DNA of 60,778 nt, from positions 1-60,778 of the forward strand of contig JAUYBJ010000269.1 in assembly GCA_030693155.1 (NCBI GenBank). The letters are read 5' to 3'. The notes beneath the pieces are model-generated. The model saw only the letters and a program-made list of their open reading frames with translations, was not told where the DNA came from and did not search any database. Shown here piece after piece: positions 1 through 60,778 of the stretch. Position 1 is the first letter of the stretch. The number at the start of each line of letters is the position of its first letter. This DNA comes from Methylococcales bacterium. GTDB lineage: Bacteria > Pseudomonadota > Gammaproteobacteria > Methylococcales > Methylomonadaceae. A program made the position numbers and the translations under genes.

Positions 1-74
1 AGCTGCAAGCTATCACCCAGATTGTTCAGCTTGGCTTCTCGTTCTTCGGCGGCAAATAAACTTTCTTTGATCAT
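1..74 (-). mobile_element. 5' end of an IS5-like transposase gene, cut by the window edge
   Basis: Read on the minus strand from an ATG at 74, the frame stays open to the window edge and begins MIKESLFAAEEREAKLNNLG. From memory this resembles the start of IS5-group transposases, which carry a KESLFAAEERE / KLNKLGD opening. In-frame codons continue upstream only eight residues before a stop, so 74 is the likely start. Only about 24 residues are visible, so family and completeness cannot be judged. It diverges from mxaD. Confidence 0.55.
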
Positions 75-141
75 GGCAGGTAATACATCGATGGGTGATT
101 AATCATTATTATCCCATGACTATGGGTTTTTCGAGATGCCC

Positions 142-178
142 GATAATAAGCAGAAAAAGAAGTTTTCTACTTATTATC
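142..178. repeat. inverted repeat between transposase start and mxaD
   Basis: GATAATAAG and CTTATTATC (9 bp) close an outer stem; after one C/A mismatch AGAAAA pairs with TTTTCT around a 5-base loop. It has no T tract, so it is not a clear terminator. It may be an insertion-sequence end or a regulatory hairpin between the two divergent genes. Confidence 0.45.
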
Positions 179-250
179 AGGAAAATAACCCGATGATGAT
201 ATTCATAATATTGTTGATAATAGCCATTTAATTATTAACTTACTTTATTT

Positions 251-778
251 ATGAATCGTACCGTCAATATCATTGTAGGGCTATTATTTCCACTCTTATC
301 ATTTGCCCACGGCCCCACGCCGCAACAGGCGAATGAAAGTATTGTTATTAACGCATCTGTTGAAAACGTTTGGTCTGCCGTTAAACAATTTGATGAGATT
401 TCAACGTGGAATCCTGATGTTAAAAACAGCACAGGGGATGGTAAAAATGAATCAGGGGGAATTCGTGTGATTACCCTAGAAAATGCTGAGCAATTCACTG
501 AAGAATTAGATTATTACAGTGACCAAGAGCATAAATATAAATACCGTATTAAAACCGAAAATGTCAAAGCATTACCTGTCAGTTCACATTCCAGTAGTTT
601 GCAAGTAACCGCAGGGGACGAACCTAATACCAGCGTGGTGAGTATTAAAAGTCGGTTTTATCGTGGGGATACCAGTAATTCACCCGCAGAGCAATTAAAT
701 GATGAGGCGGCGGTTAAAGCGATGACGGCATTTTTTAAAAATGGTTTAACTGGATTACAGAAAAAATTAACGAAATAA
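251..778 (+). CDS. mxaD: MxaD-like periplasmic SRPBCC protein
   Basis: This 175-residue protein has an N-terminal signal peptide (about residues 1-19, ending LLSFA) followed by an SRPBCC/polyketide-cyclase-like fold, with the typical opening in which a VNASVENVW-like strand leads to a W-x-x-V helix and a STWNPDV segment. In methylotrophs MxaD is periplasmic and promotes electron transfer from methanol dehydrogenase to cytochrome cL. Length, signal peptide and position next to the mxa cluster fit that role. It lies upstream of the regulator and mxaF rather than at the end of the cluster after mxaL, where it is often found. No strong Shine-Dalgarno sequence precedes the ATG. A generic SRPBCC protein is the alternative. 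Confidence 0.75.
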   Translation: MNRTVNIIVGLLFPLLSFAHGPTPQQANESIVINASVENVWSAVKQFDEISTWNPDVKNSTGDGKNESGGIRVITLENAEQFTEELDYYSDQEHKYKYRIKTENVKALPVSSHSSSLQVTAGDEPNTSVVSIKSRFYRGDTSNSPAEQLNDEAAVKAMTAFFKNGLTGLQKKLTK

Positions 779-815
779 TATATTAATGAGTGAGGTATAA
801 ATTAGATTTTATGCC

Positions 816-1472
816 TTATTCTTCCACGGTTTTTATTAATCGTTCACGCAATGCTAATAAAGTCATTTCAGCGGTGGTCATGATGCCTAATTTTTCTTTA
901 ATTGCCGTACCGTGATTACACACGGTTTTATAGCCTAAGCACAGCTTTTCAGAGACTTGCCGCGTGGTATAGCCATTGGCTAATAAACAGAATATATCAA
1001 ATTCACGCGGCGATAAAAGTTTTATTTTTTCGCTGTCATCCAAGCCAGAAGTCATACTGATAACCATTTGTTGGGCTAATTCGGTTTCAATATAAGTACC
1101 GCCTTGGGCAACACGCCGAACCGCTGTAATGAGCGTATCTGGCATACTGTTTTTAGTAATATAACCCTTAGCTCCTGCTTTAATGGCGCGGGTGGCATAA
1201 ATTAATTCATCATACATACTGAATATAATAATTTTACAGTGCGGATCACGATGAATAAGGCGTTTAATGGTTTCAAAGCCACCAATACCCGGCATTGATA
1301 AATCTAATAAGACAATATCAGGTGTGTATTGAATATATAACTGACAAGCTAATTCACCGCGATCCGCTTCATAAATTTCGCCAATATCTTCCGATAAGGA
1401 TAAATAAGTTTTATAGCCTGTGCGTACTACGGCATGATCATCTACTAATAGCACGTTAATTTTTTTCGCCAC
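816..1472 (-). CDS. mxaB: LuxR-family response regulator, probable MxaB
   Basis: The 218-residue product is a two-domain response regulator. Residues 1-125 form a receiver domain with the acidic pair VDD near residue 11, the phospho-acceptor Asp in LLDLSMPG near residue 57 and the conserved Lys in GYITKN. Residues 150-210 form a LuxR/NarL helix-turn-helix (LLSPREFDIF...GYTTRQVSEKL). The start is GTG, preceded by GAGG. No histidine kinase gene adjoins it. In type I methanotrophs an orphan regulator called MxaB lies near mxaF and activates methanol dehydrogenase genes; divergent placement 314 bp from mxaF makes that the best call. The target genes are inferred from position. Confidence 0.72.
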   Translation of the reverse strand: MAKKINVLLVDDHAVVRTGYKTYLSLSEDIGEIYEADRGELACQLYIQYTPDIVLLDLSMPGIGGFETIKRLIHRDPHCKIIIFSMYDELIYATRAIKAGAKGYITKNSMPDTLITAVRRVAQGGTYIETELAQQMVISMTSGLDDSEKIKLLSPREFDIFCLLANGYTTRQVSEKLCLGYKTVCNHGTAIKEKLGIMTTAEMTLLALRERLIKTVEE

Positions 1473-1786
1473 GCCCGCCTCATAATTAATTTAAAACAAT
1501 CATCATGCAGTAAGCCTTTATTTAACACAATAAGAAAAATTCCTGTTTTCGTGCCTTTAAAAATAACAGGGAATTTTTCACGATTTTTTAAGGAATAATT
1601 AACGCTATTATTAGGGTGTTATTCTGTAACCCTGTTTATTGTCTTGGCTTATCATTGACAGCGCGTATTGATAGTTATTTTATTTTCTGCCTGATCAAGT
1701 TGCTGCACTATCAGTACGCAAAAACGATTAATTGATGCAAATAAATAACATCGGTTCAAATTAAATAATCATAATCTGGAGGAGCT
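1473..1786. promoter_or_regulatory. mxaB-mxaF divergent control region
   Basis: This 314-base gap has no convincing gene and should hold both promoters. On the plus strand TTGACA lies at 1655-1660, but the -10 candidates are weak (TATTTT at 1676-1681, spacing 15), as expected for an activator-dependent promoter. A long inverted repeat lies at 1534-1578. A strong ribosome-binding site, GGAGGAG at 1778-1784, stands immediately before the mxaF ATG. The transcription start cannot be fixed from sequence alone. Confidence 0.5.
1534..1578. repeat. inverted repeat upstream of mxaF
   Basis: AAAAATTCCTGTT (from 1535) and AACAGGGAATTTTT (ending 1578) are complementary except for one extra base in the CC/CCC run, with a loop of about 17 bases. 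It lies about 75 bp upstream of the TTGACA element and could be an operator for the divergent response regulator or a terminator-like hairpin. Function is inferred. Confidence 0.5.
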
Positions 1787-3595
1787 ATGCAAATCTCAAA
1801 ATTTGCTCGCCGTGCTGGTACGACAGCGTTAATTTCAAGTGCGTTATTTGCGTTGTCGCACCCTGCACAAGCAAATAAAGAACTGGACACTTTATCAAAA
1901 CAAAATACCAATTGGGTGATGCAAACTAAAGATTATAGCTCAACCCACTTTAGTGAAATGTATGACATTAATGTCACTAACGTAAAGAATTTAAAAGTGG
2001 CGTGGTCATTTTCTACTGGGGTTTTAAATGGACATGAAGGCGGGCCTTTAGTGGTTGACGGCATTATGTATGTGCATACGCCTTACCCGAATAATGTCTT
2101 TGCGATTGATTTAAAAGAGCCGGGTAAAATTTTGTGGCAGTACAAGCCTAAACAAAATCCCGCCGCTCGCGCTGTCGCCTGTTGTGACGTAGTCAACCGT
2201 GGTTTGGCGTACGCACCTGGTGGTAAAGACTATCCTGCAACGATTTTTCAAAATCAGTTAGATGGTCATGTGGTTGCTATCAATGCTAAAACAGGTGAGC
2301 TGCTGTGGAAACTTGAGAACTCTGATATTGCAATGGGTTCAACACTGACGGTCGCACCGTTTGTGGCTAAAGATAAAGTGATTGTGGGTAGTTCAGGGGC
2401 AGAGCTGGGTGTGCGCGGTTATGCGACTGCCTATAACATCAAAGACGGCAAGCAAGCATGGCGGGTGTATGCCACAGGCCCTGATGAGGACATTAAATTA
2501 GCCAAAGATTTTAACAGTGCGAATCCGCATTACGGTCAGTTTGGTTTGGGTTTGAAAACATGGGAAGGCGATGCGTGGAAAATCGGCGGCGGTACGAATT
2601 GGGGTTGGTACGCCTTTGATCCAGACTTAGATATGCTCTATTACGGTTCAGGCAATCCCGCACCGTGGAACGAAACCATGCGGCCGGGTGATAACAAATG
2701 GACGATGACGATTTGGGGTCGTGACATTAATACGGGTGAAGCCAAATTCGGTTATCAAAAAACGCCGCATGATGAGTGGGATTATGCGGGGGTGAATTAC
2801 ATGGGTTTATCTGAGCAGATGGTTGACGGCAAAATGACCAAGCTGCTCACGCATCCAGACCGCAACGGTTTGGTTTATACCTTGAATCGTGAAAACGGTA
2901 CGTTGGTTAATGCGTTCAAGATTGATGATACCGTCAACTGGGTTAAAAAAGTCGATTTAAAAACGGGTTTGCCAGAGCGTGATCCTGAATATTCAACGCA
3001 CATGGATCATCAAGCCAAAGGTATCTGCCCTTCTGCGATGGGTTATCACAACCAAGGTATTGAATCTTACGATCCCAACCAAAAATTATTCTTCATGGGA
3101 ACTAACCACATTTGTATGGATTGGGAACCGTTCATGTTGCCTTATCGCGCTGGACAATTCTTCGTCGGTGCAACGCTGAATATGTATCCCGGCCCTAAGG
3201 GTACATTGGGTCAAGTCAAAGCGATGAATTCGGTCACGGGTGAATTTGCGTGGGAAAAACCAGAAAAATTCGCTGTTTGGGGCGGCACAATGGCAACGGC
3301 GGGCGATTTGTTGTTCTACGGCACATTGGACGGTTATATCAAAGCCTTGAATTCTAAAACGGGTGAAGAGTTGTGGAAATTCAAGTTGCCGTCTGGCGTT
3401 ATCGGGCATCCGATTACTTATAAGCAAGATGGCAAACAATATGTGGCGATTTACTACGGTGTCGGTGGTTGGCCGGGTGTTGGTTTAGTGTTCGATTTAC
3501 AAGACCCAACCGCTGGTTTAGGTGCAGTGGGTGCGTTTAAAGAATTGGCACACTATACCCAACAAGGTGGCGGTGTAATGGTGTTTGCATTGTAA
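1787..3595 (+). CDS. mxaF: Methanol dehydrogenase large subunit, calcium type
   Basis: This 602-residue quinoprotein oxidises methanol to formaldehyde in the periplasm with PQQ and calcium. A signal peptide ends near SHPAQA (about residue 29). Family hallmarks are repeated beta-propeller W motifs ([22 protein letters not shown]), the adjacent cysteines of the disulfide ring (C132-C133 in AVACCDVV), the SGAELGVRG glutamate region and GSGNPAPWN. The catalytic Asp is D332 in [10 protein letters not shown]; residue 334 is Ala, whereas lanthanide-dependent XoxF has Asp there. This supports MxaF over XoxF, as does the presence of mxaI. The ATG is fixed by GGAGGAG at 1778-1784. It leads the cluster, and a hairpin separates it from mxaJ. 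Confidence 0.97.
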
Positions 3596-3606
3596 GGCAA
3601 GTTATC

Positions 3607-3632
3607 GGAGTGCAAACCTAGGTTTGTACTCC
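3607..3632 (+). promoter_or_regulatory. hairpin between mxaF and mxaJ
   Basis: GGAGTGCAAACC and GGTTTGTACTCC form a 12-bp stem with one G-U pair around TA. No T tract follows, so it looks more like an mRNA-stabilising or attenuating hairpin than a full terminator. The same outer arms (GGAGTRCA / TGTACTCC) recur in the larger structure after mxaI. Confidence 0.6.
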
Positions 3633-3673
3633 TGATTTATCACTTGGCACTCCCATTTTATTAAAGGAAAAAT

Positions 3674-4486
3674 ATGCGCCACACACTTTATTTACTCTCT
3701 ATTGCTTGCTTGTTAAGCGGTGCTGCTCTAGCCGATGAGACGAGCTTAAAAGTCTGTACGGCAACCGATGAAATGCCTTATTCCAATGAAAAAGGCGAAG
3801 GCTTTGAAAACAAACTCGCGCAATTATTAGGCACAGAACTGAAACGAAAAGTCGAAACGGTTTATTGGCAAGACCCGCGTTATTTTATTCGGGATTTTTT
3901 GGATAAAGGTTTATGTGATGTCGTTATTGGCGTTGATGTCGATGATCCGCGTGTATCGACGACCAAGCCGTATTACCGTTCAGGTTATGTTTTTATTTCT
4001 CGCACCGCAGACAATTTGGATGTGCAGAATTGGGACAGTGCCGCATTGAAAAAAGCCCAGAAGATTGCTTTTGTACCCGCAACACCCGCCGAAGTCATGC
4101 TTAAAGCCATTGGGCGTTATAACGAACTGTTTAATTATCAACAAGAGTTGGTTGGTTATAAATCGAAACGCAATGAATACGTTAAATACGATACACCTAA
4201 GCTGGTGAGTGAGGTCAGTTCAGGTCATGCTGAACTTGCGGTGTTATGGGGGTCTGCGGCAGCGCGGTATGTTAAAGAATCAACCGTGCCACTCACCATG
4301 ACGCTGATTCCAGACAATAACAAACGCGCCGATGGGGAAAAAGTCGGTTTTCATTACAGCAGTGCGATGGCGGTGCGTAAGGGTAATGACGTATTGCTGA
4401 AGCAATTGAATCAAGTCATTGAGCAGAAAAAAGACGCGATTACTGAGATTTTGACCGCAGAAGGTATTCCGCTGGTTACGGAATAA
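3674..4486 (+). CDS. mxaJ: MxaJ, periplasmic methanol-oxidation protein
   Basis: The 270-residue product has a signal peptide ending near GAALA (residue 20) and the fold signature of family-3 periplasmic solute-binding proteins (KVCTATDEMPYSNEKGEGFENKLA, split here by its KVC and GFEN elements; later DVVIGVDVDDPRVSTTKPYY). MxaJ is required for active methanol dehydrogenase and is reported to associate with MxaF. It lies between mxaF and the cytochrome gene, as in other mxa clusters. AAAGG precedes the ATG. The exact biochemical role of the family is not settled. Confidence 0.93.
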   Translation: MRHTLYLLSIACLLSGAALADETSLKVCTATDEMPYSNEKGEGFENKLAQLLGTELKRKVETVYWQDPRYFIRDFLDKGLCDVVIGVDVDDPRVSTTKPYYRSGYVFISRTADNLDVQNWDSAALKKAQKIAFVPATPAEVMLKAIGRYNELFNYQQELVGYKSKRNEYVKYDTPKLVSEVSSGHAELAVLWGSAAARYVKESTVPLTMTLIPDNNKRADGEKVGFHYSSAMAVRKGNDVLLKQLNQVIEQKKDAITEILTAEGIPLVTE

Positions 4487-4512
4487 GTTACTAACAAATA
4501 ACGGACATCATT

Positions 4513-4995
4513 ATGAAATTAACACCACTGATAACGGGTTTCGCAATAGCGGGTTTCTTACTTGCGACGATAGAAACGGCACACGCTGACATTTCTTTAA
4601 ATAACGCCATTACAGGCGAAAAACTCGACTTGAGTTTTGCCAAAAAAGGCGGCAATGAAGAAAAATTCAAACAATTCATGCAAACGGGTAAAAACCCTTA
4701 CAACGGCGATAAAGAAGCGGTTGAAAAAGGTAAAAGCCTGTATATGACAGGCTGTTCAGGTTGTCACGGTCATGAAGCAGAAGGCAAATTAGGGCCGGGG
4801 CTTGCCGATGATTATTGGACGTATCCGCGTAACGAAACCGATCAGGGTTTGTTTGAACTGCTGTTTGGCGGCGCGAACGGCATGATGGGGCCGCAATATG
4901 TCAATTTTAATACCGATGAATTGCTGCATATCATGGCATTTATTCGGGATATTTATACGGGTGACCCTAAAAAGGCGAAATGGTTAAAAGACTAA
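4513..4995 (+). CDS. mxaG: Cytochrome cL, electron acceptor of methanol dehydrogenase
   Basis: This 160-residue exported c-type cytochrome has a signal peptide ending near IETAHA (residue 25) and a single haem site, CSGCH, near residues 80-84. The likely axial methionine lies in ANGMMGPQYV. Cytochrome cL takes electrons from the PQQ of MxaF and passes them to a class I cytochrome c. The position between mxaJ and mxaI, the length and the single haem all match MxaG. The XoxF-specific cytochrome XoxG is similar, but the neighbours favour MxaG. Confidence 0.94.
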   Translation: MKLTPLITGFAIAGFLLATIETAHADISLNNAITGEKLDLSFAKKGGNEEKFKQFMQTGKNPYNGDKEAVEKGKSLYMTGCSGCHGHEAEGKLGPGLADDYWTYPRNETDQGLFELLFGGANGMMGPQYVNFNTDELLHIMAFIRDIYTGDPKKAKWLKD

Positions 4996-5008
4996 CTGGA
5001 GATTTATC

Positions 5009-5290
5009 ATGAAAAAACGTTTTATTTTTATTGCATTGCTACTCACAACATTTTCTTATTCAGCGTTTGCTTATGACGGCACACACTGCAAAGAAGCGGG
5101 CGTGTGTTGGGAGCCTAAAGCAGGTTATCCAGACAAGGTTGCAGGCAGTCAGTACGATCCTAAACACGATGTCAATGAGCTGAATAAACAGGCTCAATCG
5201 GTTAAAGAAATGGAAGCACGGAACGCAAAACGCTCTGAGCATCTCAGTAAAACGGGCAAATTCGTTTATGACGTAGACGAAATCCGTTGA
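5009..5290 (+). CDS. mxaI: Methanol dehydrogenase small subunit
   Basis: The 93-residue precursor has a signal peptide ending SAFA, which leaves a mature chain of about 72 residues starting YDGTHCKEAGVCWEPKAGYP. The two early cysteines, a lysine-rich charged body and an extended helix are typical of MxaI, the beta subunit that wraps around MxaF in the alpha2beta2 enzyme. Its presence confirms the calcium-type enzyme, since XoxF has no such subunit. CTGGAG precedes the ATG. It is the last structural gene before a large inverted-repeat structure. Confidence 0.95.
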   Translation: MKKRFIFIALLLTTFSYSAFAYDGTHCKEAGVCWEPKAGYPDKVAGSQYDPKHDVNELNKQAQSVKEMEARNAKRSEHLSKTGKFVYDVDEIR

Positions 5291-5350
5291 TTTACCCCGT
5301 TTTCGCTGACTGCAATAGCGAAAACAATGCACATATAAACAGTTCTTTTG

Positions 5351-5453
5351 GGAGTACATACGGTGTTTTTCACTCTTGATTAATTATATTAACGACTGCC
5401 AGTCCTTAAAGGACTGGCAGTCGTAGTGAAGAATACCGTAGCTTTTGTACTCC
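5351..5453 (+). repeat. large nested inverted repeat between mxaI and mxaR
   Basis: Three nested stems lie in about 100 bases. GGAGTACA (5351-5358) pairs with TGTACTCC (5446-5453). Bases 5359-5373 pair with 5426-5440, including two G-U pairs. A core of 14 bp (5392-5405 with 5411-5424) closes on the loop TTAAA. A run of T (5456-5462) follows the outer arm, so it may end or reduce transcription between the abundant mxaFJGI message and the accessory genes. It could also be a small non-autonomous mobile element. Confidence 0.7.
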
Positions 5454-5479
5454 TCTTTTTTTAACGAAATGGCAGTGAT

Positions 5480-6496
5480 ATGACGGACAATCAACTCGCT
5501 GATTGGCGGGCTAACGCTCTACAATTTGAAACCGCACTCAATCAAATTATCATCGGACAGCAAACCGCTGTACGGCAGATGATGTTAGCGGTTTTTGCAC
5601 GCGGTCATGTGTTGCTGGAAGGGCAAGTAGGTGTGGGTAAAACTACGCTACTCCGCGCGGTATCGCATGGTTTAGGTGGGCAATATCAACGCATCGAAGG
5701 CACGATTGATTTAATGCCCTCGGATTTGATTTATTACACTTATTTAGACGGTGCAGGCAAACCGCGTGTTGATGAAGGCCCGTTATTAAAACAGGGCGAA
5801 CGCTTAGCGACTTTCTTTTTTAATGAAATCAATCGAGCGCGTCCGCAAGTGCATTCTTTATTATTGCGCGTGATGACGGAACGGCGATTACACGCCTTTA
5901 ATCAAGACTATTATTTGCCGCATTTACAAGTATTTGCCGATAGAAATCGGGTAGAAAAAGAAGAAACCTTTGATTTACCAGCGGCGGCGAATGACCGTTT
6001 CATGTTTGAAATTAACATCAACACGCCCACCGATGATGCGGTATTAGAACAATTAATGTTCAGCACCCGTTTTCATGATGTGGATACCTTAATCGACGCT
6101 ATGCCTGTCGGACAACTGCCTTATTATCAGTTAAACGATTTTGCGGTGCTGTTACAAGAACACATCACCAGTACACCCCGTTTACGCACTTATGCCTTAG
6201 CGTTGTGGAAAGCCTCACATCATCCTGAACACTACGGTATTCAATTAGCCGATGTGGATATGTCTGCCCTTTTAACCGCAGGTGCAAGCCCTAGAGGCAT
6301 GGCGTATTTTATTCGTGCCGCTAAAGTTCATGCGTGGTTACAAGGACGTAATGCGTTATTTCCAGAGGATTTACAAGCGGTTTATGGTGTGACAATGGCG
6401 CACCGTATTTTTCTCAGTCCTCTCTATGCTTATCGTAAAGAAGAACTCATGCCGCAGTTAATCACTGCCATTATCGACCGTATTGCCGCCCCTTGA
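5480..6496 (+). CDS. mxaR: MxaR, MoxR-family AAA+ ATPase
   Basis: This cytoplasmic 338-residue protein is a MoxR-type ATPase needed for methanol dehydrogenase maturation, thought to act with von Willebrand domain partners in metal insertion. Walker A is GQVGVGKTT (K54) and Walker B is FFFNEINRA (E116). The sensor-1 stretch that usually reads ATQNP is FADRNR here (153-157), with Asn kept at 156. It is followed downstream by DUF58 and vWA genes, the usual MoxR partners. The start is the ATG 18 bases after the T run. Confidence 0.92.
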   Translation: MTDNQLADWRANALQFETALNQIIIGQQTAVRQMMLAVFARGHVLLEGQVGVGKTTLLRAVSHGLGGQYQRIEGTIDLMPSDLIYYTYLDGAGKPRVDEGPLLKQGERLATFFFNEINRARPQVHSLLLRVMTERRLHAFNQDYYLPHLQVFADRNRVEKEETFDLPAAANDRFMFEININTPTDDAVLEQLMFSTRFHDVDTLIDAMPVGQLPYYQLNDFAVLLQEHITSTPRLRTYALALWKASHHPEHYGIQLADVDMSALLTAGASPRGMAYFIRAAKVHAWLQGRNALFPEDLQAVYGVTMAHRIFLSPLYAYRKEELMPQLITAIIDRIAAP

Positions 6497-6498
6497 TT

Positions 6499-7125
6499 AT
6501 GAACCTGACTTCGTACCTAGAATTTATTAAACCTTCCGTTGGTTTTTCTCCTTTATGGCATAAATACCTCATGCTATCAGGCATGGGAATTGCGTCTGTG
6601 TTACTGGCAACTATCATAGACAGTTTAGAAACTGCACCTTATGCCGCCTATTATGTGGGTGCGGTCAACGCCGCGATTCATCCGCGTTTTTGGGATTTAC
6701 TCAGTGTGATTAGCTTGTTACTGCTCTGTATTTCTTTGCCGTTAAGCTATGTGTCGCGGGTATTTCCTGCATTAACACGACTGGCACAACAAACGCGGCG
6801 GTTGACGCAAACCTTATTATTTTTAACGGCTGACTTAGGTGCGATTGCCTTAGGCATTCTGTTAGCACTGTTATTTCAATCGGGTGAAAGCGAATATTTA
6901 TTGGCATGGAAAACCCTGTTATTCAATGGCATGGGTTTGATATTAATTATGTGGTTGGCATTATTAAATTCTGCTTTGTGGTTAATTGGCGCGTCTTTAT
7001 ATGACACTGCCGACAATTATTCGGGTGTCATTGCTAAATTATTGAATACCCGCATTCTGATTATGCTTCCTAGTTACGCGGTGTTATTAAATGCCGTGGT
7101 GTATTTAATGCTCAGTCAGCAATAA
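6499..7125 (+). CDS. Membrane protein of the mxa cluster, between mxaR and mxaS
   Basis: The product (208 residues from the ATG at 6499; a TTG at 6493 is less likely) has about four hydrophobic segments near residues 20-40, 70-90, 108-125 and 140-165, and a last one at the C-terminus. I recognise no catalytic motif. An unnamed membrane gene occupies this slot in some methanotroph mxa clusters and may have been called mxaP, but I am not sure of that name. It starts two bases after mxaR and its stop overlaps the mxaS ATG (TAATG), so it is translated within the cluster. A role in assembling or anchoring the maturation complex is inferred. Confidence 0.7.
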   Translation: MNLTSYLEFIKPSVGFSPLWHKYLMLSGMGIASVLLATIIDSLETAPYAAYYVGAVNAAIHPRFWDLLSVISLLLLCISLPLSYVSRVFPALTRLAQQTRRLTQTLLFLTADLGAIALGILLALLFQSGESEYLLAWKTLLFNGMGLILIMWLALLNSALWLIGASLYDTADNYSGVIAKLLNTRILIMLPSYAVLLNAVVYLMLSQQ

Positions 7126-7970
7126 TGAATCCTGTTTTTCAATACCGTTTAGCAGGTTTAAGCCGCAGTGTGTTTGCGGGTAAACACGCCAGTCAATGGA
7201 TCAGTAACGGGCAGTTATTTAAACGGCACGCGCCGTTTACTGCCAATAGCGACCCACGCCGCATTGATGTACGCGCCAGCGTGTTAGATCCGTTTGCACA
7301 CTATCAAGTCCGCACTTATCAACAACACAGTTTGCTGGATGTGATGCTAATTGCCGATTTATCTGCCTCATTCAGTTTTGACGGTGAACGTGCTAAACGG
7401 GAATGTTTGCAACAATTATTATTGACGATTGCCTATTCAGCCTTAGCCGCAGGTGATTATTTCGCTTTTATCGGTTGCGGACAGCGATTAGAACACCGTT
7501 GGTTATTACCCGCTAACCGTCACAGCGGTCGCATTGAAGCCTTTGCAACGCAACTACGCCACGCCCCTGACAGCCCTGATTTTGCCAGCTTAGCCCACAT
7601 AGCCCCGTATTTATCAAAACGGCGTTCATTGGTATTTTTACTGTCTGATTTTCATGTTGCCTTATCGAGTTTGCCGCCGTTATTACACGCGCTGAAACAC
7701 CATGATGTTGTGCCGTTGGTGTTATGGGACACGCAAGAATATGAACAATTACCCGCGTGGGGTTTGGTGACCTATCAAGACATGGAAACGGCAACTACAC
7801 GCACGTTATTCATGCGCCCCGCCTTACAACAACAAATGCAAACTGCGTATCAGCAACGGCGGCAACAGTTACAAAACAGCTTACGCGCCTTGGGTTATGA
7901 GCCGTTGTTTTTAAATACGCGCCCGTTTGTTGAACAGTTAAATGATTATTTTCGCCAAAGAAGCCGATGA
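7125..7970 (+). CDS. mxaS: MxaS, DUF58-domain maturation protein
   Basis: This 281-residue protein belongs to the DUF58 family that accompanies MoxR ATPases. A vWA-like metal-ion site is visible as D-x-S-x-S in IADLSASFSF (D78, S80, S82), preceded by the typical DPRRIDVRAS segment. It lacks a signal peptide and is probably cytoplasmic. In methylotrophs mxaS is needed for active methanol dehydrogenase. Its ATG overlaps the preceding stop and its own stop overlaps the mxaA start by four bases. Confidence 0.9.
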   Translation: MNPVFQYRLAGLSRSVFAGKHASQWISNGQLFKRHAPFTANSDPRRIDVRASVLDPFAHYQVRTYQQHSLLDVMLIADLSASFSFDGERAKRECLQQLLLTIAYSALAAGDYFAFIGCGQRLEHRWLLPANRHSGRIEAFATQLRHAPDSPDFASLAHIAPYLSKRRSLVFLLSDFHVALSSLPPLLHALKHHDVVPLVLWDTQEYEQLPAWGLVTYQDMETATTRTLFMRPALQQQMQTAYQQRRQQLQNSLRALGYEPLFLNTRPFVEQLNDYFRQRSR

Positions 7971-8851
7971 AACGTTTTTATCCGTTAGTAGCGGTATTTT
8001 TATTGAGTTGTAGCGACTCAACTCATGTTGTGACTGATGTGGAGTTATTGACACCACGCCCTTTTGGTTATGTGATTGGCGATGAAATCGTGCATCGTGT
8101 GGTGTTTGATACCCACGCGGGGACGACGCTGAATAAAAGCAGTGTGCCTGCACAAGGGGCGCGAAACCGTTGGCTGAACATTAATCAAGTACAGGTTACT
8201 GACACCGTATCAGGTGCTAATCATCATTACCAAATTGCGTTGCGCTATCAAGTATTTTACGCGCCGATGACCGCTAAAACCCTGACTATTCCTAGTTTCA
8301 CACTGTCTTTTGCGCAAGGTTCACAAGCTGTTGAGCAAACCGTTCCTGCGTGGCAGTTTACGTTATCACCACTGCATGAATTAGAGGTTCGTAAAGACGA
8401 AAGCGGTTACACCCTGCAACCTAACAGCCCGCCTCCTTTATTATCAGCCGCGAACGCCCCCCACTGGCTGTTATTCAGTGGGGCGGCATTTTTAAGCAGT
8501 GTGCTGTGTTTAGCTTATGCTTACGGTTATATCAGTTTGCCACGGCGCAAAATTTTTAAACGCGCTGGGCGACAACTGGCGCGTACTTCTGAACATAACT
8601 TGATACAAGGTTTGACTATTTTGCATCAAGCCTTGAATACCTTGAATGGCAAAGTTTTATTTGCCCATCAACTGCCCGAATTTTATCAACAACATCCACA
8701 ATACCAAGCCGCTGAAGCCTTGCTGAGTGATTTTTTTCGTGATTCCAGCCAGTATTTCTTCACAGGCAATACGCTAAATAAAACCGATACTTGGCAAACG
8801 TTAAAACGTTGTTGTCAATTATGCGCCGAGATTGAGCGAGGCTTACGATGA
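7967..8851 (+). CDS. mxaA: MxaA, membrane-associated maturation protein
   Basis: The 294-residue protein begins with a short lipoprotein-type signal (FLLSC near residue 15). A periplasmic beta-rich domain follows to about residue 160, then a transmembrane helix (about 165-190) and a cytoplasmic tail. MxaA is implicated in calcium insertion into methanol dehydrogenase. Sequence identity within this family is low, so the call rests mainly on length, topology and position between mxaS and mxaC. ATGA overlaps couple it to both neighbours. Confidence 0.85.
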   Translation: MKRFYPLVAVFLLSCSDSTHVVTDVELLTPRPFGYVIGDEIVHRVVFDTHAGTTLNKSSVPAQGARNRWLNINQVQVTDTVSGANHHYQIALRYQVFYAPMTAKTLTIPSFTLSFAQGSQAVEQTVPAWQFTLSPLHELEVRKDESGYTLQPNSPPPLLSAANAPHWLLFSGAAFLSSVLCLAYAYGYISLPRRKIFKRAGRQLARTSEHNLIQGLTILHQALNTLNGKVLFAHQLPEFYQQHPQYQAAEALLSDFFRDSSQYFFTGNTLNKTDTWQTLKRCCQLCAEIERGLR

Positions 8852-9828
8852 CCCTAGCGGTTGAATCACCTTATTGGTTGTTTGCGGTACTGCTCGCACT
8901 GTTGCCTTTGTTCAACACGGCGATGCGGGTGAATTCATATCCTTACACAGTGTTAATTCCTGCTGACGCATTATCAACGGCGATAGTCTGGGGTATCCGT
9001 TGTTTAAGTGCCGCAACCATTATCGCGCTGGTGCTAGGTTTAGCAGGTTTACATCAAACTGAACAGGTACAAGAACGCATTGGTTATGGGGCAAATATCG
9101 TGTTACTGATTGACCGTAGCAATAGCATGGACACCAACTTTATTGGTAAAACCCCCGAAGGCGGGGAAGAATCCAAAGCAGCGGCGGCGCGGCGATTATT
9201 GACAGGGTTTGTGCAGAAACGTCCGCATGACCGTATCGGTATGGCGGCTTACAGCACCGCGCCATTATTCGTGTTGCCGTTGACCGAAAACAAACAAGCC
9301 ATTCAAGCCGCGATTGATGCAACCGCGTTGCCCGCATTGGCTTATACCCATATCAGTAAAGGCTTGGGGATGGCGTTATCTTTTTTTGACCAAACGCCTA
9401 TGACGGGTTCGCGTATTGTGTTGCTGGTGTCAGATGGCGCGGCGGTGATCGACCATGACAGCGACACCGCATTACGGCAATTATTCAAACAACACAATGT
9501 GCGTTTATATTGGATTTTTTTACGCACTGCCAACAGTCAAGGCTTGTTTGAACCTCCTAAAGACAGTCGAGACGACAACGCCCAAGCCATGCCTGAGCGT
9601 TATTTACACCAGTTTTTTTCCAGTTTGGACATTCCGTACCAAGCCTACGAAGCCGAAAATCCCGATGCTATGCAAAAAGCCATTGCTGATATTAACCGTT
9701 TAGAACAATCGCCTTTGCATTATCAAGAGCGTGTGCCTAAACAGGATTTATCAGCCGATTGTTATAGGGCGGCAACGTTGGGTTTGTTATTACTGTTAGC
9801 GGTGAAATGTTGCGAGGTCAAACGATGA
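8848..9828 (+). CDS. mxaC: MxaC, membrane-anchored von Willebrand factor A protein
   Basis: The 326-residue protein has N-terminal hydrophobic segments (about 9-25 and 50-68), a vWA domain with the full metal-ion site D-x-S-x-S in LLIDRSNSMD (D89, S91, S93) and TGSRIVLLVSDG further on, and a C-terminal helix (about 308-320). MxaC is part of the methanol dehydrogenase maturation set, comparable to BatA/BatB partners of MoxR. The ATGA overlap with mxaA shows tight coupling. Confidence 0.9.
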   Translation: MTLAVESPYWLFAVLLALLPLFNTAMRVNSYPYTVLIPADALSTAIVWGIRCLSAATIIALVLGLAGLHQTEQVQERIGYGANIVLLIDRSNSMDTNFIGKTPEGGEESKAAAARRLLTGFVQKRPHDRIGMAAYSTAPLFVLPLTENKQAIQAAIDATALPALAYTHISKGLGMALSFFDQTPMTGSRIVLLVSDGAAVIDHDSDTALRQLFKQHNVRLYWIFLRTANSQGLFEPPKDSRDDNAQAMPERYLHQFFSSLDIPYQAYEAENPDAMQKAIADINRLEQSPLHYQERVPKQDLSADCYRAATLGLLLLLAVKCCEVKR

Positions 9829-10385
9829 TAAAAGGTTTAAAACTAACGGCTTTATGGTGTGTGATGCTTGCCAGTAGCATTGCGATGGTGATGCAGATGA
9901 TGACCATTTATCGGGTGCAGGAGCAGAATAACTGGATAGCTGGGCTTAATGCCAAACAAGATATTCATGCTGATAAACTCATTCATGCCGCGCCTGAAGT
10001 GCGCTTAGCAAGGGCAATGTATTATCAACGCCAACACCGTTATGACGAAGCCTTGGCAACCCTAAGTTTGATTATGGATAAAGGCGATACCAAGCTGCAA
10101 GCCATTGTGCGTTACAACTTAGGTAATGTGTATTTACAGCAGGCGATTGAAAAAATTGCAGCCGAAAACAGTAACGCAGCGCAACCTTTAGTCGCCTTGG
10201 CAAAACAGGCTTATCGGCAATCTTTAGCATTAAACAGCGAATTTTGGGACGCAAAATATAATTTAGAATTAGCCATGCGCTTATTACCCGAAATGGATAA
10301 AGTCGATATGAAAGACGATGACGCGAAAACCCCGCCTTCGCAATTATGGACAACCATTCCGGGTTTTCCCAGAGGACTGCCCTAA
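9825..10385 (+). CDS. mxaK: MxaK, tetratricopeptide-like maturation protein
   Basis: The ATG at 9825 overlaps the mxaC stop (ATGA) and gives 186 residues; an upstream ATG at 9807 lies inside mxaC and is less likely. An N-terminal membrane anchor (about 8-28) precedes TPR-like helices (ARAMYYQRQHRYDEALATLS, then AIVRYNLGNVYLQQA). The BatC/E-type TPR partners of MoxR systems are comparable. Position between mxaC and mxaL and size support MxaK. Confidence 0.82.
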   Translation: MIKGLKLTALWCVMLASSIAMVMQMMTIYRVQEQNNWIAGLNAKQDIHADKLIHAAPEVRLARAMYYQRQHRYDEALATLSLIMDKGDTKLQAIVRYNLGNVYLQQAIEKIAAENSNAAQPLVALAKQAYRQSLALNSEFWDAKYNLELAMRLLPEMDKVDMKDDDAKTPPSQLWTTIPGFPRGLP

Positions 10386-11365
10386 TGGAGCGGACTGTGT
10401 TCACTGATTATCGGTTTTATAGTTTGCTCATTGCGCTGTCAGCGATGTTACTAGCGTTTATCACCCCCAACACCGTAGCCAAACAACCGATTTATAATTT
10501 AACCATTATTGTGGACATAACCCGCAGTATGAATGCAATGGATTATCAACAAGGCGATAAAGCCGTCAGTCGTTTAACCTTTGTCAAACACAGTCTGCAC
10601 GAATTATTAGCGACGCTGCCCTGTCAATCCAAGGTCAGCTTAGGGGTGTTTACTGAACGTCGTTCCACCTTATTATTTCAACCGATTGAAGTCTGTACGG
10701 GTTTCAATGAAATTGATGCAACCCTTGCCGCGTTAGATTGGCGCAGCGCGTGGGCAGCGGATAGTCGTATTGCGCAAGGTTTAAAGCAAACCCTAGACGG
10801 TTTAAAAAACAGCGATTCCACATTGGTATTCATGACCGACGGACAAGAAGCACCGCCTGTTAATCCGCGTTATGCCGTTGATTTTTCTGCACTGGCGACT
10901 AAAAAGAAAGGATTAATAGTCGGTGTTGGCGGTTTACAAGCTGTACCGATTCCTAAATTTAATGAAAAAGGCGAATCAATAGGTTTTTACAGTGCCGACG
11001 ATGTGCCGCACCGTTCTTCTTTCGGCGAATCCAACCTCAATCCCGAAACCATTGATGGCTATGACGCACGCAACGCCCCGTTTGGTAAAGCCGCTGTTTC
11101 TGGCACAGAACATTTATCTGCTTTGCAAGAAAGCTATTTGCAGAATATCGCTACCGCACTAGGTTTTCATTACACCCGTTTAACCGATACCGCTAATTTA
11201 AAACAAGCGTTGCAGGATGCACACATCGCCACCCTAAAAACCGTAGTGATTGATAGACGCTGGCAGTTTGCAACACTGGCATTAAGTCTATTGATGTGTA
11301 TTTATTTGTTGCCGCACGGTCAGCGTTTTACCCTTAAATATTTTACAAAATTCCGTCGCGCTTAA
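10385..11365 (+). CDS. mxaL: MxaL, von Willebrand factor A maturation protein
   Basis: The ATG at 10385 shares a base with the mxaK stop (TAATG) and gives 326 residues; upstream ATG codons fall inside mxaK. After an N-terminal membrane helix (about 12-28) the vWA metal-ion site reads IIVDITRSMN (D44, T46, S48), with TLVFMTDGQEAP later. A C-terminal helix (about 300-318) suggests a periplasmic domain anchored at both ends. MxaL is reported as required for calcium insertion. It is the last gene of this run; a 16-bp-arm palindrome follows. Confidence 0.88.
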   Translation: MERTVFTDYRFYSLLIALSAMLLAFITPNTVAKQPIYNLTIIVDITRSMNAMDYQQGDKAVSRLTFVKHSLHELLATLPCQSKVSLGVFTERRSTLLFQPIEVCTGFNEIDATLAALDWRSAWAADSRIAQGLKQTLDGLKNSDSTLVFMTDGQEAPPVNPRYAVDFSALATKKKGLIVGVGGLQAVPIPKFNEKGESIGFYSADDVPHRSSFGESNLNPETIDGYDARNAPFGKAAVSGTEHLSALQESYLQNIATALGFHYTRLTDTANLKQALQDAHIATLKTVVIDRRWQFATLALSLLMCIYLLPHGQRFTLKYFTKFRRA

Positions 11366-11394
11366 GTTCATACACACCGCTCGACGCTATCAAT

Positions 11395-11427
11395 AAACCC
11401 GCGAGGTTTTTAAAACCTCGCGGGTTT
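11395..11427. terminator. palindrome after mxaL, terminator-like repeat
   Basis: Perfect 16-base arms (AAACCCGCGAGGTTTT and its complement) flank a single T. A related palindrome with the same TTTTTAAAA centre lies at 60214-60246, so it is both a likely stop for the mxa transcript and a member of a dispersed repeat family. Confidence 0.7.
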
Positions 11428-11477
11428 GGGCGATTTATGCCCGCCGACTTTTTATTTTCCACACACTCTTAAATACT

Positions 11478-12434
11478 ATGAAAATCCATCACTTTTTTAT
11501 GTTGTTCTGTTTCATGATGGTTGGCAACTGTGTTGCTAACGAAAAAACCACTATCCGTATTGGCGAACAAGCGGGCGGTACGTTGGAATGGGAACTGACC
11601 GCTTTATTGGCGGATTCAGCCGATTTCCAACTTGAAATTCATCCCGTGGCTAATTCAGAAGCGGGAAAAGCCGCTTTACAATCAGGCGAAGTCGATATGA
11701 TTGTGTCTGATTGGATATGGGTGTCCAAGCACCGTGGACAGGGCGAAGATTTTACCTTTTATCCCTATTCAGACACCGCTGGCGCGTTAGTCGTCCCTGA
11801 AAATAGCCCAATTAAAACCATTAAAGATTTAAACGGCAAACGTCTTGGTATTGCAGGAGGCGAGATGGATAAAAACTGGCTTCTACTGCAAGCCTTGGCA
11901 CAAAAAGAAGGCGTGGATTTGAATAAGTCCGTGCAGAAAACGTTCGGCGCACCGCCGTTAATTAATGAGCAGATCAGAGAAAATCATGTCGATGCCGCTC
12001 TGACTTACTGGCATTTTGCCGCTAGATTGGAAGCGTCGGGCTACCGACAAATTATCGACGATAAAGGTATTTTAAAAGCCTTAGGCATTGAAGAAACTGT
12101 GCCTAATTTAGGCTATGTCTTTAAACAAAGCTGGGGAGCTGCGCATCAAGCCACATTGAATAATTTTTTTAAAGCGGCTCAGCAAGCGAGAAAGCAGCTC
12201 TGTACGGACGATAATGCGTGGCAAAAAGTGATTCCATTAACCAAAACCAATGACCCCGCCACGCAAAAGCTGTTACGGCAACGTTTTTGTGAAGGTAATA
12301 TTGACACTCAATGGGGCGACAAAGAACAACAAGCCGCTGCTCGCATTTACAGCTTATTAAACACCATACAACCACAGCCAAACACAGGCAACACGCTACA
12401 AACAGGTACATTTTGGTCTGGCTACCTTAAATAA
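11478..12434 (+). CDS. Periplasmic ABC-type substrate-binding protein, ligand unknown
   Basis: The 318-residue protein has a signal peptide ending near NCVA and the layout of NMT1/TauA-like binding proteins: an IRIGEQAGGTLEWEL opening, EVDMIVSDWIWVSKHRG, then IKTIKDLNGKRLGIAGGEMD and IRENHVDAALTYWHFAARLE. Such proteins deliver small organic ligands to an ABC importer, but no permease or ATPase gene is nearby. A palindrome separates it from mxaL, so it may have its own promoter. A link to methanol oxidation is possible from position alone; the ligand cannot be told. Confidence 0.72.
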   Translation: MKIHHFFMLFCFMMVGNCVANEKTTIRIGEQAGGTLEWELTALLADSADFQLEIHPVANSEAGKAALQSGEVDMIVSDWIWVSKHRGQGEDFTFYPYSDTAGALVVPENSPIKTIKDLNGKRLGIAGGEMDKNWLLLQALAQKEGVDLNKSVQKTFGAPPLINEQIRENHVDAALTYWHFAARLEASGYRQIIDDKGILKALGIEETVPNLGYVFKQSWGAAHQATLNNFFKAAQQARKQLCTDDNAWQKVIPLTKTNDPATQKLLRQRFCEGNIDTQWGDKEQQAAARIYSLLNTIQPQPNTGNTLQTGTFWSGYLK

Positions 12435-12490
12435 AAGCCTTGTTTACTGTTCATTAACTTGAGATTTTTGACGTTAATATAGTTAAAACG

Positions 12491-12513
12491 GTGTCTTGCA
12501 ACTTGTAAGACAC
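12491..12513. terminator. hairpin between the binding-protein gene and pyrF
   Basis: GTGTCTTGCAA and TTGTAAGACAC form an 11-bp stem with one G-U pair around a single C, in effect a slightly shorter stem with a small loop. No long T tract follows, so it is a weak terminator or a regulatory hairpin ahead of pyrF. Confidence 0.45.
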
Positions 12514-12595
12514 TGGACTTTTCAAATTGAAAAAGGCTATGATGCTTGCCCAATAAAGCCTATGCTATCTCAAATTACTAACAGATTTCGCCACT

Positions 12596-13321
12596 ATGAC
12601 TGCTTCTTTTATCTCCACCAAACCTATCCCTGTTCGTGAACGCTTGATTATGGCATTGGATGTGTCTGATTTTTCTGAGGCGCGGGCGTTAGTTGAAGAA
12701 TTGGGCGATTCAGTGATTTTTTATAAAGTCGGCATGGAGTTGTTCATGTCAGGCGATTATTTCGGCTTTATTGAATGGTTGAAACAACAGAATAAAAAAG
12801 TCTTCGTCGATTTAAAGTTTTTTGATATTCCTGAAACTGTCGGACGCGCGATTAAAGCCTTGAGCAGTAAAGGCGTGGATTTAGCCACTATTCACGGTAA
12901 CGATGCCATTATGGAAGCCGCCGCCGCTGCAAAAGGCGATTTAAAAGTGTTGGCTGTTACCGCGTTGACCAGTTTGGACAGAGGCGATTTAGACGATTTA
13001 GGCTTTCAATGTGATGTGCAGGCGTTGGTATTATCACGCGCTAAACGGGCGTTGCAAATCGGCTGTGATGGCGTGGTGTCGTCTGGTTTGGAAGCACCGT
13101 TATTAAGAAGCGAGCTGGATCATAAATTATTGGTTATTACCCCTGGCATTCGTCCTGTGGATAACCGTGTCGATGAAGACCAAAAGCGCGTGGTGAGTGT
13201 AGAAATGGCATTCCAAGGCGGCGCGGATTATATTGTTGTCGGTCGCCCGATTCGTGATGCGACTGACCGCAAAGCAATGGCAGAAAAAATTCAGGCGCAA
13301 ATTTTAGCGCAGTTCGCTTAA
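12596..13321 (+). CDS. pyrF: Orotidine 5'-phosphate decarboxylase
   Basis: The enzyme converts orotidine monophosphate to UMP, the last step of pyrimidine synthesis. The 241-residue protein is of normal length and shows the catalytic D-x-K-x-x-D in VDLKFFDIPE (D72, K74, D77) with an upstream FYK lysine (K44). The phosphate-site motifs TPGIRP and GADYIVVGRPI and the DQKRV segment follow. The usual His of the KFHDIP motif is Phe here. The homologous hexulose-phosphate synthase of methanotrophs was considered and set aside because of these phosphate-site motifs. Confidence 0.95.
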   Translation: MTASFISTKPIPVRERLIMALDVSDFSEARALVEELGDSVIFYKVGMELFMSGDYFGFIEWLKQQNKKVFVDLKFFDIPETVGRAIKALSSKGVDLATIHGNDAIMEAAAAAKGDLKVLAVTALTSLDRGDLDDLGFQCDVQALVLSRAKRALQIGCDGVVSSGLEAPLLRSELDHKLLVITPGIRPVDNRVDEDQKRVVSVEMAFQGGADYIVVGRPIRDATDRKAMAEKIQAQILAQFA

Positions 13322-13338
13322 TCGACAGTACGGTATTC

Positions 13339-14064
13339 ATGCCATTTTTTCCAGAGTTCAGCAGTTCGTATCCAGTCGCCTTTTTGATGGGGCTATTCAG
13401 CAGTATGCACTGCATTGGTATGTGTGGCTCTATTATCGGCACACTGACACTCAGTCTTAGTCCCGATATACGCAATAAAAAAACCTTGTTATTTCCCTAT
13501 GTGCTTAATTATAACTTGGGACGGATAACCAGTTACACCATAGCAGGCGGCTTAGTCGGTATTATCGGTGTGTTGATGATTATGCCGTTTGGTGAAATAC
13601 ACGGACATAGAATTCTGCAATTATTATCCGCACTGGTGATGATGAGCGCAGGTTTATACATCGCAGGCTGGTTTCCACGTTTCGCCTATATTGAAAAAAT
13701 GGGTGTCCGTTTCTGGAAAAAAATAGAACCGTTCGGACGTAAACTGATTCCTGTCAAAACCCATACCCAAGCCTATCTGTTTGGTATGGTGTGGGGCTGG
13801 CTACCGTGCGGTCTGGTTTATTCAGCACTCACATTGGCGGCGACTGCGGGGGATGTTGCTAAAAGCGCATTATTGATGCTGGCTTTTGGCGCAGGAACTT
13901 TGCCCGCCGTGATGGGAGTCGGTATAATGACCAACATATTAACAAGGCTATCTCGAACGCAACGATTTAAACAACTGATTGGTTTGTTTATGATTGTTCT
14001 GGCGTTGTTAGCCGCATTGCCGTGGCTAAATCCAATGGCGTTCATTCACCCGCAAGCACATTAA
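13339..14064 (+). CDS. TauE/SafE-like (UreH-type) membrane protein
   Basis: The 241-residue protein has about six membrane segments. GLFSSMHCIGMCGSIIG near residue 20 and WGWLPCGLVYSAL near residue 155 are the paired half-motifs of the sulfite exporter TauE/SafE and UreH-like family, whose members move small anions or metals or act in cytochrome oxidase and metal maturation. The Met-His-Cys-Met-Cys cluster in the first motif hints at metal handling, but this is inference. It lies 17 bases after pyrF and 10 bases before a sigma-54 activator, so the three are probably co-transcribed. Confidence 0.75.
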   Translation: MPFFPEFSSSYPVAFLMGLFSSMHCIGMCGSIIGTLTLSLSPDIRNKKTLLFPYVLNYNLGRITSYTIAGGLVGIIGVLMIMPFGEIHGHRILQLLSALVMMSAGLYIAGWFPRFAYIEKMGVRFWKKIEPFGRKLIPVKTHTQAYLFGMVWGWLPCGLVYSALTLAATAGDVAKSALLMLAFGAGTLPAVMGVGIMTNILTRLSRTQRFKQLIGLFMIVLALLAALPWLNPMAFIHPQAH

Positions 14065-14074
14065 CGAGACAACT

Positions 14075-15034
14075 ATGGACTATTTCAACACCATCGTAGG
14101 GCAATCGCCTGCATTGGATTCCTTAATTCGCAGTGCGCGATTGGTTGCTAGTACCGATGTTACTGTTTTACTGAAAGGTGAAACAGGAACGGGCAAAGAA
14201 ATTCTTGCTACCGCAATACAAAAACAAAGCCAGCGAGCAGATAAAGTGTTTATCAAGCTGAATTGTGCTGCCTTACCTGAAAGTTTGATTGAATCTGAAT
14301 TATTCGGTCATAGAAAAGGCGCGTTTACAGGCGCGGTATCCAATACGCAAGGTTTGTTGCAAGCGGCAGATGGCGGTACTTTATTTCTGGATGAAATTAA
14401 TTCATTGCCTGTGGGTATTCAAGCCAAATTGTTGCGCTTTCTGGAATTAGGTGAATGTCTTGCGGTGGGTGATACCAGTGCTTATAAAGTCGATGTGCGT
14501 GTCATTGCCGCTACTAACGCTGATATACTGCAACAAATTGACGCGGGTGAATTCAGACGCGATTTATATTATCGCCTGAATGTGGTGCCGTTAGAATTAC
14601 CCTCATTAGCACAACGCACCGAAGATATTGAGCATTTAATTAAACATTTCTTGGCGTTATTCGCGGATACTTACTCGATTGTCACACCCAGATTCAGCAA
14701 GTCTGCGTTAAAAATGCTGAAAGCCTATTCATGGCCGGGCAATATTCGTGAGCTGCGTAATCTGTGCGAACGCCTCAGTATTTTATTAGCGGGTAGAACC
14801 ATAGAGCCAGAAAATCTGCCTTTGGAGTTTATCAGAACCAGCGAAACAGCTAATAAAACCACAGGTTTTATGCTGCCCGAAACAGGGTTGGAGCTGGATG
14901 CCTTAGAAGCGAATTTAATTCATCAAGCTTTAAATCGTACTCAAGGCAACCGCAGTAAATCAGCCAGATTATTGGGATTATCCAGAGATACCCTGATTTA
15001 CCGTATGCAGAAACACGGTGTAGCATCACATTAA
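14075..15034 (+). CDS. Sigma-54-dependent transcription activator without sensor domain
   Basis: The 319-residue protein starts directly with the AAA+ domain: Walker A GETGTGKE (K41), the sigma-54 contact loop GAFTGA (82-87) and Walker B GGTLFLDEIN (D106, E107), with WPGNIRELRN in the lid. A Fis-type helix-turn-helix (about 285-315, RSKSARLLGLSRDTL) completes it. There is no N-terminal receiver or ligand domain, as in PspF-like activators that are controlled by a partner protein. The partner and target genes are unknown; the upstream membrane protein gene is the obvious neighbour. Confidence 0.88.
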   Translation: MDYFNTIVGQSPALDSLIRSARLVASTDVTVLLKGETGTGKEILATAIQKQSQRADKVFIKLNCAALPESLIESELFGHRKGAFTGAVSNTQGLLQAADGGTLFLDEINSLPVGIQAKLLRFLELGECLAVGDTSAYKVDVRVIAATNADILQQIDAGEFRRDLYYRLNVVPLELPSLAQRTEDIEHLIKHFLALFADTYSIVTPRFSKSALKMLKAYSWPGNIRELRNLCERLSILLAGRTIEPENLPLEFIRTSETANKTTGFMLPETGLELDALEANLIHQALNRTQGNRSKSARLLGLSRDTLIYRMQKHGVASH

Positions 15035-15041
15035 AACAAAA

Positions 15042-15074
15042 AGACCTGTCAGGCGTTAAAAACCTGACAGGTCT
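15042..15074. terminator. bidirectional terminator-like palindrome between convergent genes
   Basis: AGACCTGTCAGG and CCTGACAGGTCT form a perfect 12-bp stem with a 9-base loop rich in A. It sits between the sigma-54 activator (plus) and pdxJ (minus) and can serve both. The arms resemble those at 60214-60246. Confidence 0.7.
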
Positions 15075-15099
15075 GTTCAATCCCCTGAAACAATAGCAA

Positions 15100-15846
15100 C
15101 TAAAGACTTTGCAGTCTTGCCTGTCTCATCAGCTGTTTTAACTCTTTCACTGTTTGCGCCAAGCCCGAAAATAATGCTTGAGCAATAATCGAATGCCCGA
15201 TATTCAGCTCCACTATTTCAGGTATCGCACAAATCGCTTCCACATTATAAAAATTCAGCCCATGCCCTGCGTTGACTTGCAAACCCGCACTGTACGCATA
15301 ATGCGCGGCTAAGCGAATACGCTCAAATTCTTCAACTTGCTGTACGGGCGTTTTGGCATCCGCATAGCAGCCAGTGTGTAACTCAATCACAGGCGCACCT
15401 GCTTTGATTGCAGCATCAATTTGGGCTTCTTCGGGGTCGATAAATAACGACACTTCAATGCCCGCTTCGGCTAATTTATCACAGGCGGATTGCATACGCG
15501 GCAAGTTGCCTGCGACATCGAGTCCGCCTTCTGTGGTGAGTTCCTGACGTTTTTCTGGTACTAAACAACAGGCATACGGTTGTACTTTGGTGGCAATAGC
15601 GATCATTTCATCGGTCACGCCCATTTCCAGATTCAAACGGGTGTGTATCAGCTCTTTAAGCAGAAAAATATCACGGTCTTGGATGTGGCGACGGTCTTCA
15701 CGCAAATGCGCAGTAATACCGTCCGCACCAGCTTGTTCGGCAATCAGCGCGGCTTGTAGCGGTTCAGGATACAGCGTACCGCGCGCCTGTCTTAAGGTAG
15801 CGACATGATCTATGTTGACACCTAATAAAATCAGTTGTTTTTCCAT
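15100..15846 (-). CDS. pdxJ: Pyridoxine 5'-phosphate synthase
   Basis: PdxJ condenses 1-deoxyxylulose 5-phosphate with 3-amino-2-oxopropyl phosphate to make pyridoxine 5'-phosphate. The 248-residue protein opens with [17 protein letters not shown], followed by the [19 protein letters not shown] and VSLFIDPE motifs and the late [11 protein letters not shown]. It follows era by seven bases and is last in the lepA-lepB-rnc-era run. In E. coli recO stands between era and pdxJ and acpS follows; neither is here. Confidence 0.96.
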
Positions 15847-15853
15847 GTGAGCC

Positions 15854-16735
15854 TCAGTCGTTAAACCCTAAACTTTGCAATGCGCGTTCACTATCAGACC
15901 AGCCTTTTTTCACTTTAACCCACAGTTGCAGATAGACTTTTTGCCCGATGAGTTTTTCTATGTCAAGTCGCGCCTCAGTGCCGACACTTTTCAGCATTTC
16001 ACCGTCTTTGCCGATGACAATATTTTTTTGCGTCATGCGCTCAACCCAGATAATGGCGTAAATTTTAGAGATAGTCGGCTTTTCTTCGTAGCGTTCTATT
16101 TCAACCGTCAGCGAGTAAGGCAGTTCTGCACCTAAACGGCGGGTGAGTTTTTCGCGGACAATTTCAGCGGCTAAAAAGCGTTCGGAGCGGTCGGTAATCT
16201 GATCTTCTGGATAAATCAAATCACTTTCAGGCAGCAACTGCATAATCAATTTTTCCAGTTGATCTATGTTGATGTCTTTTAATGCTGAAATAGGGACTAA
16301 GTGTGCAAACGGAAACCGATGCTGGGCAGTGGCAAAAAATGCCAGAATTTTTTCTTTATCCTGCACTTTATCGACTTTATTGACTGCCAGAATGACAGGT
16401 AAGCCTGCTTGTTCCAGTTTTTTAAAAATAACTTCATCGTATTCGTGCCACGATAAGCCATCAATGAGCCAGACAATGACATTTACGCCTAACAGTGATG
16501 TGTCGGCGGTACGGTTTAGATAGCGGTTTAACGCACGTTGTTCGCCACTGTGCATTCCAGGGGTGTCCATATAAATGGCTTGCCCTGCATCGGTGGTGTT
16601 AATACCTAAAATGCGGTGACGGGTGGTTTGCGGTTTGCGTGAAGTAATGCTGATTTTTTGTTTCAGCAAATGATTCATCAGCGTTGATTTACCGACATTG
16701 GGACGACCTATTAGGGCGACGAAACCACAATTCAT
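15854..16735 (-). CDS. era: GTPase Era
   Basis: Era is an essential GTPase that binds 16S rRNA and helps 30S maturation. The 293-residue protein carries G1 GRPNVGKST, the switch region [12 protein letters not shown]3 DTPGMH and G4 NKVDKV, and ends with a KH RNA-binding domain ([19 protein letters not shown]). The ATG overlaps the rnc stop by four bases, indicating translational coupling. Confidence 0.96.
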
Positions 16736-17415
16736 TGCTTATCCTTATTTAATAATTCGAGCATTTGCTCGGCTGCCGCTTGCTCGGCTTTTTTTCTGGA
16801 AATCCCCGACCCTATAGTTGCCGTAGCTAATAAGGGGACGGTACATTTGACCTTGAACGTTTGTTCATGCGCCAGACCCGACATGGTGATTAATTCATAG
16901 TCAGGCAAGTCCATTTTTTTGGCTTGCATTAATTCCTGTAGCTGAGTTTTAGGGTCTTTTTGCCAATTATCCAGCGATAAGTTGGCAAGTTTTTCGGCAA
17001 ATAACTGCGCTATCCAGTGCTGACAGGCGACTATTCCTTGGTCGATAAATAGGGCGGCGATGACGGCTTCGAGTGCGTCTGACAAAATGGAGTCACGGCG
17101 AAAACCCCCGCTTTTTAATTCACCAGAGCCTAGAAGTAGATAATCGCCCATCTGATGCTCTCTGGCCAATTCTGCTAATGAACTTTGATTCACTAAATTG
17201 GCACGCAAACGACTTAACACGCCTTCACAGGCGGATGGAAATTGCTGAAACAGTTGTTCTGCGATGACAAACCCTAAAATAGAATCGCCCAAAAATTCGA
17301 GGCGTTCATTATTTTTTGAGCTAAAACTACGATGGGTTAAAGCCATAGTAAACAGCGCGGGATTATTAAAGGTTAATCCCAGCTTTTTACACAGAATTTC
17401 TGGCTTTTTTATCAC
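16732..17415 (-). CDS. rnc: Ribonuclease III
   Basis: RNase III cuts double-stranded RNA in rRNA processing and mRNA decay. The 227-residue product has the catalytic signature NERLEFLGDSILG (about 36-48), a second acidic cluster in DALEAVIAALFID and a C-terminal double-stranded-RNA-binding domain (about 155-222, DPKTQLQELMQ, then KKAEQAAAEQMLELL). It starts with GTG. It lies between the DUF4845 gene and era, the usual gammaproteobacterial order. Confidence 0.95.
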   Translation of the reverse strand: MIKKPEILCKKLGLTFNNPALFTMALTHRSFSSKNNERLEFLGDSILGFVIAEQLFQQFPSACEGVLSRLRANLVNQSSLAELAREHQMGDYLLLGSGELKSGGFRRDSILSDALEAVIAALFIDQGIVACQHWIAQLFAEKLANLSLDNWQKDPKTQLQELMQAKKMDLPDYELITMSGLAHEQTFKVKCTVPLLATATIGSGISRKKAEQAAAEQMLELLNKDKQ

Positions 17416-17428
17416 TGTTTATTATCTC

Positions 17429-17812
17429 CTATTTAATTTCAACTGAATCATCAAATTCAACCAGAATACTGGCATTGCCGGCAATTTTTTTAATCACTTC
17501 ATACTTGATATTGACTTTTGTATGTCCGCTTTCTTCTCTGGCAATAACGATGTTGTCTTTGGTTATTAAATTATCGATATTGTTCATACCCAGTATTTTG
17601 AACAGTCTGGTTGAAATTTGCTCGGGGCTTTCGTCCACTCCGCCTGCTTCAACGGTTTTTTTAATGGAATCCAACGCGCCTTGTACTTTGCCGTGATCCA
17701 TGTAGATCGGGATAACAGCGATTGCTAAAAAAAAGATAGAGCCGACAACGATACCCACGCAAACCATTGAAATCATGGTCATGCCTTGTTGCTTTTTAGG
17801 TGACAATTTCAT
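17429..17812 (-). CDS. DUF4845 family membrane protein
   Basis: The protein (127 residues from the ATG at 17812, which GGAGAG precedes; a GTG at 17824 is possible) has one N-terminal membrane helix (about 12-35) and a small periplasmic domain with a late NIKYEVIKKI strand. The opening QQGMTMISM resembles pilin-like leaders. DUF4845 proteins are commonly found between lepB and rnc in proteobacteria; their function is unknown. Co-transcription with lepB and rnc is likely. Confidence 0.8.
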   Translation of the reverse strand: MKLSPKKQQGMTMISMVCVGIVVGSIFFLAIAVIPIYMDHGKVQGALDSIKKTVEAGGVDESPEQISTRLFKILGMNNIDNLITKDNIVIAREESGHTKVNIKYEVIKKIAGNASILVEFDDSVEIK

Positions 17813-17842
17813 TTTTCTCTCCACACAGTTAATTAAAGAAAG

Positions 17843-18619
17843 TTATTTTAATACAGTACCGATACGACTTAGACCGACACCTTTGTCTTGCCAGTCCCAG
17901 CTCATCCAGATAAAAAAGGCTTTACCGACTAAATTTTCTTCTGGCACAAAGCCCCAATAACGACCATCATTACTGTTATCACGGTTATCGCCCATGACAA
18001 AATACTGACCCTCAGGGACAACATACGAACCTTCAGCGGAAGATACACCGTGTCTGATAAGAATATTGTGTTCCACGCCGGTTAAATTTTCCAGTAACTG
18101 CTCAGCACCGGTCATATCAACTCCCTGTCCGATACCTTGGTAGAAACCGAATGATTTATAGCTGACAGCCTGTCCATTTACAGTGAGTTTTTTATCGTCA
18201 TAAGTAATTTTATCACCTGGCAAACCAATGACGCGCTTAATGTAATCAACGGTAGGGTCTTTAGGGTAACGAAACACCACAATATCACCGCGTGCAGGTT
18301 CGTTCATCTCCACTATTTTGGTATTAATAACAGGTAGTCGTATGCCGTAAGTAAATTTATTGACCAGAATGAAATCACCGATTAGCAGCGTTGGCATCAT
18401 GGATGCGGACGGAATGCGGAAAGGCTCGGCTAAAAATGAGCGTAGCAGTAAGACAATTAAGACCACAGGGAAGAAAGAGCGTGCGTATTCAACCGCCAAC
18501 GGCTCATTGGCTTCATCAAAAACCCGTTCTTGGGATTTAAGAAACAGCAAATAACCGCCCCAGATAACACCTGTTACAATGGTTGCGACAAACAAAAAAA
18601 AGGAAAAATCAAAATCCAT
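17843..18619 (-). CDS. lepB: Signal peptidase I
   Basis: LepB removes signal peptides from exported proteins at the periplasmic face of the inner membrane. The 258-residue protein has two N-terminal membrane helices (about 6-26 and 48-63), the catalytic serine in PSASMMPTL, the catalytic lysine in DYIKRVIGLPGD and the late box GDNRDNSNDGRYWG. It is shorter than the 324-residue E. coli enzyme, as in many other proteobacteria. Its gene follows lepA by about 100 bases. Confidence 0.96.
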   Translation of the reverse strand: MDFDFSFFLFVATIVTGVIWGGYLLFLKSQERVFDEANEPLAVEYARSFFPVVLIVLLLRSFLAEPFRIPSASMMPTLLIGDFILVNKFTYGIRLPVINTKIVEMNEPARGDIVVFRYPKDPTVDYIKRVIGLPGDKITYDDKKLTVNGQAVSYKSFGFYQGIGQGVDMTGAEQLLENLTGVEHNILIRHGVSSAEGSYVVPEGQYFVMGDNRDNSNDGRYWGFVPEENLVGKAFFIWMSWDWQDKGVGLSRIGTVLK

Positions 18620-18722
18620 AACAATCCTAATAGTAAAAAAATTATTTTCTCGCTTTCATACTCCGGGTGGAAACGAGTGAATGTTTATTTAATGACTCGC
18701 AGTCATTCCAAACTAAGCGGTG

Positions 18723-20522
18723 CTATTCTTTATTCAGTTGCAATACGGCTAAAAATGCCTCTTGAGGTATTTCAATATTACCCACTTGTTTCATGCGTTT
18801 TTTACCTTCTTTCTGTTTCTGCAATAATTTTTTCTTACGGCTGATGTCACCGCCATAACATTTTGCAGTCACATCTTTACGCATCGCTTTAACAGTAGAG
18901 CGTGCGATAACTTTAGAGCCAATCGCCGCCTGAATAGCGACTTCATACATTTGCTTGGGAATCAGATCCTTCATTTTTTCCACCAAGGCACGACCGCGTG
19001 ACGCGCTATTATCTTTGTGAACAATGATGGATAAAGCATCGACTTTTTCGCCATTAATCAGCACATCCAGTTTTACTAAATCGGCGAGTTGAAAACGTAA
19101 AAACTCATAATCAAATGAGGCAAAACCGCGACTGACAGATTTTAATCTATCAAAGAAGTCAAGTACCACCTCGCTGAGCGGCATTTCATAATGTAACGAT
19201 ACTTGCGAGCCGACATATTGCATATCTTTTTGTACGCCGCGTTTCTCGATACACAGGGTAATGACCGCGCCTAAATAGGCTTGCGGTACTAAGATATTAG
19301 CACGAATAATCGGCTCACGAATTTCTTTAACGAGACCGCTTTCAGGCAGTTTGGCAGGATTATCCACCATGAGAACTTCATCGTTTTGCGTAATGATTTC
19401 ATAAATTACCGTGGGTGCGGTAGTAATCAAATCAACGTCATATTCACGCTCTAAGCGTTCCTGCACAATTTCCATGTGCAGCATACCCAAAAAGCCGCAA
19501 CGAAAACCAAAACCTAGAGCTTGCGAAGTTTCAGGTTCAAATTGTAACGCGGCATCGTTTAAATTTAATTTATTCAGAGCTTCGCGCAGGTCTTCATAAT
19601 TATCCGAGCTGACGGGGTATAAACCCGCAAAAACGCGCGGTTGCACACGTTGAAAACCGGTCAATTGTTCAGCGGCGGGCTTGTCCGTCCAAGTGATGGT
19701 ATCGCCGACAGGTGCGCCGAAAATATCTTTAATACCCGCGACAACGTAGCCTACTTCGCCGGTGTTTAAAATGTCTTTTTCCAGACGTTTCGGGGTAAAT
19801 ACGCCGACCGTTTCAGCGAGAAACGACTTGCCTGTAGACATGATGGTGATTTTTTGTTTCCGTTTGATGCTGCCGTGAACAATACGCACCAGCGATACCA
19901 CGCCCAAATAGCTATCAAACCACGAGTCAATAATCAGGGCTTGCAACGGCCCGTCGATGTTGCCTTCGGGGGGTGGTACTTTAATGACCAGTTGTTCCAA
20001 TACGTCCTGAACACCTAAGCCCGTCTTCGCGCTTATCATCAAGGCTTCATCAGCAGGAATACCAATGACTTCTTCAATTTCTGCCTTCACTCGCTCAGGT
20101 TCAGCTGAGGGTAAGTCGATTTTATTCAACACAGGGACAACTTCCAGTCCCTGTTCAATCGCGGTATAACAATTCGCCACACTCTGCGCTTCTACACCTT
20201 GTGCTGCATCCACCACTAATAACGCGCCTTCGCAAGCTGCTAATGAGCGTGATACTTCATAGGAAAAATCGACGTGACCAGGGGTATCAATAAAATTAAG
20301 TTGATAGGTTTCGCCGTCCTTCGCTTTAAAGTCCAGTGTGACACTCTGTGCTTTAATAGTTATGCCGCGTTCTTTTTCAATGTCCATTGAATCAAGCACT
20401 TGTGCTGACATTTCACGGTTGCTTAAGCCGCCGCAAAGTTGAATAAAACGGTCGGCAAGCGTTGATTTGCCATGATCGATATGCGCGATAATGGAGAAGT
20501 TACGAATATGTTTTAAATCCAC
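18723..20522 (-). CDS. lepA: Elongation factor 4 (LepA)
   Basis: LepA is a ribosome-binding translational GTPase. The 599-residue protein shows G1 [10 protein letters not shown]2 RGITIKAQ, G3 DTPGHVDF and G4 NKIDLPSA, the EF-G-like domains II, III and V, and the LepA-specific C-terminal domain ending with [20 protein letters not shown] (split across the Lys-rich end). Length equals that of E. coli LepA. A perfect TATAAT on the minus strand (20603-20598) lies about 80 bases upstream and is the likely -10 element for the lepA-to-pdxJ run. Confidence 0.97.
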
Positions 20523-20597
20523 GGTGTTTTAATGTAGTGAGGTTCTAAGAGGTTACGCCAAGCGGTACGACCATCAGCATAATTTGAAAAGGAGTCT

Positions 20598-20603
20598 ATT
20601 ATA
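20598..20603 (-). promoter_or_regulatory. candidate -10 element for the lepA operon
   Basis: The minus strand reads TATAAT here, inside TGTTATAATAG. The hexamer 17 bases upstream is poor (GGCGTT), so the promoter is supported mainly by the -10 match and its place 76 bases before lepA. Confidence 0.45.
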
Positions 20604-20675
20604 ACAGCATAACGGTATTTAACGCCTAGATTGTCGGTATCAACGACGGGATGATTTTGTGAACTCGTGTTTATA

Positions 20676-20706
20676 GCGGGGGTAGAAATATGTTTTTAAC
20701 CCCCGC
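20676..20706. terminator. hairpin downstream of pgpA
   Basis: GCGGGGGT and ACCCCCGC form an 8-bp GC-rich stem about 17 bases past the pgpA stop on the minus strand, with a 15-base loop. It lacks a strong T tract, so it may be a weak or factor-aided terminator. Confidence 0.5.
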
Positions 20707-20722
20707 GTAACAGTAAAAACCA

Positions 20723-21235
20723 TCAAAAACCAAATTGCCGCACGGCTAACAGTAACAATGCACCCGCAAATACACCAGCTAATACATCATCCAGCATAAT
20801 GCCCAAGCCGCCGTGAACTTGTTTGTCTATCCATTTAATCGGCCACGGTTTTAGAATGTCGAAAAAACGAAACAGGACAAAGCCAATCAGCATCGCCTGC
20901 CAAGTGAATGGTACAAACCACATGGTAATTAAATATCCCGCCACTTCATCCCAGACAATGCCGCCAAAATCATGTTCATCGAGTTTTTTCGCTGCCACAT
21001 CACAAAACCATACGCCGATGACCGTAGCGATAATGGTGAGCAGGCTATAAATCAAACTATTGGTTTGAGCAAATAAATAATACACAGGAATGGCGGCGAC
21101 TGTGCCGCACGTTCCAGGGGCTTTTTTGGCTAATCCAGAGCCGAAACCGAAAGCCAGAAATAACACGGGATCCGTCATTATCTGCTTCGGGGTTAGCCGG
21201 GCGTTACCGTAATGGGGCTTAAGAAAAATGCTCAT
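20723..21235 (-). CDS. pgpA: Phosphatidylglycerophosphatase A
   Basis: PgpA removes the phosphate from phosphatidylglycerophosphate to make phosphatidylglycerol in the inner membrane. The 170-residue protein has the N-terminal GFGSGLAKKAPGTCGT motif, the acidic IVWDEVAGYLITMW motif, FRFFDILKPWPI and a late GGLGIMLDDVLAGV motif between hydrophobic segments. The chosen start overlaps the end of thiL by 17 bases; a later in-frame ATG before DPVLF is possible. Order nusB-thiL-pgpA matches E. coli. Confidence 0.93.
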   Translation of the reverse strand: MSIFLKPHYGNARLTPKQIMTDPVLFLAFGFGSGLAKKAPGTCGTVAAIPVYYLFAQTNSLIYSLLTIIATVIGVWFCDVAAKKLDEHDFGGIVWDEVAGYLITMWFVPFTWQAMLIGFVLFRFFDILKPWPIKWIDKQVHGGLGIMLDDVLAGVFAGALLLLAVRQFGF

Positions 21236-22154
21236 AACCTTTGACCTCTAATGATTGGATGATGCCCGCTTTGTTAAGCCGCAAGCCGGGTTCAGCTTCA
21301 ATAATACCTATTTTTTGACAGCCCTCAGGCACTTGCGCGATTTTTTCGGGGCTGACGGTAAAACACAGTTGATAATCATCACCTGCCACCAGCGGCAGTA
21401 ACCAGTCGCCTGTATCATTGATGTAGGTTAATACGGCAGTAGATAAGGGTAACTCATCCCAAAACACACACGCGCCGACTTGACTTTGTTGCAGGATATG
21501 CCCTAAATCACTGCTTAAACCATCGGATATATCAATACAGGCATTTGCTACACCGCACAATTTCTGCCCTATGTTGCAGGCAGGTTCTGGTTGATTAAAT
21601 TGTTTGAGCGCGTTGTCAAGGTCGGCGCATTGATAGCCTTGAGTAATTTTCAAGCCTAAGCCCGCATCACCGATATTGCCCGACAGGTAAATAAAATCAC
21701 CGACTTTTGCCGCTGAGCGGGTGAGTGCCAGACCGCGCGGCACTAAGCCTAAGGCTTGTACGGTGAGCGTTAATGCACCAGCGGTAGTGTCTCCGCCAAT
21801 TAAATCAACGCCATAGCGTTCGGCTAAAGTTAAAAAACCTGTGGCAAACGCGCTTAACCACGCTTCGTTGACGCTGGGCACGGTGAGTGCCAGTGTCACT
21901 GACAGCGGTTTTGCACCCATGCTGGCTAAGTCGCTTAAATTAACAGCAAGTAGTTTATGACCGAGTTGCGCGGGGTCGGTATCTTTAAAAAAATGCACAT
22001 TTTCCACCATTGTGTCGGTGGTGATTGCCAGTTCATAGCCGTCTGGTATCGACAATAATGCGCAGTCATCACCAATTCCCAGTCGGGTTGATGAATTTGT
22101 CACTGCTTGCCGGGTAAAAAAACGCTGAATCAGCGCGAATTCAGAAAGAGGCAT
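21219..22154 (-). CDS. thiL: Thiamine-monophosphate kinase
   Basis: ThiL phosphorylates thiamine monophosphate to thiamine pyrophosphate. The 311-residue protein has the GIGDDCALL start motif, TTDTMVENVHFF, the NLSDLASMGAKP segment and VDLIGGDTTAG, all typical of the PurM-like ATP-binding family. It lies four bases downstream of nusB and overlaps pgpA. Confidence 0.95.
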   Translation of the reverse strand: MPLSEFALIQRFFTRQAVTNSSTRLGIGDDCALLSIPDGYELAITTDTMVENVHFFKDTDPAQLGHKLLAVNLSDLASMGAKPLSVTLALTVPSVNEAWLSAFATGFLTLAERYGVDLIGGDTTAGALTLTVQALGLVPRGLALTRSAAKVGDFIYLSGNIGDAGLGLKITQGYQCADLDNALKQFNQPEPACNIGQKLCGVANACIDISDGLSSDLGHILQQSQVGACVFWDELPLSTAVLTYINDTGDWLLPLVAGDDYQLCFTVSPEKIAQVPEGCQKIGIIEAEPGLRLNKAGIIQSLEVKGYEHFS

Positions 22155-22158
22155 AAGG

Positions 22159-22602
22159 CTATTTTGAATGCGTTTTGGCTTTGGCGTTAATTTCGATAGC
22201 GCGGGTTTGTTGAGCGACTTTATCTAAAATACCGTTTATGTAGCGATGACTGCCGTCAGCACCAAAATATTTAGCGAGATTAATGCCTTCGTTCAGAACC
22301 ACGCGGTAGGGCATATCTAAACGGAACGACAGCTCATAAACACCAATTCTTAAAATCGCCCTTTCTACAGGGTCAATATTATCCACAGGGCGATCAACAA
22401 ATTCACTTAAAGCCAGATCAATTGATTCTAAATTCTTGGGTACGCCGTGGAATAGCTCGGTAAAATAACTCTTTTGAGCATCTTTTAATCGCTCTTCTTC
22501 TAAAAACTGTCTCTCAATTTCACTCAGGTTTTGCCCTGTCATTTGCCATTGGTATAGTGCTTGAACGGCGGCTTTTCGTGCATTGGTACGCGTTTGACTC
22601 AT
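22159..22602 (-). CDS. nusB: Transcription antitermination factor NusB
   Basis: NusB binds boxA RNA with S10 (NusE) in rRNA antitermination. The 147-residue all-helical protein has the typical ARKAAVQALYQWQ opening with an arginine-rich N-terminus, and later the segment RVVLNEGINLAKYFGADGSH with INGILDKV. ribH, which often precedes nusB, is not found here; tRNA genes diverge upstream instead. Confidence 0.95.
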   Translation of the reverse strand: MSQTRTNARKAAVQALYQWQMTGQNLSEIERQFLEEERLKDAQKSYFTELFHGVPKNLESIDLALSEFVDRPVDNIDPVERAILRIGVYELSFRLDMPYRVVLNEGINLAKYFGADGSHRYINGILDKVAQQTRAIEINAKAKTHSK

Positions 22603-22730
22603 TAGATTTCCGTAAGGTTAAACAATTATTTTTTATGGTTCATGTTGCTAATTGTGCGGCTAAACGAACGGTTTATAAAGAGATTTTTTATTGCTCTTGA
22701 GTTATTTGTTTGATTTTATAAAATAATTGG

Positions 22731-22759
22731 TTGACGAAGTGTGTTTTGTGCCATACAAT
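22731..22759 (+). promoter_or_regulatory. sigma-70 promoter for the tRNA-Tyr-Gly-Thr cluster
   Basis: TTGACG (22731-22736) and TACAAT (22754-22759) are spaced by 17 bases, which places the start about 14 bases before tRNA-Tyr. This is the clearest promoter in the region. Confidence 0.8.
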
Positions 22760-22779
22760 GCACAGCTTATCCAAACATT

Positions 22780-22864
22780 GGAGGGGTTCCCGAGCGGCCA
22801 AAGGGATCAGACTGTAAATCTGCCGGCTCTGCCTTCGGAGGTTCGAATCCTCCCCCCTCCACCA
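22780..22864 (+). tRNA. tRNA-Tyr (anticodon GTA)
   Basis: The acceptor arm GGAGGGG pairs with CCCCTCC and CCA is encoded. The anticodon loop reads ACTGTAAAT with anticodon GTA. The long variable arm (GGCTCTGCCTTCGGA region) and the length of 85 bases mark a class II tyrosine tRNA. The T arm GGTTCGAATCC is canonical. Confidence 0.96.
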
Positions 22865-22883
22865 TCTTTTGAGTTATGAGTCT

Positions 22884-22957
22884 GCGGGTGTAGTTCAATG
22901 GTAGAACTCCAGCCTTCCAAGCTGATCACGTGGGTTCGATTCCCATCACCCGCTCCA
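22884..22957 (+). tRNA. tRNA-Gly (anticodon TCC)
   Basis: GCGGGTG pairs with CACCCGC, the anticodon loop CCTTCCAAG gives TCC, and the T arm GGGTTCGATTCCC and encoded CCA are present. It is 74 bases long and lies 19 bases after tRNA-Tyr, as in the E. coli tyrU-glyT-thrT cluster. Confidence 0.96.
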
Positions 22958-22972
22958 TAATCTATCAGTTAG

Positions 22973-23048
<76 letters not shown>

Positions 23049-23191
23049 TTTCTAAAAAAGATGTGCTTGCAAAAGTAGTTGTTGGATTGTGAAGCAGGGT
23101 ATGCTCTGTTTGAACTGAGGGTGTGGGTCGTTCTTGGCTTGAAGAGTGCTTGACTAACGGTTAAATTTTGATTAACATTTTTAATTGATAG

Positions 23192-23220
23192 TTGAATAAT
23201 GCTTTTAGTTGATGTATCAT
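23192..23220 (+). promoter_or_regulatory. promoter for tRNA-Trp and probably secE-nusG
   Basis: TTGAAT (23192-23197) and TATCAT (23215-23220) are 17 bases apart, placing the start about 17 bases before tRNA-Trp. The tRNA could be cut from a longer secE-nusG message. Confidence 0.65.
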
Positions 23221-23243
23221 AGTAAGTTCGATTTTTTCTGAAT

Positions 23244-23319
23244 AGGTCAGTAGTTCAATTGGTAGAATGGCGGTCTCCAAAACCGCTGGTTGGGGGTTCG
23301 AGACCCTCCTGGCCTGCCA
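23244..23319 (+). tRNA. tRNA-Trp (anticodon CCA)
   Basis: AGGTCAG pairs with CTGGCCT (one G-T pair), the anticodon loop TCTCCAAAA gives CCA, and the T arm GGGTTCGAGACCC and the encoded CCA end are present. It is 76 bases long and lies 45 bases before secE, a common arrangement in bacteria. Confidence 0.96.
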
Positions 23320-23364
23320 TTCAGTTAAAGTAATAAATAGCATCTCGTTCATAATAAATAACAC

Positions 23365-23745
23365 ATGAAAACTCAAGCAGAAGCACCGACAGCTCTTTTT
23401 GATGTCGTCAAGCAAGTCTTTTCCGTTGTCTTTGTGGTTGCCGCTGTAGCAGCATTCTACTATTTCTCAGAAGCCATTCCTCTTGTATACAGAGTTGTCG
23501 GTCTATTGATCGTTGTTCTGGCTGTGGTGGGTTTAATGCTTACTACTGACACAGGGAAAAGCGTATGGCTTTTTATTTTAGAAGCCAAGCAGGAAGTAAG
23601 AAAAGTCATTTGGCCTACTCGCGAAGAAACTATGCGTACTACTTTGTTAGTATTTGCGATGGTTACCATTGTCGGTCTTATCCTCTGGTTTTTAGATATG
23701 TTCCTTTTTTGGGGAGTGCGTCTGCTAACAGGTCAGGGCGGATAG
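23365..23745 (+). CDS. secE: Protein translocase subunit SecE
   Basis: SecE stabilises SecY in the SecYEG protein-conducting channel. The 126-residue protein has three membrane helices (about 16-34, 40-58 and 95-117), like the E. coli protein, and the conserved amphipathic segment EAKQEVRKVIWPTREETMRT just before the last helix. It lies next to nusG, the usual pair. Confidence 0.95.
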   Translation: MKTQAEAPTALFDVVKQVFSVVFVVAAVAAFYYFSEAIPLVYRVVGLLIVVLAVVGLMLTTDTGKSVWLFILEAKQEVRKVIWPTREETMRTTLLVFAMVTIVGLILWFLDMFLFWGVRLLTGQGG

Positions 23746-23748
23746 AAT

Positions 23749-24282
23749 ATGGCTTTGCGCTGGTATGTGGTACACGCCTATTCCAACTTTGAAAATAAAG
23801 TTAAGCAAGCCTTGGAAGAGAGAGTTAAGCGTGAAGGCTTAGAACAATATTTCGGACAAATATTGGTTCCTACCGAGGAAGTCGTTGAAATGCGCATGGG
23901 TCAACAGAGAAAAAGTGAACGGAAATTCTTTCCTGGTTATGTGTTGGTTCAAATGGAATTGACAGATGAAACGTGGCATTTGGTTAAGGATGTGCCTAGG
24001 GTCTTAGGATTTATAGGTGGTACATCTGATCGTCCAGCTCCTATTTCTGAAAAGGAAGCAATGTCCATACTAGATAGAGTTCAGGAAGGTGTTGATAAGC
24101 CTCGACCTAAAACTTTATTTGAAGTCGGCGAAGTAATCAGGGTTGTTGATGGGCCGTTTAAGGATTTTAATGGGGTTGTCGAAGAAGTTAATTATGACAA
24201 AAATAAGCTGAAAATATCGGTGCTTATTTTTGGACGCTCAACATCTGTTGAATTGGGCTTTAATCAGGTTGAAAAAGGTTAA
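23749..24282 (+). CDS. nusG: Transcription termination/antitermination protein NusG
   Basis: NusG binds RNA polymerase and links it to Rho or to the ribosome. The 177-residue protein opens [20 protein letters not shown], has the loop [12 protein letters not shown]-like segment ([13 protein letters not shown]) in the NGN domain, and ends with a KOW domain ([20 protein letters not shown]). It starts three bases after secE. A terminator follows at 24309. Confidence 0.96.
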
Positions 24283-24308
24283 TTATTTTTGTAATTAGCA
24301 ATTACTAA

Positions 24309-24338
24309 ATCTCTATCTGTGTAAGATAGGGATTTTTT
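24309..24338 (+). terminator. intrinsic terminator or attenuator after nusG
   Basis: ATCTCTATCT pairs with AGATAGGGAT (one G-U pair) around a 5-base loop and is followed by six T. It separates secE-nusG from rplK, so part of the transcription should stop here or a promoter should lie in the 50 bases before rplK. Confidence 0.78.
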
Positions 24339-24387
24339 GTGTCTAAAAGGGGAGCATTGCGCGCTTGTACCCACATAGGAGTAAAAA

Positions 24388-24819
24388 ATGGCAAAAAAAA
24401 TAACGGCATACATTAAGCTGCAAGTAAAAGCAGGTGAAGCAAATCCAAGTCCACCCGTCGGTCCTGCGTTAGGTCAGCGTGGCGTTAATATCATGGAGTT
24501 TTGTAAAGCATTCAATGCAAAAACTCAAGATGTAGAAAAAGGTTTGCCTTTACCAGTAGTTATCACTGTTTATAGTGATCGCAGCTTTACTTTTATTACC
24601 AAAACGCCGCCTGCATCAATTCTTCTGAAAAAAGCAGTCGGTATTAAAAGTGGTAGTCCTAATCCGAATACTAAAAAAGTCGGTACTGTGACTCGTGAGC
24701 AAATAGAAGAAATTGCAAAAATTAAAATGGAAGATTTAAACGCTGCAAATCTTGAAGCGGCAGTAAAAACAATTGCAGGCAGTGCGCGTAGCATGGGTCT
24801 GAATGTGGAGGGATTATAA
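24388..24819 (+). CDS. rplK: 50S ribosomal protein L11
   Basis: L11 forms part of the GTPase-associated centre on 23S rRNA. The 143-residue protein has the N-terminal [19 protein letters not shown] loop and the C-terminal rRNA-binding end [20 protein letters not shown] precedes the ATG, and the stop overlaps the rplA start (TAATG), so L1 and L11 synthesis are coupled. Confidence 0.97.
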
Positions 24820-25514
24820 TGGCTAGGTTATCCAAAAAAGCGAAAATTATTAAAGAAAAAGTTGATAAAACCAAACAATATTCAATTGCTGAAGCAGTCG
24901 CGATATTGAAAGAACTTGGTACAGCTAAATTTGCTGAAGCGATTGATGTAAGTGTTAATTTAGGCGTAGATCCTCGCAAATCAGATCAAAACGTGCGTGG
25001 TGCAACAGTATTGCCAAACGGTACAGGTAAAACTGTTCGCGTTGCAGTATTTACACAAGGCGCAAATGCTGAAGCAGCTAAAGCCGCTGGTGCTGATATT
25101 GTCGGTATGGACGATTTAGGCGACTTGGTCAAAAAAGGCGAAATGAATTTTGACGTAGTTATTGCGTCTCCTGATGCAATGCGCGTTGTTGGTCAATTAG
25201 GTCAAATTTTAGGACCAAGAGGCTTAATGCCTAATCCTAAAGTCGGCACAGTGACTGCTGATGTTGCAACGGCTGTTAAAAATGCCAAGTCAGGTCAGGT
25301 GCGTTATCGTACTGATAAATCAGGCATTATTCATTGCACATTGGGTAAAGTAGCATTTGAAGCGGAAGCAATTCAAGGTAACTTGGAAGCATTACTTGTC
25401 GATTTAAAAAGAATGAAGCCAACTGCTGCAAAAGGTATTTATATCAAAAAAATCACTCTATCTTCAACGATGGGACCTGGTTTGTGGTTAGATCTTGGTA
25501 GTCTGAACGGCTAA
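24819..25514 (+). CDS. rplA: 50S ribosomal protein L1
   Basis: L1 forms the mobile stalk at the E site and in E. coli represses its own mRNA. The 231-residue protein shows [16 protein letters not shown], the [16 protein letters not shown] signature and the [10 protein letters not shown] segment. It is coupled to rplK by a one-base overlap. Confidence 0.97.
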
Positions 25515-25539
25515 GCATTAAAAGAACTTTGGGTTGCCG

Positions 25540-25700
25540 TTTATTCGGTAACCGTCAAAGACCGCAGGTGTTGCAAAACTTAATCTTCACATGGTTGAAA
25601 AGCTATGTTCCTGCGTAGACGGGCTGGATCCTGAATGGGGAAAACCGTAAGGAAGCATTCCACTGGAGTGCGTTTTATTTATCTGGATACCCAGAACATT
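25540..25700 (+). promoter_or_regulatory. L10 leader-like region before rplJ
   Basis: The 200-base gap between rplA and rplJ contains ACCGCAGGTG (from 25561) with CGCAGG (25563-25568) complementary to CCTGCG (25610-25615), followed by GTAGACGGG. This resembles the L10 leader, where the L10-L7/L12 complex binds mRNA and represses rplJL translation. GGAGG lies before the GTG start. The exact fold was not computed. Confidence 0.72.
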
Positions 25701-25714
25701 ACCGGAGGTAAACT

Positions 25715-26218
25715 GTGGCACTCAATTTAGATGGCAAAAAAGTCGTCGTAGAAGAAGTTGCTCAATACGCCGCAAAAGCCCATTCTGCTGTTGTAGCAGA
25801 ATATCGTGGTTTAACAGTAACGGAATTAACCGAACTGCGTAAAACGGCGAGAGAAACAGGCGTTTATTTGCGCGTGGTAAAAAATACTCTGGCAAAACGT
25901 GCAATAGCAGGTACTGAGTTTGAATGTATGCAAGACAGCTTGGTTGGTCCTTTGCTGATTGCATTTTCAATGGAAGACCCAGGCTGTGCAGCACGTTTAA
26001 TCAGTAATTTTGCCAAAACCCATGACAAATTAATTACTAAGGTTGTTGCTATTGGCGGTCAATCTTATGATGCGTCTGAATTAGCGCGTTTGGCAAGTTT
26101 GCCGACACGCGATCAAGGTATCAGCTTGTTGATGTCGGTTATGAAAGCACCTACAGAGAAGTTGGCTCGTACGTTGGCTGCACTTCGCGATCAGATGCAA
26201 GAGCAAGAAGCCGCATAA
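25715..26218 (+). CDS. rplJ: 50S ribosomal protein L10
   Basis: L10 anchors L7/L12 dimers to the stalk base. The 167-residue protein opens ALNLDGKKVVVEEVA, has the AEYRGLTVTELTELRKTARE region and ends with the long helix that binds L7/L12 (EKLARTLAALRDQMQE). The start is GTG, preceded by GGAGGT; E. coli rplJ also has a leader-controlled start. Confidence 0.97.
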   Translation: MALNLDGKKVVVEEVAQYAAKAHSAVVAEYRGLTVTELTELRKTARETGVYLRVVKNTLAKRAIAGTEFECMQDSLVGPLLIAFSMEDPGCAARLISNFAKTHDKLITKVVAIGGQSYDASELARLASLPTRDQGISLLMSVMKAPTEKLARTLAALRDQMQEQEAA

Positions 26219-26281
26219 TTTCGTTAAACCTGTTATTCCGTCGTATCGGCGGTTTAGAACTATTTTTTAGAGAAACTCACA

Positions 26282-26650
26282 ATGGCAATATCACAAGAAG
26301 ACATTTTGGAAGCCGTTTCCAATATGACCGTTATGCAAATCGTTGACTTAATTTCAGCGATGGAAGAAAAATTCGGCGTATCTGCAGCAGCTGCTGTAGC
26401 CGCAGGTCCAGCTGTAGCCGCAGCTGTTGTTGAAGAGCAAACAGAATTTGATGTTATTCTGACTGGCTTCGGCGAAAATAAAGTAGCCGTTATTAAAGCA
26501 GTTCGTAGTATCACAGGCTTAGGCTTGAAAGAAGCGAAAGACGCTGTTGAAGGCGTACCGACTGTCCTGAAAGAAGGCGCACCTAAAGCAGAAGCAGAAA
26601 CAATTAAAACGCAACTGTTAGAAGCAGGCGCGACTGTCGACGTTAAATAA
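26282..26650 (+). CDS. rplL: 50S ribosomal protein L7/L12
   Basis: L7/L12 recruits translation factors. The 122-residue protein has the N-terminal dimerisation part, an Ala-rich hinge (about 36-52, with [17 protein letters not shown]) and the conserved C-terminal domain with [20 protein letters not shown]. The hinge and length are normal. Confidence 0.97.
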
Positions 26651-26690
26651 TATCGTTGACAGACACTAAGGCTTACGCCTTGGTAAATAG

Positions 26691-26718
26691 GGCTGGTGGC
26701 TTATGTCACCGGCCTTTT
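26691..26718 (+). terminator. attenuator-like hairpin between rplL and rpoB
   Basis: GGCTGGTG pairs with CACCGGCC (one G-U pair), loop of eight bases, followed by TTTT. A smaller hairpin (AAGGCTTACGCCTT) precedes it at about 26668-26681. In E. coli an attenuator in this gap reduces RNA polymerase expression relative to ribosomal proteins; the same role is likely. Confidence 0.7.
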
Positions 26719-26817
26719 ACTGCTTCATAAATGTTCAATATTTATGTCTCCAGCAGTTATCCCCTGTTGCACGCCGCACAGTAGACACAATTCATGATGA
26801 AAAGGTTTGGAAGCGAT

Positions 26818-29800
26818 ATGTCCTACTCTTTTACCGAAAAAAAGCGTATACGAAACAACTTTGGGAAAAGCACTGAGGTGCTTGATGTCCCGTATCTTTT
26901 AGCAACGCAAATAGATTCTTATGCCAGTTTTTTGCAATCAGGTGCTACGCCCGAAAAGCGCACTGATACTGGCTTACACGCGGCATTTTCCAGCGTATTC
27001 CCAATTGAAAGCCATTCAGGCTATGCGGTACTGGAATATGTAAAGTATAGATTAGGCGAGCCTTTATTTGATGTCAGAGAGTGTCAACAACGAGGAGCGA
27101 CTTTTGCCGCGCCTTTGCGTGTGCTGGTGCGACTGGTTATCTATGATAAAGAAACTCCTGTAAATGCCAAGGTTGTTAAAGACATCCGTGAGCAAGAAGT
27201 TTATATGGGCGAACTGCCTTTAATGACGGATAACGGTACATTTGTTATTAATGGTACCGAGCGAGTTATTGTCTCGCAATTACATCGCTCACCGGGTGTA
27301 TTTTTTGACCATGATAAGGGTAAAACCCATTCATCTGGTAAATTGCTGTTTAATGCGCGTGTTATTCCTTATCGCGGTTCCTGGTTGGATTTTGAATTTG
27401 ACCACAAAGACTGCGTTTATGTGCGCATAGATCGTCGTAGAAAAATTCCAGCCACCATTCTGTTGAGAGGCTTGGGCTACGATAACGAAGATATGATAAA
27501 AATATTCTTCGAGACCAATAAATTCACATTAAGTGCTGATAAATGTTTATTTCACATCGTTCCTGAAAGAATGCGTGGTGAAATTGCAGCATTTGATATT
27601 AAAAATAACGATCAAGTTCTGGTTGAAGAAGGACGACGGATTACTTCCAAGCATATCCGTGAGATGAACAAGGTCGGACTGACCCAAGTGGAAGCTCCTA
27701 AGTCTTACTTGGTTGGTAAGATTCTCGGTCATAACATTATTGACCAAAGCACTGGCGAATTAATTGCCAATGTAAACGATGAATTGACTGAAGTTCTGAT
27801 TGATCGCTGTATCGACAGTGGTATTACTGAACTGAATACCTTGTTTGTCAATGACTTGGATAATGGCCCTTATATTTCCAATGCAATGCGCATAGACAAT
27901 ACAACCAACCCATTAGAGGCTTTGGTTGAAATCTATCGCATGATGCGTCCTGGTGAGCCACCTACTAAAGAATCTGCGGAAAATTTATTCCAAAATTTAT
28001 TCTTTACTGATGAACGCTATGACTTATCCACTGTAGGACGGATGAAGTTTAACCGTCGTTTAGGTAGAGAAGAAATTATCGGCACGGGTACGCTGACCAA
28101 AGATGACATTATTGATGTTCTTAAAGAACTGATAAAAATCCGCAATGGTAATGGCGTAGTTGATGATATTGACCATTTAGGTAACAGACGGGTGCGTTCA
28201 GTCGGTGAAATGATTGAAAACCAGTTCCGTGTTGGCTTGGTGCGTGTCGAAAGAGCTGTCAAAGAACGTTTAACTTTGGCTGATTCAGAAGGTTTGGTGC
28301 CGCAAGAAATTATTAATGCCAAGCCTGTGTCTGCGGCGGTAAAAGAATTTTTTGGTTCTAGCCAATTGTCACAGTTTATGGATCAAAATAATCCATTATC
28401 ACAAGTGACACATAAACGCCGTGTATCTGCTTTAGGACCCGGTGGTTTAGCTAGAGAACGCGCAGGCTTTGAAGTCCGTGACGTACACGCTACGCATTAT
28501 GGCCGTGTGTGTCCGATTGAAACGCCAGAGGGACCAAACATCGGTTTGATTAACTCGCTGTCGGTTTATGCGCGTACCAATAACTATGGTTTCTTGGAAA
28601 CGCCTTATCGTAAAGTAATTGATGGCAAAGTAACCGATCAAGTGGATTACTTGTCTGCTATCGAAGAAGGTGAGTTTGTTATTGCGCAGGCCAGTGTACC
28701 GGTCAACGCAGAGGGTAAATTAGTCGATGGCTTGGTATCTTGCCGTCATAAAGATGAGTTTGCGTTGGCGATGTCCGATACTGTGCAGTATATGGACGTA
28801 TCATCCAAGCAAATCGTTTCAGTCGCTGCGTCAATTATTCCATTCTTAGAACATGATGACGCGAACCGCGCATTAATGGGATCAAACATGCAGCGTCAAG
28901 CGGTACCAACACTGAGAGCTGAAAAGCCGTTAGTGGGTACAGGCATGGAAAGAACAGTAGCAAAAGACTCAGGCGTAACCGTTGTTGCAACACGCGGCGG
29001 TAAAATTGAAGCGGTTGATGCTGCGCGTATCGTAGTGCGCGTTAATGATACAGAAACCGAAACAGGTACATCAGGGGTTGATATTTATAACCTGATTAAA
29101 TATACCCGTTCTAACCAAAATACTTGTATTAACCAAAAACCATTAGTCAAGCCGGGCGACATCGTGCAAGCGGGCGACATTATGGCAGATGGTCCTTCGA
29201 CTGACATGGGTGAACTTGCATTAGGGCAGAATATGCTGGTTGCGTTCATGCCGTGGAATGGTTACAACTTCGAAGACTCGATTTTAGTGTCTGAACGTGT
29301 TGTAAAAGAAGATCGTTTCACCACCATTCATATTGAAGAAAAAACCTGTGTCGCGCGTGATACGAAACACAGTCCAGAAGAAATTACGGCTGATATTCCT
29401 AACGTCAGTGAAGAAGCCTTATCCAAATTGGATGAGTCAGGCATTGTTTATGTCGGTGCGGAAGTCAAAGGCGGCGATATTCTGGTTGGTAAAGTGACAC
29501 CTAAAGGTGAAACGCAACTGACTCCAGAAGAAAAACTGTTACGCGCTATTTTCGGTGAAAAAGCCGCTGATGTAAAAGACACCTCGTTGCGCGTACCAGG
29601 CAGTATTGAAGGTACGGTTATCGACGTGCAGGTGTTTACTCGTGACGGCGTGAAAAAAGACAAACGCGCGTTAGACATTGAGCAAGATGCCATTAAACGT
29701 TACCGCAAAGACTTGGATGACCAGCTGAAAATTCTTGAAGAAGATATTTTTGCGCGGGTTGCTAAAATGCTGGACGGTAAAGTTGCCCAAGCAGGCGCAG

Positions 29801-30909
29801 GTCAGCTAAAAGCAGGTACTGAAATCAGTCTGGATTATTTGAATAGCATCAAGCATTCCGATTGGCTGAAAATCAAAATGAAAGAGGAAGAGCTTAATGT
29901 TCAACTCGAAACCGTTTCTGCGCAAATTGAACAGCAACGCAAAGATTTTGATGAAAAGTTTGAAGTAAAACGCAAAAAAATCACCATGGGTGATGATTTA
30001 GCACCGGGTGTGTTGAAAATGGTTAAGGTGTACTTAGCTGTGAAACGACGCATTCAACCGGGTGATAAAATGGCGGGTCGTCATGGTAACAAAGGTGTTA
30101 TCTCGATGATCAGACCGATTGAAGATATGCCGTTTACCGCTGACGGTAATCCTGTTGACATCGTACTGAATCCGTTAGGCGTACCGTCTCGTATGAACGT
30201 TGGGCAGGTACTGGAAACCCATTTAGGTTGGGCGGCTAAAGGCTTGGGTATCAAAATTGGTAAGATGCTGGAAGCCCAGTATGACCAAGAAAAAGCTAAA
30301 GTAACTGCCATCAGAGAATATCTGGATAAAATTTATAACAGTAGTGGTCGTAAGGAAAACTTAGACTCATTTACTGATAAGGAAATTTTAGAAATGGCGG
30401 CTAATTTGGTTGCCGGTGTGCCTATGGCAACGCCTGTATTCGATGGTGCCAGTGAAGAAGAAATTCGTACTATGTTACGGTTGGCTGATTTGCCAGAGCA
30501 TGGACAAGTCCAATTGTTTGACGGTTTAACAGGCGAACCTTTTGAGCGTGAAGTGACAGTTGGCTATATGTATATGCTGAAACTGAATCACTTGGTCGAT
30601 GACAAAATGCACGCACGTTCTACAGGTCCTTACAGTTTGGTAACGCAACAACCTTTGGGCGGTAAAGCGCAATTTGGTGGACAACGTTTCGGAGAAATGG
30701 AAGTCTGGGCGTTAGAAGCTTATGGTGCGGCTTATACCTTGCAAGAGATGTTGACGGTTAAATCCGATGACGTGACTGGTAGAACGCGGATGTATAAAAA
30801 CATCGTCGATGGCAATCATAAAATGGAAGCGGGTATGCCCGAATCATTTAACGTATTGCTTAAAGAGATTCGTTCATTGGCAGTCAATATCGAGTTAGAA
30901 AGGGAATAA
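26818..30909 (+). CDS. rpoB: RNA polymerase beta subunit
   Basis: The protein has 1363 residues from the ATG at 26818, which matches the family start ([12 protein letters not shown]) and follows GGAAG; the ATG codons at 26794 and 26797 would add only a non-conserved leader. The rifampicin-region motif [20 protein letters not shown]-like stretch is intact and of sensitive type ([21 protein letters not shown]). Later motifs are [30 protein letters not shown] and the C-terminal [19 protein letters not shown]. It forms the core enzyme with rpoC. Confidence 0.98.
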
Positions 30910-30922
30910 ACACTCCTCGTAG

Positions 30923-30947
30923 GTAGGGTACGCAATGCGTACCCTAC
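30923..30947. repeat. palindrome between rpoB and rpoC
   Basis: GTAGGGTACGCA and TGCGTACCCTAC surround a single A. No T run follows, and rpoC must be transcribed through it, so it is probably a dispersed intergenic palindrome rather than a terminator. A similar GTAGGGT palindrome lies at 54766. Confidence 0.65.
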
Positions 30948-30989
30948 ACGGCTGAACTACATCAGAAACAATTTAAAGAGGACAAACTC

Positions 30990-33900
30990 TTGAAAGATTT
31001 AATGAACTTCCTAAAACGCCAAGGTCGCGCTGACGATTTTGACGGCATCAGCATAGGTCTGGCCTCGCCTGATATGATTCGCTCGTGGTCTTATGGCGAA
31101 GTAAAAAAACCAGAAACTATCAACTATCGTACATTCAAACCTGAGCGTGATGGGCTGTTCTGCGCCAAAATATTTGGACCTATCAGTGATTATGAATGTC
31201 TGTGCGGCAAATATAAAAGATTAAAACATCGTGGTGTTATCTGCGAAAAATGCGGCGTGGAAGTTACTTTGTCTAAAGTGCGCCGTGAGCGTATGGGGCA
31301 TATTGATTTAGCCAGCCCTGTTGCACATATCTGGTTTTTAAAATCATTGCCTTCGCGTATCGCGTTGTTATTGGATATGACATTGCGTGAGATTGAGCGT
31401 GTGTTGTATTTTGAATCATTCGTAATTTTAGATCCAGGCATGACCCCTTTAACCAAAGGGCAATTACTGACTGATGATGAATATCTCGATACCGTAGAAA
31501 CACACGGTGACGAATTCGTCGCCAAAATGGGCGCGGAAGCTATCTATGACTTATTAAAAAGCATCGATTTAAAAGAACAAGTTGAGATTTTACGCGAAGA
31601 AATCAATTCGACCAGTTCAGAAACTAAAATTAAAAAGTACGCCAAACGCCTCAAAGTGATGGATGCGTTGGTGACTTCAAAAAATCGTCCCGAATGGATG
31701 ATTTTAAAAGTATTACCCGTTTTGCCACCCGAATTGCGCCCCTTGGTTCCTTTGGATGGCGGTCGTTTTGCGACTTCAGATTTGAACGATTTATATCGCC
31801 GTGTTATCAACCGCAACAATCGTTTAAACAGACTGTTAGACCTGAATGCACCTGATATTATCGTGCGTAACGAAAAACGGATGTTGCAAGAATCAGTCGA
31901 TGCGCTGTTGGATAACGGCAGACGTGGTCGCGCGATTACTGGTACTAACCGTAGACCGTTAAAATCGTTAGCGGACATGATTAAAGGTAAGCAAGGACGT
32001 TTCCGCCAAAACTTATTGGGTAAACGTGTCGATTACTCAGGTCGTTCGGTCATCGTGGTAGGACCTACCTTACGATTGCACCAGTGCGGTTTGCCGAAAA
32101 AAATGGCGTTGGAGTTATTCAAACCGTTTATTTTCAGTAAATTACAACTGCGCGGCTTGGCAACAACGATTAAAGCGGCTAAAAAAATGGTCGAACGCGA
32201 AGGCGCGGAAGTGTGGGATATTCTCGAAGAAGTGATTCGTGAACATCCAATTCTGCTGAACCGTGCGCCGACTTTACACAGATTGGGCATCCAAGCCTTT
32301 GAACCGACACTTATCGAAGGTAAAGCGATTCAGCTGCATCCCTTGGTGTGTAGCGCGTTCAACGCCGACTTTGACGGTGACCAGATGGCGGTACATATTC
32401 CACTGTCTATAGAAGCACAGTTGGAAGCGCGTACCCTGATGATGGCAACCAATAACATTCTGTCACCTGCAAACGGTGAGCCTGTTATCAACCCGTCACA
32501 AGACGTGGTATTGGGTTTGTACTACATCAGCCGTGAAAAAATCAACGCCAAAGGTGATGGCAGTATTTTCGGTACTGTGGCAGAAATACACAAAGCCCTG
32601 CTTGCTAAAACCGTAGAGCTACAGTCTAAAATTCAATTGCGTATTACTGAAAAAGTAGCCAATGAACAAGGTGTTCTGGAGGATAAGGTCCATCGTGTAC
32701 ATACCACAGTCGGTCGTGCGTTGATTTGGGAAATATTGCCAGATCGTATGCCGTTTGACATCGTCAACTGCGATATGACTAAAAAGAACATCTCGCGTTT
32801 GGTGAATTACAGCTACCGCTTTTTAGGCAATAAAGATACCGTTATATTGGCTGACCAATTGATGTACTTGGGTTTCCGTTATGCCACCATTTCAGGTGTC
32901 TCTTTCGGTATCGAAGACATGGCGATTCCTGCGGAAAAAGTCAATATTATTAAAGCAGCCGATGACGAAGTAAGCGAAATTCAACGTCAATATTCGTCTG
33001 GTTTAGTCACCGACGGCGAACGCTACAATAAAGTTGTTGATATTTGGTCTCATGCCAATGATAGAGTCGCTAAGGTGATGATGGATGGTCTGGGCGAAGA
33101 ATCAGTAGTGAATGCCGAGGGTAATATTGTTAAGCAAAAATCCTTTAACTCTATCTTCATGATGGCAGAGTCTGGTGCGCGTGGTTCTGCGGCACAGATT
33201 CGGCAGTTGGCGGGTATGCGTGGTTTGATGGCGAAACCGGACGGTTCAATTATCGAAACACCTATTACTGCAAACTTCCGTGAAGGTTTGGACGTATTGC
33301 AATACTTTATTTCGACTCATGGTGCGCGTAAAGGTCTTGCTGATACCGCATTGAAAACCGCAAACTCAGGTTACTTAACACGTCGTTTAGTCGATGTTGC
33401 ACAAGATCTCGTTATTATCGGCGATGATTGCGGTACGTCTAATGGTTTGATTATGACACCTATTATTGAAGGTGGCGACGTGGTTGAACCGTTATCAGAG
33501 CGCGTGTTAGGACGTGTTGCTGTAGGTGACATCATGGATGGTGCAGGTGAGAAAATCATCGTGCCTAATGGCACGTTATTAGACGAACATTGGGTGAGCG
33601 TATTAGAAGAGTACAGTATCGACCAAGTAATTGTTCGCTCTATTATTACCTGTGAAAACAGACACGGTGTTTGTGCAGCGTGTTATGGTCGTGATTTAGG
33701 TCGTGGGCATTTGGTCAATATCGGTGAAGCGGTCGGCGTTATTGCGGCGCAATCTATCGGTGAACCAGGTACACAGTTGACCATGCGTACTTTCCACATC
33801 GGTGGTGCGGCATCTCGTTCAGCAGCTATCAGTAATGTGCAGGTTAAATCAGCGGGTACAGTGCGCTTGAATAACCTAAAATCGGTCATCAACCGTGAAG

Positions 33901-35195
33901 GCAATCTGGTTGCTGTTTCTCGGTCGGGCGAGGTCGGCGTGGTCGATGATTACGGTCGTGAAAGAGAGCGTTATAAAATTCCTTACGGTGCTGTTTTATC
34001 AGTGCAGGAAGGCAGTCGAATCAACGCAGGCGACATTATCGTTACTTGGGATCCACATACTCATCCTGTTATCACAGAAGTAGACGGGATTGTTGAGCTG
34101 ATTCACTTTGTTGACGGTGTCACCGTACAAAAACACTCTGACGATGTCACAGGCTTAAGCTCACTGGTCGTAACCGATCCTAAGCAACGTGGTAGTGCGG
34201 GTAAAGAATTACGTCCTATGGTGAAGCTGACCGATAGCGACGGCGGTACTATCTACTTACCAGGTACCGAAATTCCCGCGCAGTACTTCCTGCCCGCAGG
34301 TGCGATTGCTGGTATTAAAGACGGTGGTGAAGTAAAAGTCGGTGACGTACTGGCTAGAATTCCACAAGAATCTAGTAAAACCCGTGATATTACAGGTGGC
34401 TTGCCGCGCGTAGCTGATTTATTTGAAGCAAGAAAAACCAAAGATCCCGCTATATTGGCAGAAGCCAGTGGTACGGTTTCTTTTGGTAAGGAAACTAAAG
34501 GTAAGCAGCGCGTTATTATTACAGATGCCGCAGGTGAGCAAGTCGAAACCTTGATACCTAAATGGCGACACATCACCGTATTTGAAGGTGAGTATGTGGA
34601 AAAAGGTGAAACCATTGCCGAAGGTGAATTGACTCCGCACGATATTCTCAGATTGCGCGGTATAGAAGAGCTTGCTAATTATCTGGTGAAAGAAATTCAA
34701 GATGTTTATCGTCTGCAAGGTGTAAAAATCAACGACAAACATATTGAAGCGATTATTCGTCAAATGCTGAGAAAAGTTGAAATCACTGCATCAGGCGATA
34801 CCTGCTTCTTGAAAGGCGATCAGGTTGAGCGTGCTGCAATGCGTGTAGAAAACGACAGAATGGAAGCGGAAGGGAAAATTCCTGCCAGCTACGAATCTAT
34901 TTTGTTGGGTATTACCAAAGCCTCGCTGGCAACTGAATCGTTCATCTCAGCGGCATCATTCCAAGAAACCACACGAGTACTAACCGATGCCGCAGTACGC
35001 GGATTAAGTGATAGTCTACAAGGCTTAAAAGAGAATGTTATCGTAGGTCGGTTAATTCCAGCAGGAACAGGATTAGCCTATCATGAGCATAGAAAAAATA
35101 GATTCTCTCAACAACCAATGGTTGAAAATGAGGGAGTCGCTGTTGTTGATGCGGACGATGTAGAAGAAGCACTTAAATTAGCCTTGAATGGATAA
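30990..35195 (+). CDS. rpoC: RNA polymerase beta' subunit
   Basis: The 1401-residue catalytic subunit carries the N-terminal zinc site ([20 protein letters not shown]), the active-site magnesium loop [12 protein letters not shown], the bridge-helix and trigger-loop region ([20 protein letters not shown], split by family markers SGARGS and RQLAGMRG) and a second zinc site with [13 protein letters not shown]. The start is TTG, in register with the E. coli GTG start (VKDLLKFLK), and AGAGGA precedes it. Confidence 0.98.
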
Positions 35196-35229
35196 ATCTG
35201 GCGATAAACAGACTGTTTAAAAAATGAGC

Positions 35230-35258
35230 TTGACCTAAGGAAGATTGCGCAGTATTAT
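35230..35258 (+). promoter_or_regulatory. str operon promoter
   Basis: TTGACC (35230-35235) and TATTAT (35253-35258) are 17 bases apart, leaving a leader of about 110 bases before rpsL. It lies 35 bases after rpoC and is probably the main promoter for the long ribosomal-protein block. Confidence 0.75.
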
Positions 35259-35377
35259 ACTCAGCTCACATAAGTTATAGGGTGTTGGGCTGGGTTGAAA
35301 TGCTGTTATGCTTGTGTACTTGTGTCACGATTCAATCGCTATCTGACAATTAATTTGTAAACTGGAGTAGATAAAAT

Positions 35378-35755
35378 ATGGCCACGATCAACCAATTGGT
35401 TCGTAAGCCGCGCGCTAAAAAAATTGAAAAAAGCAATGTTCCAGCATTGGAAGCATGTCCTCAGCGTAGAGGTGTTTGTACGCGCGTTTATACCACAACA
35501 CCTAAAAAACCAAACTCGGCATTGCGTAAAGTGGCTAGAGTTAGGTTGACTAATGGTGCTGAAGTTAGTAGCTATATTGGCGGCGAGGGTCATAATCTTC
35601 AAGAGCATTCTGTAGTTCTAATAAGAGGCGGTCGTGTAAAGGATTTGCCGGGTGTGCGTTATCACGTTGTGCGTGGTAGTCTGGATGCTTCAGGAGTGAA
35701 CAACAGAAAATGTGGTCGCTCTAAATACGGAACAAAACGCCCTAAAGGCAAATAG
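35378..35755 (+). CDS. rpsL: 30S ribosomal protein S12
   Basis: S12 sits at the decoding centre. The 125-residue protein has [16 protein letters not shown] and [13 protein letters not shown]; both lysines that change in streptomycin-resistant mutants are the wild-type residues. The CTGGAG site precedes the ATG. It leads the str operon. Confidence 0.98.
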
Positions 35756-35758
35756 TAG

Positions 35759-36238
<480 letters not shown>

Positions 36239-36257
36239 TTGAACTATTTAAGTCACA

Positions 36258-38348
36258 GTGCGTAAAACACCTATAGAGCATTATCGTAATATCGGTATTA
36301 TGGCTCATATTGATGCGGGTAAAACCACAACAACAGAGCGCGTACTTTACTACACTGGTGTGTCTCACAAAATAGGTGAGGTGCATGATGGTGCTGCTGT
36401 CATGGACTGGATGGAGCAGGAGCAGGAGCGAGGTATTACAATAACCTCCGCAGCTACAACCTGTTTTTGGAGTGGCATGGAGAAGCAGTTTCCATCGCAT
36501 CGTATTAATATAATTGATACGCCTGGTCACGTTGATTTTACCATTGAAGTTGAGCGTTCCTTGCGTGTGTTAGATGGAGCCTGTGCTGTTTTTTGTGCTG
36601 TAGGCGGTGTCGAGCCACAATCGGAAACGGTATGGCGGCAAGCTGATAAATATCATGTACCTAGACTGGTCTTTGTTAACAAGATGGATAGGTCGGGTGC
36701 TGATTTTTTAAGGGTTGTTGCGCAAATTGAGGCTCGTTTAGGTGGTCATCCAGTGCCTATGCAATTGCCTATTGGTGCGGAAGATAGTTTTGAGGGGGTT
36801 GTTGATCTCATTAAAATGAAAGCTATCTATTGGGATGAATCCAATATGGGTATGACTTTTCAGGAAATGGATATTCCAGAGGTCATGCAAGTGCAGTGTC
36901 AGGAGTGGCGTGAGCGAGTCGTTGAGGCTGCCGCAGAAGCAAGTGAAGAATTAACAGAAAAATACCTTGAAGAAGGTACTTTGACGGATGAAGAAATAAA
37001 GCAAGGTATACGCGTTCGGACAATAGCTAATCAAATAGTTCCGACTTTTTGTGGTTCTGCCTTTAAAAATAAGGGTGTGCAGGCTATGTTGGATGCGGTT
37101 GTTGAATATCTGCCTGCGCCAACCGATGTTAAGTCTATCTCAGGGTTGCTTGAAGACGGTGAAACAGAAGCCTGTCGCCACGCGGACGATAACGAGCCTT
37201 TTTCAGCATTGGCATTTAAGATAGTTTCAGATCCTTTTGGTACGTTGACATTTTTTAGGGTTTATTCAGGGATGCTTAACTCTGGCGAAAGTATTTATAA
37301 TTCCGTCAAAATGAAAAGAGAGCGTGTTGGCCGTATTGTTCAGATGCACGCCAATAGCAGGGAAGAAATTAAATCGGTTTGTGCGGGTGATATTGCGGCA
37401 TTCATTGGGCTAAAAGATACCACCACAGGTGATACGCTGTGTGATGCTAAAGATGTGATTGTTCTTGAACGTATGGAGTTTCCTGATCCTGTTATTTCGG
37501 TCGCAGTAGAGCCAAAAACTAAGGCGGATCAAGAAAAATTGGGCGTTGCTTTAACAAAATTAGCACAGGAAGATCCTTCATTTCGTGTGCATACAGATGA
37601 AGAGTCTGGTCAAATTATTATTTCTGGTATGGGGGAGTTGCATCTGGAAATTATTGTTGACCGAATGAAAAGAGAATTTAATGTTGAAGCGAATGTGGGT
37701 GCCCCACAGGTCGCTTACAGAGAAACAATTCGTAGTACGGTTGAGCAGGAAGGAAAGTTTATCAAGCAATCGGGCGGTCGTGGACAGTATGGCCATGTTT
37801 GGTTGCGAATTGAACCCAAGGAAACGGGAACTGGCTATGAATTTGTGAATGAAATTGTTGGTGGCGTTGTTCCCAAGGAATATATACCAGCAGTGGATAA
37901 AGGGGTTCAAGAGCAGCTGAAAAGCGGAGTTCTTGCTGGCTACCCTGTTTTGGATGTAAAAGTGTCTTTATTTGACGGTTCTTATCACGATGTTGATTCG
38001 AACGAAATAGCTTTCAAAATTGCAGGTTCAATGTGCTTTAGAGAAGGCGCAAGAAAGGCAAGTCCAGTGCTGCTTGAGCCGATAATGAAAGTCGAAGTCT
38101 CTACGCCTGAAGAATATATGGGTGATGTTGTCGGTGATATTAACAGGCGACGTGGTATCATTCACGGGATGGACGATATGCCATCAGGTAAAATAGTTAG
38201 CTGCGAAGTGCCGTTGGCGGAAATGTTTGGTTATGCAACTGATTTGCGATCAGCAACGCAGGGGCGGGCTACATACAGTATGCAGTTTGAAAAATACAAT
38301 GAAACACCTGCGCATATAGCAGATGTCATCATTAAAAAATCTTCATAA
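36258..38348 (+). CDS. fusA: Elongation factor G
   Basis: EF-G drives tRNA translocation and, with RRF, ribosome recycling. The 696-residue protein shows G1 [20 protein letters not shown]2 [12 protein letters not shown]3 DTPGHVDF and G4 [10 protein letters not shown], domain IV with [11 protein letters not shown], and domain V ending [17 protein letters not shown]. The start is GTG. Size and order (rpsL-rpsG-fusA-tuf) are standard. Confidence 0.98.
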
Positions 38349-38373
38349 TTTGAATAACACAAGGTATTAACTC

Positions 38374-39564
38374 ATGGCCAAAGAAAAATTTTCACGCAGT
38401 AAGCCACACGTCAACGTTGGTACAATCGGTCACGTTGACCATGGTAAAACGACATTAACAGCTGCATTGACAACTGTAATGGCTAGATTACACGGTGGTA
38501 TTGTTAAAGCGTTCGATCAAATCGATAACGCGCCTGAAGAAAGAGCGCGTGGCATTACCATCGCAACCTCACATGTTGAGTATGAATCAACAGTTCGTCA
38601 TTATGCTCACGTCGATTGCCCAGGTCATGCTGACTATGTAAAAAACATGATTACGGGTGCAGCGCAAATGGATGGCGCGATTTTGGTTTGTTCAGCGGCT
38701 GATGGCCCAATGCCACAAACTAGAGAGCACATCTTGTTATCAAGACAAGTTGGTGTTCCTTATATCGTTGTGTTCTTGAACAAAGCCGATATGGTTGACG
38801 ATGAAGAGTTGATCGAATTGGTAGAAATGGAACTCAGAGAATTGCTGGATATGTACGATTTTCCAGGCGATGATACGCCAATTATCAAAGGTTCTGCTCT
38901 GTTAGCTCTGCAAGGTGATCAAAGTGAAATTGGCGAGCCGTCTGTGATTAAACTGGTTGAGGCATTGGATACCTATATTCCTCTGCCTGAAAGAGCTGTG
39001 GATGGTGCATTCTTAATGCCAGTTGAAGATGTATTCTCAATTTCTGGTCGTGGTACAGTAGTAACAGGTCGTATTGAGCGCGGCATTATTAAAGTTGGTC
39101 AAGAGGTTGAGATTGTTGGTATTAGACCAACAGTAACAACAACGGTAACTGGTGTTGAAATGTTCCGTAAATTACTGGATCAAGGCGAAGCTGGCGATAA
39201 CGTTGGTTTGTTATTGAGAGGCACTAAGAGAGATGATGTTGAGCGTGGTCAAGTATTGGCTCACAAAAACACCATTAAGCCACATGCTTATTTCAATGCA
39301 GAGATTTATATTTTGTCAAAAGAAGAAGGCGGTCGTCACACACCTTTCTTCCAAGGTTATCGTCCACAGTTCTATTTCAGAACGACTGACGTTACTGGTG
39401 CGGTTGAGTTACCAGAAGGCGTTGAGATGGTAATGCCTGGCGACAACATTTCTGTAAAAGTGAAGTTGATTTCTTCTATTGCTATGGAAGACAATCTGCG
39501 TTTTGCAATTCGTGAAGGCGGTCGTACAGTTGGTGCGGGTGTTGTTGCGTCAATCATCGAGTAA
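38374..39564 (+). CDS. tuf: Elongation factor Tu
   Basis: EF-Tu delivers aminoacyl-tRNA to the ribosome. The 396-residue protein has G1 [16 protein letters not shown]3 [12 protein letters not shown] and G4 [10 protein letters not shown], where E. coli has NKCDMVDD (Cys to Ala). The switch I stretch [16 protein letters not shown] is slightly divergent from the usual ARGITINTSHVEY. This is the only tuf copy in the window; the second location before secE is empty. Confidence 0.98.
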
Positions 39565-39572
39565 TAATAATT

Positions 39573-39884
39573 ATGGCTAATCAAACTATCAGAATTCGGT
39601 TGAAATCATTTGATCATAAATTGATCGATCAATCGGCTGGTGAGATAGTAGAAACAGCAAGAAGAACTGGGGCGCAAGTAAAAGGTCCCATTCCCTTGCC
39701 TACTAAAAAAGAACGTTTTACGATTTTGATTTCTCCTCATGTTAATAAAGATGCGAGAGATCAGTACGAATTGAGAACATATAAACGATTACTGGATATT
39801 GTTGAGCCCACAGAAAAAACCGTAGATGCGCTGATGAAGCTCGATCTTGCGGCGGGTGTTGATGTTCAGATAAAGTTGAATTAA
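39573..39884 (+). CDS. rpsJ: 30S ribosomal protein S10
   Basis: S10 belongs to the 30S head and, as NusE, acts with NusB in antitermination. The 103-residue protein has [16 protein letters not shown] and [19 protein letters not shown]. Only eight bases separate it from tuf, so there is no room for a separate S10 promoter and leader as in E. coli. Confidence 0.98.
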
Positions 39885-39902
39885 GAATAGAGGAATTGGC
39901 AG

Positions 39903-40553
39903 ATGTCAATAGGTCTTATTGGTCGTAAATGTGGTATGACCAGAGTTTTTTGTGAAGATGGATCGTCAGTACCTGTGACTGTTCTCCAGATTGACTCAAA
40001 TAGAGTTACTCAGGTTAAAAGTATTGAGGTTGATGGTTATCGTGCTGTTCAAGTAGCAGCAGGTGATAAAAAATCTTCAAGAGTCAATAAAGCAATGGCA
40101 GGTCACTATGCAGCGGCTAATGTGACAGCTGGTCGTGGTCTTTGGGAGTTTAGACTCGAAGATGGCGAAGGTGCTGATTTGTCTGCTGGTTCCGCCTTGC
40201 CGTTAGATATTTTTACTGTGGGTCAAGTAATTGATGTTCAAGGTAAAAGTATCGGTAAAGGTTTTGCTGGTGGCATAAAACGTCACAATTTCAGTATGCA
40301 AGACGCTACTCATGGTAACTCACGTTCACATAGAGTATTGGGTTCTATCGGTATGAATCAAACGCCTGGTCGCGTTTTTAAAGGCAAAAAAATGGAAGGT
40401 CACATGGGAGCAGAGAAAGTAACTGTTCAGAATTTGACTATTCATGCTATTGATACTGAAAGAAATTTAATTTTAGTGAAAGGCTCAGTGCCTGGAGCCA
40501 AAGGTGGTGATGTGATTATTACTCCCGCCATGAAAATGCGAAATAAAGGTTAA
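39903..40553 (+). CDS. rplC: 50S ribosomal protein L3
   Basis: L3 is an early assembly protein near the peptidyl transferase centre. The 216-residue protein starts [14 protein letters not shown] and has the long loop [19 protein letters not shown] with the glutamine that is methylated in E. coli, then [23 protein letters not shown] precedes the ATG. Confidence 0.98.
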
Positions 40554-40556
40554 GCC

Positions 40557-41177
40557 ATGGGTTTGCAAATACCTGCTTTAAATAAACAAGATGCTGCTGG
40601 AATGGTTGAAGTTACTGAAGCCGTCTTCGGTCAGTCATTTAATGAAACATTAGTTCACCAGTTGGTTGTTCGCTATATGGCGGGTGCTCGTGCTGGTACT
40701 AAAGCACAAAAAACACGCTCGGATGTTAGCGGTGGCGGAGCAAAGCCTTGGAAACAAAAAGGCACGGGTCGCGCAAGAGCTGGAACAACCCGTAGTCCAG
40801 TTTGGCGTACAGGTGGTGTTGCTTTTGCCGCAAGACCAAGAAACTACGAGCAGAAACTAAACAAAAAAATGTTTCGTGTTGGTATTCGTTCGATTTTATC
40901 TGAGCTGTTGAGACAGGATCGTCTGGTGGTAAGCAGTGATATTCTTCCTGAAACCGTCAAAACAAAAGAGTTGAACGTAAAGTTAAAAGCAATTGATGCT
41001 AAGCGTATATTAATTGTTGTTGATAGCGTAGATGTGAATCTAGCTTTAGCGTCAAGAAATATTCCTTATGTGGAAGTGATTGAAGCAGCTAATTTAAGTC
41101 CTGTGTTATTGGTGGCAGCTGATAAAGTAATTGCTACGCCAGCAGCATTGAAGCAATTAGAGGAGTGCTTGGCATGA
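40557..41177 (+). CDS. rplD: 50S ribosomal protein L4
   Basis: L4 lines the exit tunnel and, in E. coli, controls the S10 operon through the rpsJ leader, which is absent here. The 206-residue protein has the extended-loop signature [20 protein letters not shown] and [19 protein letters not shown]. Its stop overlaps the rplW start (ATGA). Confidence 0.97.
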
Positions 41178-41473
41178 GTGTAAATCACTATCAATTGGCA
41201 AGTGTACTTGAAGCACCAATTATCTCTGAGAAGAGTACAATTGCTGCTGAAAAAAACAAACAATTTGTTTTTAAAGTGCAAAAACAAGCGACTAAAAAAC
41301 AAGTTAAAAGTGCAGTAGAAATGATGTTTAGCGTTGAAGTTGATTCGGTTCGAGTTTTAAACGTTAAAGGCAAACAGAAACGGTTTGGTAAGTCATTAGG
41401 TCAAAGATCTGATTGGAAAAAGGCTTATGTAAAACTTAAGTCTGGTCACGATATAGAATTCTCTGCTGCTTAA
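41174..41473 (+). CDS. rplW: 50S ribosomal protein L23
   Basis: L23 forms the docking site for trigger factor and SRP at the tunnel exit. The ATG at 41174 overlaps the rplD stop (ATGA) and gives 99 residues; an ATG nine bases upstream is less likely. Markers are [28 protein letters not shown] and [20 protein letters not shown]. Confidence 0.97.
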
Positions 41474-41511
41474 TTTATAAAGCAAAAGATCAATAGGAAA
41501 CGGTAGAAAGC

Positions 41512-42339
41512 ATGGCGATTGTAAAGTCAAAACCAACGTCACCAGGATCACGGTTTGTAATACGCATCAAAAATGATGAATTGCATAAAGGCAAACCTTA
41601 TGCTCCTTTGCTCGCTAAGAAGAGCAAAACTGGTGGTCGTAACAATAACGGGCGTATCACAACACGTCATGTCGGTGGTGGTCATAAGCAACACTACCGT
41701 ATTATTGATTTTAAACGGAATAAAACAGATATTCCAGCTGTTGTTGAACGCTTGGAGTATGATCCAAACAGAACAGCCAATATTGCGCTGATTTTGTTTA
41801 AAGACGGTGAGCGCAGATATATTATCGCTCCTAAGGGTCTTACTGTAGGTCAAGAAATTATCTCTTCAGAAACAGTGCCTGTTAAACCAGGAAATTGTAT
41901 GCCGTTGAGAAATATTCCAATGGGTACAACAGTTCATTGTGTTGAATTACAGCCAGGTAAAGGTGCCCAAATCGCTAGAAGTGCTGGTACTTCAGTGCAA
42001 TTAGTTGCTAAAGACGGCGTGCATGCAACAATCAGATTGCGTTCAGGTGAAATGCGTAAAGTGATGGCAGACTGTCACGCTGTTATCGGTGAAGTATCAA
42101 ACTCAGAGCATAACTTGATTTCACTTGGTAAAGCTGGTGCGACAAGATGGCGAGGCGTTAGACCTACTGTTCGCGGTGTGGTCATGAACCCAGTTGACCA
42201 TCCACACGGTGGTGGTGAAGGGCGGACCTCTGGTGGCAGACACCCCGTATCTCCTTGGGGTATGCCGACTAAAGGCTATAAAACAAGAAACAACAAGCGT
42301 ACTGATAATATGATTATCAGACGTCGTAAGCAGAAATAG
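41512..42339 (+). CDS. rplB: 50S ribosomal protein L2
   Basis: L2 helps join the subunits and shape the peptidyl transferase centre. The 275-residue protein has [40 protein letters not shown] and the conserved [20 protein letters not shown] end containing the key histidine. Confidence 0.98.
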
Positions 42340-42350
42340 AGAGAACATAA

Positions 42351-42623
42351 ATGCCGCGTTCAATTAAAAAAGGTCCTTTTATTGATCATCATCTTCTGAA
42401 AAAAATTGAAGATGCTGTCAGTAGCAATAATCGGAAACCGATTAAAACATGGTCAAGACGATCAATGATTATTCCAGATATGCTGGGCTTAACTATTGCA
42501 ATCCATAATGGACGACTGCACATTCCAGTTCTCATTTCTGAGAACATGGTCGGGCATAAATTAGGTGAGTTTGCACCCACTCGTACATACAAAGGCCATG
42601 TGGCTGATAAAAAATCTAGGTAG
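42351..42623 (+). CDS. rpsS: 30S ribosomal protein S19
   Basis: S19 contacts S13 in the 30S head. The 90-residue protein starts [17 protein letters not shown] and has [20 protein letters not shown] and [15 protein letters not shown]. Confidence 0.98.
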
Positions 42624-42628
42624 GTGTG

Positions 42629-42964
42629 ATGGAAATTTCAGCAAAATTAAATAATGCCCCGCTATCTGCACAAAAAGCGCGTTTAGTTGGTGATCAAATT
42701 CGTGGACTACCCGTTGACAAGGCACTGAATGTTTTGAAATTCAGTTCAAAGAAAGCGGCCGGTATTTTCAAAAAAGTTCTGGAGTCAGCAATTGCTAACG
42801 CAGAACATAATGAAAGTGCGGATATTGACGATTTGAAAGTGTCTACCGTTTATGTCAATGAAGGGGCGACGATGAAAAGATTCAAGGCAAGAGCTAAAGG
42901 ACGTGCGAACCATATCCTTAAAAGAACCTGCCATATTACAATTAAAGTCGCAGAAGTCGAGTAG
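42629..42964 (+). CDS. rplV: 50S ribosomal protein L22
   Basis: L22 lines the exit tunnel opposite L4. The ATG at 42629 gives 111 residues (a GTG one codon upstream is the alternative) opening [20 protein letters not shown]. The tunnel hairpin region [21 protein letters not shown] is intact, with no sign of a macrolide-resistance deletion. Confidence 0.96.
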
Positions 42965-42973
42965 GGGCAGAAA

Positions 42974-43645
42974 ATGGGTCAGAAGGTACATCCAATAGGC
43001 ATACGCCTTGGTATCGTCAAAGATTGGAATTCAAGATGGTATGCAAACAGTCAGGATTACTCAGTATTCCTGCATCAAGATTTAACTGTTAGAGAGTTTA
43101 TTAGAAAAAAATTGGCTCATGCTTCAGTTAGTCGCATTCAAATCAATCGTCCAGCGAATAACGCACATATCACCATTCATACCGCTAGACCAGGTATTGT
43201 TATCGGTAAAAAAGGTGAAGATATTGACGTATTGAAGCAAGAAATATCTAAAATGATAGGTATTCCTGTTCAAGTGAATGTTGAAGAAATCAGAAAGCCT
43301 GAGTTAGATGCCCAGCTAGTTGCTGAAGGCGTTGCTCAACAGCTCGAAAAACGTATTATGTATCGTCGTGCTATGAAGCGTGCCGTTACCAACACTATGC
43401 GTTTGGGTGCTGAAGGCATTAAAATTAACGTTGGTGGTCGTTTAAATGGTGCAGAAATTGCGCGTAGCGAATGGTATAGAGAAGGTCGAGTGCCTTTACA
43501 TACCTTAAGAGCTGACATTGATTACGCAACCGCAGAAGCAAATACTACCTATGGAATTATCGGCATAAAAGTGTGGATATTCAAAGGCGAAGTATTTGAT
43601 ATGGACGCACATATTGCGTCTATTAATTCTGAACCTAAAAAATAG
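42974..43645 (+). CDS. rpsC: 30S ribosomal protein S3
   Basis: S3 lies at the mRNA entry channel and has helicase-related activity with S4. The 223-residue protein opens [20 protein letters not shown], has the KH motif [17 protein letters not shown] and the C-terminal domain with [18 protein letters not shown]. Confidence 0.98.
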
Positions 43646-43661
43646 TTGAAGGGATAAAGAG

Positions 43662-44075
43662 ATGCTTCAACCTAAAAGAACTAAATTCCGTAAGCAACAT
43701 AAAGGCAGAAATAACGGTACTGCTGTTCGTGGTTCATCAGTTAGTTTCGGTGAATATGGCCTTAAATCGGTTAGTCGTGGCAGATTGACTGCAAGACAAA
43801 TCGAGTCGGCTCGTAGAACAATTACTCGTCACGTCAAGCGTGGCGGTAAAATTTGGATCAGAATTTTTCCAGATAAGCCAATTACGAAAAAACCTTTAGA
43901 AGTTCGTATGGGAAAAGGAAAGGGTAGTGTAGAATACTGGGTTGCTCAAATCAGACCAGGAACTATGTTGTATGAAATACAAGGTGTTTCTGAGGAATTG
44001 GCACGCGAAGCATTTACACTGGCGGCTGCTAAACTGCCTTTGAAGACACTTTTTACCGTTCGGACAATAATGTAA
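43662..44075 (+). CDS. rplP: 50S ribosomal protein L16
   Basis: L16 helps position A-site tRNA. The 137-residue protein starts [19 protein letters not shown] and has [10 protein letters not shown]-like and [19 protein letters not shown] segments. It shares a base with the rpmC start (TAATG). Confidence 0.98.
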
Positions 44076-44272
44076 TGAAAGCAAGTGAATTACGCCAGAA
44101 ATCAAAAGACGAGTTAGGGGCTTTGATGCTCGATTTATCGCGTGAGCGATTTAATCTTAGAATGCAAAAAGGTACAGGTCAACTGTCCAAGCCAGACCAA
44201 GTAAAAAAGGTCAGACGCGATGTGGCTCGTATCCAAACCATATTAAATGAAATGGCGAGCGCGAAATCATGA
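44075..44272 (+). CDS. rpmC: 50S ribosomal protein L29
   Basis: L29 sits near the tunnel exit beside L23. The 65-residue two-helix protein reads [19 protein letters not shown] at its start and has [12 protein letters not shown]. It overlaps rplP by one base and rpsQ by four (ATGA), so the three are translationally coupled. Confidence 0.97.
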
Positions 44273-44532
44273 GTGAAAATGTAACTAAATTGCGAACCAT
44301 CACTGGTCGTGTTGTAAGCAATAAAATGGACAAGACTATTACAGTCTTAGTTGAGCGAGTTGTAAAGCATCCTGTGTATGGAAAATACATTAAGCGTTCA
44401 ACTAAAATGATGGCGCACGATGAGCAGAATCTTTGTCAAGAAGGTGATGTCGTTGCTATTACCTCATGCAGACCGATGTCTAAGCATAAAACCTTTAAAT
44501 TGGTTTCAGTTTTAGAAAGTGCTAACAAATAG
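44269..44532 (+). CDS. rpsQ: 30S ribosomal protein S17
   Basis: S17 binds 16S rRNA early in assembly. The 87-residue OB-fold protein has [39 protein letters not shown] and the late [12 protein letters not shown]. It closes the S10 operon part of the block. Confidence 0.97.
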
Positions 44533-44569
44533 CAATCAGCTATTTATATACAGATAACAGGAATAAATC

Positions 44570-44938
44570 ATGATTCAGATGCAAACTAACCTTGACGTCG
44601 CCGACAATAGCGGTGCAAAAAGGGTCATGTGTATCAAAGTATTAGGGGGTTCGCATAGACGCTATGCTGGTATTGGTGACATCATCAAGGTCAGTATTAA
44701 AGATGCAATCCCTCGTGGTAGAGTAAAAAAAGGCGAAGTCTACAATGCTTTAGTAGTGAGAACAGCTAAAGGTGTTCGTAGACCAGACGGTTCTGTTATT
44801 CGTTTTGACGGAAACGCAGCTGTTATTCTCAACAACAATTTACAGCCCTTAGGTACACGGATTTTTGGGCCTGTAACGCGTGAGTTAAGAGGTGAGAAAT
44901 TTATGAAAATTATCTCTCTGGCTCCTGAAGTATTATAA
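44570..44938 (+). CDS. rplN: 50S ribosomal protein L14
   Basis: L14 contributes to an intersubunit bridge and is the first gene of the spc operon in E. coli. The 122-residue protein has [19 protein letters not shown] and the [20 protein letters not shown] segment. Only 37 bases separate it from rpsQ, and I see no clear promoter there. Confidence 0.98.
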
Positions 44939-44952
44939 GTTGGGGTTTTAAG

Positions 44953-45270
44953 ATGCAAAAAATTAAAAAAGGCGATGATGTAATCGTTCGTACTGGTAAA
45001 GACAAAGGTAAGAGCGGTAGAGTAACTAAAGTTTTGAAAGATAACAAAGTTTTAGTTGAGGGCATCAATCAAGTCAAGAAAAATCAAAAACCCAACCCAA
45101 ATGCTGGTGTTTCAGGTGGAATTATCGTCAAGGATATGCCGATTAATATTTCCAATGTAGGATTGTATAATCCTGTGACAAAAAAAGCAGATCGTGTCGG
45201 CTTTAAATTTCTGGAAGATGGAAAAAAAGTCAGATATTTTAAGTCGACAAATGAAGTTGTTGATGCGTAA
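44953..45270 (+). CDS. rplX: 50S ribosomal protein L24
   Basis: L24 initiates 50S assembly. The 105-residue protein carries the KOW motif [20 protein letters not shown] and [19 protein letters not shown]. Confidence 0.97.
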
Positions 45271-45278
45271 GGTGAATC

Positions 45279-45818
45279 ATGGCTAGATTAGAATCCGTAT
45301 ATAAAGAAACCGTACTTCCTGCTTTAATGGAGCAGTTCGGTTATAAGTCTGTGATGCAGGCACCGCGTATTACCAAAATAACCCTGAACATGGGTGTAGG
45401 TGGAGCGGTTGCAGATAAAAAAGTTTTACTGTCAGCAGTTGGCGACATGGAAAAAATTTCTGGTCAAAAGCCAGTTATCACACTGGCTAGAAAGTCTATC
45501 GCTGGTTTTAAAATCCGTGATGATATGCCTATTGGTTGCAAAGTAACTTTGCGTAGCGATAGAATGTATGAATTTTTGGATCGTTTAATTAGTATTTCTA
45601 TTCCGCGAATTCGCGATTTTAGAGGCTTAAGTCCTAAAAGTTTTGATGGTCGTGGTAATTATTCAATGGGTGTTAAAGAGCAAATCATTTTCCCTGAAAT
45701 TGATTATGACAAAATCGACACTTTGCGTGGTATGGATATTACTATTACCACAACAGCTCAAAACAACGAAGAAGGTTTGGCGTTGTTAAAGCTGTTCAAC
45801 TTTCCATTTAAGCACTAA
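45279..45818 (+). CDS. rplE: 50S ribosomal protein L5
   Basis: L5 binds 5S rRNA and contacts P-site tRNA. The 179-residue protein has [20 protein letters not shown], the [20 protein letters not shown] stretch and [20 protein letters not shown], and matches E. coli in length. Confidence 0.98.
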
Positions 45819-45830
45819 GGGCTTTTCGAC

Positions 45831-46136
45831 ATGGCAAAAAAATCAATGATTGCGCGTGAAGATAAGCGCAAGAAATTAGTAAAGAAATTTGATGTTAAGC
45901 GTAGAGCTTTGAAAGAAGCGATTAGAAGTCCAAATACATCATTTGAAGCTAAAGAAGCTGCTCAGTTACAACTTCAAAAATTACCAAGAGACTCTGGCGT
46001 GACAAGAGTGCGCAACCGTTGTAATTTAACGGGTCGTCCACATGGGTATTACCGCAAGTTTGGTCTTAGTCGTAACAAGCTAAGAGAAGCAACGATGCGC
46101 GGTGACGTACCTGGCGTAGTCAAAGCAAGTTGGTAA
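45831..46136 (+). CDS. rpsN: 30S ribosomal protein S14
   Basis: S14 is part of the 30S head. The 101-residue form lacks the paired CxxC zinc motifs, so it is the long, zinc-independent type. It starts [20 protein letters not shown] and ends [19 protein letters not shown]. Confidence 0.97.
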
Positions 46137-46152
46137 TGGTTGGAGAATTAGA

Positions 46153-46548
46153 ATGAGTATGACAGATCCAGTAGCAGATATGCTGACCCGTATAAGAAAC
46201 GGTCAATCTGCTGGTAAAAAAAGTATTAAACAACCCTCGTCGAAATTGAAAATATCAATTGCTCAAGTCTTAAAAGACGAAGGTTATATTACAGATTTCA
46301 GCACCGAAACAACAGGTAGTCATACTGAAATGACTGTCGAGTTGAAGTACTATAAAGGTGCGCCTGTAATCGAGAACATAAAAAGAATTAGTAGACCTGG
46401 TTTGCGTATTTATAAGTCTAAAGACGAATTGCCAAAAGTGCTTGGTGGCTTAGGGATTGCTATTGTATCAACATCAAATGGTGTGATGACCGATAGAGCT
46501 GCCCGTGCCATTGGACACGGCGGCGAAGTTATCTGTACTGTTTGTTAA
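46153..46548 (+). CDS. rpsH: 30S ribosomal protein S8
   Basis: S8 binds the central domain of 16S rRNA and in E. coli represses spc translation at rplE. The 131-residue protein has [39 protein letters not shown] and the [20 protein letters not shown] end. Confidence 0.98.
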
Positions 46549-46562
46549 TGTAGGCTAGATTT

Positions 46563-47096
46563 ATGTCAAGAATTGCTAAAGCCCCGGTCATTATCCCCAG
46601 TGGTGTGGATATAAAACTAGAGGGTAACAATATGACCGTAAAAGGCAGTAAAGGTCAGTTATCGTTTGATTTAAATCCCGCTATTAGCGTGGAAATTACT
46701 GATAATGTAATTTCTATGCAGTGGAATAAAGATGATAAAAATGCTACCGCTCAAGCAGGTACTGCGAGAGCTATCGTTAGTAACATGGTGACTGGCGTTT
46801 CTACTGGATTTGAGAGAAAGTTGACACTGATTGGTGTTGGTTACAGAGCACAAGCCAAAGAAAATATCCTTAGTTTGTCGCTGGGCTTTTCCCATCCAGT
46901 TGATTTTGAAGTGCCAGCAGGTGTTTCAGTTGAAACACCTACTCAAACTGAAATACTCGTCAAGGGAAGTGACAAGCAGCAAGTAGGTCAAGTAGCTGCA
47001 AAAATCAGGGCATATCGTCCACCAGAGCCTTATAAAGGTAAAGGTGTCAGATACGCTGACGAACATGTTGCAAGAAAAGAAGCTAAGAAAAAGTAA
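46563..47096 (+). CDS. rplF: 50S ribosomal protein L6
   Basis: L6 lies near the factor-binding centre. The 177-residue protein starts [20 protein letters not shown], has the [20 protein letters not shown] repeat region and ends with [18 protein letters not shown]. Confidence 0.98.
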
Positions 47097-47105
47097 GGTA
47101 GCGTG

Positions 47106-47459
47106 ATGGATAAGAAACAAACTCGTATGAAGCGCGCATTAAAATTGCGTAGCCAAATTAAAAAATTAGGCGCGACACGTTTGTCAATCCACAAAACATC
47201 ACAGCATATTTATGCTCAAGTGATAAGTGGCGATGGCACAACAACGTTAGCAAGTGCATCAACTACCCAAGCAGAAATTAAAGCGGCGTTAAAAAATACC
47301 AATAATATCGCTGCTGCAACTGAAGTTGGCAAATGGGTTGCTCAAAAAGCAATCGCTGCGGGCGTAACAGAAGTTGCTTTTGATCGTTCTGGCTTTAAAT
47401 ACCATGGTCGCGTTAAAGCATTGGCTGATGCTGCACGCGAAGCTGGTTTGAAATTTTAG
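47106..47459 (+). CDS. rplR: 50S ribosomal protein L18
   Basis: L18 binds 5S rRNA with L5 and L25. The ATG at 47106 gives 117 residues, the E. coli length (a GTG one codon upstream is possible). Markers are [20 protein letters not shown] and the end [20 protein letters not shown]. Confidence 0.97.
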
Positions 47460-47468
47460 GAGAATAAA

Positions 47469-47975
47469 ATGGCTACAGCACCCGCTCAAGGTAGTACTGA
47501 CGGTTTACAGGAAAAGTTGGTCAATGTAAGACGTGTGGCAAAAGTTGTAAAAGGTGGTAGAGTGTTCGGCTTTACTGCGTTGACAGTTGTAGGCGACGGT
47601 GAAGGTCGCGTTGGTTACGGCGTGAGCAAAGCCCGCGAAGTTCCTATTGCTATTCAAAAGTCTTTAGAGCAAGCGCGTAAAAATATGCGTAAAGTGTCTT
47701 TAAAAGGCGATACGTTGCAATACCCAATTATGAATACCACAGGTGCTGCGAAAGTTTATATGCAGCCTGCTTCCGAAGGTACAGGTATCATTGCCGGTGG
47801 CGCAATGAGAGCAGTATTTGAAGTAGTTGGTGTACATAACGTCTTAGCAAAATGTATTGGTACTAACAATCCTATTAATGTTGTGAGAGCAACTATTAAT
47901 GGTTTGACAGGAATGCACAATGCTAACCAGATAGCTGCAAAACGTGGCTTATCAGTTGATCAGATTATCGGATAG
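47469..47975 (+). CDS. rpsE: 30S ribosomal protein S5
   Basis: S5 acts in decoding accuracy next to S4. The 168-residue protein has [20 protein letters not shown] (spectinomycin loop of wild type), [20 protein letters not shown] and [19 protein letters not shown]. Confidence 0.98.
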
Positions 47976-47980
47976 TTGCA

Positions 47981-48166
47981 ATGGCTGGTACTAAATTAAG
48001 TGTTACGATGACAAAAAGCAAGTTTGGACGTTTACCACGTCATCAAGCCTGCTTAAAAGGCTTGGGACTACGAAAAATCAACCAAACAGTTGAAGTCCTG
48101 AATACTGCTGAAAACAGAGGTATGATAAACAAAGTATCGTACATGCTAAAAGTCGAGGAAGTATAA
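47981..48166 (+). CDS. rpmD: 50S ribosomal protein L30
   Basis: The 61-residue protein has [20 protein letters not shown] and [20 protein letters not shown], typical of bacterial L30. Its stop overlaps the rplO ATG by one base (TAATG). Confidence 0.96.
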
Positions 48167-48600
48167 TGTTTTTAAATACCATCCAAGCAAGCGAAGGATC
48201 TCGCAAAAAATCGAAACGCGTAGGACGCGGTATTGGTTGTACACTTGGCAAAACTTGTGGCAGAGGTCACAAGGGTCAAAAAGCGCGTAGTGGCGGTTTT
48301 CATAAAGTTGGTTTTGAAGGCGGTCAAATGCCTTTACAACGTAGATTACCTAAAATTGGTTTTACTTCACGCAAAAGTATGTACTCAGCTGAGGTTCGCT
48401 TGCACGAGTTGAATGACTTGGTTGCTGATATTATTGATTTAAAAGTTTTGATTGACGCAAATATCGTTCCTGCGTTTACTAAAACAGCAAAAGTCATTAA
48501 ATCAGGTGAAGTTAGCAAAGCTGTTACTCTTAAAGGTATTAAAGTGACTGGCGGAGCTAGAGAATCTATCGAAGCTGCTGGCGGAAAAGTAGAGGCGTAA
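48166..48600 (+). CDS. rplO: 50S ribosomal protein L15
   Basis: L15 is a late-assembling core protein. The 144-residue product has [40 protein letters not shown] and RRLPKIGF. It abuts the secY start without a gap, so SecY synthesis is coupled to L15. Confidence 0.97.
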
Positions 48601-49923
48601 GTGAATACTTCAAGAGCTCAGATGGCTAACAAAGTCGGCGGTTCTTCAGAACTGAAAGCACGTTTGCTTTTTGTTTTGGGTGCTTTTTTTGTTTACCGAG
48701 TAGGTGCGCACATTCCTGTTCCAGGAGTTGATCCTAAAGCACTAGCGGTTATGTTTGAGCAACAAAGCGGTTCTATTCTGGATATGTTTAATATGTTTTC
48801 AGGTGGTGCTTTGATGCGATTAAGTTTGTTTGCTCTTGGTATCATGCCCTATATTTCAGCATCAATTATTATGCAGTTGATGACCGTTGTGATTCCCACA
48901 ATGGAACAGATGAAAAAAGAGGGTGAGTCAGGGCGACGTAAGATTTCCCAGTATACCCGCTATGGCACGGTAGTCTTGGCAACCTTCCAAGCGATTGGTA
49001 TCTCTGTTGCATTACAGAATCAAACGGCTGGTGGGCTGTCAGTTGTTTTGAATTCAGGTGTAGGTTTTGTCGCAATAACTACTATCACCTTGGTTACTGG
49101 AACCATATTCTTGATGTGGCTAGGCGAGCAGGTTACTGAGCGTGGTATCGGCAACGGTATTTCAATGATTATCTTTGCAGGTATTGTGTCTGGTTTGCCA
49201 AAAGCAGTTGGCGGTACATTGGAGCTGGCTAGAACAGGTGAAATGAACGGCGGATTTATTATTCTGTTATTCTTGTTATCTATTTCAGTAACAGCACTTG
49301 TTGTCTTTGTGGAAAGAGGTCAGAGACGGATTCTGATTAACTATCCGAAAAGACAGCAAGGTCGTAAATTATACGCAGGACAAAGTAGTTTCTTGCCATT
49401 AAAGCTCAATATGGCGGGTGTTATTCCACCTATATTTGCTTCAAGTATTATTTTGTTTCCAGCAACTATAGCTGGCTGGTTTGGCAATAGTGAAGGTTTT
49501 GGTTGGCTACAGGATGTTGCTACAATGCTCTCGCCTGGGCAGCCTGTTTATGTAATGTTTTACGCAACAGCGATTATATTCTTTTGTTTTTTCTATACCG
49601 CATTGGTATTTAATTCAAAAGAGACCGCAGAAAACTTAAAAAAATCAGGCGCATTTTTACCAGGCATCAGACCAGGTATTCAGACCAGTGCTTACATAGA
49701 CAAAGTAATGACACGATTAACTTTAATCGGTGCTTTTTATATTACTTTGGTTTGTTTGCTACCTGAGTTTTTAATAGTATATTGGAACGTTCCGTTCTAC
49801 TTTGGTGGAACGTCTTTATTGATTATTGTAGTAGTCGTCATGGATTTTATTTCGCAAATGCAAACCCATGTTATGTCTCAGCAATATGAAGGCTTGATGA
49901 AAAAAGCCAATCTGAAAAAATAA
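48601..49923 (+). CDS. secY: Protein translocase subunit SecY
   Basis: SecY is the channel of the SecYEG translocon. The 440-residue protein has ten membrane helices, the opening [20 protein letters not shown], the plug region [20 protein letters not shown] and the cytosolic loop [19 protein letters not shown] with the SecA-contacting arginine. It starts with GTG directly after the rplO stop. Confidence 0.98.
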
Positions 49924-49937
49924 TTTAGGAGTTAGCT

Positions 49938-50051
49938 GTGAAGGTTCGTGCTTCGGTTAAAACAATTTGCAGAAAGTGCAAAATCGTAAAAAGAAATGGT
50001 GTTGTTAGAGTCATCTGTGAAGATGGTAGACATAAACAACGCCAAGGCTAG
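49938..50051 (+). CDS. rpmJ: 50S ribosomal protein L36
   Basis: A 37-residue frame starts at GTG 49938, preceded by AGGAG, and ends with TAG. The protein begins [20 protein letters not shown] and ends HKQRQG. The C-x-x-C at residues 11-14, a later Cys (27) and His (32) form the zinc-binding (C+) type. It lies between secY and rpsM as in E. coli. Confidence 0.96.
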
Positions 50052-50057
50052 AATTTG

Positions 50058-50086
50058 TTGTGCCAAGATTAGTGTAATGCTATAAT
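50058..50086 (+). promoter_or_regulatory. alpha operon promoter upstream of rpsM
   Basis: TTGTGC (50058-50063) and a perfect TATAAT (50081-50086) are 17 bases apart. The start would fall about 35 bases before the rpsM ATG, giving the rpsM-rpsK-rpsD-rpoA-rplQ genes their own transcription. Confidence 0.75.
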
Positions 50087-50104
50087 CTGGCACTTAACTT
50101 TAGA

Positions 50105-50123
50105 ATACTACTCAGGGGAGTAT
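50105..50123 (+). promoter_or_regulatory. hairpin over the rpsM ribosome-binding site
   Basis: ATACT (50105-50109) and AGTAT (50119-50123) can pair and would hide GGGGAG (50115-50120), the ribosome-binding site of rpsM. In E. coli S4 represses this operon at a pseudoknot in the same place; a similar control is inferred, not shown. Confidence 0.45.
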
Positions 50124-50127
50124 CTGG

Positions 50128-50484
50128 ATGGCACGTATTGCCGGGATAAATGTACCAGATCATAAACACGCAGTGATCGCTTTAACTGCAATTTATGGTG
50201 TAGGTCGTCAAACAGCAAGTGAAATTTGCGTTGAGGTAGGTATAGCACCTTCCATAAAAATAAAAGAACTGACTGAAGAGCAATTGGAAGCTATTCGTAG
50301 TGTCGTTTCGAAGATGACAGTGGAAGGTGATCTGCGTCGTGAAGTTTCTATGAATATCAAGCGTTTGATGGACCTAGGTTGCTATCGCGGAATAAGACAT
50401 CGCCGAGGTTTGCCTTTGAGAGGACAAAGAACGAGAACTAACGCTCGTACTCGTAAAGGTCCGCGTAAACCGATTAGAAAATAA
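50128..50484 (+). CDS. rpsM: 30S ribosomal protein S13
   Basis: S13 contacts P-site tRNA and the 50S subunit. The 118-residue protein starts [19 protein letters not shown] and ends with the basic tail [19 protein letters not shown]. Confidence 0.98.
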
Positions 50485-50509
50485 GATATTCCTTTAAGAG
50501 ATAAAAGTA

Positions 50510-50896
50510 ATGGCTAGTCCCAATCGCGCTAGAAAACGCATCAAAAAAGAAGTTGCTGATGGCATCGTTCATGTACACGCTTCTTTCAATAACACTATCA
50601 TAACGATTACAGATAGAAAAGGTAACGCTTTGTCTTGGGCGACCTCAGGTGGCTCAGGCTTCCGTGGTTCCAGAAAAAGTACTCCATTTGCCGCACAGGT
50701 TGCTGCTGAAAAAGCAGGTATCGTTGCGCAAGAATTCGGCATGAAAAATCTTGATGTTATGATCAAGGGCCCAGGTCCAGGTCGCGAATCTGCGGTGCGT
50801 TCTTTGAACAACCTAGGATTTAAAATTAATAATATCGTTGACGTAACACCCATTCCACATAATGGTTGCCGTCCACCTAAGAAACGCCGCGTTTAG
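50510..50896 (+). CDS. rpsK: 30S ribosomal protein S11
   Basis: S11 lies on the platform near the Shine-Dalgarno helix. The 128-residue protein has [38 protein letters not shown] and the conserved end [17 protein letters not shown]. Confidence 0.98.
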
Positions 50897-50913
50897 AAAT
50901 CTGGAGTAGCATC

Positions 50914-51534
50914 ATGGCAAGATATCTTGGACCTACCTGTAAATTAAGTCGAAGAGAAGGGACTGACCTGTTTTTAAAAAGCAGAGGCAAATCCTTAGAA
51001 GGTAAATGTAAATTAGATCAAAGACCTGGTCAGCACGGCACTAAACGTGCTAGAAGTTCTGACTACGCTACGCAGTTAAGAGCAAAACAACGCTTGCGCA
51101 GAATCTATGGCATTTTAGAAAAACAATTTAGAAACTACTATAAATCCGCTGATATGAAAAAAGGCGCGACAGGCGAAAACTTGTTGAATCTTCTTGAATC
51201 AAGACTGGATAACGTGGTTTACCGTATGGGTTTTGCTTGCACTAGAGCTGAAGCGCGTCAATTGGTTTGTCATAAATCTATTCAGGTTAATGGTTCACTG
51301 ATTAATGTACCTTCTTATCAAGTTGCACCTGGCGATGTATTATCAGTCAGAGAAAAAGCTAAAAAACAACAAAGAATCGTTGATGCGTTAGTAGTTACTG
51401 AGCAATATGGATTTCCTGCTTGGGTTGACGTTGATGCAAAAGCAATGTCTGGCACATTTACATCGTTACCTGATCGTGTTGATTTAGGTAGTGATATTAA
51501 TGAACAGCTAGTTGTAGAGCTTTATTCTAAATAA
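50914..51534 (+). CDS. rpsD: 30S ribosomal protein S4
   Basis: S4 nucleates 30S assembly and represses the alpha operon in E. coli. The 206-residue protein starts [20 protein letters not shown], contains [20 protein letters not shown] and the S4 RNA-binding motif ([20 protein letters not shown]). It lacks zinc-binding cysteine pairs. Confidence 0.98.
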
Positions 51535-51555
51535 TCGTAGTTTCGAGGGACATAA

Positions 51556-52569
51556 ATGCAGAATTCTATTTCTGGCTTGTTAAAGCCTCGATTAGTTGAG
51601 GTCGTAAGCAAGACACCTAATCATTCTAGGATTGTGATTGAGCCGCTAGAGCGCGGTTTTGGTCATTCTCTGGGTAATGCGTTGAGGCGCGTGTTGCTGT
51701 CTACTATTCCAGGCTGTGCAGTGACAGATGTGGAAATTGAAGGCGTGCTTCACGAGTACACAACCATAGAAGGTGTTCAGGAAGATGTAATTGACATTTT
51801 ACTGAACCTTAAAAAATTAGCTGTTATCCTTCATTCAAAAGATGAAGTCGAGCTGACACTGAGTAAGAATGGTGCTGGTTGTGTTACAGCAGGCGACATT
51901 ACTTTGCCGCACGATGTTGAAATAGTTAATCCCGACTTAGTCATTGCTAATTTGACTCAAGCTGGTGTATTAAATATGAAAATCAGAGTGCGTCGCGGCA
52001 GAGGCTATGAGCCAGTAAGCGTTCGTAAAGCCAATGCAGAACACAGCTTGGCGGTCGGTGCGCTGCAATTAGATGCTTCATATAGTCCTGTGATGAAAGT
52101 AGCCTATCAAGTTGAAAGCACTCGTGTTGAACAGCGTACTAACTTAGACAAGCTGATTATTGAACTGGAAACAAACGGAACGATTGATCCAGAAGCAACA
52201 ATTAAACTTGCCGCAACCATACTTCACGATCAGCTATCTGTTTTTGTCGATTTCGAAAAAGTCAATGATCAGCTTGAAGATGAAAAAGTGGAAGTTGAAG
52301 AGGTATTTGAACCTGTTTTACTTCGCCCCGTTGATGATCTTGAATTGACGGTACGCTCTGCTAATTGCTTAAAAGCCGAGAATATTTTCTATATTGGTGA
52401 TTTGATTCAACGCACTGAAGTTGAGTTGTTGAAAACACCTAATCTTGGCAAAAAATCGTTAACAGAAATAAAAGACATTCTTGCTTTAAAAGGTTTATCA
52501 CTGGGTATGCGCTTGGAAAACTGGCCGCCTGAAAACCTTGCAGATCAAACTCACACAGCATCACACTAA
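51556..52569 (+). CDS. rpoA: RNA polymerase alpha subunit
   Basis: Alpha dimerises to start core enzyme assembly and its C-terminal domain binds UP elements and activators. The 337-residue protein has the NTD motif [20 protein letters not shown], the [10 protein letters not shown] strand and the CTD with [20 protein letters not shown] and [26 protein letters not shown] precedes the ATG. Confidence 0.98.
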
Positions 52570-52586
52570 CATTAGGTCTTTTGACA

Positions 52587-52961
52587 ATGAGACATCGTAA
52601 ATCTGGTAGAAAATTTAACATGAATAGCAGCCACCGTAAGGCTCTATTCAGTAACATGGCAAGTTCATTGTTTAAACATGAACTTATTAGAACGACTTTA
52701 CCAAAAGCTAAAGAATTAAGAAGCTTTGCTGAGCCGTTAATCACTTTATCTAAAGAAGATAATGTGGCTAAAAGACGTTTAGCGTTTGCTAGACTGCGTG
52801 ACCGTGAAGTTGTCACTAAACTGTTCAATGAGCTGGGTCCACGTTACAAAAATAGAGCAGGCGGCTATTTGCGTATCATGAAATGCGGCTTTAAAACAGG
52901 TGATAATGCACCGATGGCGTATGTCGAGCTAGTTGATAGACCTGAAGCCAGCGCGGAATAA
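52587..52961 (+). CDS. rplQ: 50S ribosomal protein L17
   Basis: L17 lies near the tunnel exit. From the ATG at 52587 it has 124 residues and starts [20 protein letters not shown], followed by [24 protein letters not shown] two codons upstream is unlikely. It ends the ribosomal-protein block, 25 bases before an intrinsic terminator. Confidence 0.98.
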
Positions 52962-52980
52962 TTACCACGCCAGCTGAATA

Positions 52981-53008
52981 AAAAAAGCCAGTTTATCTGG
53001 CTTTTTTT
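52981..53008 (+). terminator. intrinsic terminator after rplQ
   Basis: GCCAG (52987-52991) and CTGGC (52997-53001) close a TTTAT loop, extended by A/T pairs, and seven T follow. It ends the str-S10-spc-alpha block. Confidence 0.92.
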
Positions 53009-53121
53009 ATGCCTTGTAGAAATATAATAGTTCATTCAATCTATTTGGTATTGAAGTGCGAAGCCTATCAAATAGCGAACGATAGCACTCAAACCTACGC
53101 TTATTTATTTAAATTTAAAAT

Positions 53122-53448
53122 ATGAAATCAATGGAATACGCCATTCGTGAAGAAAATATAAATACTGGCAATGACCCATTTTCTGATCTGGTACTGAAAG
53201 AATCTAAACTTTCTCCAAATAGATTAGTTTATCGGAATGATGATAATGGCGTTTGGTTATATCAAGCGAATTGTTTAGAGTTTATGGATGTACTTATAGC
53301 CAAATTTCCACAAGGTAAATTTGATATGATTTTTGCCGACCCGCCTTATTTTTTATCAAATGGAGGTATTAGTTGCCAAGCGGGAAAAATGGTCAGTGTG
53401 CATAAAGGTGATTGGGATAAATCACGCAGTGCGGAAGTTAATCATTAG
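53122..53448 (+). pseudogene. truncated DNA methyltransferase (motif IV part only)
   Basis: The 108-residue frame resembles the N-terminal part of beta-type DNA methyltransferases: NRLVYRNDDNGVWLYQANCL leads to the catalytic motif FDMIFADPPYFLSNGG and VSVHKGDWDKS. The reading then breaks off after about residue 100 (SRSAEVNH stop), where intact relatives continue for some 200 residues with the substrate-binding part and the SAM-binding FxGxG motif. Without motif I it should be inactive. It is the first part of an eroded restriction-modification locus that starts 113 bases after the rplQ terminator. Confidence 0.75.
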
Positions 53449-53455
53449 TATCTCT

Positions 53456-54199
53456 ATGAAACAAAACGAAGCCGTTATTTTGACATTAGAAAAGTTAGGT
53501 GGAGTTGCAACACTTGGGCAATTAAATCAGGAAACTTTAAAAATAAAAGAATGCGCTTGGAAAACTAAAACACCTTTTGCTAGTATTCGTAGAATTGTTC
53601 AATTAGATAAAAATATATACAAAATCAAGGCTGGTCTTTATGGCTTAGAAAAATTTAGAGCAGAAATAGAGAGTCGTGGGATAATTGCTGAAACTGAAAA
53701 AAATAAAAATTCCCAAGAAGTTATTGAATCAAATCATTCTTATTTTCAAGGATTGCTGTTAATAGTTGGTAATTTAAAAGGTTTAAATACTTTTGTACCA
53801 AATCAAGATAAAAATAAAAAATTTATTGATAAAAATTTAGGTGAAATAAGAACACTAAGTATTCTTCCTGAGTATTCTTTTCCCTCTATAGTTAAAAGAA
53901 GCTCAACCATTGATGTTATCTGGTTTAACGAAAGAAATATGCCTCATTCTTTCTTTGAGGTAGAGCATTCCACAGACATTCAAAATTCTCTTTTAAAATT
54001 CAATGACCTGCAAGATTTTCATTCGAGAATGGTAATAGTTGCCGATGTAGTCAGAAAACAAGAGTATTTGACGAAAATAAAATACTCATCATTCAAAGAT
54101 TTGTCAGCTAAAAATAGAGTTTCATTTTTAGATTACGAAGCATTAAACTATCAATATGAAAATATTGTGAAGCAAAAACCATCTGACTTTATTTTATAA
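53456..54199 (+). CDS. Winged-helix protein with nuclease-like C-terminal domain, function unknown
   Basis: The ATG at 53456, seven bases after the methyltransferase stop, gives 247 residues. Residues 1-75 look like a winged-helix domain (KQNEAVILTLEKLGGVATLG, then ASIRRIVQLDKNIYKIKAGL-like strand with LYGLEKF), as found at the N-terminus of some restriction-related proteins. Residues 145-230 contain STIDVIWFNERNMPHSFFEV followed by EHSTDIQNSLLKF; the D...E-V-E spacing resembles the PD-(D/E)xK nuclease core with Glu where Lys is usual. It is very AT-rich compared with the ribosomal genes. It is either a restriction-related nuclease or a DNA-binding regulator; I cannot name it. Confidence 0.6.
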   Translation: MKQNEAVILTLEKLGGVATLGQLNQETLKIKECAWKTKTPFASIRRIVQLDKNIYKIKAGLYGLEKFRAEIESRGIIAETEKNKNSQEVIESNHSYFQGLLLIVGNLKGLNTFVPNQDKNKKFIDKNLGEIRTLSILPEYSFPSIVKRSSTIDVIWFNERNMPHSFFEVEHSTDIQNSLLKFNDLQDFHSRMVIVADVVRKQEYLTKIKYSSFKDLSAKNRVSFLDYEALNYQYENIVKQKPSDFIL

Positions 54200-54201
54200 A
54201 A

Positions 54202-54432
54202 ATGAAAAATATCACGTTAAGCGATGAAAACTTAAAAGACATAAAAATAGTATTTGAATATCTATTAGATTTAGAAAGAAAATCGTATGAAGAGTATTGT
54301 ATGGATTTAATAGATGAAAATTGTGACAACTATGATTTTATATTAAATAAAGATTTTTATAACAAACCAGAAATAAATCATATTTATGCGTTTGCGCGAA
54401 GAGCAAAAGATGCAATTGATGGTAACTCGTAA
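54202..54432 (+). CDS. Small acidic protein, function unknown
   Basis: This 76-residue frame begins two bases after the upstream gene, so the two are probably translated together. The protein is acidic and helical in appearance (KNITLSDENLKDIKIVFEYL; many Asp and Glu), with no membrane segment or known motif. A partner or inhibitor of the preceding nuclease-like protein is one possibility, based only on the pairing and charge. Confidence 0.5.
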   Translation: MKNITLSDENLKDIKIVFEYLLDLERKSYEEYCMDLIDENCDNYDFILNKDFYNKPEINHIYAFARRAKDAIDGNS

Positions 54433-54762
54433 TTAAAATTCAATTGGAAAGCTATTGTATCAAAAAGACTTTTACCAGATGACGCGCTATTAGTCATAGT
54501 AAGAGAAACTCTGTTTATAATCGAGGTTAAATATCAACAAGTCGCTGGTTCGGTGGATGAAAAATTACAAACCTGTGATTTTAAACGCAAGCAATATCAA
54601 AAATTATTGATTACCCTAGAGTTAAAAGTCGAATATGTCTATGTGTTAAATGATTGGTTTAAAAAACCTGAATATAAAGATGTTCTCGATTATATAAACA
54701 GCGTCAACTGTCATTATAAGTTCGGTAAGTTACCGCTTGCGTGGCTTGGGTTGCCTGAATAG
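54433..54762 (+). pseudogene. C-terminal remnant of a restriction endonuclease-like gene
   Basis: From 54433 the frame is open for 109 residues without a normal start; an internal GTG at 54553 is the only late option. It contains ALLVIVRETLFIIEVKYQQV, whose I-I-E-V-K is the E-x-K part of a PD-(D/E)xK nuclease core, then AGSVDEKLQTCDFKRKQYQK, a Tyr-rich strand (VEYVYVLNDWF) and a last FGKLPLAWLGLP. This looks like the second half of a type II restriction endonuclease whose first half is gone. It is in the frame of the preceding small gene but separated from it by a stop. Confidence 0.65.
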
Positions 54763-54765
54763 CGC

Positions 54766-54790
54766 GTAGGGTGGATAAATCCACACCTAC
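54766..54790. repeat. GTAGGGT-type palindrome between the nuclease remnant and nuoM
   Basis: GTAGGGTGGAT pairs with ATCCACACCTAC with one bulged A, loop AA. It lies between convergent reading frames and may end transcription from both sides. Its first bases match the palindrome between rpoB and rpoC. Confidence 0.6.
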
Positions 54791-54799
54791 AGCGTCAAT

Positions 54800-56338
54800 C
54801 TAAGGCGCAGCAATTTCTTCACCCGTTTGTACCACTGGTTGATCCGCCATCAGCCGATTCAGCCACACCTCCGCTGTTTTTTGATTTATTCTCAGCACCT
54901 TATTCGGCATAAAACCCAGTATCAGAATTAATAAAGCGGGTACGCATAATAATGCCAGTTCGCGCGGACGCAGGTCTTGTGCGTGTTCGACGCTGGTTTG
55001 TGTGATTGCGCCAAAAAAGGCGCGGCGGGTGAATGACAGCATATAGGCGGCACATAATACTGCACCTGCTAGGGCAGTAATGCCTAGGGTAGGGTGGGCG
55101 GTTAATGCGCCGATGATAATTAATAATTCGGCAGGAAAACCGCTGGTTAAGGGTGCGCCCATGCTGGCAAGCATGAATAAAAAATAGAAGGCGGTTAAGC
55201 GCGGCATGACTTTCGCCAGACCACCCAAATGCAGGGCTTCGGTGCTACCTAAACGGTGTTGGATAAAACCAGCTATCAGCATCAAGGAGCTGGCGACCAG
55301 CGTGAAATTAAGCAGTTGAAAAATCGCGCCTTGTAAACCTTGCATATTTAAAGCGGATAAGCCGATGATGACTAAGCCGACATGACTGATACTGGCGTAC
55401 GCCAATAAGCGGCGCAAGTTGGTTTGTTGTAAGGCGATTAACGCGCCATAAATCAAGGTAATTGCGCCCAGAATACCTAATGCCCAGCTATATTGAACGG
55501 CGGCTGAGGGGGCTAGCGGCATGGCAAAACGCAACAAGCCATAAACGCCCAGTTTTAAGCCGACTAATAAAGCGGTGGTGTGTGTCGCGCCTTCCATTGC
55601 GGTGGTCGGTAGCCAAGTGTGGAAGGGGACTAAGGGAGCTTTAACGATAAAACCTAATAAGAGCAAGAAAAAGACGGTGCTTTGTAAGGAATCAGGCAGG
55701 GGTGTTGCTAATAAGGTCGGCAGGCTGAACGATAAGTCGAGCGGAATACTACCACCGACGGCTGTTGCGTGATTCATCGACAAAATGACGATAGCGAATA
55801 ATAACGGTACGCCGCCAAATAACATAAACAGCGTGTATTTCATCGCCGCGCCGCGCCGCTCTGGCCCTATGCCCCATAAGCTGATTAAAAAGAAAATCGG
55901 TGGCAGGGTCAGTTCCCAGAACAGAAAGAACAGTACCAAATCCAGTGCGCAAAATACGCCCATGGTAATGCCTTCCAACGCTAATAACAGGGCGAAATGC
56001 AGGCGCGACAGGTGTTGTATGGAATTCCATGAGGCGATAATCGCCATTAGTGTGACTAAGGCGGATAAGGGCATAAATAGTACGGAAATGCCATCTATGC
56101 CGAGCAGAAATTCAATGTGTAAACTGGGTATCCAATCGCTACGTTCTAATAGTTGAAAATCGCCATTATTACTGTGAAATAACGCCACTACTGATAAGGC
56201 GGCAATAAGTTCAATGCTGGCAAAAGTGAGTGCGGTTTTTTTAGCTAACTGGCTGTTGCCGCATAGCACTGTCATCAACGCGCCCAATAACGGCAGAAAA
56301 ATCAGCAGACTTAATATCGGAAAATGGCTTTCATTCAT
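54800..56338 (-). CDS. NuoM-like proton-conducting membrane subunit (second M)
   Basis: The start at 56338 (MNESHFPILS) gives 512 residues; an ATG seven codons upstream lies inside the preceding gene. About 14 membrane helices are visible. Key charged residues of complex I antiporter-like subunits are kept: Glu142 in FLFWELTLPP, Lys233 in IVKAPLVPFHTWLP and Lys262 in GLKLGVYGLLRF. It overlaps the upstream M-like gene by eight bases. No nuoA-K, nuoN or peripheral-arm genes occur in the window, so it probably belongs to a separate ion-translocating complex and not to ordinary complex I. Confidence 0.82.
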   Translation of the reverse strand: MNESHFPILSLLIFLPLLGALMTVLCGNSQLAKKTALTFASIELIAALSVVALFHSNNGDFQLLERSDWIPSLHIEFLLGIDGISVLFMPLSALVTLMAIIASWNSIQHLSRLHFALLLALEGITMGVFCALDLVLFFLFWELTLPPIFFLISLWGIGPERRGAAMKYTLFMLFGGVPLLFAIVILSMNHATAVGGSIPLDLSFSLPTLLATPLPDSLQSTVFFLLLLGFIVKAPLVPFHTWLPTTAMEGATHTTALLVGLKLGVYGLLRFAMPLAPSAAVQYSWALGILGAITLIYGALIALQQTNLRRLLAYASISHVGLVIIGLSALNMQGLQGAIFQLLNFTLVASSLMLIAGFIQHRLGSTEALHLGGLAKVMPRLTAFYFLFMLASMGAPLTSGFPAELLIIIGALTAHPTLGITALAGAVLCAAYMLSFTRRAFFGAITQTSVEHAQDLRPRELALLCVPALLILILGFMPNKVLRINQKTAEVWLNRLMADQPVVQTGEEIAAP

Positions 56339-57920
56339 TACGGCTATCCTTGTCATCAAGAGGCGCGGTGATTATCTTCGTTGGTGCGGGTTTATTGTCT
56401 GGTTGTGCGTTGTGCATGGGGTACATAAGGCTGATTGCCACCGCATCCTGGTCGATAAATTTTAGCCACGGGGTAGACCAAAAGCCCGATACAATCAGCA
56501 GTCCACAAATAATAACGGTAATAATGCGTTCCTTAATCGCTGAATAATGGCTACAGCGATACGGTTGCGTGGCGCGTTTGGAATGGGCAACAAATATTTG
56601 CTGGAACGCGCGGAGTAAAAATGCTGCCGCCAGTACGTTGCCAACCAGAATCGCAATGGCAATCAACCAGCCGTCTTCTTCAATTGTGCCTTCAATCAGT
56701 AAATGAGCGGCATCAAAACTGGGTGTACCCGGCATCACCATGGTACTTAAGGCGCAGATTAAGAACAGTACAGCGATAGCGGTATTGCTATCAAACAAGC
56801 CGCCTAAGCGAGGAATAAAGGCGGTGCGGGTGCGTTCGTAAATGAGTCCGGAGCAGAATAACATTCCCGCTGTGGCTAAACCGTACACGCTGGATAGTAA
56901 CAAGCTGGCTTCCAGTCCTGTTGCGTTAAAGGTGAATACACCGATGACAAGCATCCCTGTGTGGCTGATGACGGCAAATGCTAACAGACGGCGGATATTG
57001 ATTTGCATCAGGGCGAGTAACGCGCCATAAAAGATGCTGATTAAACCCAGTGTCAGCACAAAGGTTTCCCATTGTTCGGCAACCCCTGGCACCATCGGCA
57101 TAATGAAACGAATCAGCGCGTATACCCCCAGCTTTAAGCCGACGATAAAAATCGCCGCACTGGCAACCGTACCATGTTCTGCTAACAATGGAAGCCAACC
57201 ATGAAACGGAAACAGCGGCATACGAATCGCAAAACCAAAAAACAGCAGCACAAAAATCAACACTTCATCATGCAGATACGCATTGTTTTGTTTGAGCATC
57301 AGCCAGTCAAAAGACAGGGCGTGTTCTGAGTCAATTAAGCCGAAGGCAAGAAACATAAAGCCCGCAAATGTCATTAACAAACCACTGACCCAGTATTGCA
57401 GTAATTGTGCGACCACCCAGCGTCGATGTTGCCCTGTGCCTGAGTGGACGGTGAGCAGAATCACAGGAATCAGTTCCAGTGCGCACCAGAACCAGAATTG
57501 TAAAACGTTGAGGGCGGCAAACGCGCCAATCAGAATGGCTTCATAGCCCAGTATGCAGGCAATAAACAGTTTGTCGCTAACGTGTCGGGTAATGGAGGTG
57601 TAAATCAATGCCAGCAAGGTCAACACGGCGGTTAAGGGAATGAACAGAATATTGGTACTGTCCACGCCGACCGCATAACTCATGCCGATAAAATGCAGAT
57701 GTTCAGCGAGATGAATGCCTGAATTTTCAGAATCGAAAATCAGTAATAAATAAACACTCAGTAAAATATTCAGCAACGCACCTGCATAACCGACCCGCAA
57801 GGCAAGCGTGGCAGAGGGAGATTGCCACACGCCGATTAGAGTGGCCAACGGTAGCAAGGTCATCGCCGAGAGTAGTGGAAAGCTGGTGACCAGCGACCAG
57901 TGAGTAATATTGATGTCCAT
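56331..57920 (-). CDS. NuoM-like proton-conducting membrane subunit (first M)
   Basis: The ATG at 57920 (MDINITHWSL) gives 529 residues; an upstream ATG lies inside the preceding gene. The family core is present: Glu149 in WCALELIPVILL and GFAIRMPLFPFHGWLPLLAE, but the lysine of the usual VKxP motif is Arg (R233). Later GLKLGVYALIRF keeps its Lys. The C-terminus has a polar Pro- and Lys-rich tail. It starts seven bases after the L-like gene and overlaps the next M-like gene, so the three are one operon. Confidence 0.8.
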   Translation of the reverse strand: MDINITHWSLVTSFPLLSAMTLLPLATLIGVWQSPSATLALRVGYAGALLNILLSVYLLLIFDSENSGIHLAEHLHFIGMSYAVGVDSTNILFIPLTAVLTLLALIYTSITRHVSDKLFIACILGYEAILIGAFAALNVLQFWFWCALELIPVILLTVHSGTGQHRRWVVAQLLQYWVSGLLMTFAGFMFLAFGLIDSEHALSFDWLMLKQNNAYLHDEVLIFVLLFFGFAIRMPLFPFHGWLPLLAEHGTVASAAIFIVGLKLGVYALIRFIMPMVPGVAEQWETFVLTLGLISIFYGALLALMQINIRRLLAFAVISHTGMLVIGVFTFNATGLEASLLLSSVYGLATAGMLFCSGLIYERTRTAFIPRLGGLFDSNTAIAVLFLICALSTMVMPGTPSFDAAHLLIEGTIEEDGWLIAIAILVGNVLAAAFLLRAFQQIFVAHSKRATQPYRCSHYSAIKERIITVIICGLLIVSGFWSTPWLKFIDQDAVAISLMYPMHNAQPDNKPAPTKIITAPLDDKDSRNE

Positions 57921-57927
57921 TAAAACC

Positions 57928-59490
57928 TCAAAACGCAACAAGCAGGGTGATACAAACAAATAAGACCAGATAACGGGGTCTTAATATCTGTCGTTCAACT
58001 TTATTGGCAAGATGCCCCAGTTCACGACCATAGCGTACCGTGCCTTTGCTGACACCTTGCAATACGAAATGTTCTTCAAACCAGTGCGAAATAGCGGCTG
58101 TCCATTGGGTTAATGTGCCTGCCAAACCGCTGCCTTGGGCAAATTCATCGGCATTATTATCCAAACGTGCGCCGATTTTGGTTTCTTCCAGTTGCACTAG
58201 GGATGACATTTGGTTCAACACAGGATTAGGCGCACCCATGAAGCGATCGACAATGTGGTCATCAAAATAGCATAAATCATTCGCCAGACGACGCACGGGT
58301 TTGACCAATGCCCAATCGGTGATTTGATCCAGCCAAAAGCGTTGTAACGAAGCGGTATACGCCCAGCGTAGTTGTGCAATTTTGGGTGATACGGGTTTAA
58401 TGGGATTATTATGCACGGCGTGCATCAAGTTCGGTGCGGATAATAATTGATAGGCGCGGACGATGGCGTGAGCGCACAAATGCCATTTCGCCAACTGCCA
58501 GAAGCCCAAGCCGCATTCTAAAAACATCAAGCCCAGTTGTGCCGATATGGCATACACCAAAGAACTTTTTACATCGGTTTGCGTCAGACCGACGATAAAA
58601 CTGTATAACGCGGTCATGAAACCGACTACTGCCAGAATTGCCATAATAAACGTGCTGAGTTCAAACAACGGGCGTAATAAGCACACCAGATAGACCCCCG
58701 CATGAATCATCACCGCGCCATAAAATACCGCGCTGGAAGGTGTCGGCCCTTCCATTGCCCGCGCCAACCAAGGGGTAAAGGGCAGTTGTGCCGATTTAGC
58801 AAACGCAGCAAGCGCGAAACACAGCGCAAGCCCCGTGATTTGACTGGTGGGCAGCTGCGGCAGGGTGGCAAACATCTCGTTCCAGTCTACCGTTCCTGTC
58901 CACGCAACGCTTAAACCGATAGCAATGATAAAACAGGCATCACCGATATGGTTGGTGACTAATACCCGCGTGGCATTGGTAACGGCAATCGAACGCTGAT
59001 AAGAATAGGCAATCAGTAAATAGGAACACAGCCCCGCTGTCTCCCAGCCAACCAAAGTACCGACCGCATTACCTGATAACACCAGTAATAATATCGCGAA
59101 AGCAAACAGGCTGAGGACAAAAAAGAAGCGATGAAAGCCCGTTTCACGGTGCATATAGTTGGTGGAAAACCGCATCACAATCGCCAGCAGCACAGAAAAT
59201 AATGCCGCTAACTGCACATTAAAACCAGTGGTAATGAAATTCATGCGTATCGTTAATGCTTCACTGCTTAACCAGCGACCGATACTGAATGATCCCGCGT
59301 TCATATTCAGCAGGTTTGAACCCAGTAAAATTAACGCCAGCAAACAAGACAGCATGATTGCCCAATTAGCACAACTGCTGGTGGTCTGCTCGCTTTCTTC
59401 ACCGTCTAAGAAACCGAATAAATGACCACCGCCAATCAATAGCGCGGCACACAGCGGGGCGAGTGGAATTAATAATACCAAAGCATCCAT
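57928..59490 (-). CDS. NuoL-like membrane subunit with shortened antiporter core
   Basis: The 520-residue protein matches NuoL/MrpA-type subunits in its first 360 residues: Glu150 in LVGWETAGLCSYLLI, Lys232 in AKSAQLPFTPWLARAMEGPT, and TDVKSSLVYAISAQLG. After HAIVRAYQLL (341-350; the usual Lys is Arg) the last core helices are missing and a mostly polar region (370-500) follows, which resembles the NuoL C-terminal end (DWALVKPVRRLAND, FDDHIVDRFMG), with one final helix. NuoL is normally about 610 residues. It may therefore be a structural partner for the two M-like subunits more than a full ion channel. Confidence 0.75.
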   Translation of the reverse strand: MDALVLLIPLAPLCAALLIGGGHLFGFLDGEESEQTTSSCANWAIMLSCLLALILLGSNLLNMNAGSFSIGRWLSSEALTIRMNFITTGFNVQLAALFSVLLAIVMRFSTNYMHRETGFHRFFFVLSLFAFAILLLVLSGNAVGTLVGWETAGLCSYLLIAYSYQRSIAVTNATRVLVTNHIGDACFIIAIGLSVAWTGTVDWNEMFATLPQLPTSQITGLALCFALAAFAKSAQLPFTPWLARAMEGPTPSSAVFYGAVMIHAGVYLVCLLRPLFELSTFIMAILAVVGFMTALYSFIVGLTQTDVKSSLVYAISAQLGLMFLECGLGFWQLAKWHLCAHAIVRAYQLLSAPNLMHAVHNNPIKPVSPKIAQLRWAYTASLQRFWLDQITDWALVKPVRRLANDLCYFDDHIVDRFMGAPNPVLNQMSSLVQLEETKIGARLDNNADEFAQGSGLAGTLTQWTAAISHWFEEHFVLQGVSKGTVRYGRELGHLANKVERQILRPRYLVLFVCITLLVAF

Positions 59491-59493
59491 AAG

Positions 59494-60189
59494 TTAATCC
59501 GTGGTTTTTTTACGCGCCACGATGACACCATCGCGGGTTGGATTGATAAAGGTATCGAAGTCGGGGTCATTAAAAATCAGCTCGTTATGTTCACGAATGG
59601 CTTCTGTCCAACCTTGAAACACGTCGGTGAACTGTTCGACAGCGACCCGTCCGCGCCACAGCACGTTGTCAGCAATGTACAGCCCGCCTGGGCGAATACG
59701 GTCTTTAGCCAATAACCAGATGTCAGGATAATCGCCTTTATCGACATCGTTATAACAAATATCAAATAAACCATCGGTCTGGGCAAAAATATCCTGTGCC
59801 ATACCTGCCTGAAAATCGACTCTATCCCATAAACCCGCCTCAGTGAGATAGGCTTCGGCTTTTGCTTTATTCAATAAATCGGCTTCACTGCAAATCACCT
59901 GCCCAGTCGCACCAACGGCTTTCGCAAACCAATACGCCGAATAACCATAACCGCTGCCAAATTCAAACACCCGCTTGGCATTAATGGTTTTCGCCATTGT
60001 TTCCAAAAATACACCGACTAAACGACCGACAATAGGAAAGTTATTTTTTTCCGCCAAGTCTTCCATGTCGGCTAATACGGCGTGATCTGTATGACTCACT
60101 AAGCCGCGCAGATAGCTTTCAATGGCAGGATGCACGGGTTGTAATACGCTGGGATTGATAACGTTGGGGGATTTTAGATTGTCAGTCAT
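59494..60189 (-). CDS. SAM-dependent O-methyltransferase (caffeoyl-CoA type family)
   Basis: The 231-residue protein has the SAM-binding motif RVFEFGSGYGYSAYWFAKA near residue 75, the acidic motif II ICSEADLLNKAKAEA and the metal-site-like segment DICYNDVDKGDYPDIWLLA, then RPGGLYIADNVLWRGRV. This places it in the class I O-methyltransferase family 3. Its substrate is unknown. It ends three bases before the NuoL-like gene, so it is probably co-transcribed with the antiporter-like genes, an unusual partner. Confidence 0.85.
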   Translation of the reverse strand: MTDNLKSPNVINPSVLQPVHPAIESYLRGLVSHTDHAVLADMEDLAEKNNFPIVGRLVGVFLETMAKTINAKRVFEFGSGYGYSAYWFAKAVGATGQVICSEADLLNKAKAEAYLTEAGLWDRVDFQAGMAQDIFAQTDGLFDICYNDVDKGDYPDIWLLAKDRIRPGGLYIADNVLWRGRVAVEQFTDVFQGWTEAIREHNELIFNDPDFDTFINPTRDGVIVARKKTTD

Positions 60190-60213
60190 GATGGTGGTCT
60201 CGTGTGGTGTATG

Positions 60214-60246
60214 AGACCTCGCAGGTTTTTAAAACCTGCGAGGTCT
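60214..60246. terminator. palindrome between yajQ-family and methyltransferase genes
   Basis: AGACCTCGCAGGTTTT and its exact complement flank one T (16-base arms). It lies just after the YajQ-family stop on the minus strand and before the methyltransferase gene. Its centre matches the palindrome at 11395-11427. Confidence 0.7.
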
Positions 60247-60254
60247 GCGTTGAT

Positions 60255-60737
60255 TTAGTCTCTAAAATTATCAAACTGCAATGGTATTTCCAGCTTTTCG
60301 TCGCGTAACATTTGTATCACTTCCTGTAAATCGTCACGTTTTTTGCCTGTAACACGTACTTTATCGCCTTGAATCGCGGCTTGCACTTTCAGTTTTTTGT
60401 CTTTGATTAGCTTAACGATTTTTTTGGCGGCGACAGATTCAATACCTTGTTTTAAGGTGATTTCCTGACGCATCAGTTTACCGCTGCCTTTGGCTTCACC
60501 GACTTCCATACAGGCAATGTCAATGCCACGGCGGCTGAGTTTTATACAGATAATGCTGAACATTTGTTGCAGTTGAAACGTCGATTCGGACACCATAATC
60601 AGCTTTTCATCTTTGAGTTCAAAGCTGGAATTTGTGCCTTTAAAATCAAAACGGGTATCGACTTCTTTACTGGCCTGATCAACAGCATTTTTAGCTTCGT
60701 GCATATCAAATTCGGAAATAATATCAAATGAGGGCAT
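60255..60737 (-). CDS. YajQ family nucleotide-binding protein
   Basis: The 160-residue protein starts MPSFDIISEFDMHEAKNAVD and continues with RFDFKGTNSSFELKDEKLIM, the family signature; the C-terminal half has KLIKDKKLKVQAAIQGDKVR and VTGKKRDDLQEVIQMLRDE. YajQ proteins bind nucleic acids or nucleotides, and in Xanthomonas a member binds cyclic di-GMP. The local role is unknown. Only 41 bases upstream are in the window. Confidence 0.93.
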   Translation of the reverse strand: MPSFDIISEFDMHEAKNAVDQASKEVDTRFDFKGTNSSFELKDEKLIMVSESTFQLQQMFSIICIKLSRRGIDIACMEVGEAKGSGKLMRQEITLKQGIESVAAKKIVKLIKDKKLKVQAAIQGDKVRVTGKKRDDLQEVIQMLRDEKLEIPLQFDNFRD

Positions 60738-60778
60738 AGCGATTCGTTAAAGTTAAATTAAAAGTAAAAATGTTGGTT

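Follow-up and report, generated by a model that had tools for sequence, protein, structure and literature searches.

The known example of bacteria that have abandoned GATC methylation and attack methylated DNA instead is provided by DpnI and the Neisseria enzyme Drg; drg, as described in the accessible parts of PMC4269198 and PMC516771, encodes a DpnI-like Gm6ATC enzyme and is inserted in dam. Among the 84 meningococci covered in the available portion of PMC516771, 23 were dam+/drg-, 61 were dam-/drg+ and none carried both genes. In three strains a 'DPNIIB-like enzyme' follows drg (partial text of PMC4269198). From the DpnII locus (dpnM, dpnA, dpnB), DpnM and DpnII have been described, and the excerpted account in PMC3573125 presents DpnA as a methylase of single-stranded DNA. 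The alternation of DpnI and DpnII is a precedent for exchange at this locus.

Winged-helix (wH) fusion endonucleases were classified by Helbrecht et al. 2024 (PMC11037411), whose available text names the classes PD-(D/E)XK-wH, PUA-wH-HNH, wH-HNH, wH-GIY-YIG and PLD-wH, places its two characterised PD-(D/E)XK-wH enzymes at ~58% identity to DpnI and describes most of these proteins as having no intact methyltransferase beside them. Methyl-directed enzymes are not alone in having broken methyltransferases beside their genes: the accessible part of PMC3488263 counts 74 solitary restriction genes that have methyltransferase pseudogenes in the neighbourhood, a precedent that counts against the reading we propose below.

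Here we analysed a 60,778-nucleotide stretch of DNA from a Methylococcales bacterium (the window; contig C115 of its source genome, G000), in which an intact gene under selection, encoding a nuclease-type protein of 247 residues, lies where GATC methylases were cut. Gene content, junctions, a swap with DpnI, the predicted fold and purifying selection together make up this description. We consider it probable that the protein is a methyl-directed GATC nuclease that acts like DpnI while standing outside the DpnI family, and that its gene spreads by overwriting GATC methylases, as drg did in Neisseria.

Layout of the locus

The locus sits between what we take, from the translations, to be rplQ on its left (52581-52961) and a reverse-strand run of NADH-dehydrogenase-like genes on its right (from 54800). 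All four reading frames of the original prediction, spanning 53122-54762, lie where it had placed them, and the central genes are indeed separated by two bases (Table 1). The stretch had also been called AT-rich, and the two 1-kb bins over the locus, with a G+C of 0.31 and 0.34, are the lowest in the window. We located the left junction by direct reading of the DNA of the window and of three congeners (G001, G002 and G004); the dpnA cut point of the window is common to G001 and G002.

Table 1. Features of the locus, in window coordinates
Feature	Position	Strand	Remarks
5' piece of DpnA-like N6-adenine methyltransferase gene (108 of ~296 residues)	53122..53448	+	cut after ..KGDWDKSRSAEVNH
Left junction	53446..53455	+	dpnA codons AAT CAT (53440-53445) stop, leader of 247-residue gene starts
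247-residue nuclease-type gene (P0001)	53456..54199	+	predicted winged helix ~aa 1-75, PD-(D/E)XK-like domain ~aa 87-240
Predicted active-site codons	53912..53965	+	D153 53912-53914, E168 53957-53959, E170 53963-53965
Gene for 76-residue acidic, predicted helical protein (P0002)	54202..54432	+	start two bases past 247-residue gene
3' piece of PD-(D/E)XK restriction endonuclease gene (last 109 of ~178 residues)	54433..54762	+	contains IIEVK

Both flanks had been read as remnants, the left of a methyltransferase without its SAM-binding half and the right of a nuclease ending with IIEVK, and both readings hold. The left piece contains DPPYFLSNGG and matches the PADLOC profile MTase_II PDLC03371 (2.6e-17) at positions 7-67 of 260 only; because its intact relatives are 296 and 306 residues long, the SAM-binding part is missing. 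The right piece matches Pfam PDDEXK_11 (PF20472, 3.5e-5), and its intact relatives have 177-178 residues. Two genomes retain the undisturbed arrangement: in G672 (locus L180) a DpnA-like methyltransferase of 296 residues is followed directly by a 178-residue relative of the right piece, and in G755 (L182) a 306-residue DpnA-like methyltransferase overlaps a 177-residue nuclease by 4 bases. Of this two-gene system, the window retains the methyltransferase up to residue 108 and the final 109 residues of the nuclease. With these intact copies, and with junctions that can be read against the congeners, the proposal that the gene pair replaced the middle of an ancestral system is upheld.

The further description of the locus as broken stands for its truncated flanks, but these pieces are not visibly neutral relics. 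Their dN/dS ranged from 0.06 to 0.18: the methyltransferase piece gave 0.09-0.18 in the four of six pairs that could be computed, and the nuclease piece 0.06-0.10 in three of six. Such low values therefore point to a recent truncation, to exchange of the flanks by recombination or to pieces that are still functional.

On plasmid pSRQ700 of Lactococcus, and likewise on a plasmid of Staphylococcus lugdunensis, the methyltransferase family of the left piece is flanked on one side by an annotated DNA adenine methylase and on the other by a type II restriction endonuclease, which is the layout of the DpnII locus. The window resembles this DpnII-type locus in its dpnA-type left flank, and G002 keeps a DpnII remnant; it differs in its broken dpnA and in having another PD-(D/E)XK enzyme, ~178 residues long when intact, as its right flank. 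The nuclease gene in the window lacks the adjoining intact cognate methyltransferase that would be expected of a type II restriction-modification system; the neighbouring one is cut at residue 108 of ~296, and disruption of a GATC methyltransferase is what is seen in the DpnI/Dam-replacing family. In Neisseria gonorrhoeae, a DpnI-like gene is followed by dpnA with an in-frame stop and then directly by a relative of the right piece. This arrangement agrees with the drg locus as presented in part of PMC4269198, and the gonococcal relative is presumably the same gene as the 'DPNIIB-like enzyme'.

Exchange with DpnI in the genus

In the window genome the order is broken dpnA, 247-residue gene, 76-residue gene and nuclease end. 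G001 has broken dpnA, DpnI (PF06044, 4e-82), a 74-residue homologue of the 76-residue protein and the same nuclease end as G000, while G002 has broken dpnA, DpnI (PF06044, 5.4e-82), DpnD and a DpnII remnant, and G004 has a short dpnA stretch, a homologue of the 247-residue protein, DpnD and a DpnII remnant. The four genomes form a two-by-two table, in which the slot holds either the 247-residue gene (G000, G004) or DpnI (G001, G002) and the partners to its right are shared by G000 with G001 and by G004 with G002. Pfam identified DpnD in G004 and DpnII in G002; their counterparts, G002 DpnD and the G004 DpnII remnant, were recognised by eye, the DNA being closely similar. The dpnA stretch of G004, also recognised by eye, comprises only ~50 bases adjoining a stretch of Ns, and its homology stops a few codons short of the point reached in the other three.

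A third nuclease occupies the slot in G025, a genome of another genus in the same family, where a DpnI_C winged helix is joined to an HNH domain. This protein matches the PADLOC profiles mREase_IV and mREase_II, and its architecture is already described in the accessible text of PMC11037411. G005 carries a version of the winged-helix HNH gene that looks broken by eye, and in G032 a 34-residue dpnA remnant precedes a homologue of the 247-residue protein and an extended homologue of the 76-residue protein. By analogy, the presence of DpnI at the identical spot in close relatives suggests that the 247-residue family may likewise destroy methylated foreign DNA.

Predicted fold of the 247-residue protein

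Neither Pfam nor NCBIfam gave a credible match to the 247-residue protein. When 29 family members were searched against Pfam no match was convincing (best E 0.02), the DpnI catalytic domain PF06044 was absent among their matches up to an E of 1, and PF17726, the DpnI_C winged helix, matched none of them, the predicted winged helix being N-terminal instead. The PADLOC profile REase_II PDLC03534, which at 351 positions is longer, matched residues 92-241 (5.1e-8), a likeness confined to the nuclease half.

An AlphaFold2 model built from 29 natural sequences (pLDDT 90.7, pTM 0.89) predicts a winged helix fused to a nuclease-type domain. VIA-align matched residues 1-67 to winged helices with Z values up to 8.0; the winged helix of DpnI (4kyw) was among them at Z 7.4 (rmsd 2.2 over 64 residues), a score tied by many unrelated winged helices. 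The C-terminal part gave modest alignments, all with Z below 8, to Nt.BspD6I (Z 7.5-7.7, rmsd 4.0 over 135-137 residues), EcoT38I (7.3), BsaWI (7.0) and BstEII (6.9); the ranges aligned with restriction enzymes begin at residues 19-21 or 79-80 and finish at 236-245. Foldseek against the PDB returned no match to the model at an E of 0.001 or better, and a PDB sequence search with the family profile returned nothing credible. The profile match, the model and the structural alignments agree with the earlier view of the central gene as winged-helix/nuclease-like and place it with restriction nucleases in type. D153, E168 and E170 are invariant in all 29 aligned members, and in 30 of 30 once the archaeal member is included; these residues probably have a catalytic role.

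With DpnI and Drg (PF06044 plus PF17726) the protein shares the slot in congeners, the broken GATC methyltransferase genes and, as far as its predicted domains go, the combination of a PD-(D/E)XK-type domain with a winged helix. It is unlike them in matching neither Pfam family, in its reversed domain order with the winged helix first, and in that its dependence on Gm6ATC is putative. In hhalign comparisons of the 29 members with DpnI_C, a weak test with three DpnI_C sequences, the winged helices showed no profile similarity, and the motif by which DpnI reads 6mA was not recognisable in the family; it is kept in the HNH protein of G025. As in the fusion endonucleases of PMC11037411, a winged helix accompanies a nuclease domain, whereas the order wH-PD-(D/E)XK is not among the classes named in the available text of that paper, which also makes no mention of Bacteroides, Treponema, Fusobacterium or Leptotrichia. 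In the literature outside subscription journals, preprints, supplements and REBASE, we recognised no published description of the 247-residue family.

Distribution of the family and proposed reading

A tblastn scan of genome contigs found 249 relatives, and the best 80 of these 249, at 57-87% identity, come from Pseudomonadota, Bacteroidota, Planctomycetota, Spirochaetota, Fusobacteriota, Acidobacteriota and Fidelibacterota; two of the 80 loci, L054 and L067, are genomes G004 and G032 again. A 45% relative lies on a Halobacterium plasmid, and phages and viral contigs yielded no relative. The family is uncharacterised but widespread, and its members are probable DNA-cutting enzymes.

From this context we infer that the 247-residue protein cuts DNA, requires a methyl group to do so and acts at GATC. 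The N-terminal winged helix would read N6-methyladenine in GATC and the C-terminal PD-(D/E)XK-like domain, with D153, E168 and E170, would cut the DNA. Such a nuclease would need no partner methyltransferase, and its host would have to be free of GATC methylation, a loss that could arise as the gene lands, by overwriting dpnA as in the window or dam elsewhere. The polarity of the locus would in this way be reversed, from cutting unmethylated GATC to cutting methylated GATC, with the small downstream gene as a putative accessory. Incoming methylated DNA would be destroyed while the methylase-less host stays safe, which parallels drg as portrayed in part of PMC516771.

We lean, with a little better than even confidence, towards a wider proposal: that the family is a new group of Gm6ATC-directed endonucleases with a methyl-reading winged helix before the PD-(D/E)XK domain, present in at least seven bacterial phyla and on one archaeal plasmid and spread over dam and dpnA, and that the dpn locus serves generally as a place of exchange, in which the methylase gives way to unrelated methyl-directed nucleases (DpnI, wH-HNH and the 247-residue protein) and restriction changes its polarity. 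If so, a separate family would have reached the solution of DpnI and Drg, in a way that can be read from scars in dam and dpnA. The protein would then be predicted to show toxicity in E. coli K-12 when the strain is dam+ but none when it is dam-, and might serve as a new reagent for methylated GATC; more speculatively, it could account in part for the resistance of some Bacteroidales, treponemes and fusobacteria to plasmids grown in E. coli.

Scars of dam and dpnA

We surveyed dam and dpnA, the only two genes included, within 3 kb of the nuclease gene at the best 80 of the 249 loci. These loci are not independent events, since several are near-identical, and some absences reflect contig ends, because the sequence reaches 1 kb or more upstream and 2 kb or more downstream at only 61 of the 80. 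Traces of dam were present at 23 of the 80 loci, of which 22 were incomplete and one intact (L119). In 21 of the 22 incomplete copies the N-terminal part is kept, upstream of the gene, and ends at residues 44 to 279; the remaining copy, L058, is at a contig edge. Two are nearly complete (L060 and L061) and have lost their end at the nuclease gene, while at L114, L115, L116 and L123 the dam piece is 0.7-1.0 kb away. A separate search added G389, where a dam piece of ~84 residues lies 73 bases upstream. Among 295 genomes of Bacteroidales, the order of G128, each of the 52 Dam places that score above 200 bits covers model positions 4-252 or more, under a score filter that favours complete genes. 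Traces of dpnA were found at 35 of the 80 loci, 18 incomplete and 17 intact-looking, and DpnD lies within 600 bases at 16 of the 80, 13 loci having fewer than 600 bases on one side. An intact dam or dpnA within 3 kb was absent at 63 of the 80 loci, as it is in the window, and 40 of the 80 had no trace of either gene, which counts against our reading.

These 40 loci, drawn from the best 80 of 249, are also among the observations that favour an unlikely alternative, in which the protein is a modification-dependent nuclease for another mark or sequence and owes its place at GATC methyltransferase loci to their being recombination hot spots. The unrecognisable DpnI methyl-reading motif, the Dam or DpnA kept in some hosts and the presence of a GATC motif in only ~10% of the winged-helix fusion proteins covered in the accessible text of PMC11037411 point the same way. 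Against it, the allele exchanged with the 247-residue gene is DpnI itself, and dam or dpnA, the two genes looked for, is cut at the edge of the gene at many loci.

Intact methyltransferases at the loci and in host genomes

The original prediction had raised the possibility that in relatives the 247-residue protein is a normal component of an intact system, and here the outcome was mixed: an intact-looking dpnA was found at 17 of the 80 loci and a complete-looking Dam together with DpnA at one. The 17 are the main difficulty for a methyl-directed nuclease acting at GATC. Ten of them fall in one rumen Bacteroidales clade and three in Planctomycetales, and the tree requires at least 7-8 changes for intact dpnA. 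At the single locus L119 (genome G145), a complete-looking Dam fusion and DpnA stand beside an intact nuclease, which also counts against our reading. Should DpnA work chiefly on single-stranded DNA, as it does in pneumococcus, its presence need not lead to full methylation of double strands.

For a census of whole genomes we chose 50 hosts from the best 80 loci, spanning phyla other than that of Bacteroidales too. A match to TIGR00571 (dam) above its cut-off was present in 14 of the 50, and DpnA looked intact in 12, each time at the nuclease locus. Neither was found in 27 hosts, including Bacteroides clarus, B. gallinarum and Seramator thermalis, or in 31 if the shortened dam genes of G107, G108, G135 and G148 that exceed the cut-off are counted as broken. 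This absence of methylases is no proof, because many hosts are metagenome assemblies and the census covers the dam and DpnA families only. Strong full-length Dam (>200 bits) occurred in two of the 50 hosts (G145, the genome of L119, and G118), as against 49 of 295 Bacteroidales genomes counted by eye, a comparison with little power to show mutual exclusion of Dam and the 247-residue family. Since strong Dam is missing from most Bacteroidales anyway, its genome-wide absence is weak evidence. The 247-residue family is present in nine of the 295, among them G402 (a distant member), which has strong Dam, and G217, which has a full-length Dam-family match of 174 bits; the strong Dam carried elsewhere in the genome by G118 and G402 and the Dam-family gene of G217 count against our reading. 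In the window genome, the sole D12 methyltransferase match (PF02086) is of the EcoRV type and shares 63% identity with the methyltransferase next to EcoRV on pLG13. The genome also has a full-length relative of DpnA (32% identity; contig C63), of unassigned specificity, which likewise counts against us.

GATC avoidance was considered as a form of tolerance for a nuclease that cuts unmethylated GATC and was rejected. All six sampled genomes of the genus showed GATC depletion, with observed/expected ratios of 0.21-0.71; because some of them carry DpnI or Dam, the depletion is not peculiar to the 247-residue gene.

The protein might alternatively be an ordinary GATC restriction enzyme partnered with a DpnA-type methyltransferase, whose copies lacking an intact partner are orphans. 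That 17 copies among the best 80 of 249 adjoin an intact-looking dpnA, that a DpnD-DpnA fusion lies beside the gene in L131 and L133, and that decayed methyltransferases have been recorded near solitary restriction genes (PMC3488263, in part) would all fit this explanation. Bacteroides sp. Marseille-P3684 has an intact DpnD-DpnA fusion next to the gene. We nevertheless regard it as rather improbable, since 27 of the 50 hosts have no GATC methyltransferase by the TIGR00571 and DpnA criteria, yet four Methylococcaceae copies are under purifying selection, and only three of 81 rows of the family tree contain internal stops. In addition, an active enzyme of this kind would cut its own genome; we counted 266 GATC sites in 100 kb of the window genome.

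Selection on the 247-residue gene

Full-length relatives of the 247-residue protein occur in related genomes at 87% and 75% identity, and the window copy gave a dN/dS of 0.10 in all three of its comparisons; the gene is therefore not a chance reading frame. Across four Methylococcaceae copies, dN/dS was 0.10-0.16 in the five of six pairs that could be computed. These values, together with the open frames and the invariant D153, E168 and E170, make it very unlikely that the gene was recently captured, is unexpressed or is decaying and has no present role, a view for which the broken locus and the internal stops in 3 of 81 tree rows could be cited.

The 76-residue partner

The 76-residue protein had no credible match in Pfam, NCBIfam or PADLOC, and a tblastn search against plasmids found nothing. 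Among 321 sampled genomes of the class, the window genome was the only one in which its family was seen (E 1e-4). The two genes were found together once more among the genomes searched, in G032 (74% and 36% identity), which bears out the expectation of repeated pairing to that extent. P0002 lies in the slot that dpnD takes in G002 and G004, and in G004 a DpnD-PcfM protein stands in its place behind the homologue of the 247-residue protein. Homologues of the small protein follow three types of nuclease: the 247-residue protein (window and G032), DpnI (G001) and the winged-helix HNH protein (G025). Because they also follow the latter two, the partner is not a dedicated inhibitor, and no conserved, dedicated partner of the kind expected in a toxin-antitoxin pair accompanies the nuclease.

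The suggestion that the genes form a toxin-inhibitor unit, with the nuclease held in check by the 76-residue protein, drew on the two-base spacing, the small acidic partner and the renewed pairing in G032, and is scarcely tenable given the sharing of this small family with DpnI and the winged-helix HNH protein, its replacement by DpnD in G004 and its restriction to the window genome among the 321 sampled. An AlphaFold2 model of the 76-residue protein, built from five sequences, is helical, with a pLDDT of only 70.6.

GATC depletion and methyltransferases beside the nuclease family

Site counts were made in the window and 16 related genomes, with 9-101 kb sampled per genome. Each of the six genomes sampled from the window's genus was depleted in GATC, at 0.21-0.71 of expectation, compared with 0.56-1.05 in ten other related genomes; in genome G032 it stood at 0.27. 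CCGG and GGCC were likewise depleted, reaching 0.00-0.1 in some genomes.

The clearest exception to our reading of the 247-residue protein as a methyl-directed GATC nuclease that replaces dam/dpnA is locus L177, where an intact member of the nuclease family lies beside a Dam fusion and DpnA (Table). The C-terminal region of this Dam fusion matches HSDR_N weakly. The one-frame fusions of DpnD-PcfM to a DpnA-type methyltransferase at L131 and L133 hint at the role of DpnD.

Remnants and related systems

Both truncated pieces flanking the window's pair (53122-53448 and 54433-54762) gave dN/dS values of 0.06-0.18 in all computable pairs, indicating that the truncation is recent, that the flanks have recombined, or that the pieces are still functional. 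Intact DpnA-like methyltransferase-nuclease systems occur at L180 and L182, and their small nuclease is barely seen by Pfam, with a PDDEXK_11 match near the cut-off. The decayed nuclease remnant of genome G005 adjoins the same NADH-dehydrogenase-like gene as the window's remnant, which suggests an old insertion site there.

The DpnI_C-HNH protein of G025, a genome of another genus in the family, retains the motif PDNxHIxxKIRQQLQ. Genome G005 (L035) seems to carry a degraded copy of this protein.

Table. Related genes and remnants by locus
Locus	Strand	Feature	Remarks
L131:5908-6987; L133:5907-6986		DpnD-PcfM domain N-terminal to DpnA-type methyltransferase, single frame, 359 aa	behind nuclease gene
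L177 (G145:C5), 6052-10304		Dam with fused C-terminal region (~380 residues), and DpnA	adjoins intact nuclease-family copy
L180:1492-2919	-	two-gene compact restriction-modification system	DpnA-like methyltransferase and 177-178 residue PD-(D/E)XK enzyme
L182:446-1896		second copy of this system	same two components
L033:991-1578	-	196-residue protein, DpnI_C winged helix fused to HNH	G025; same slot as DpnI
L002:781-2028 (G000:C52)		distant nuclease-domain relative in 415-residue protein	31% over ~130 residues; window's own genome
L036:200-1173 (G005:C26)		further decayed nuclease-remnant copy	two internal stops
L042 (G000:C28)		EcoRV-type methyltransferase	adjoins ParA-like gene; window's genome
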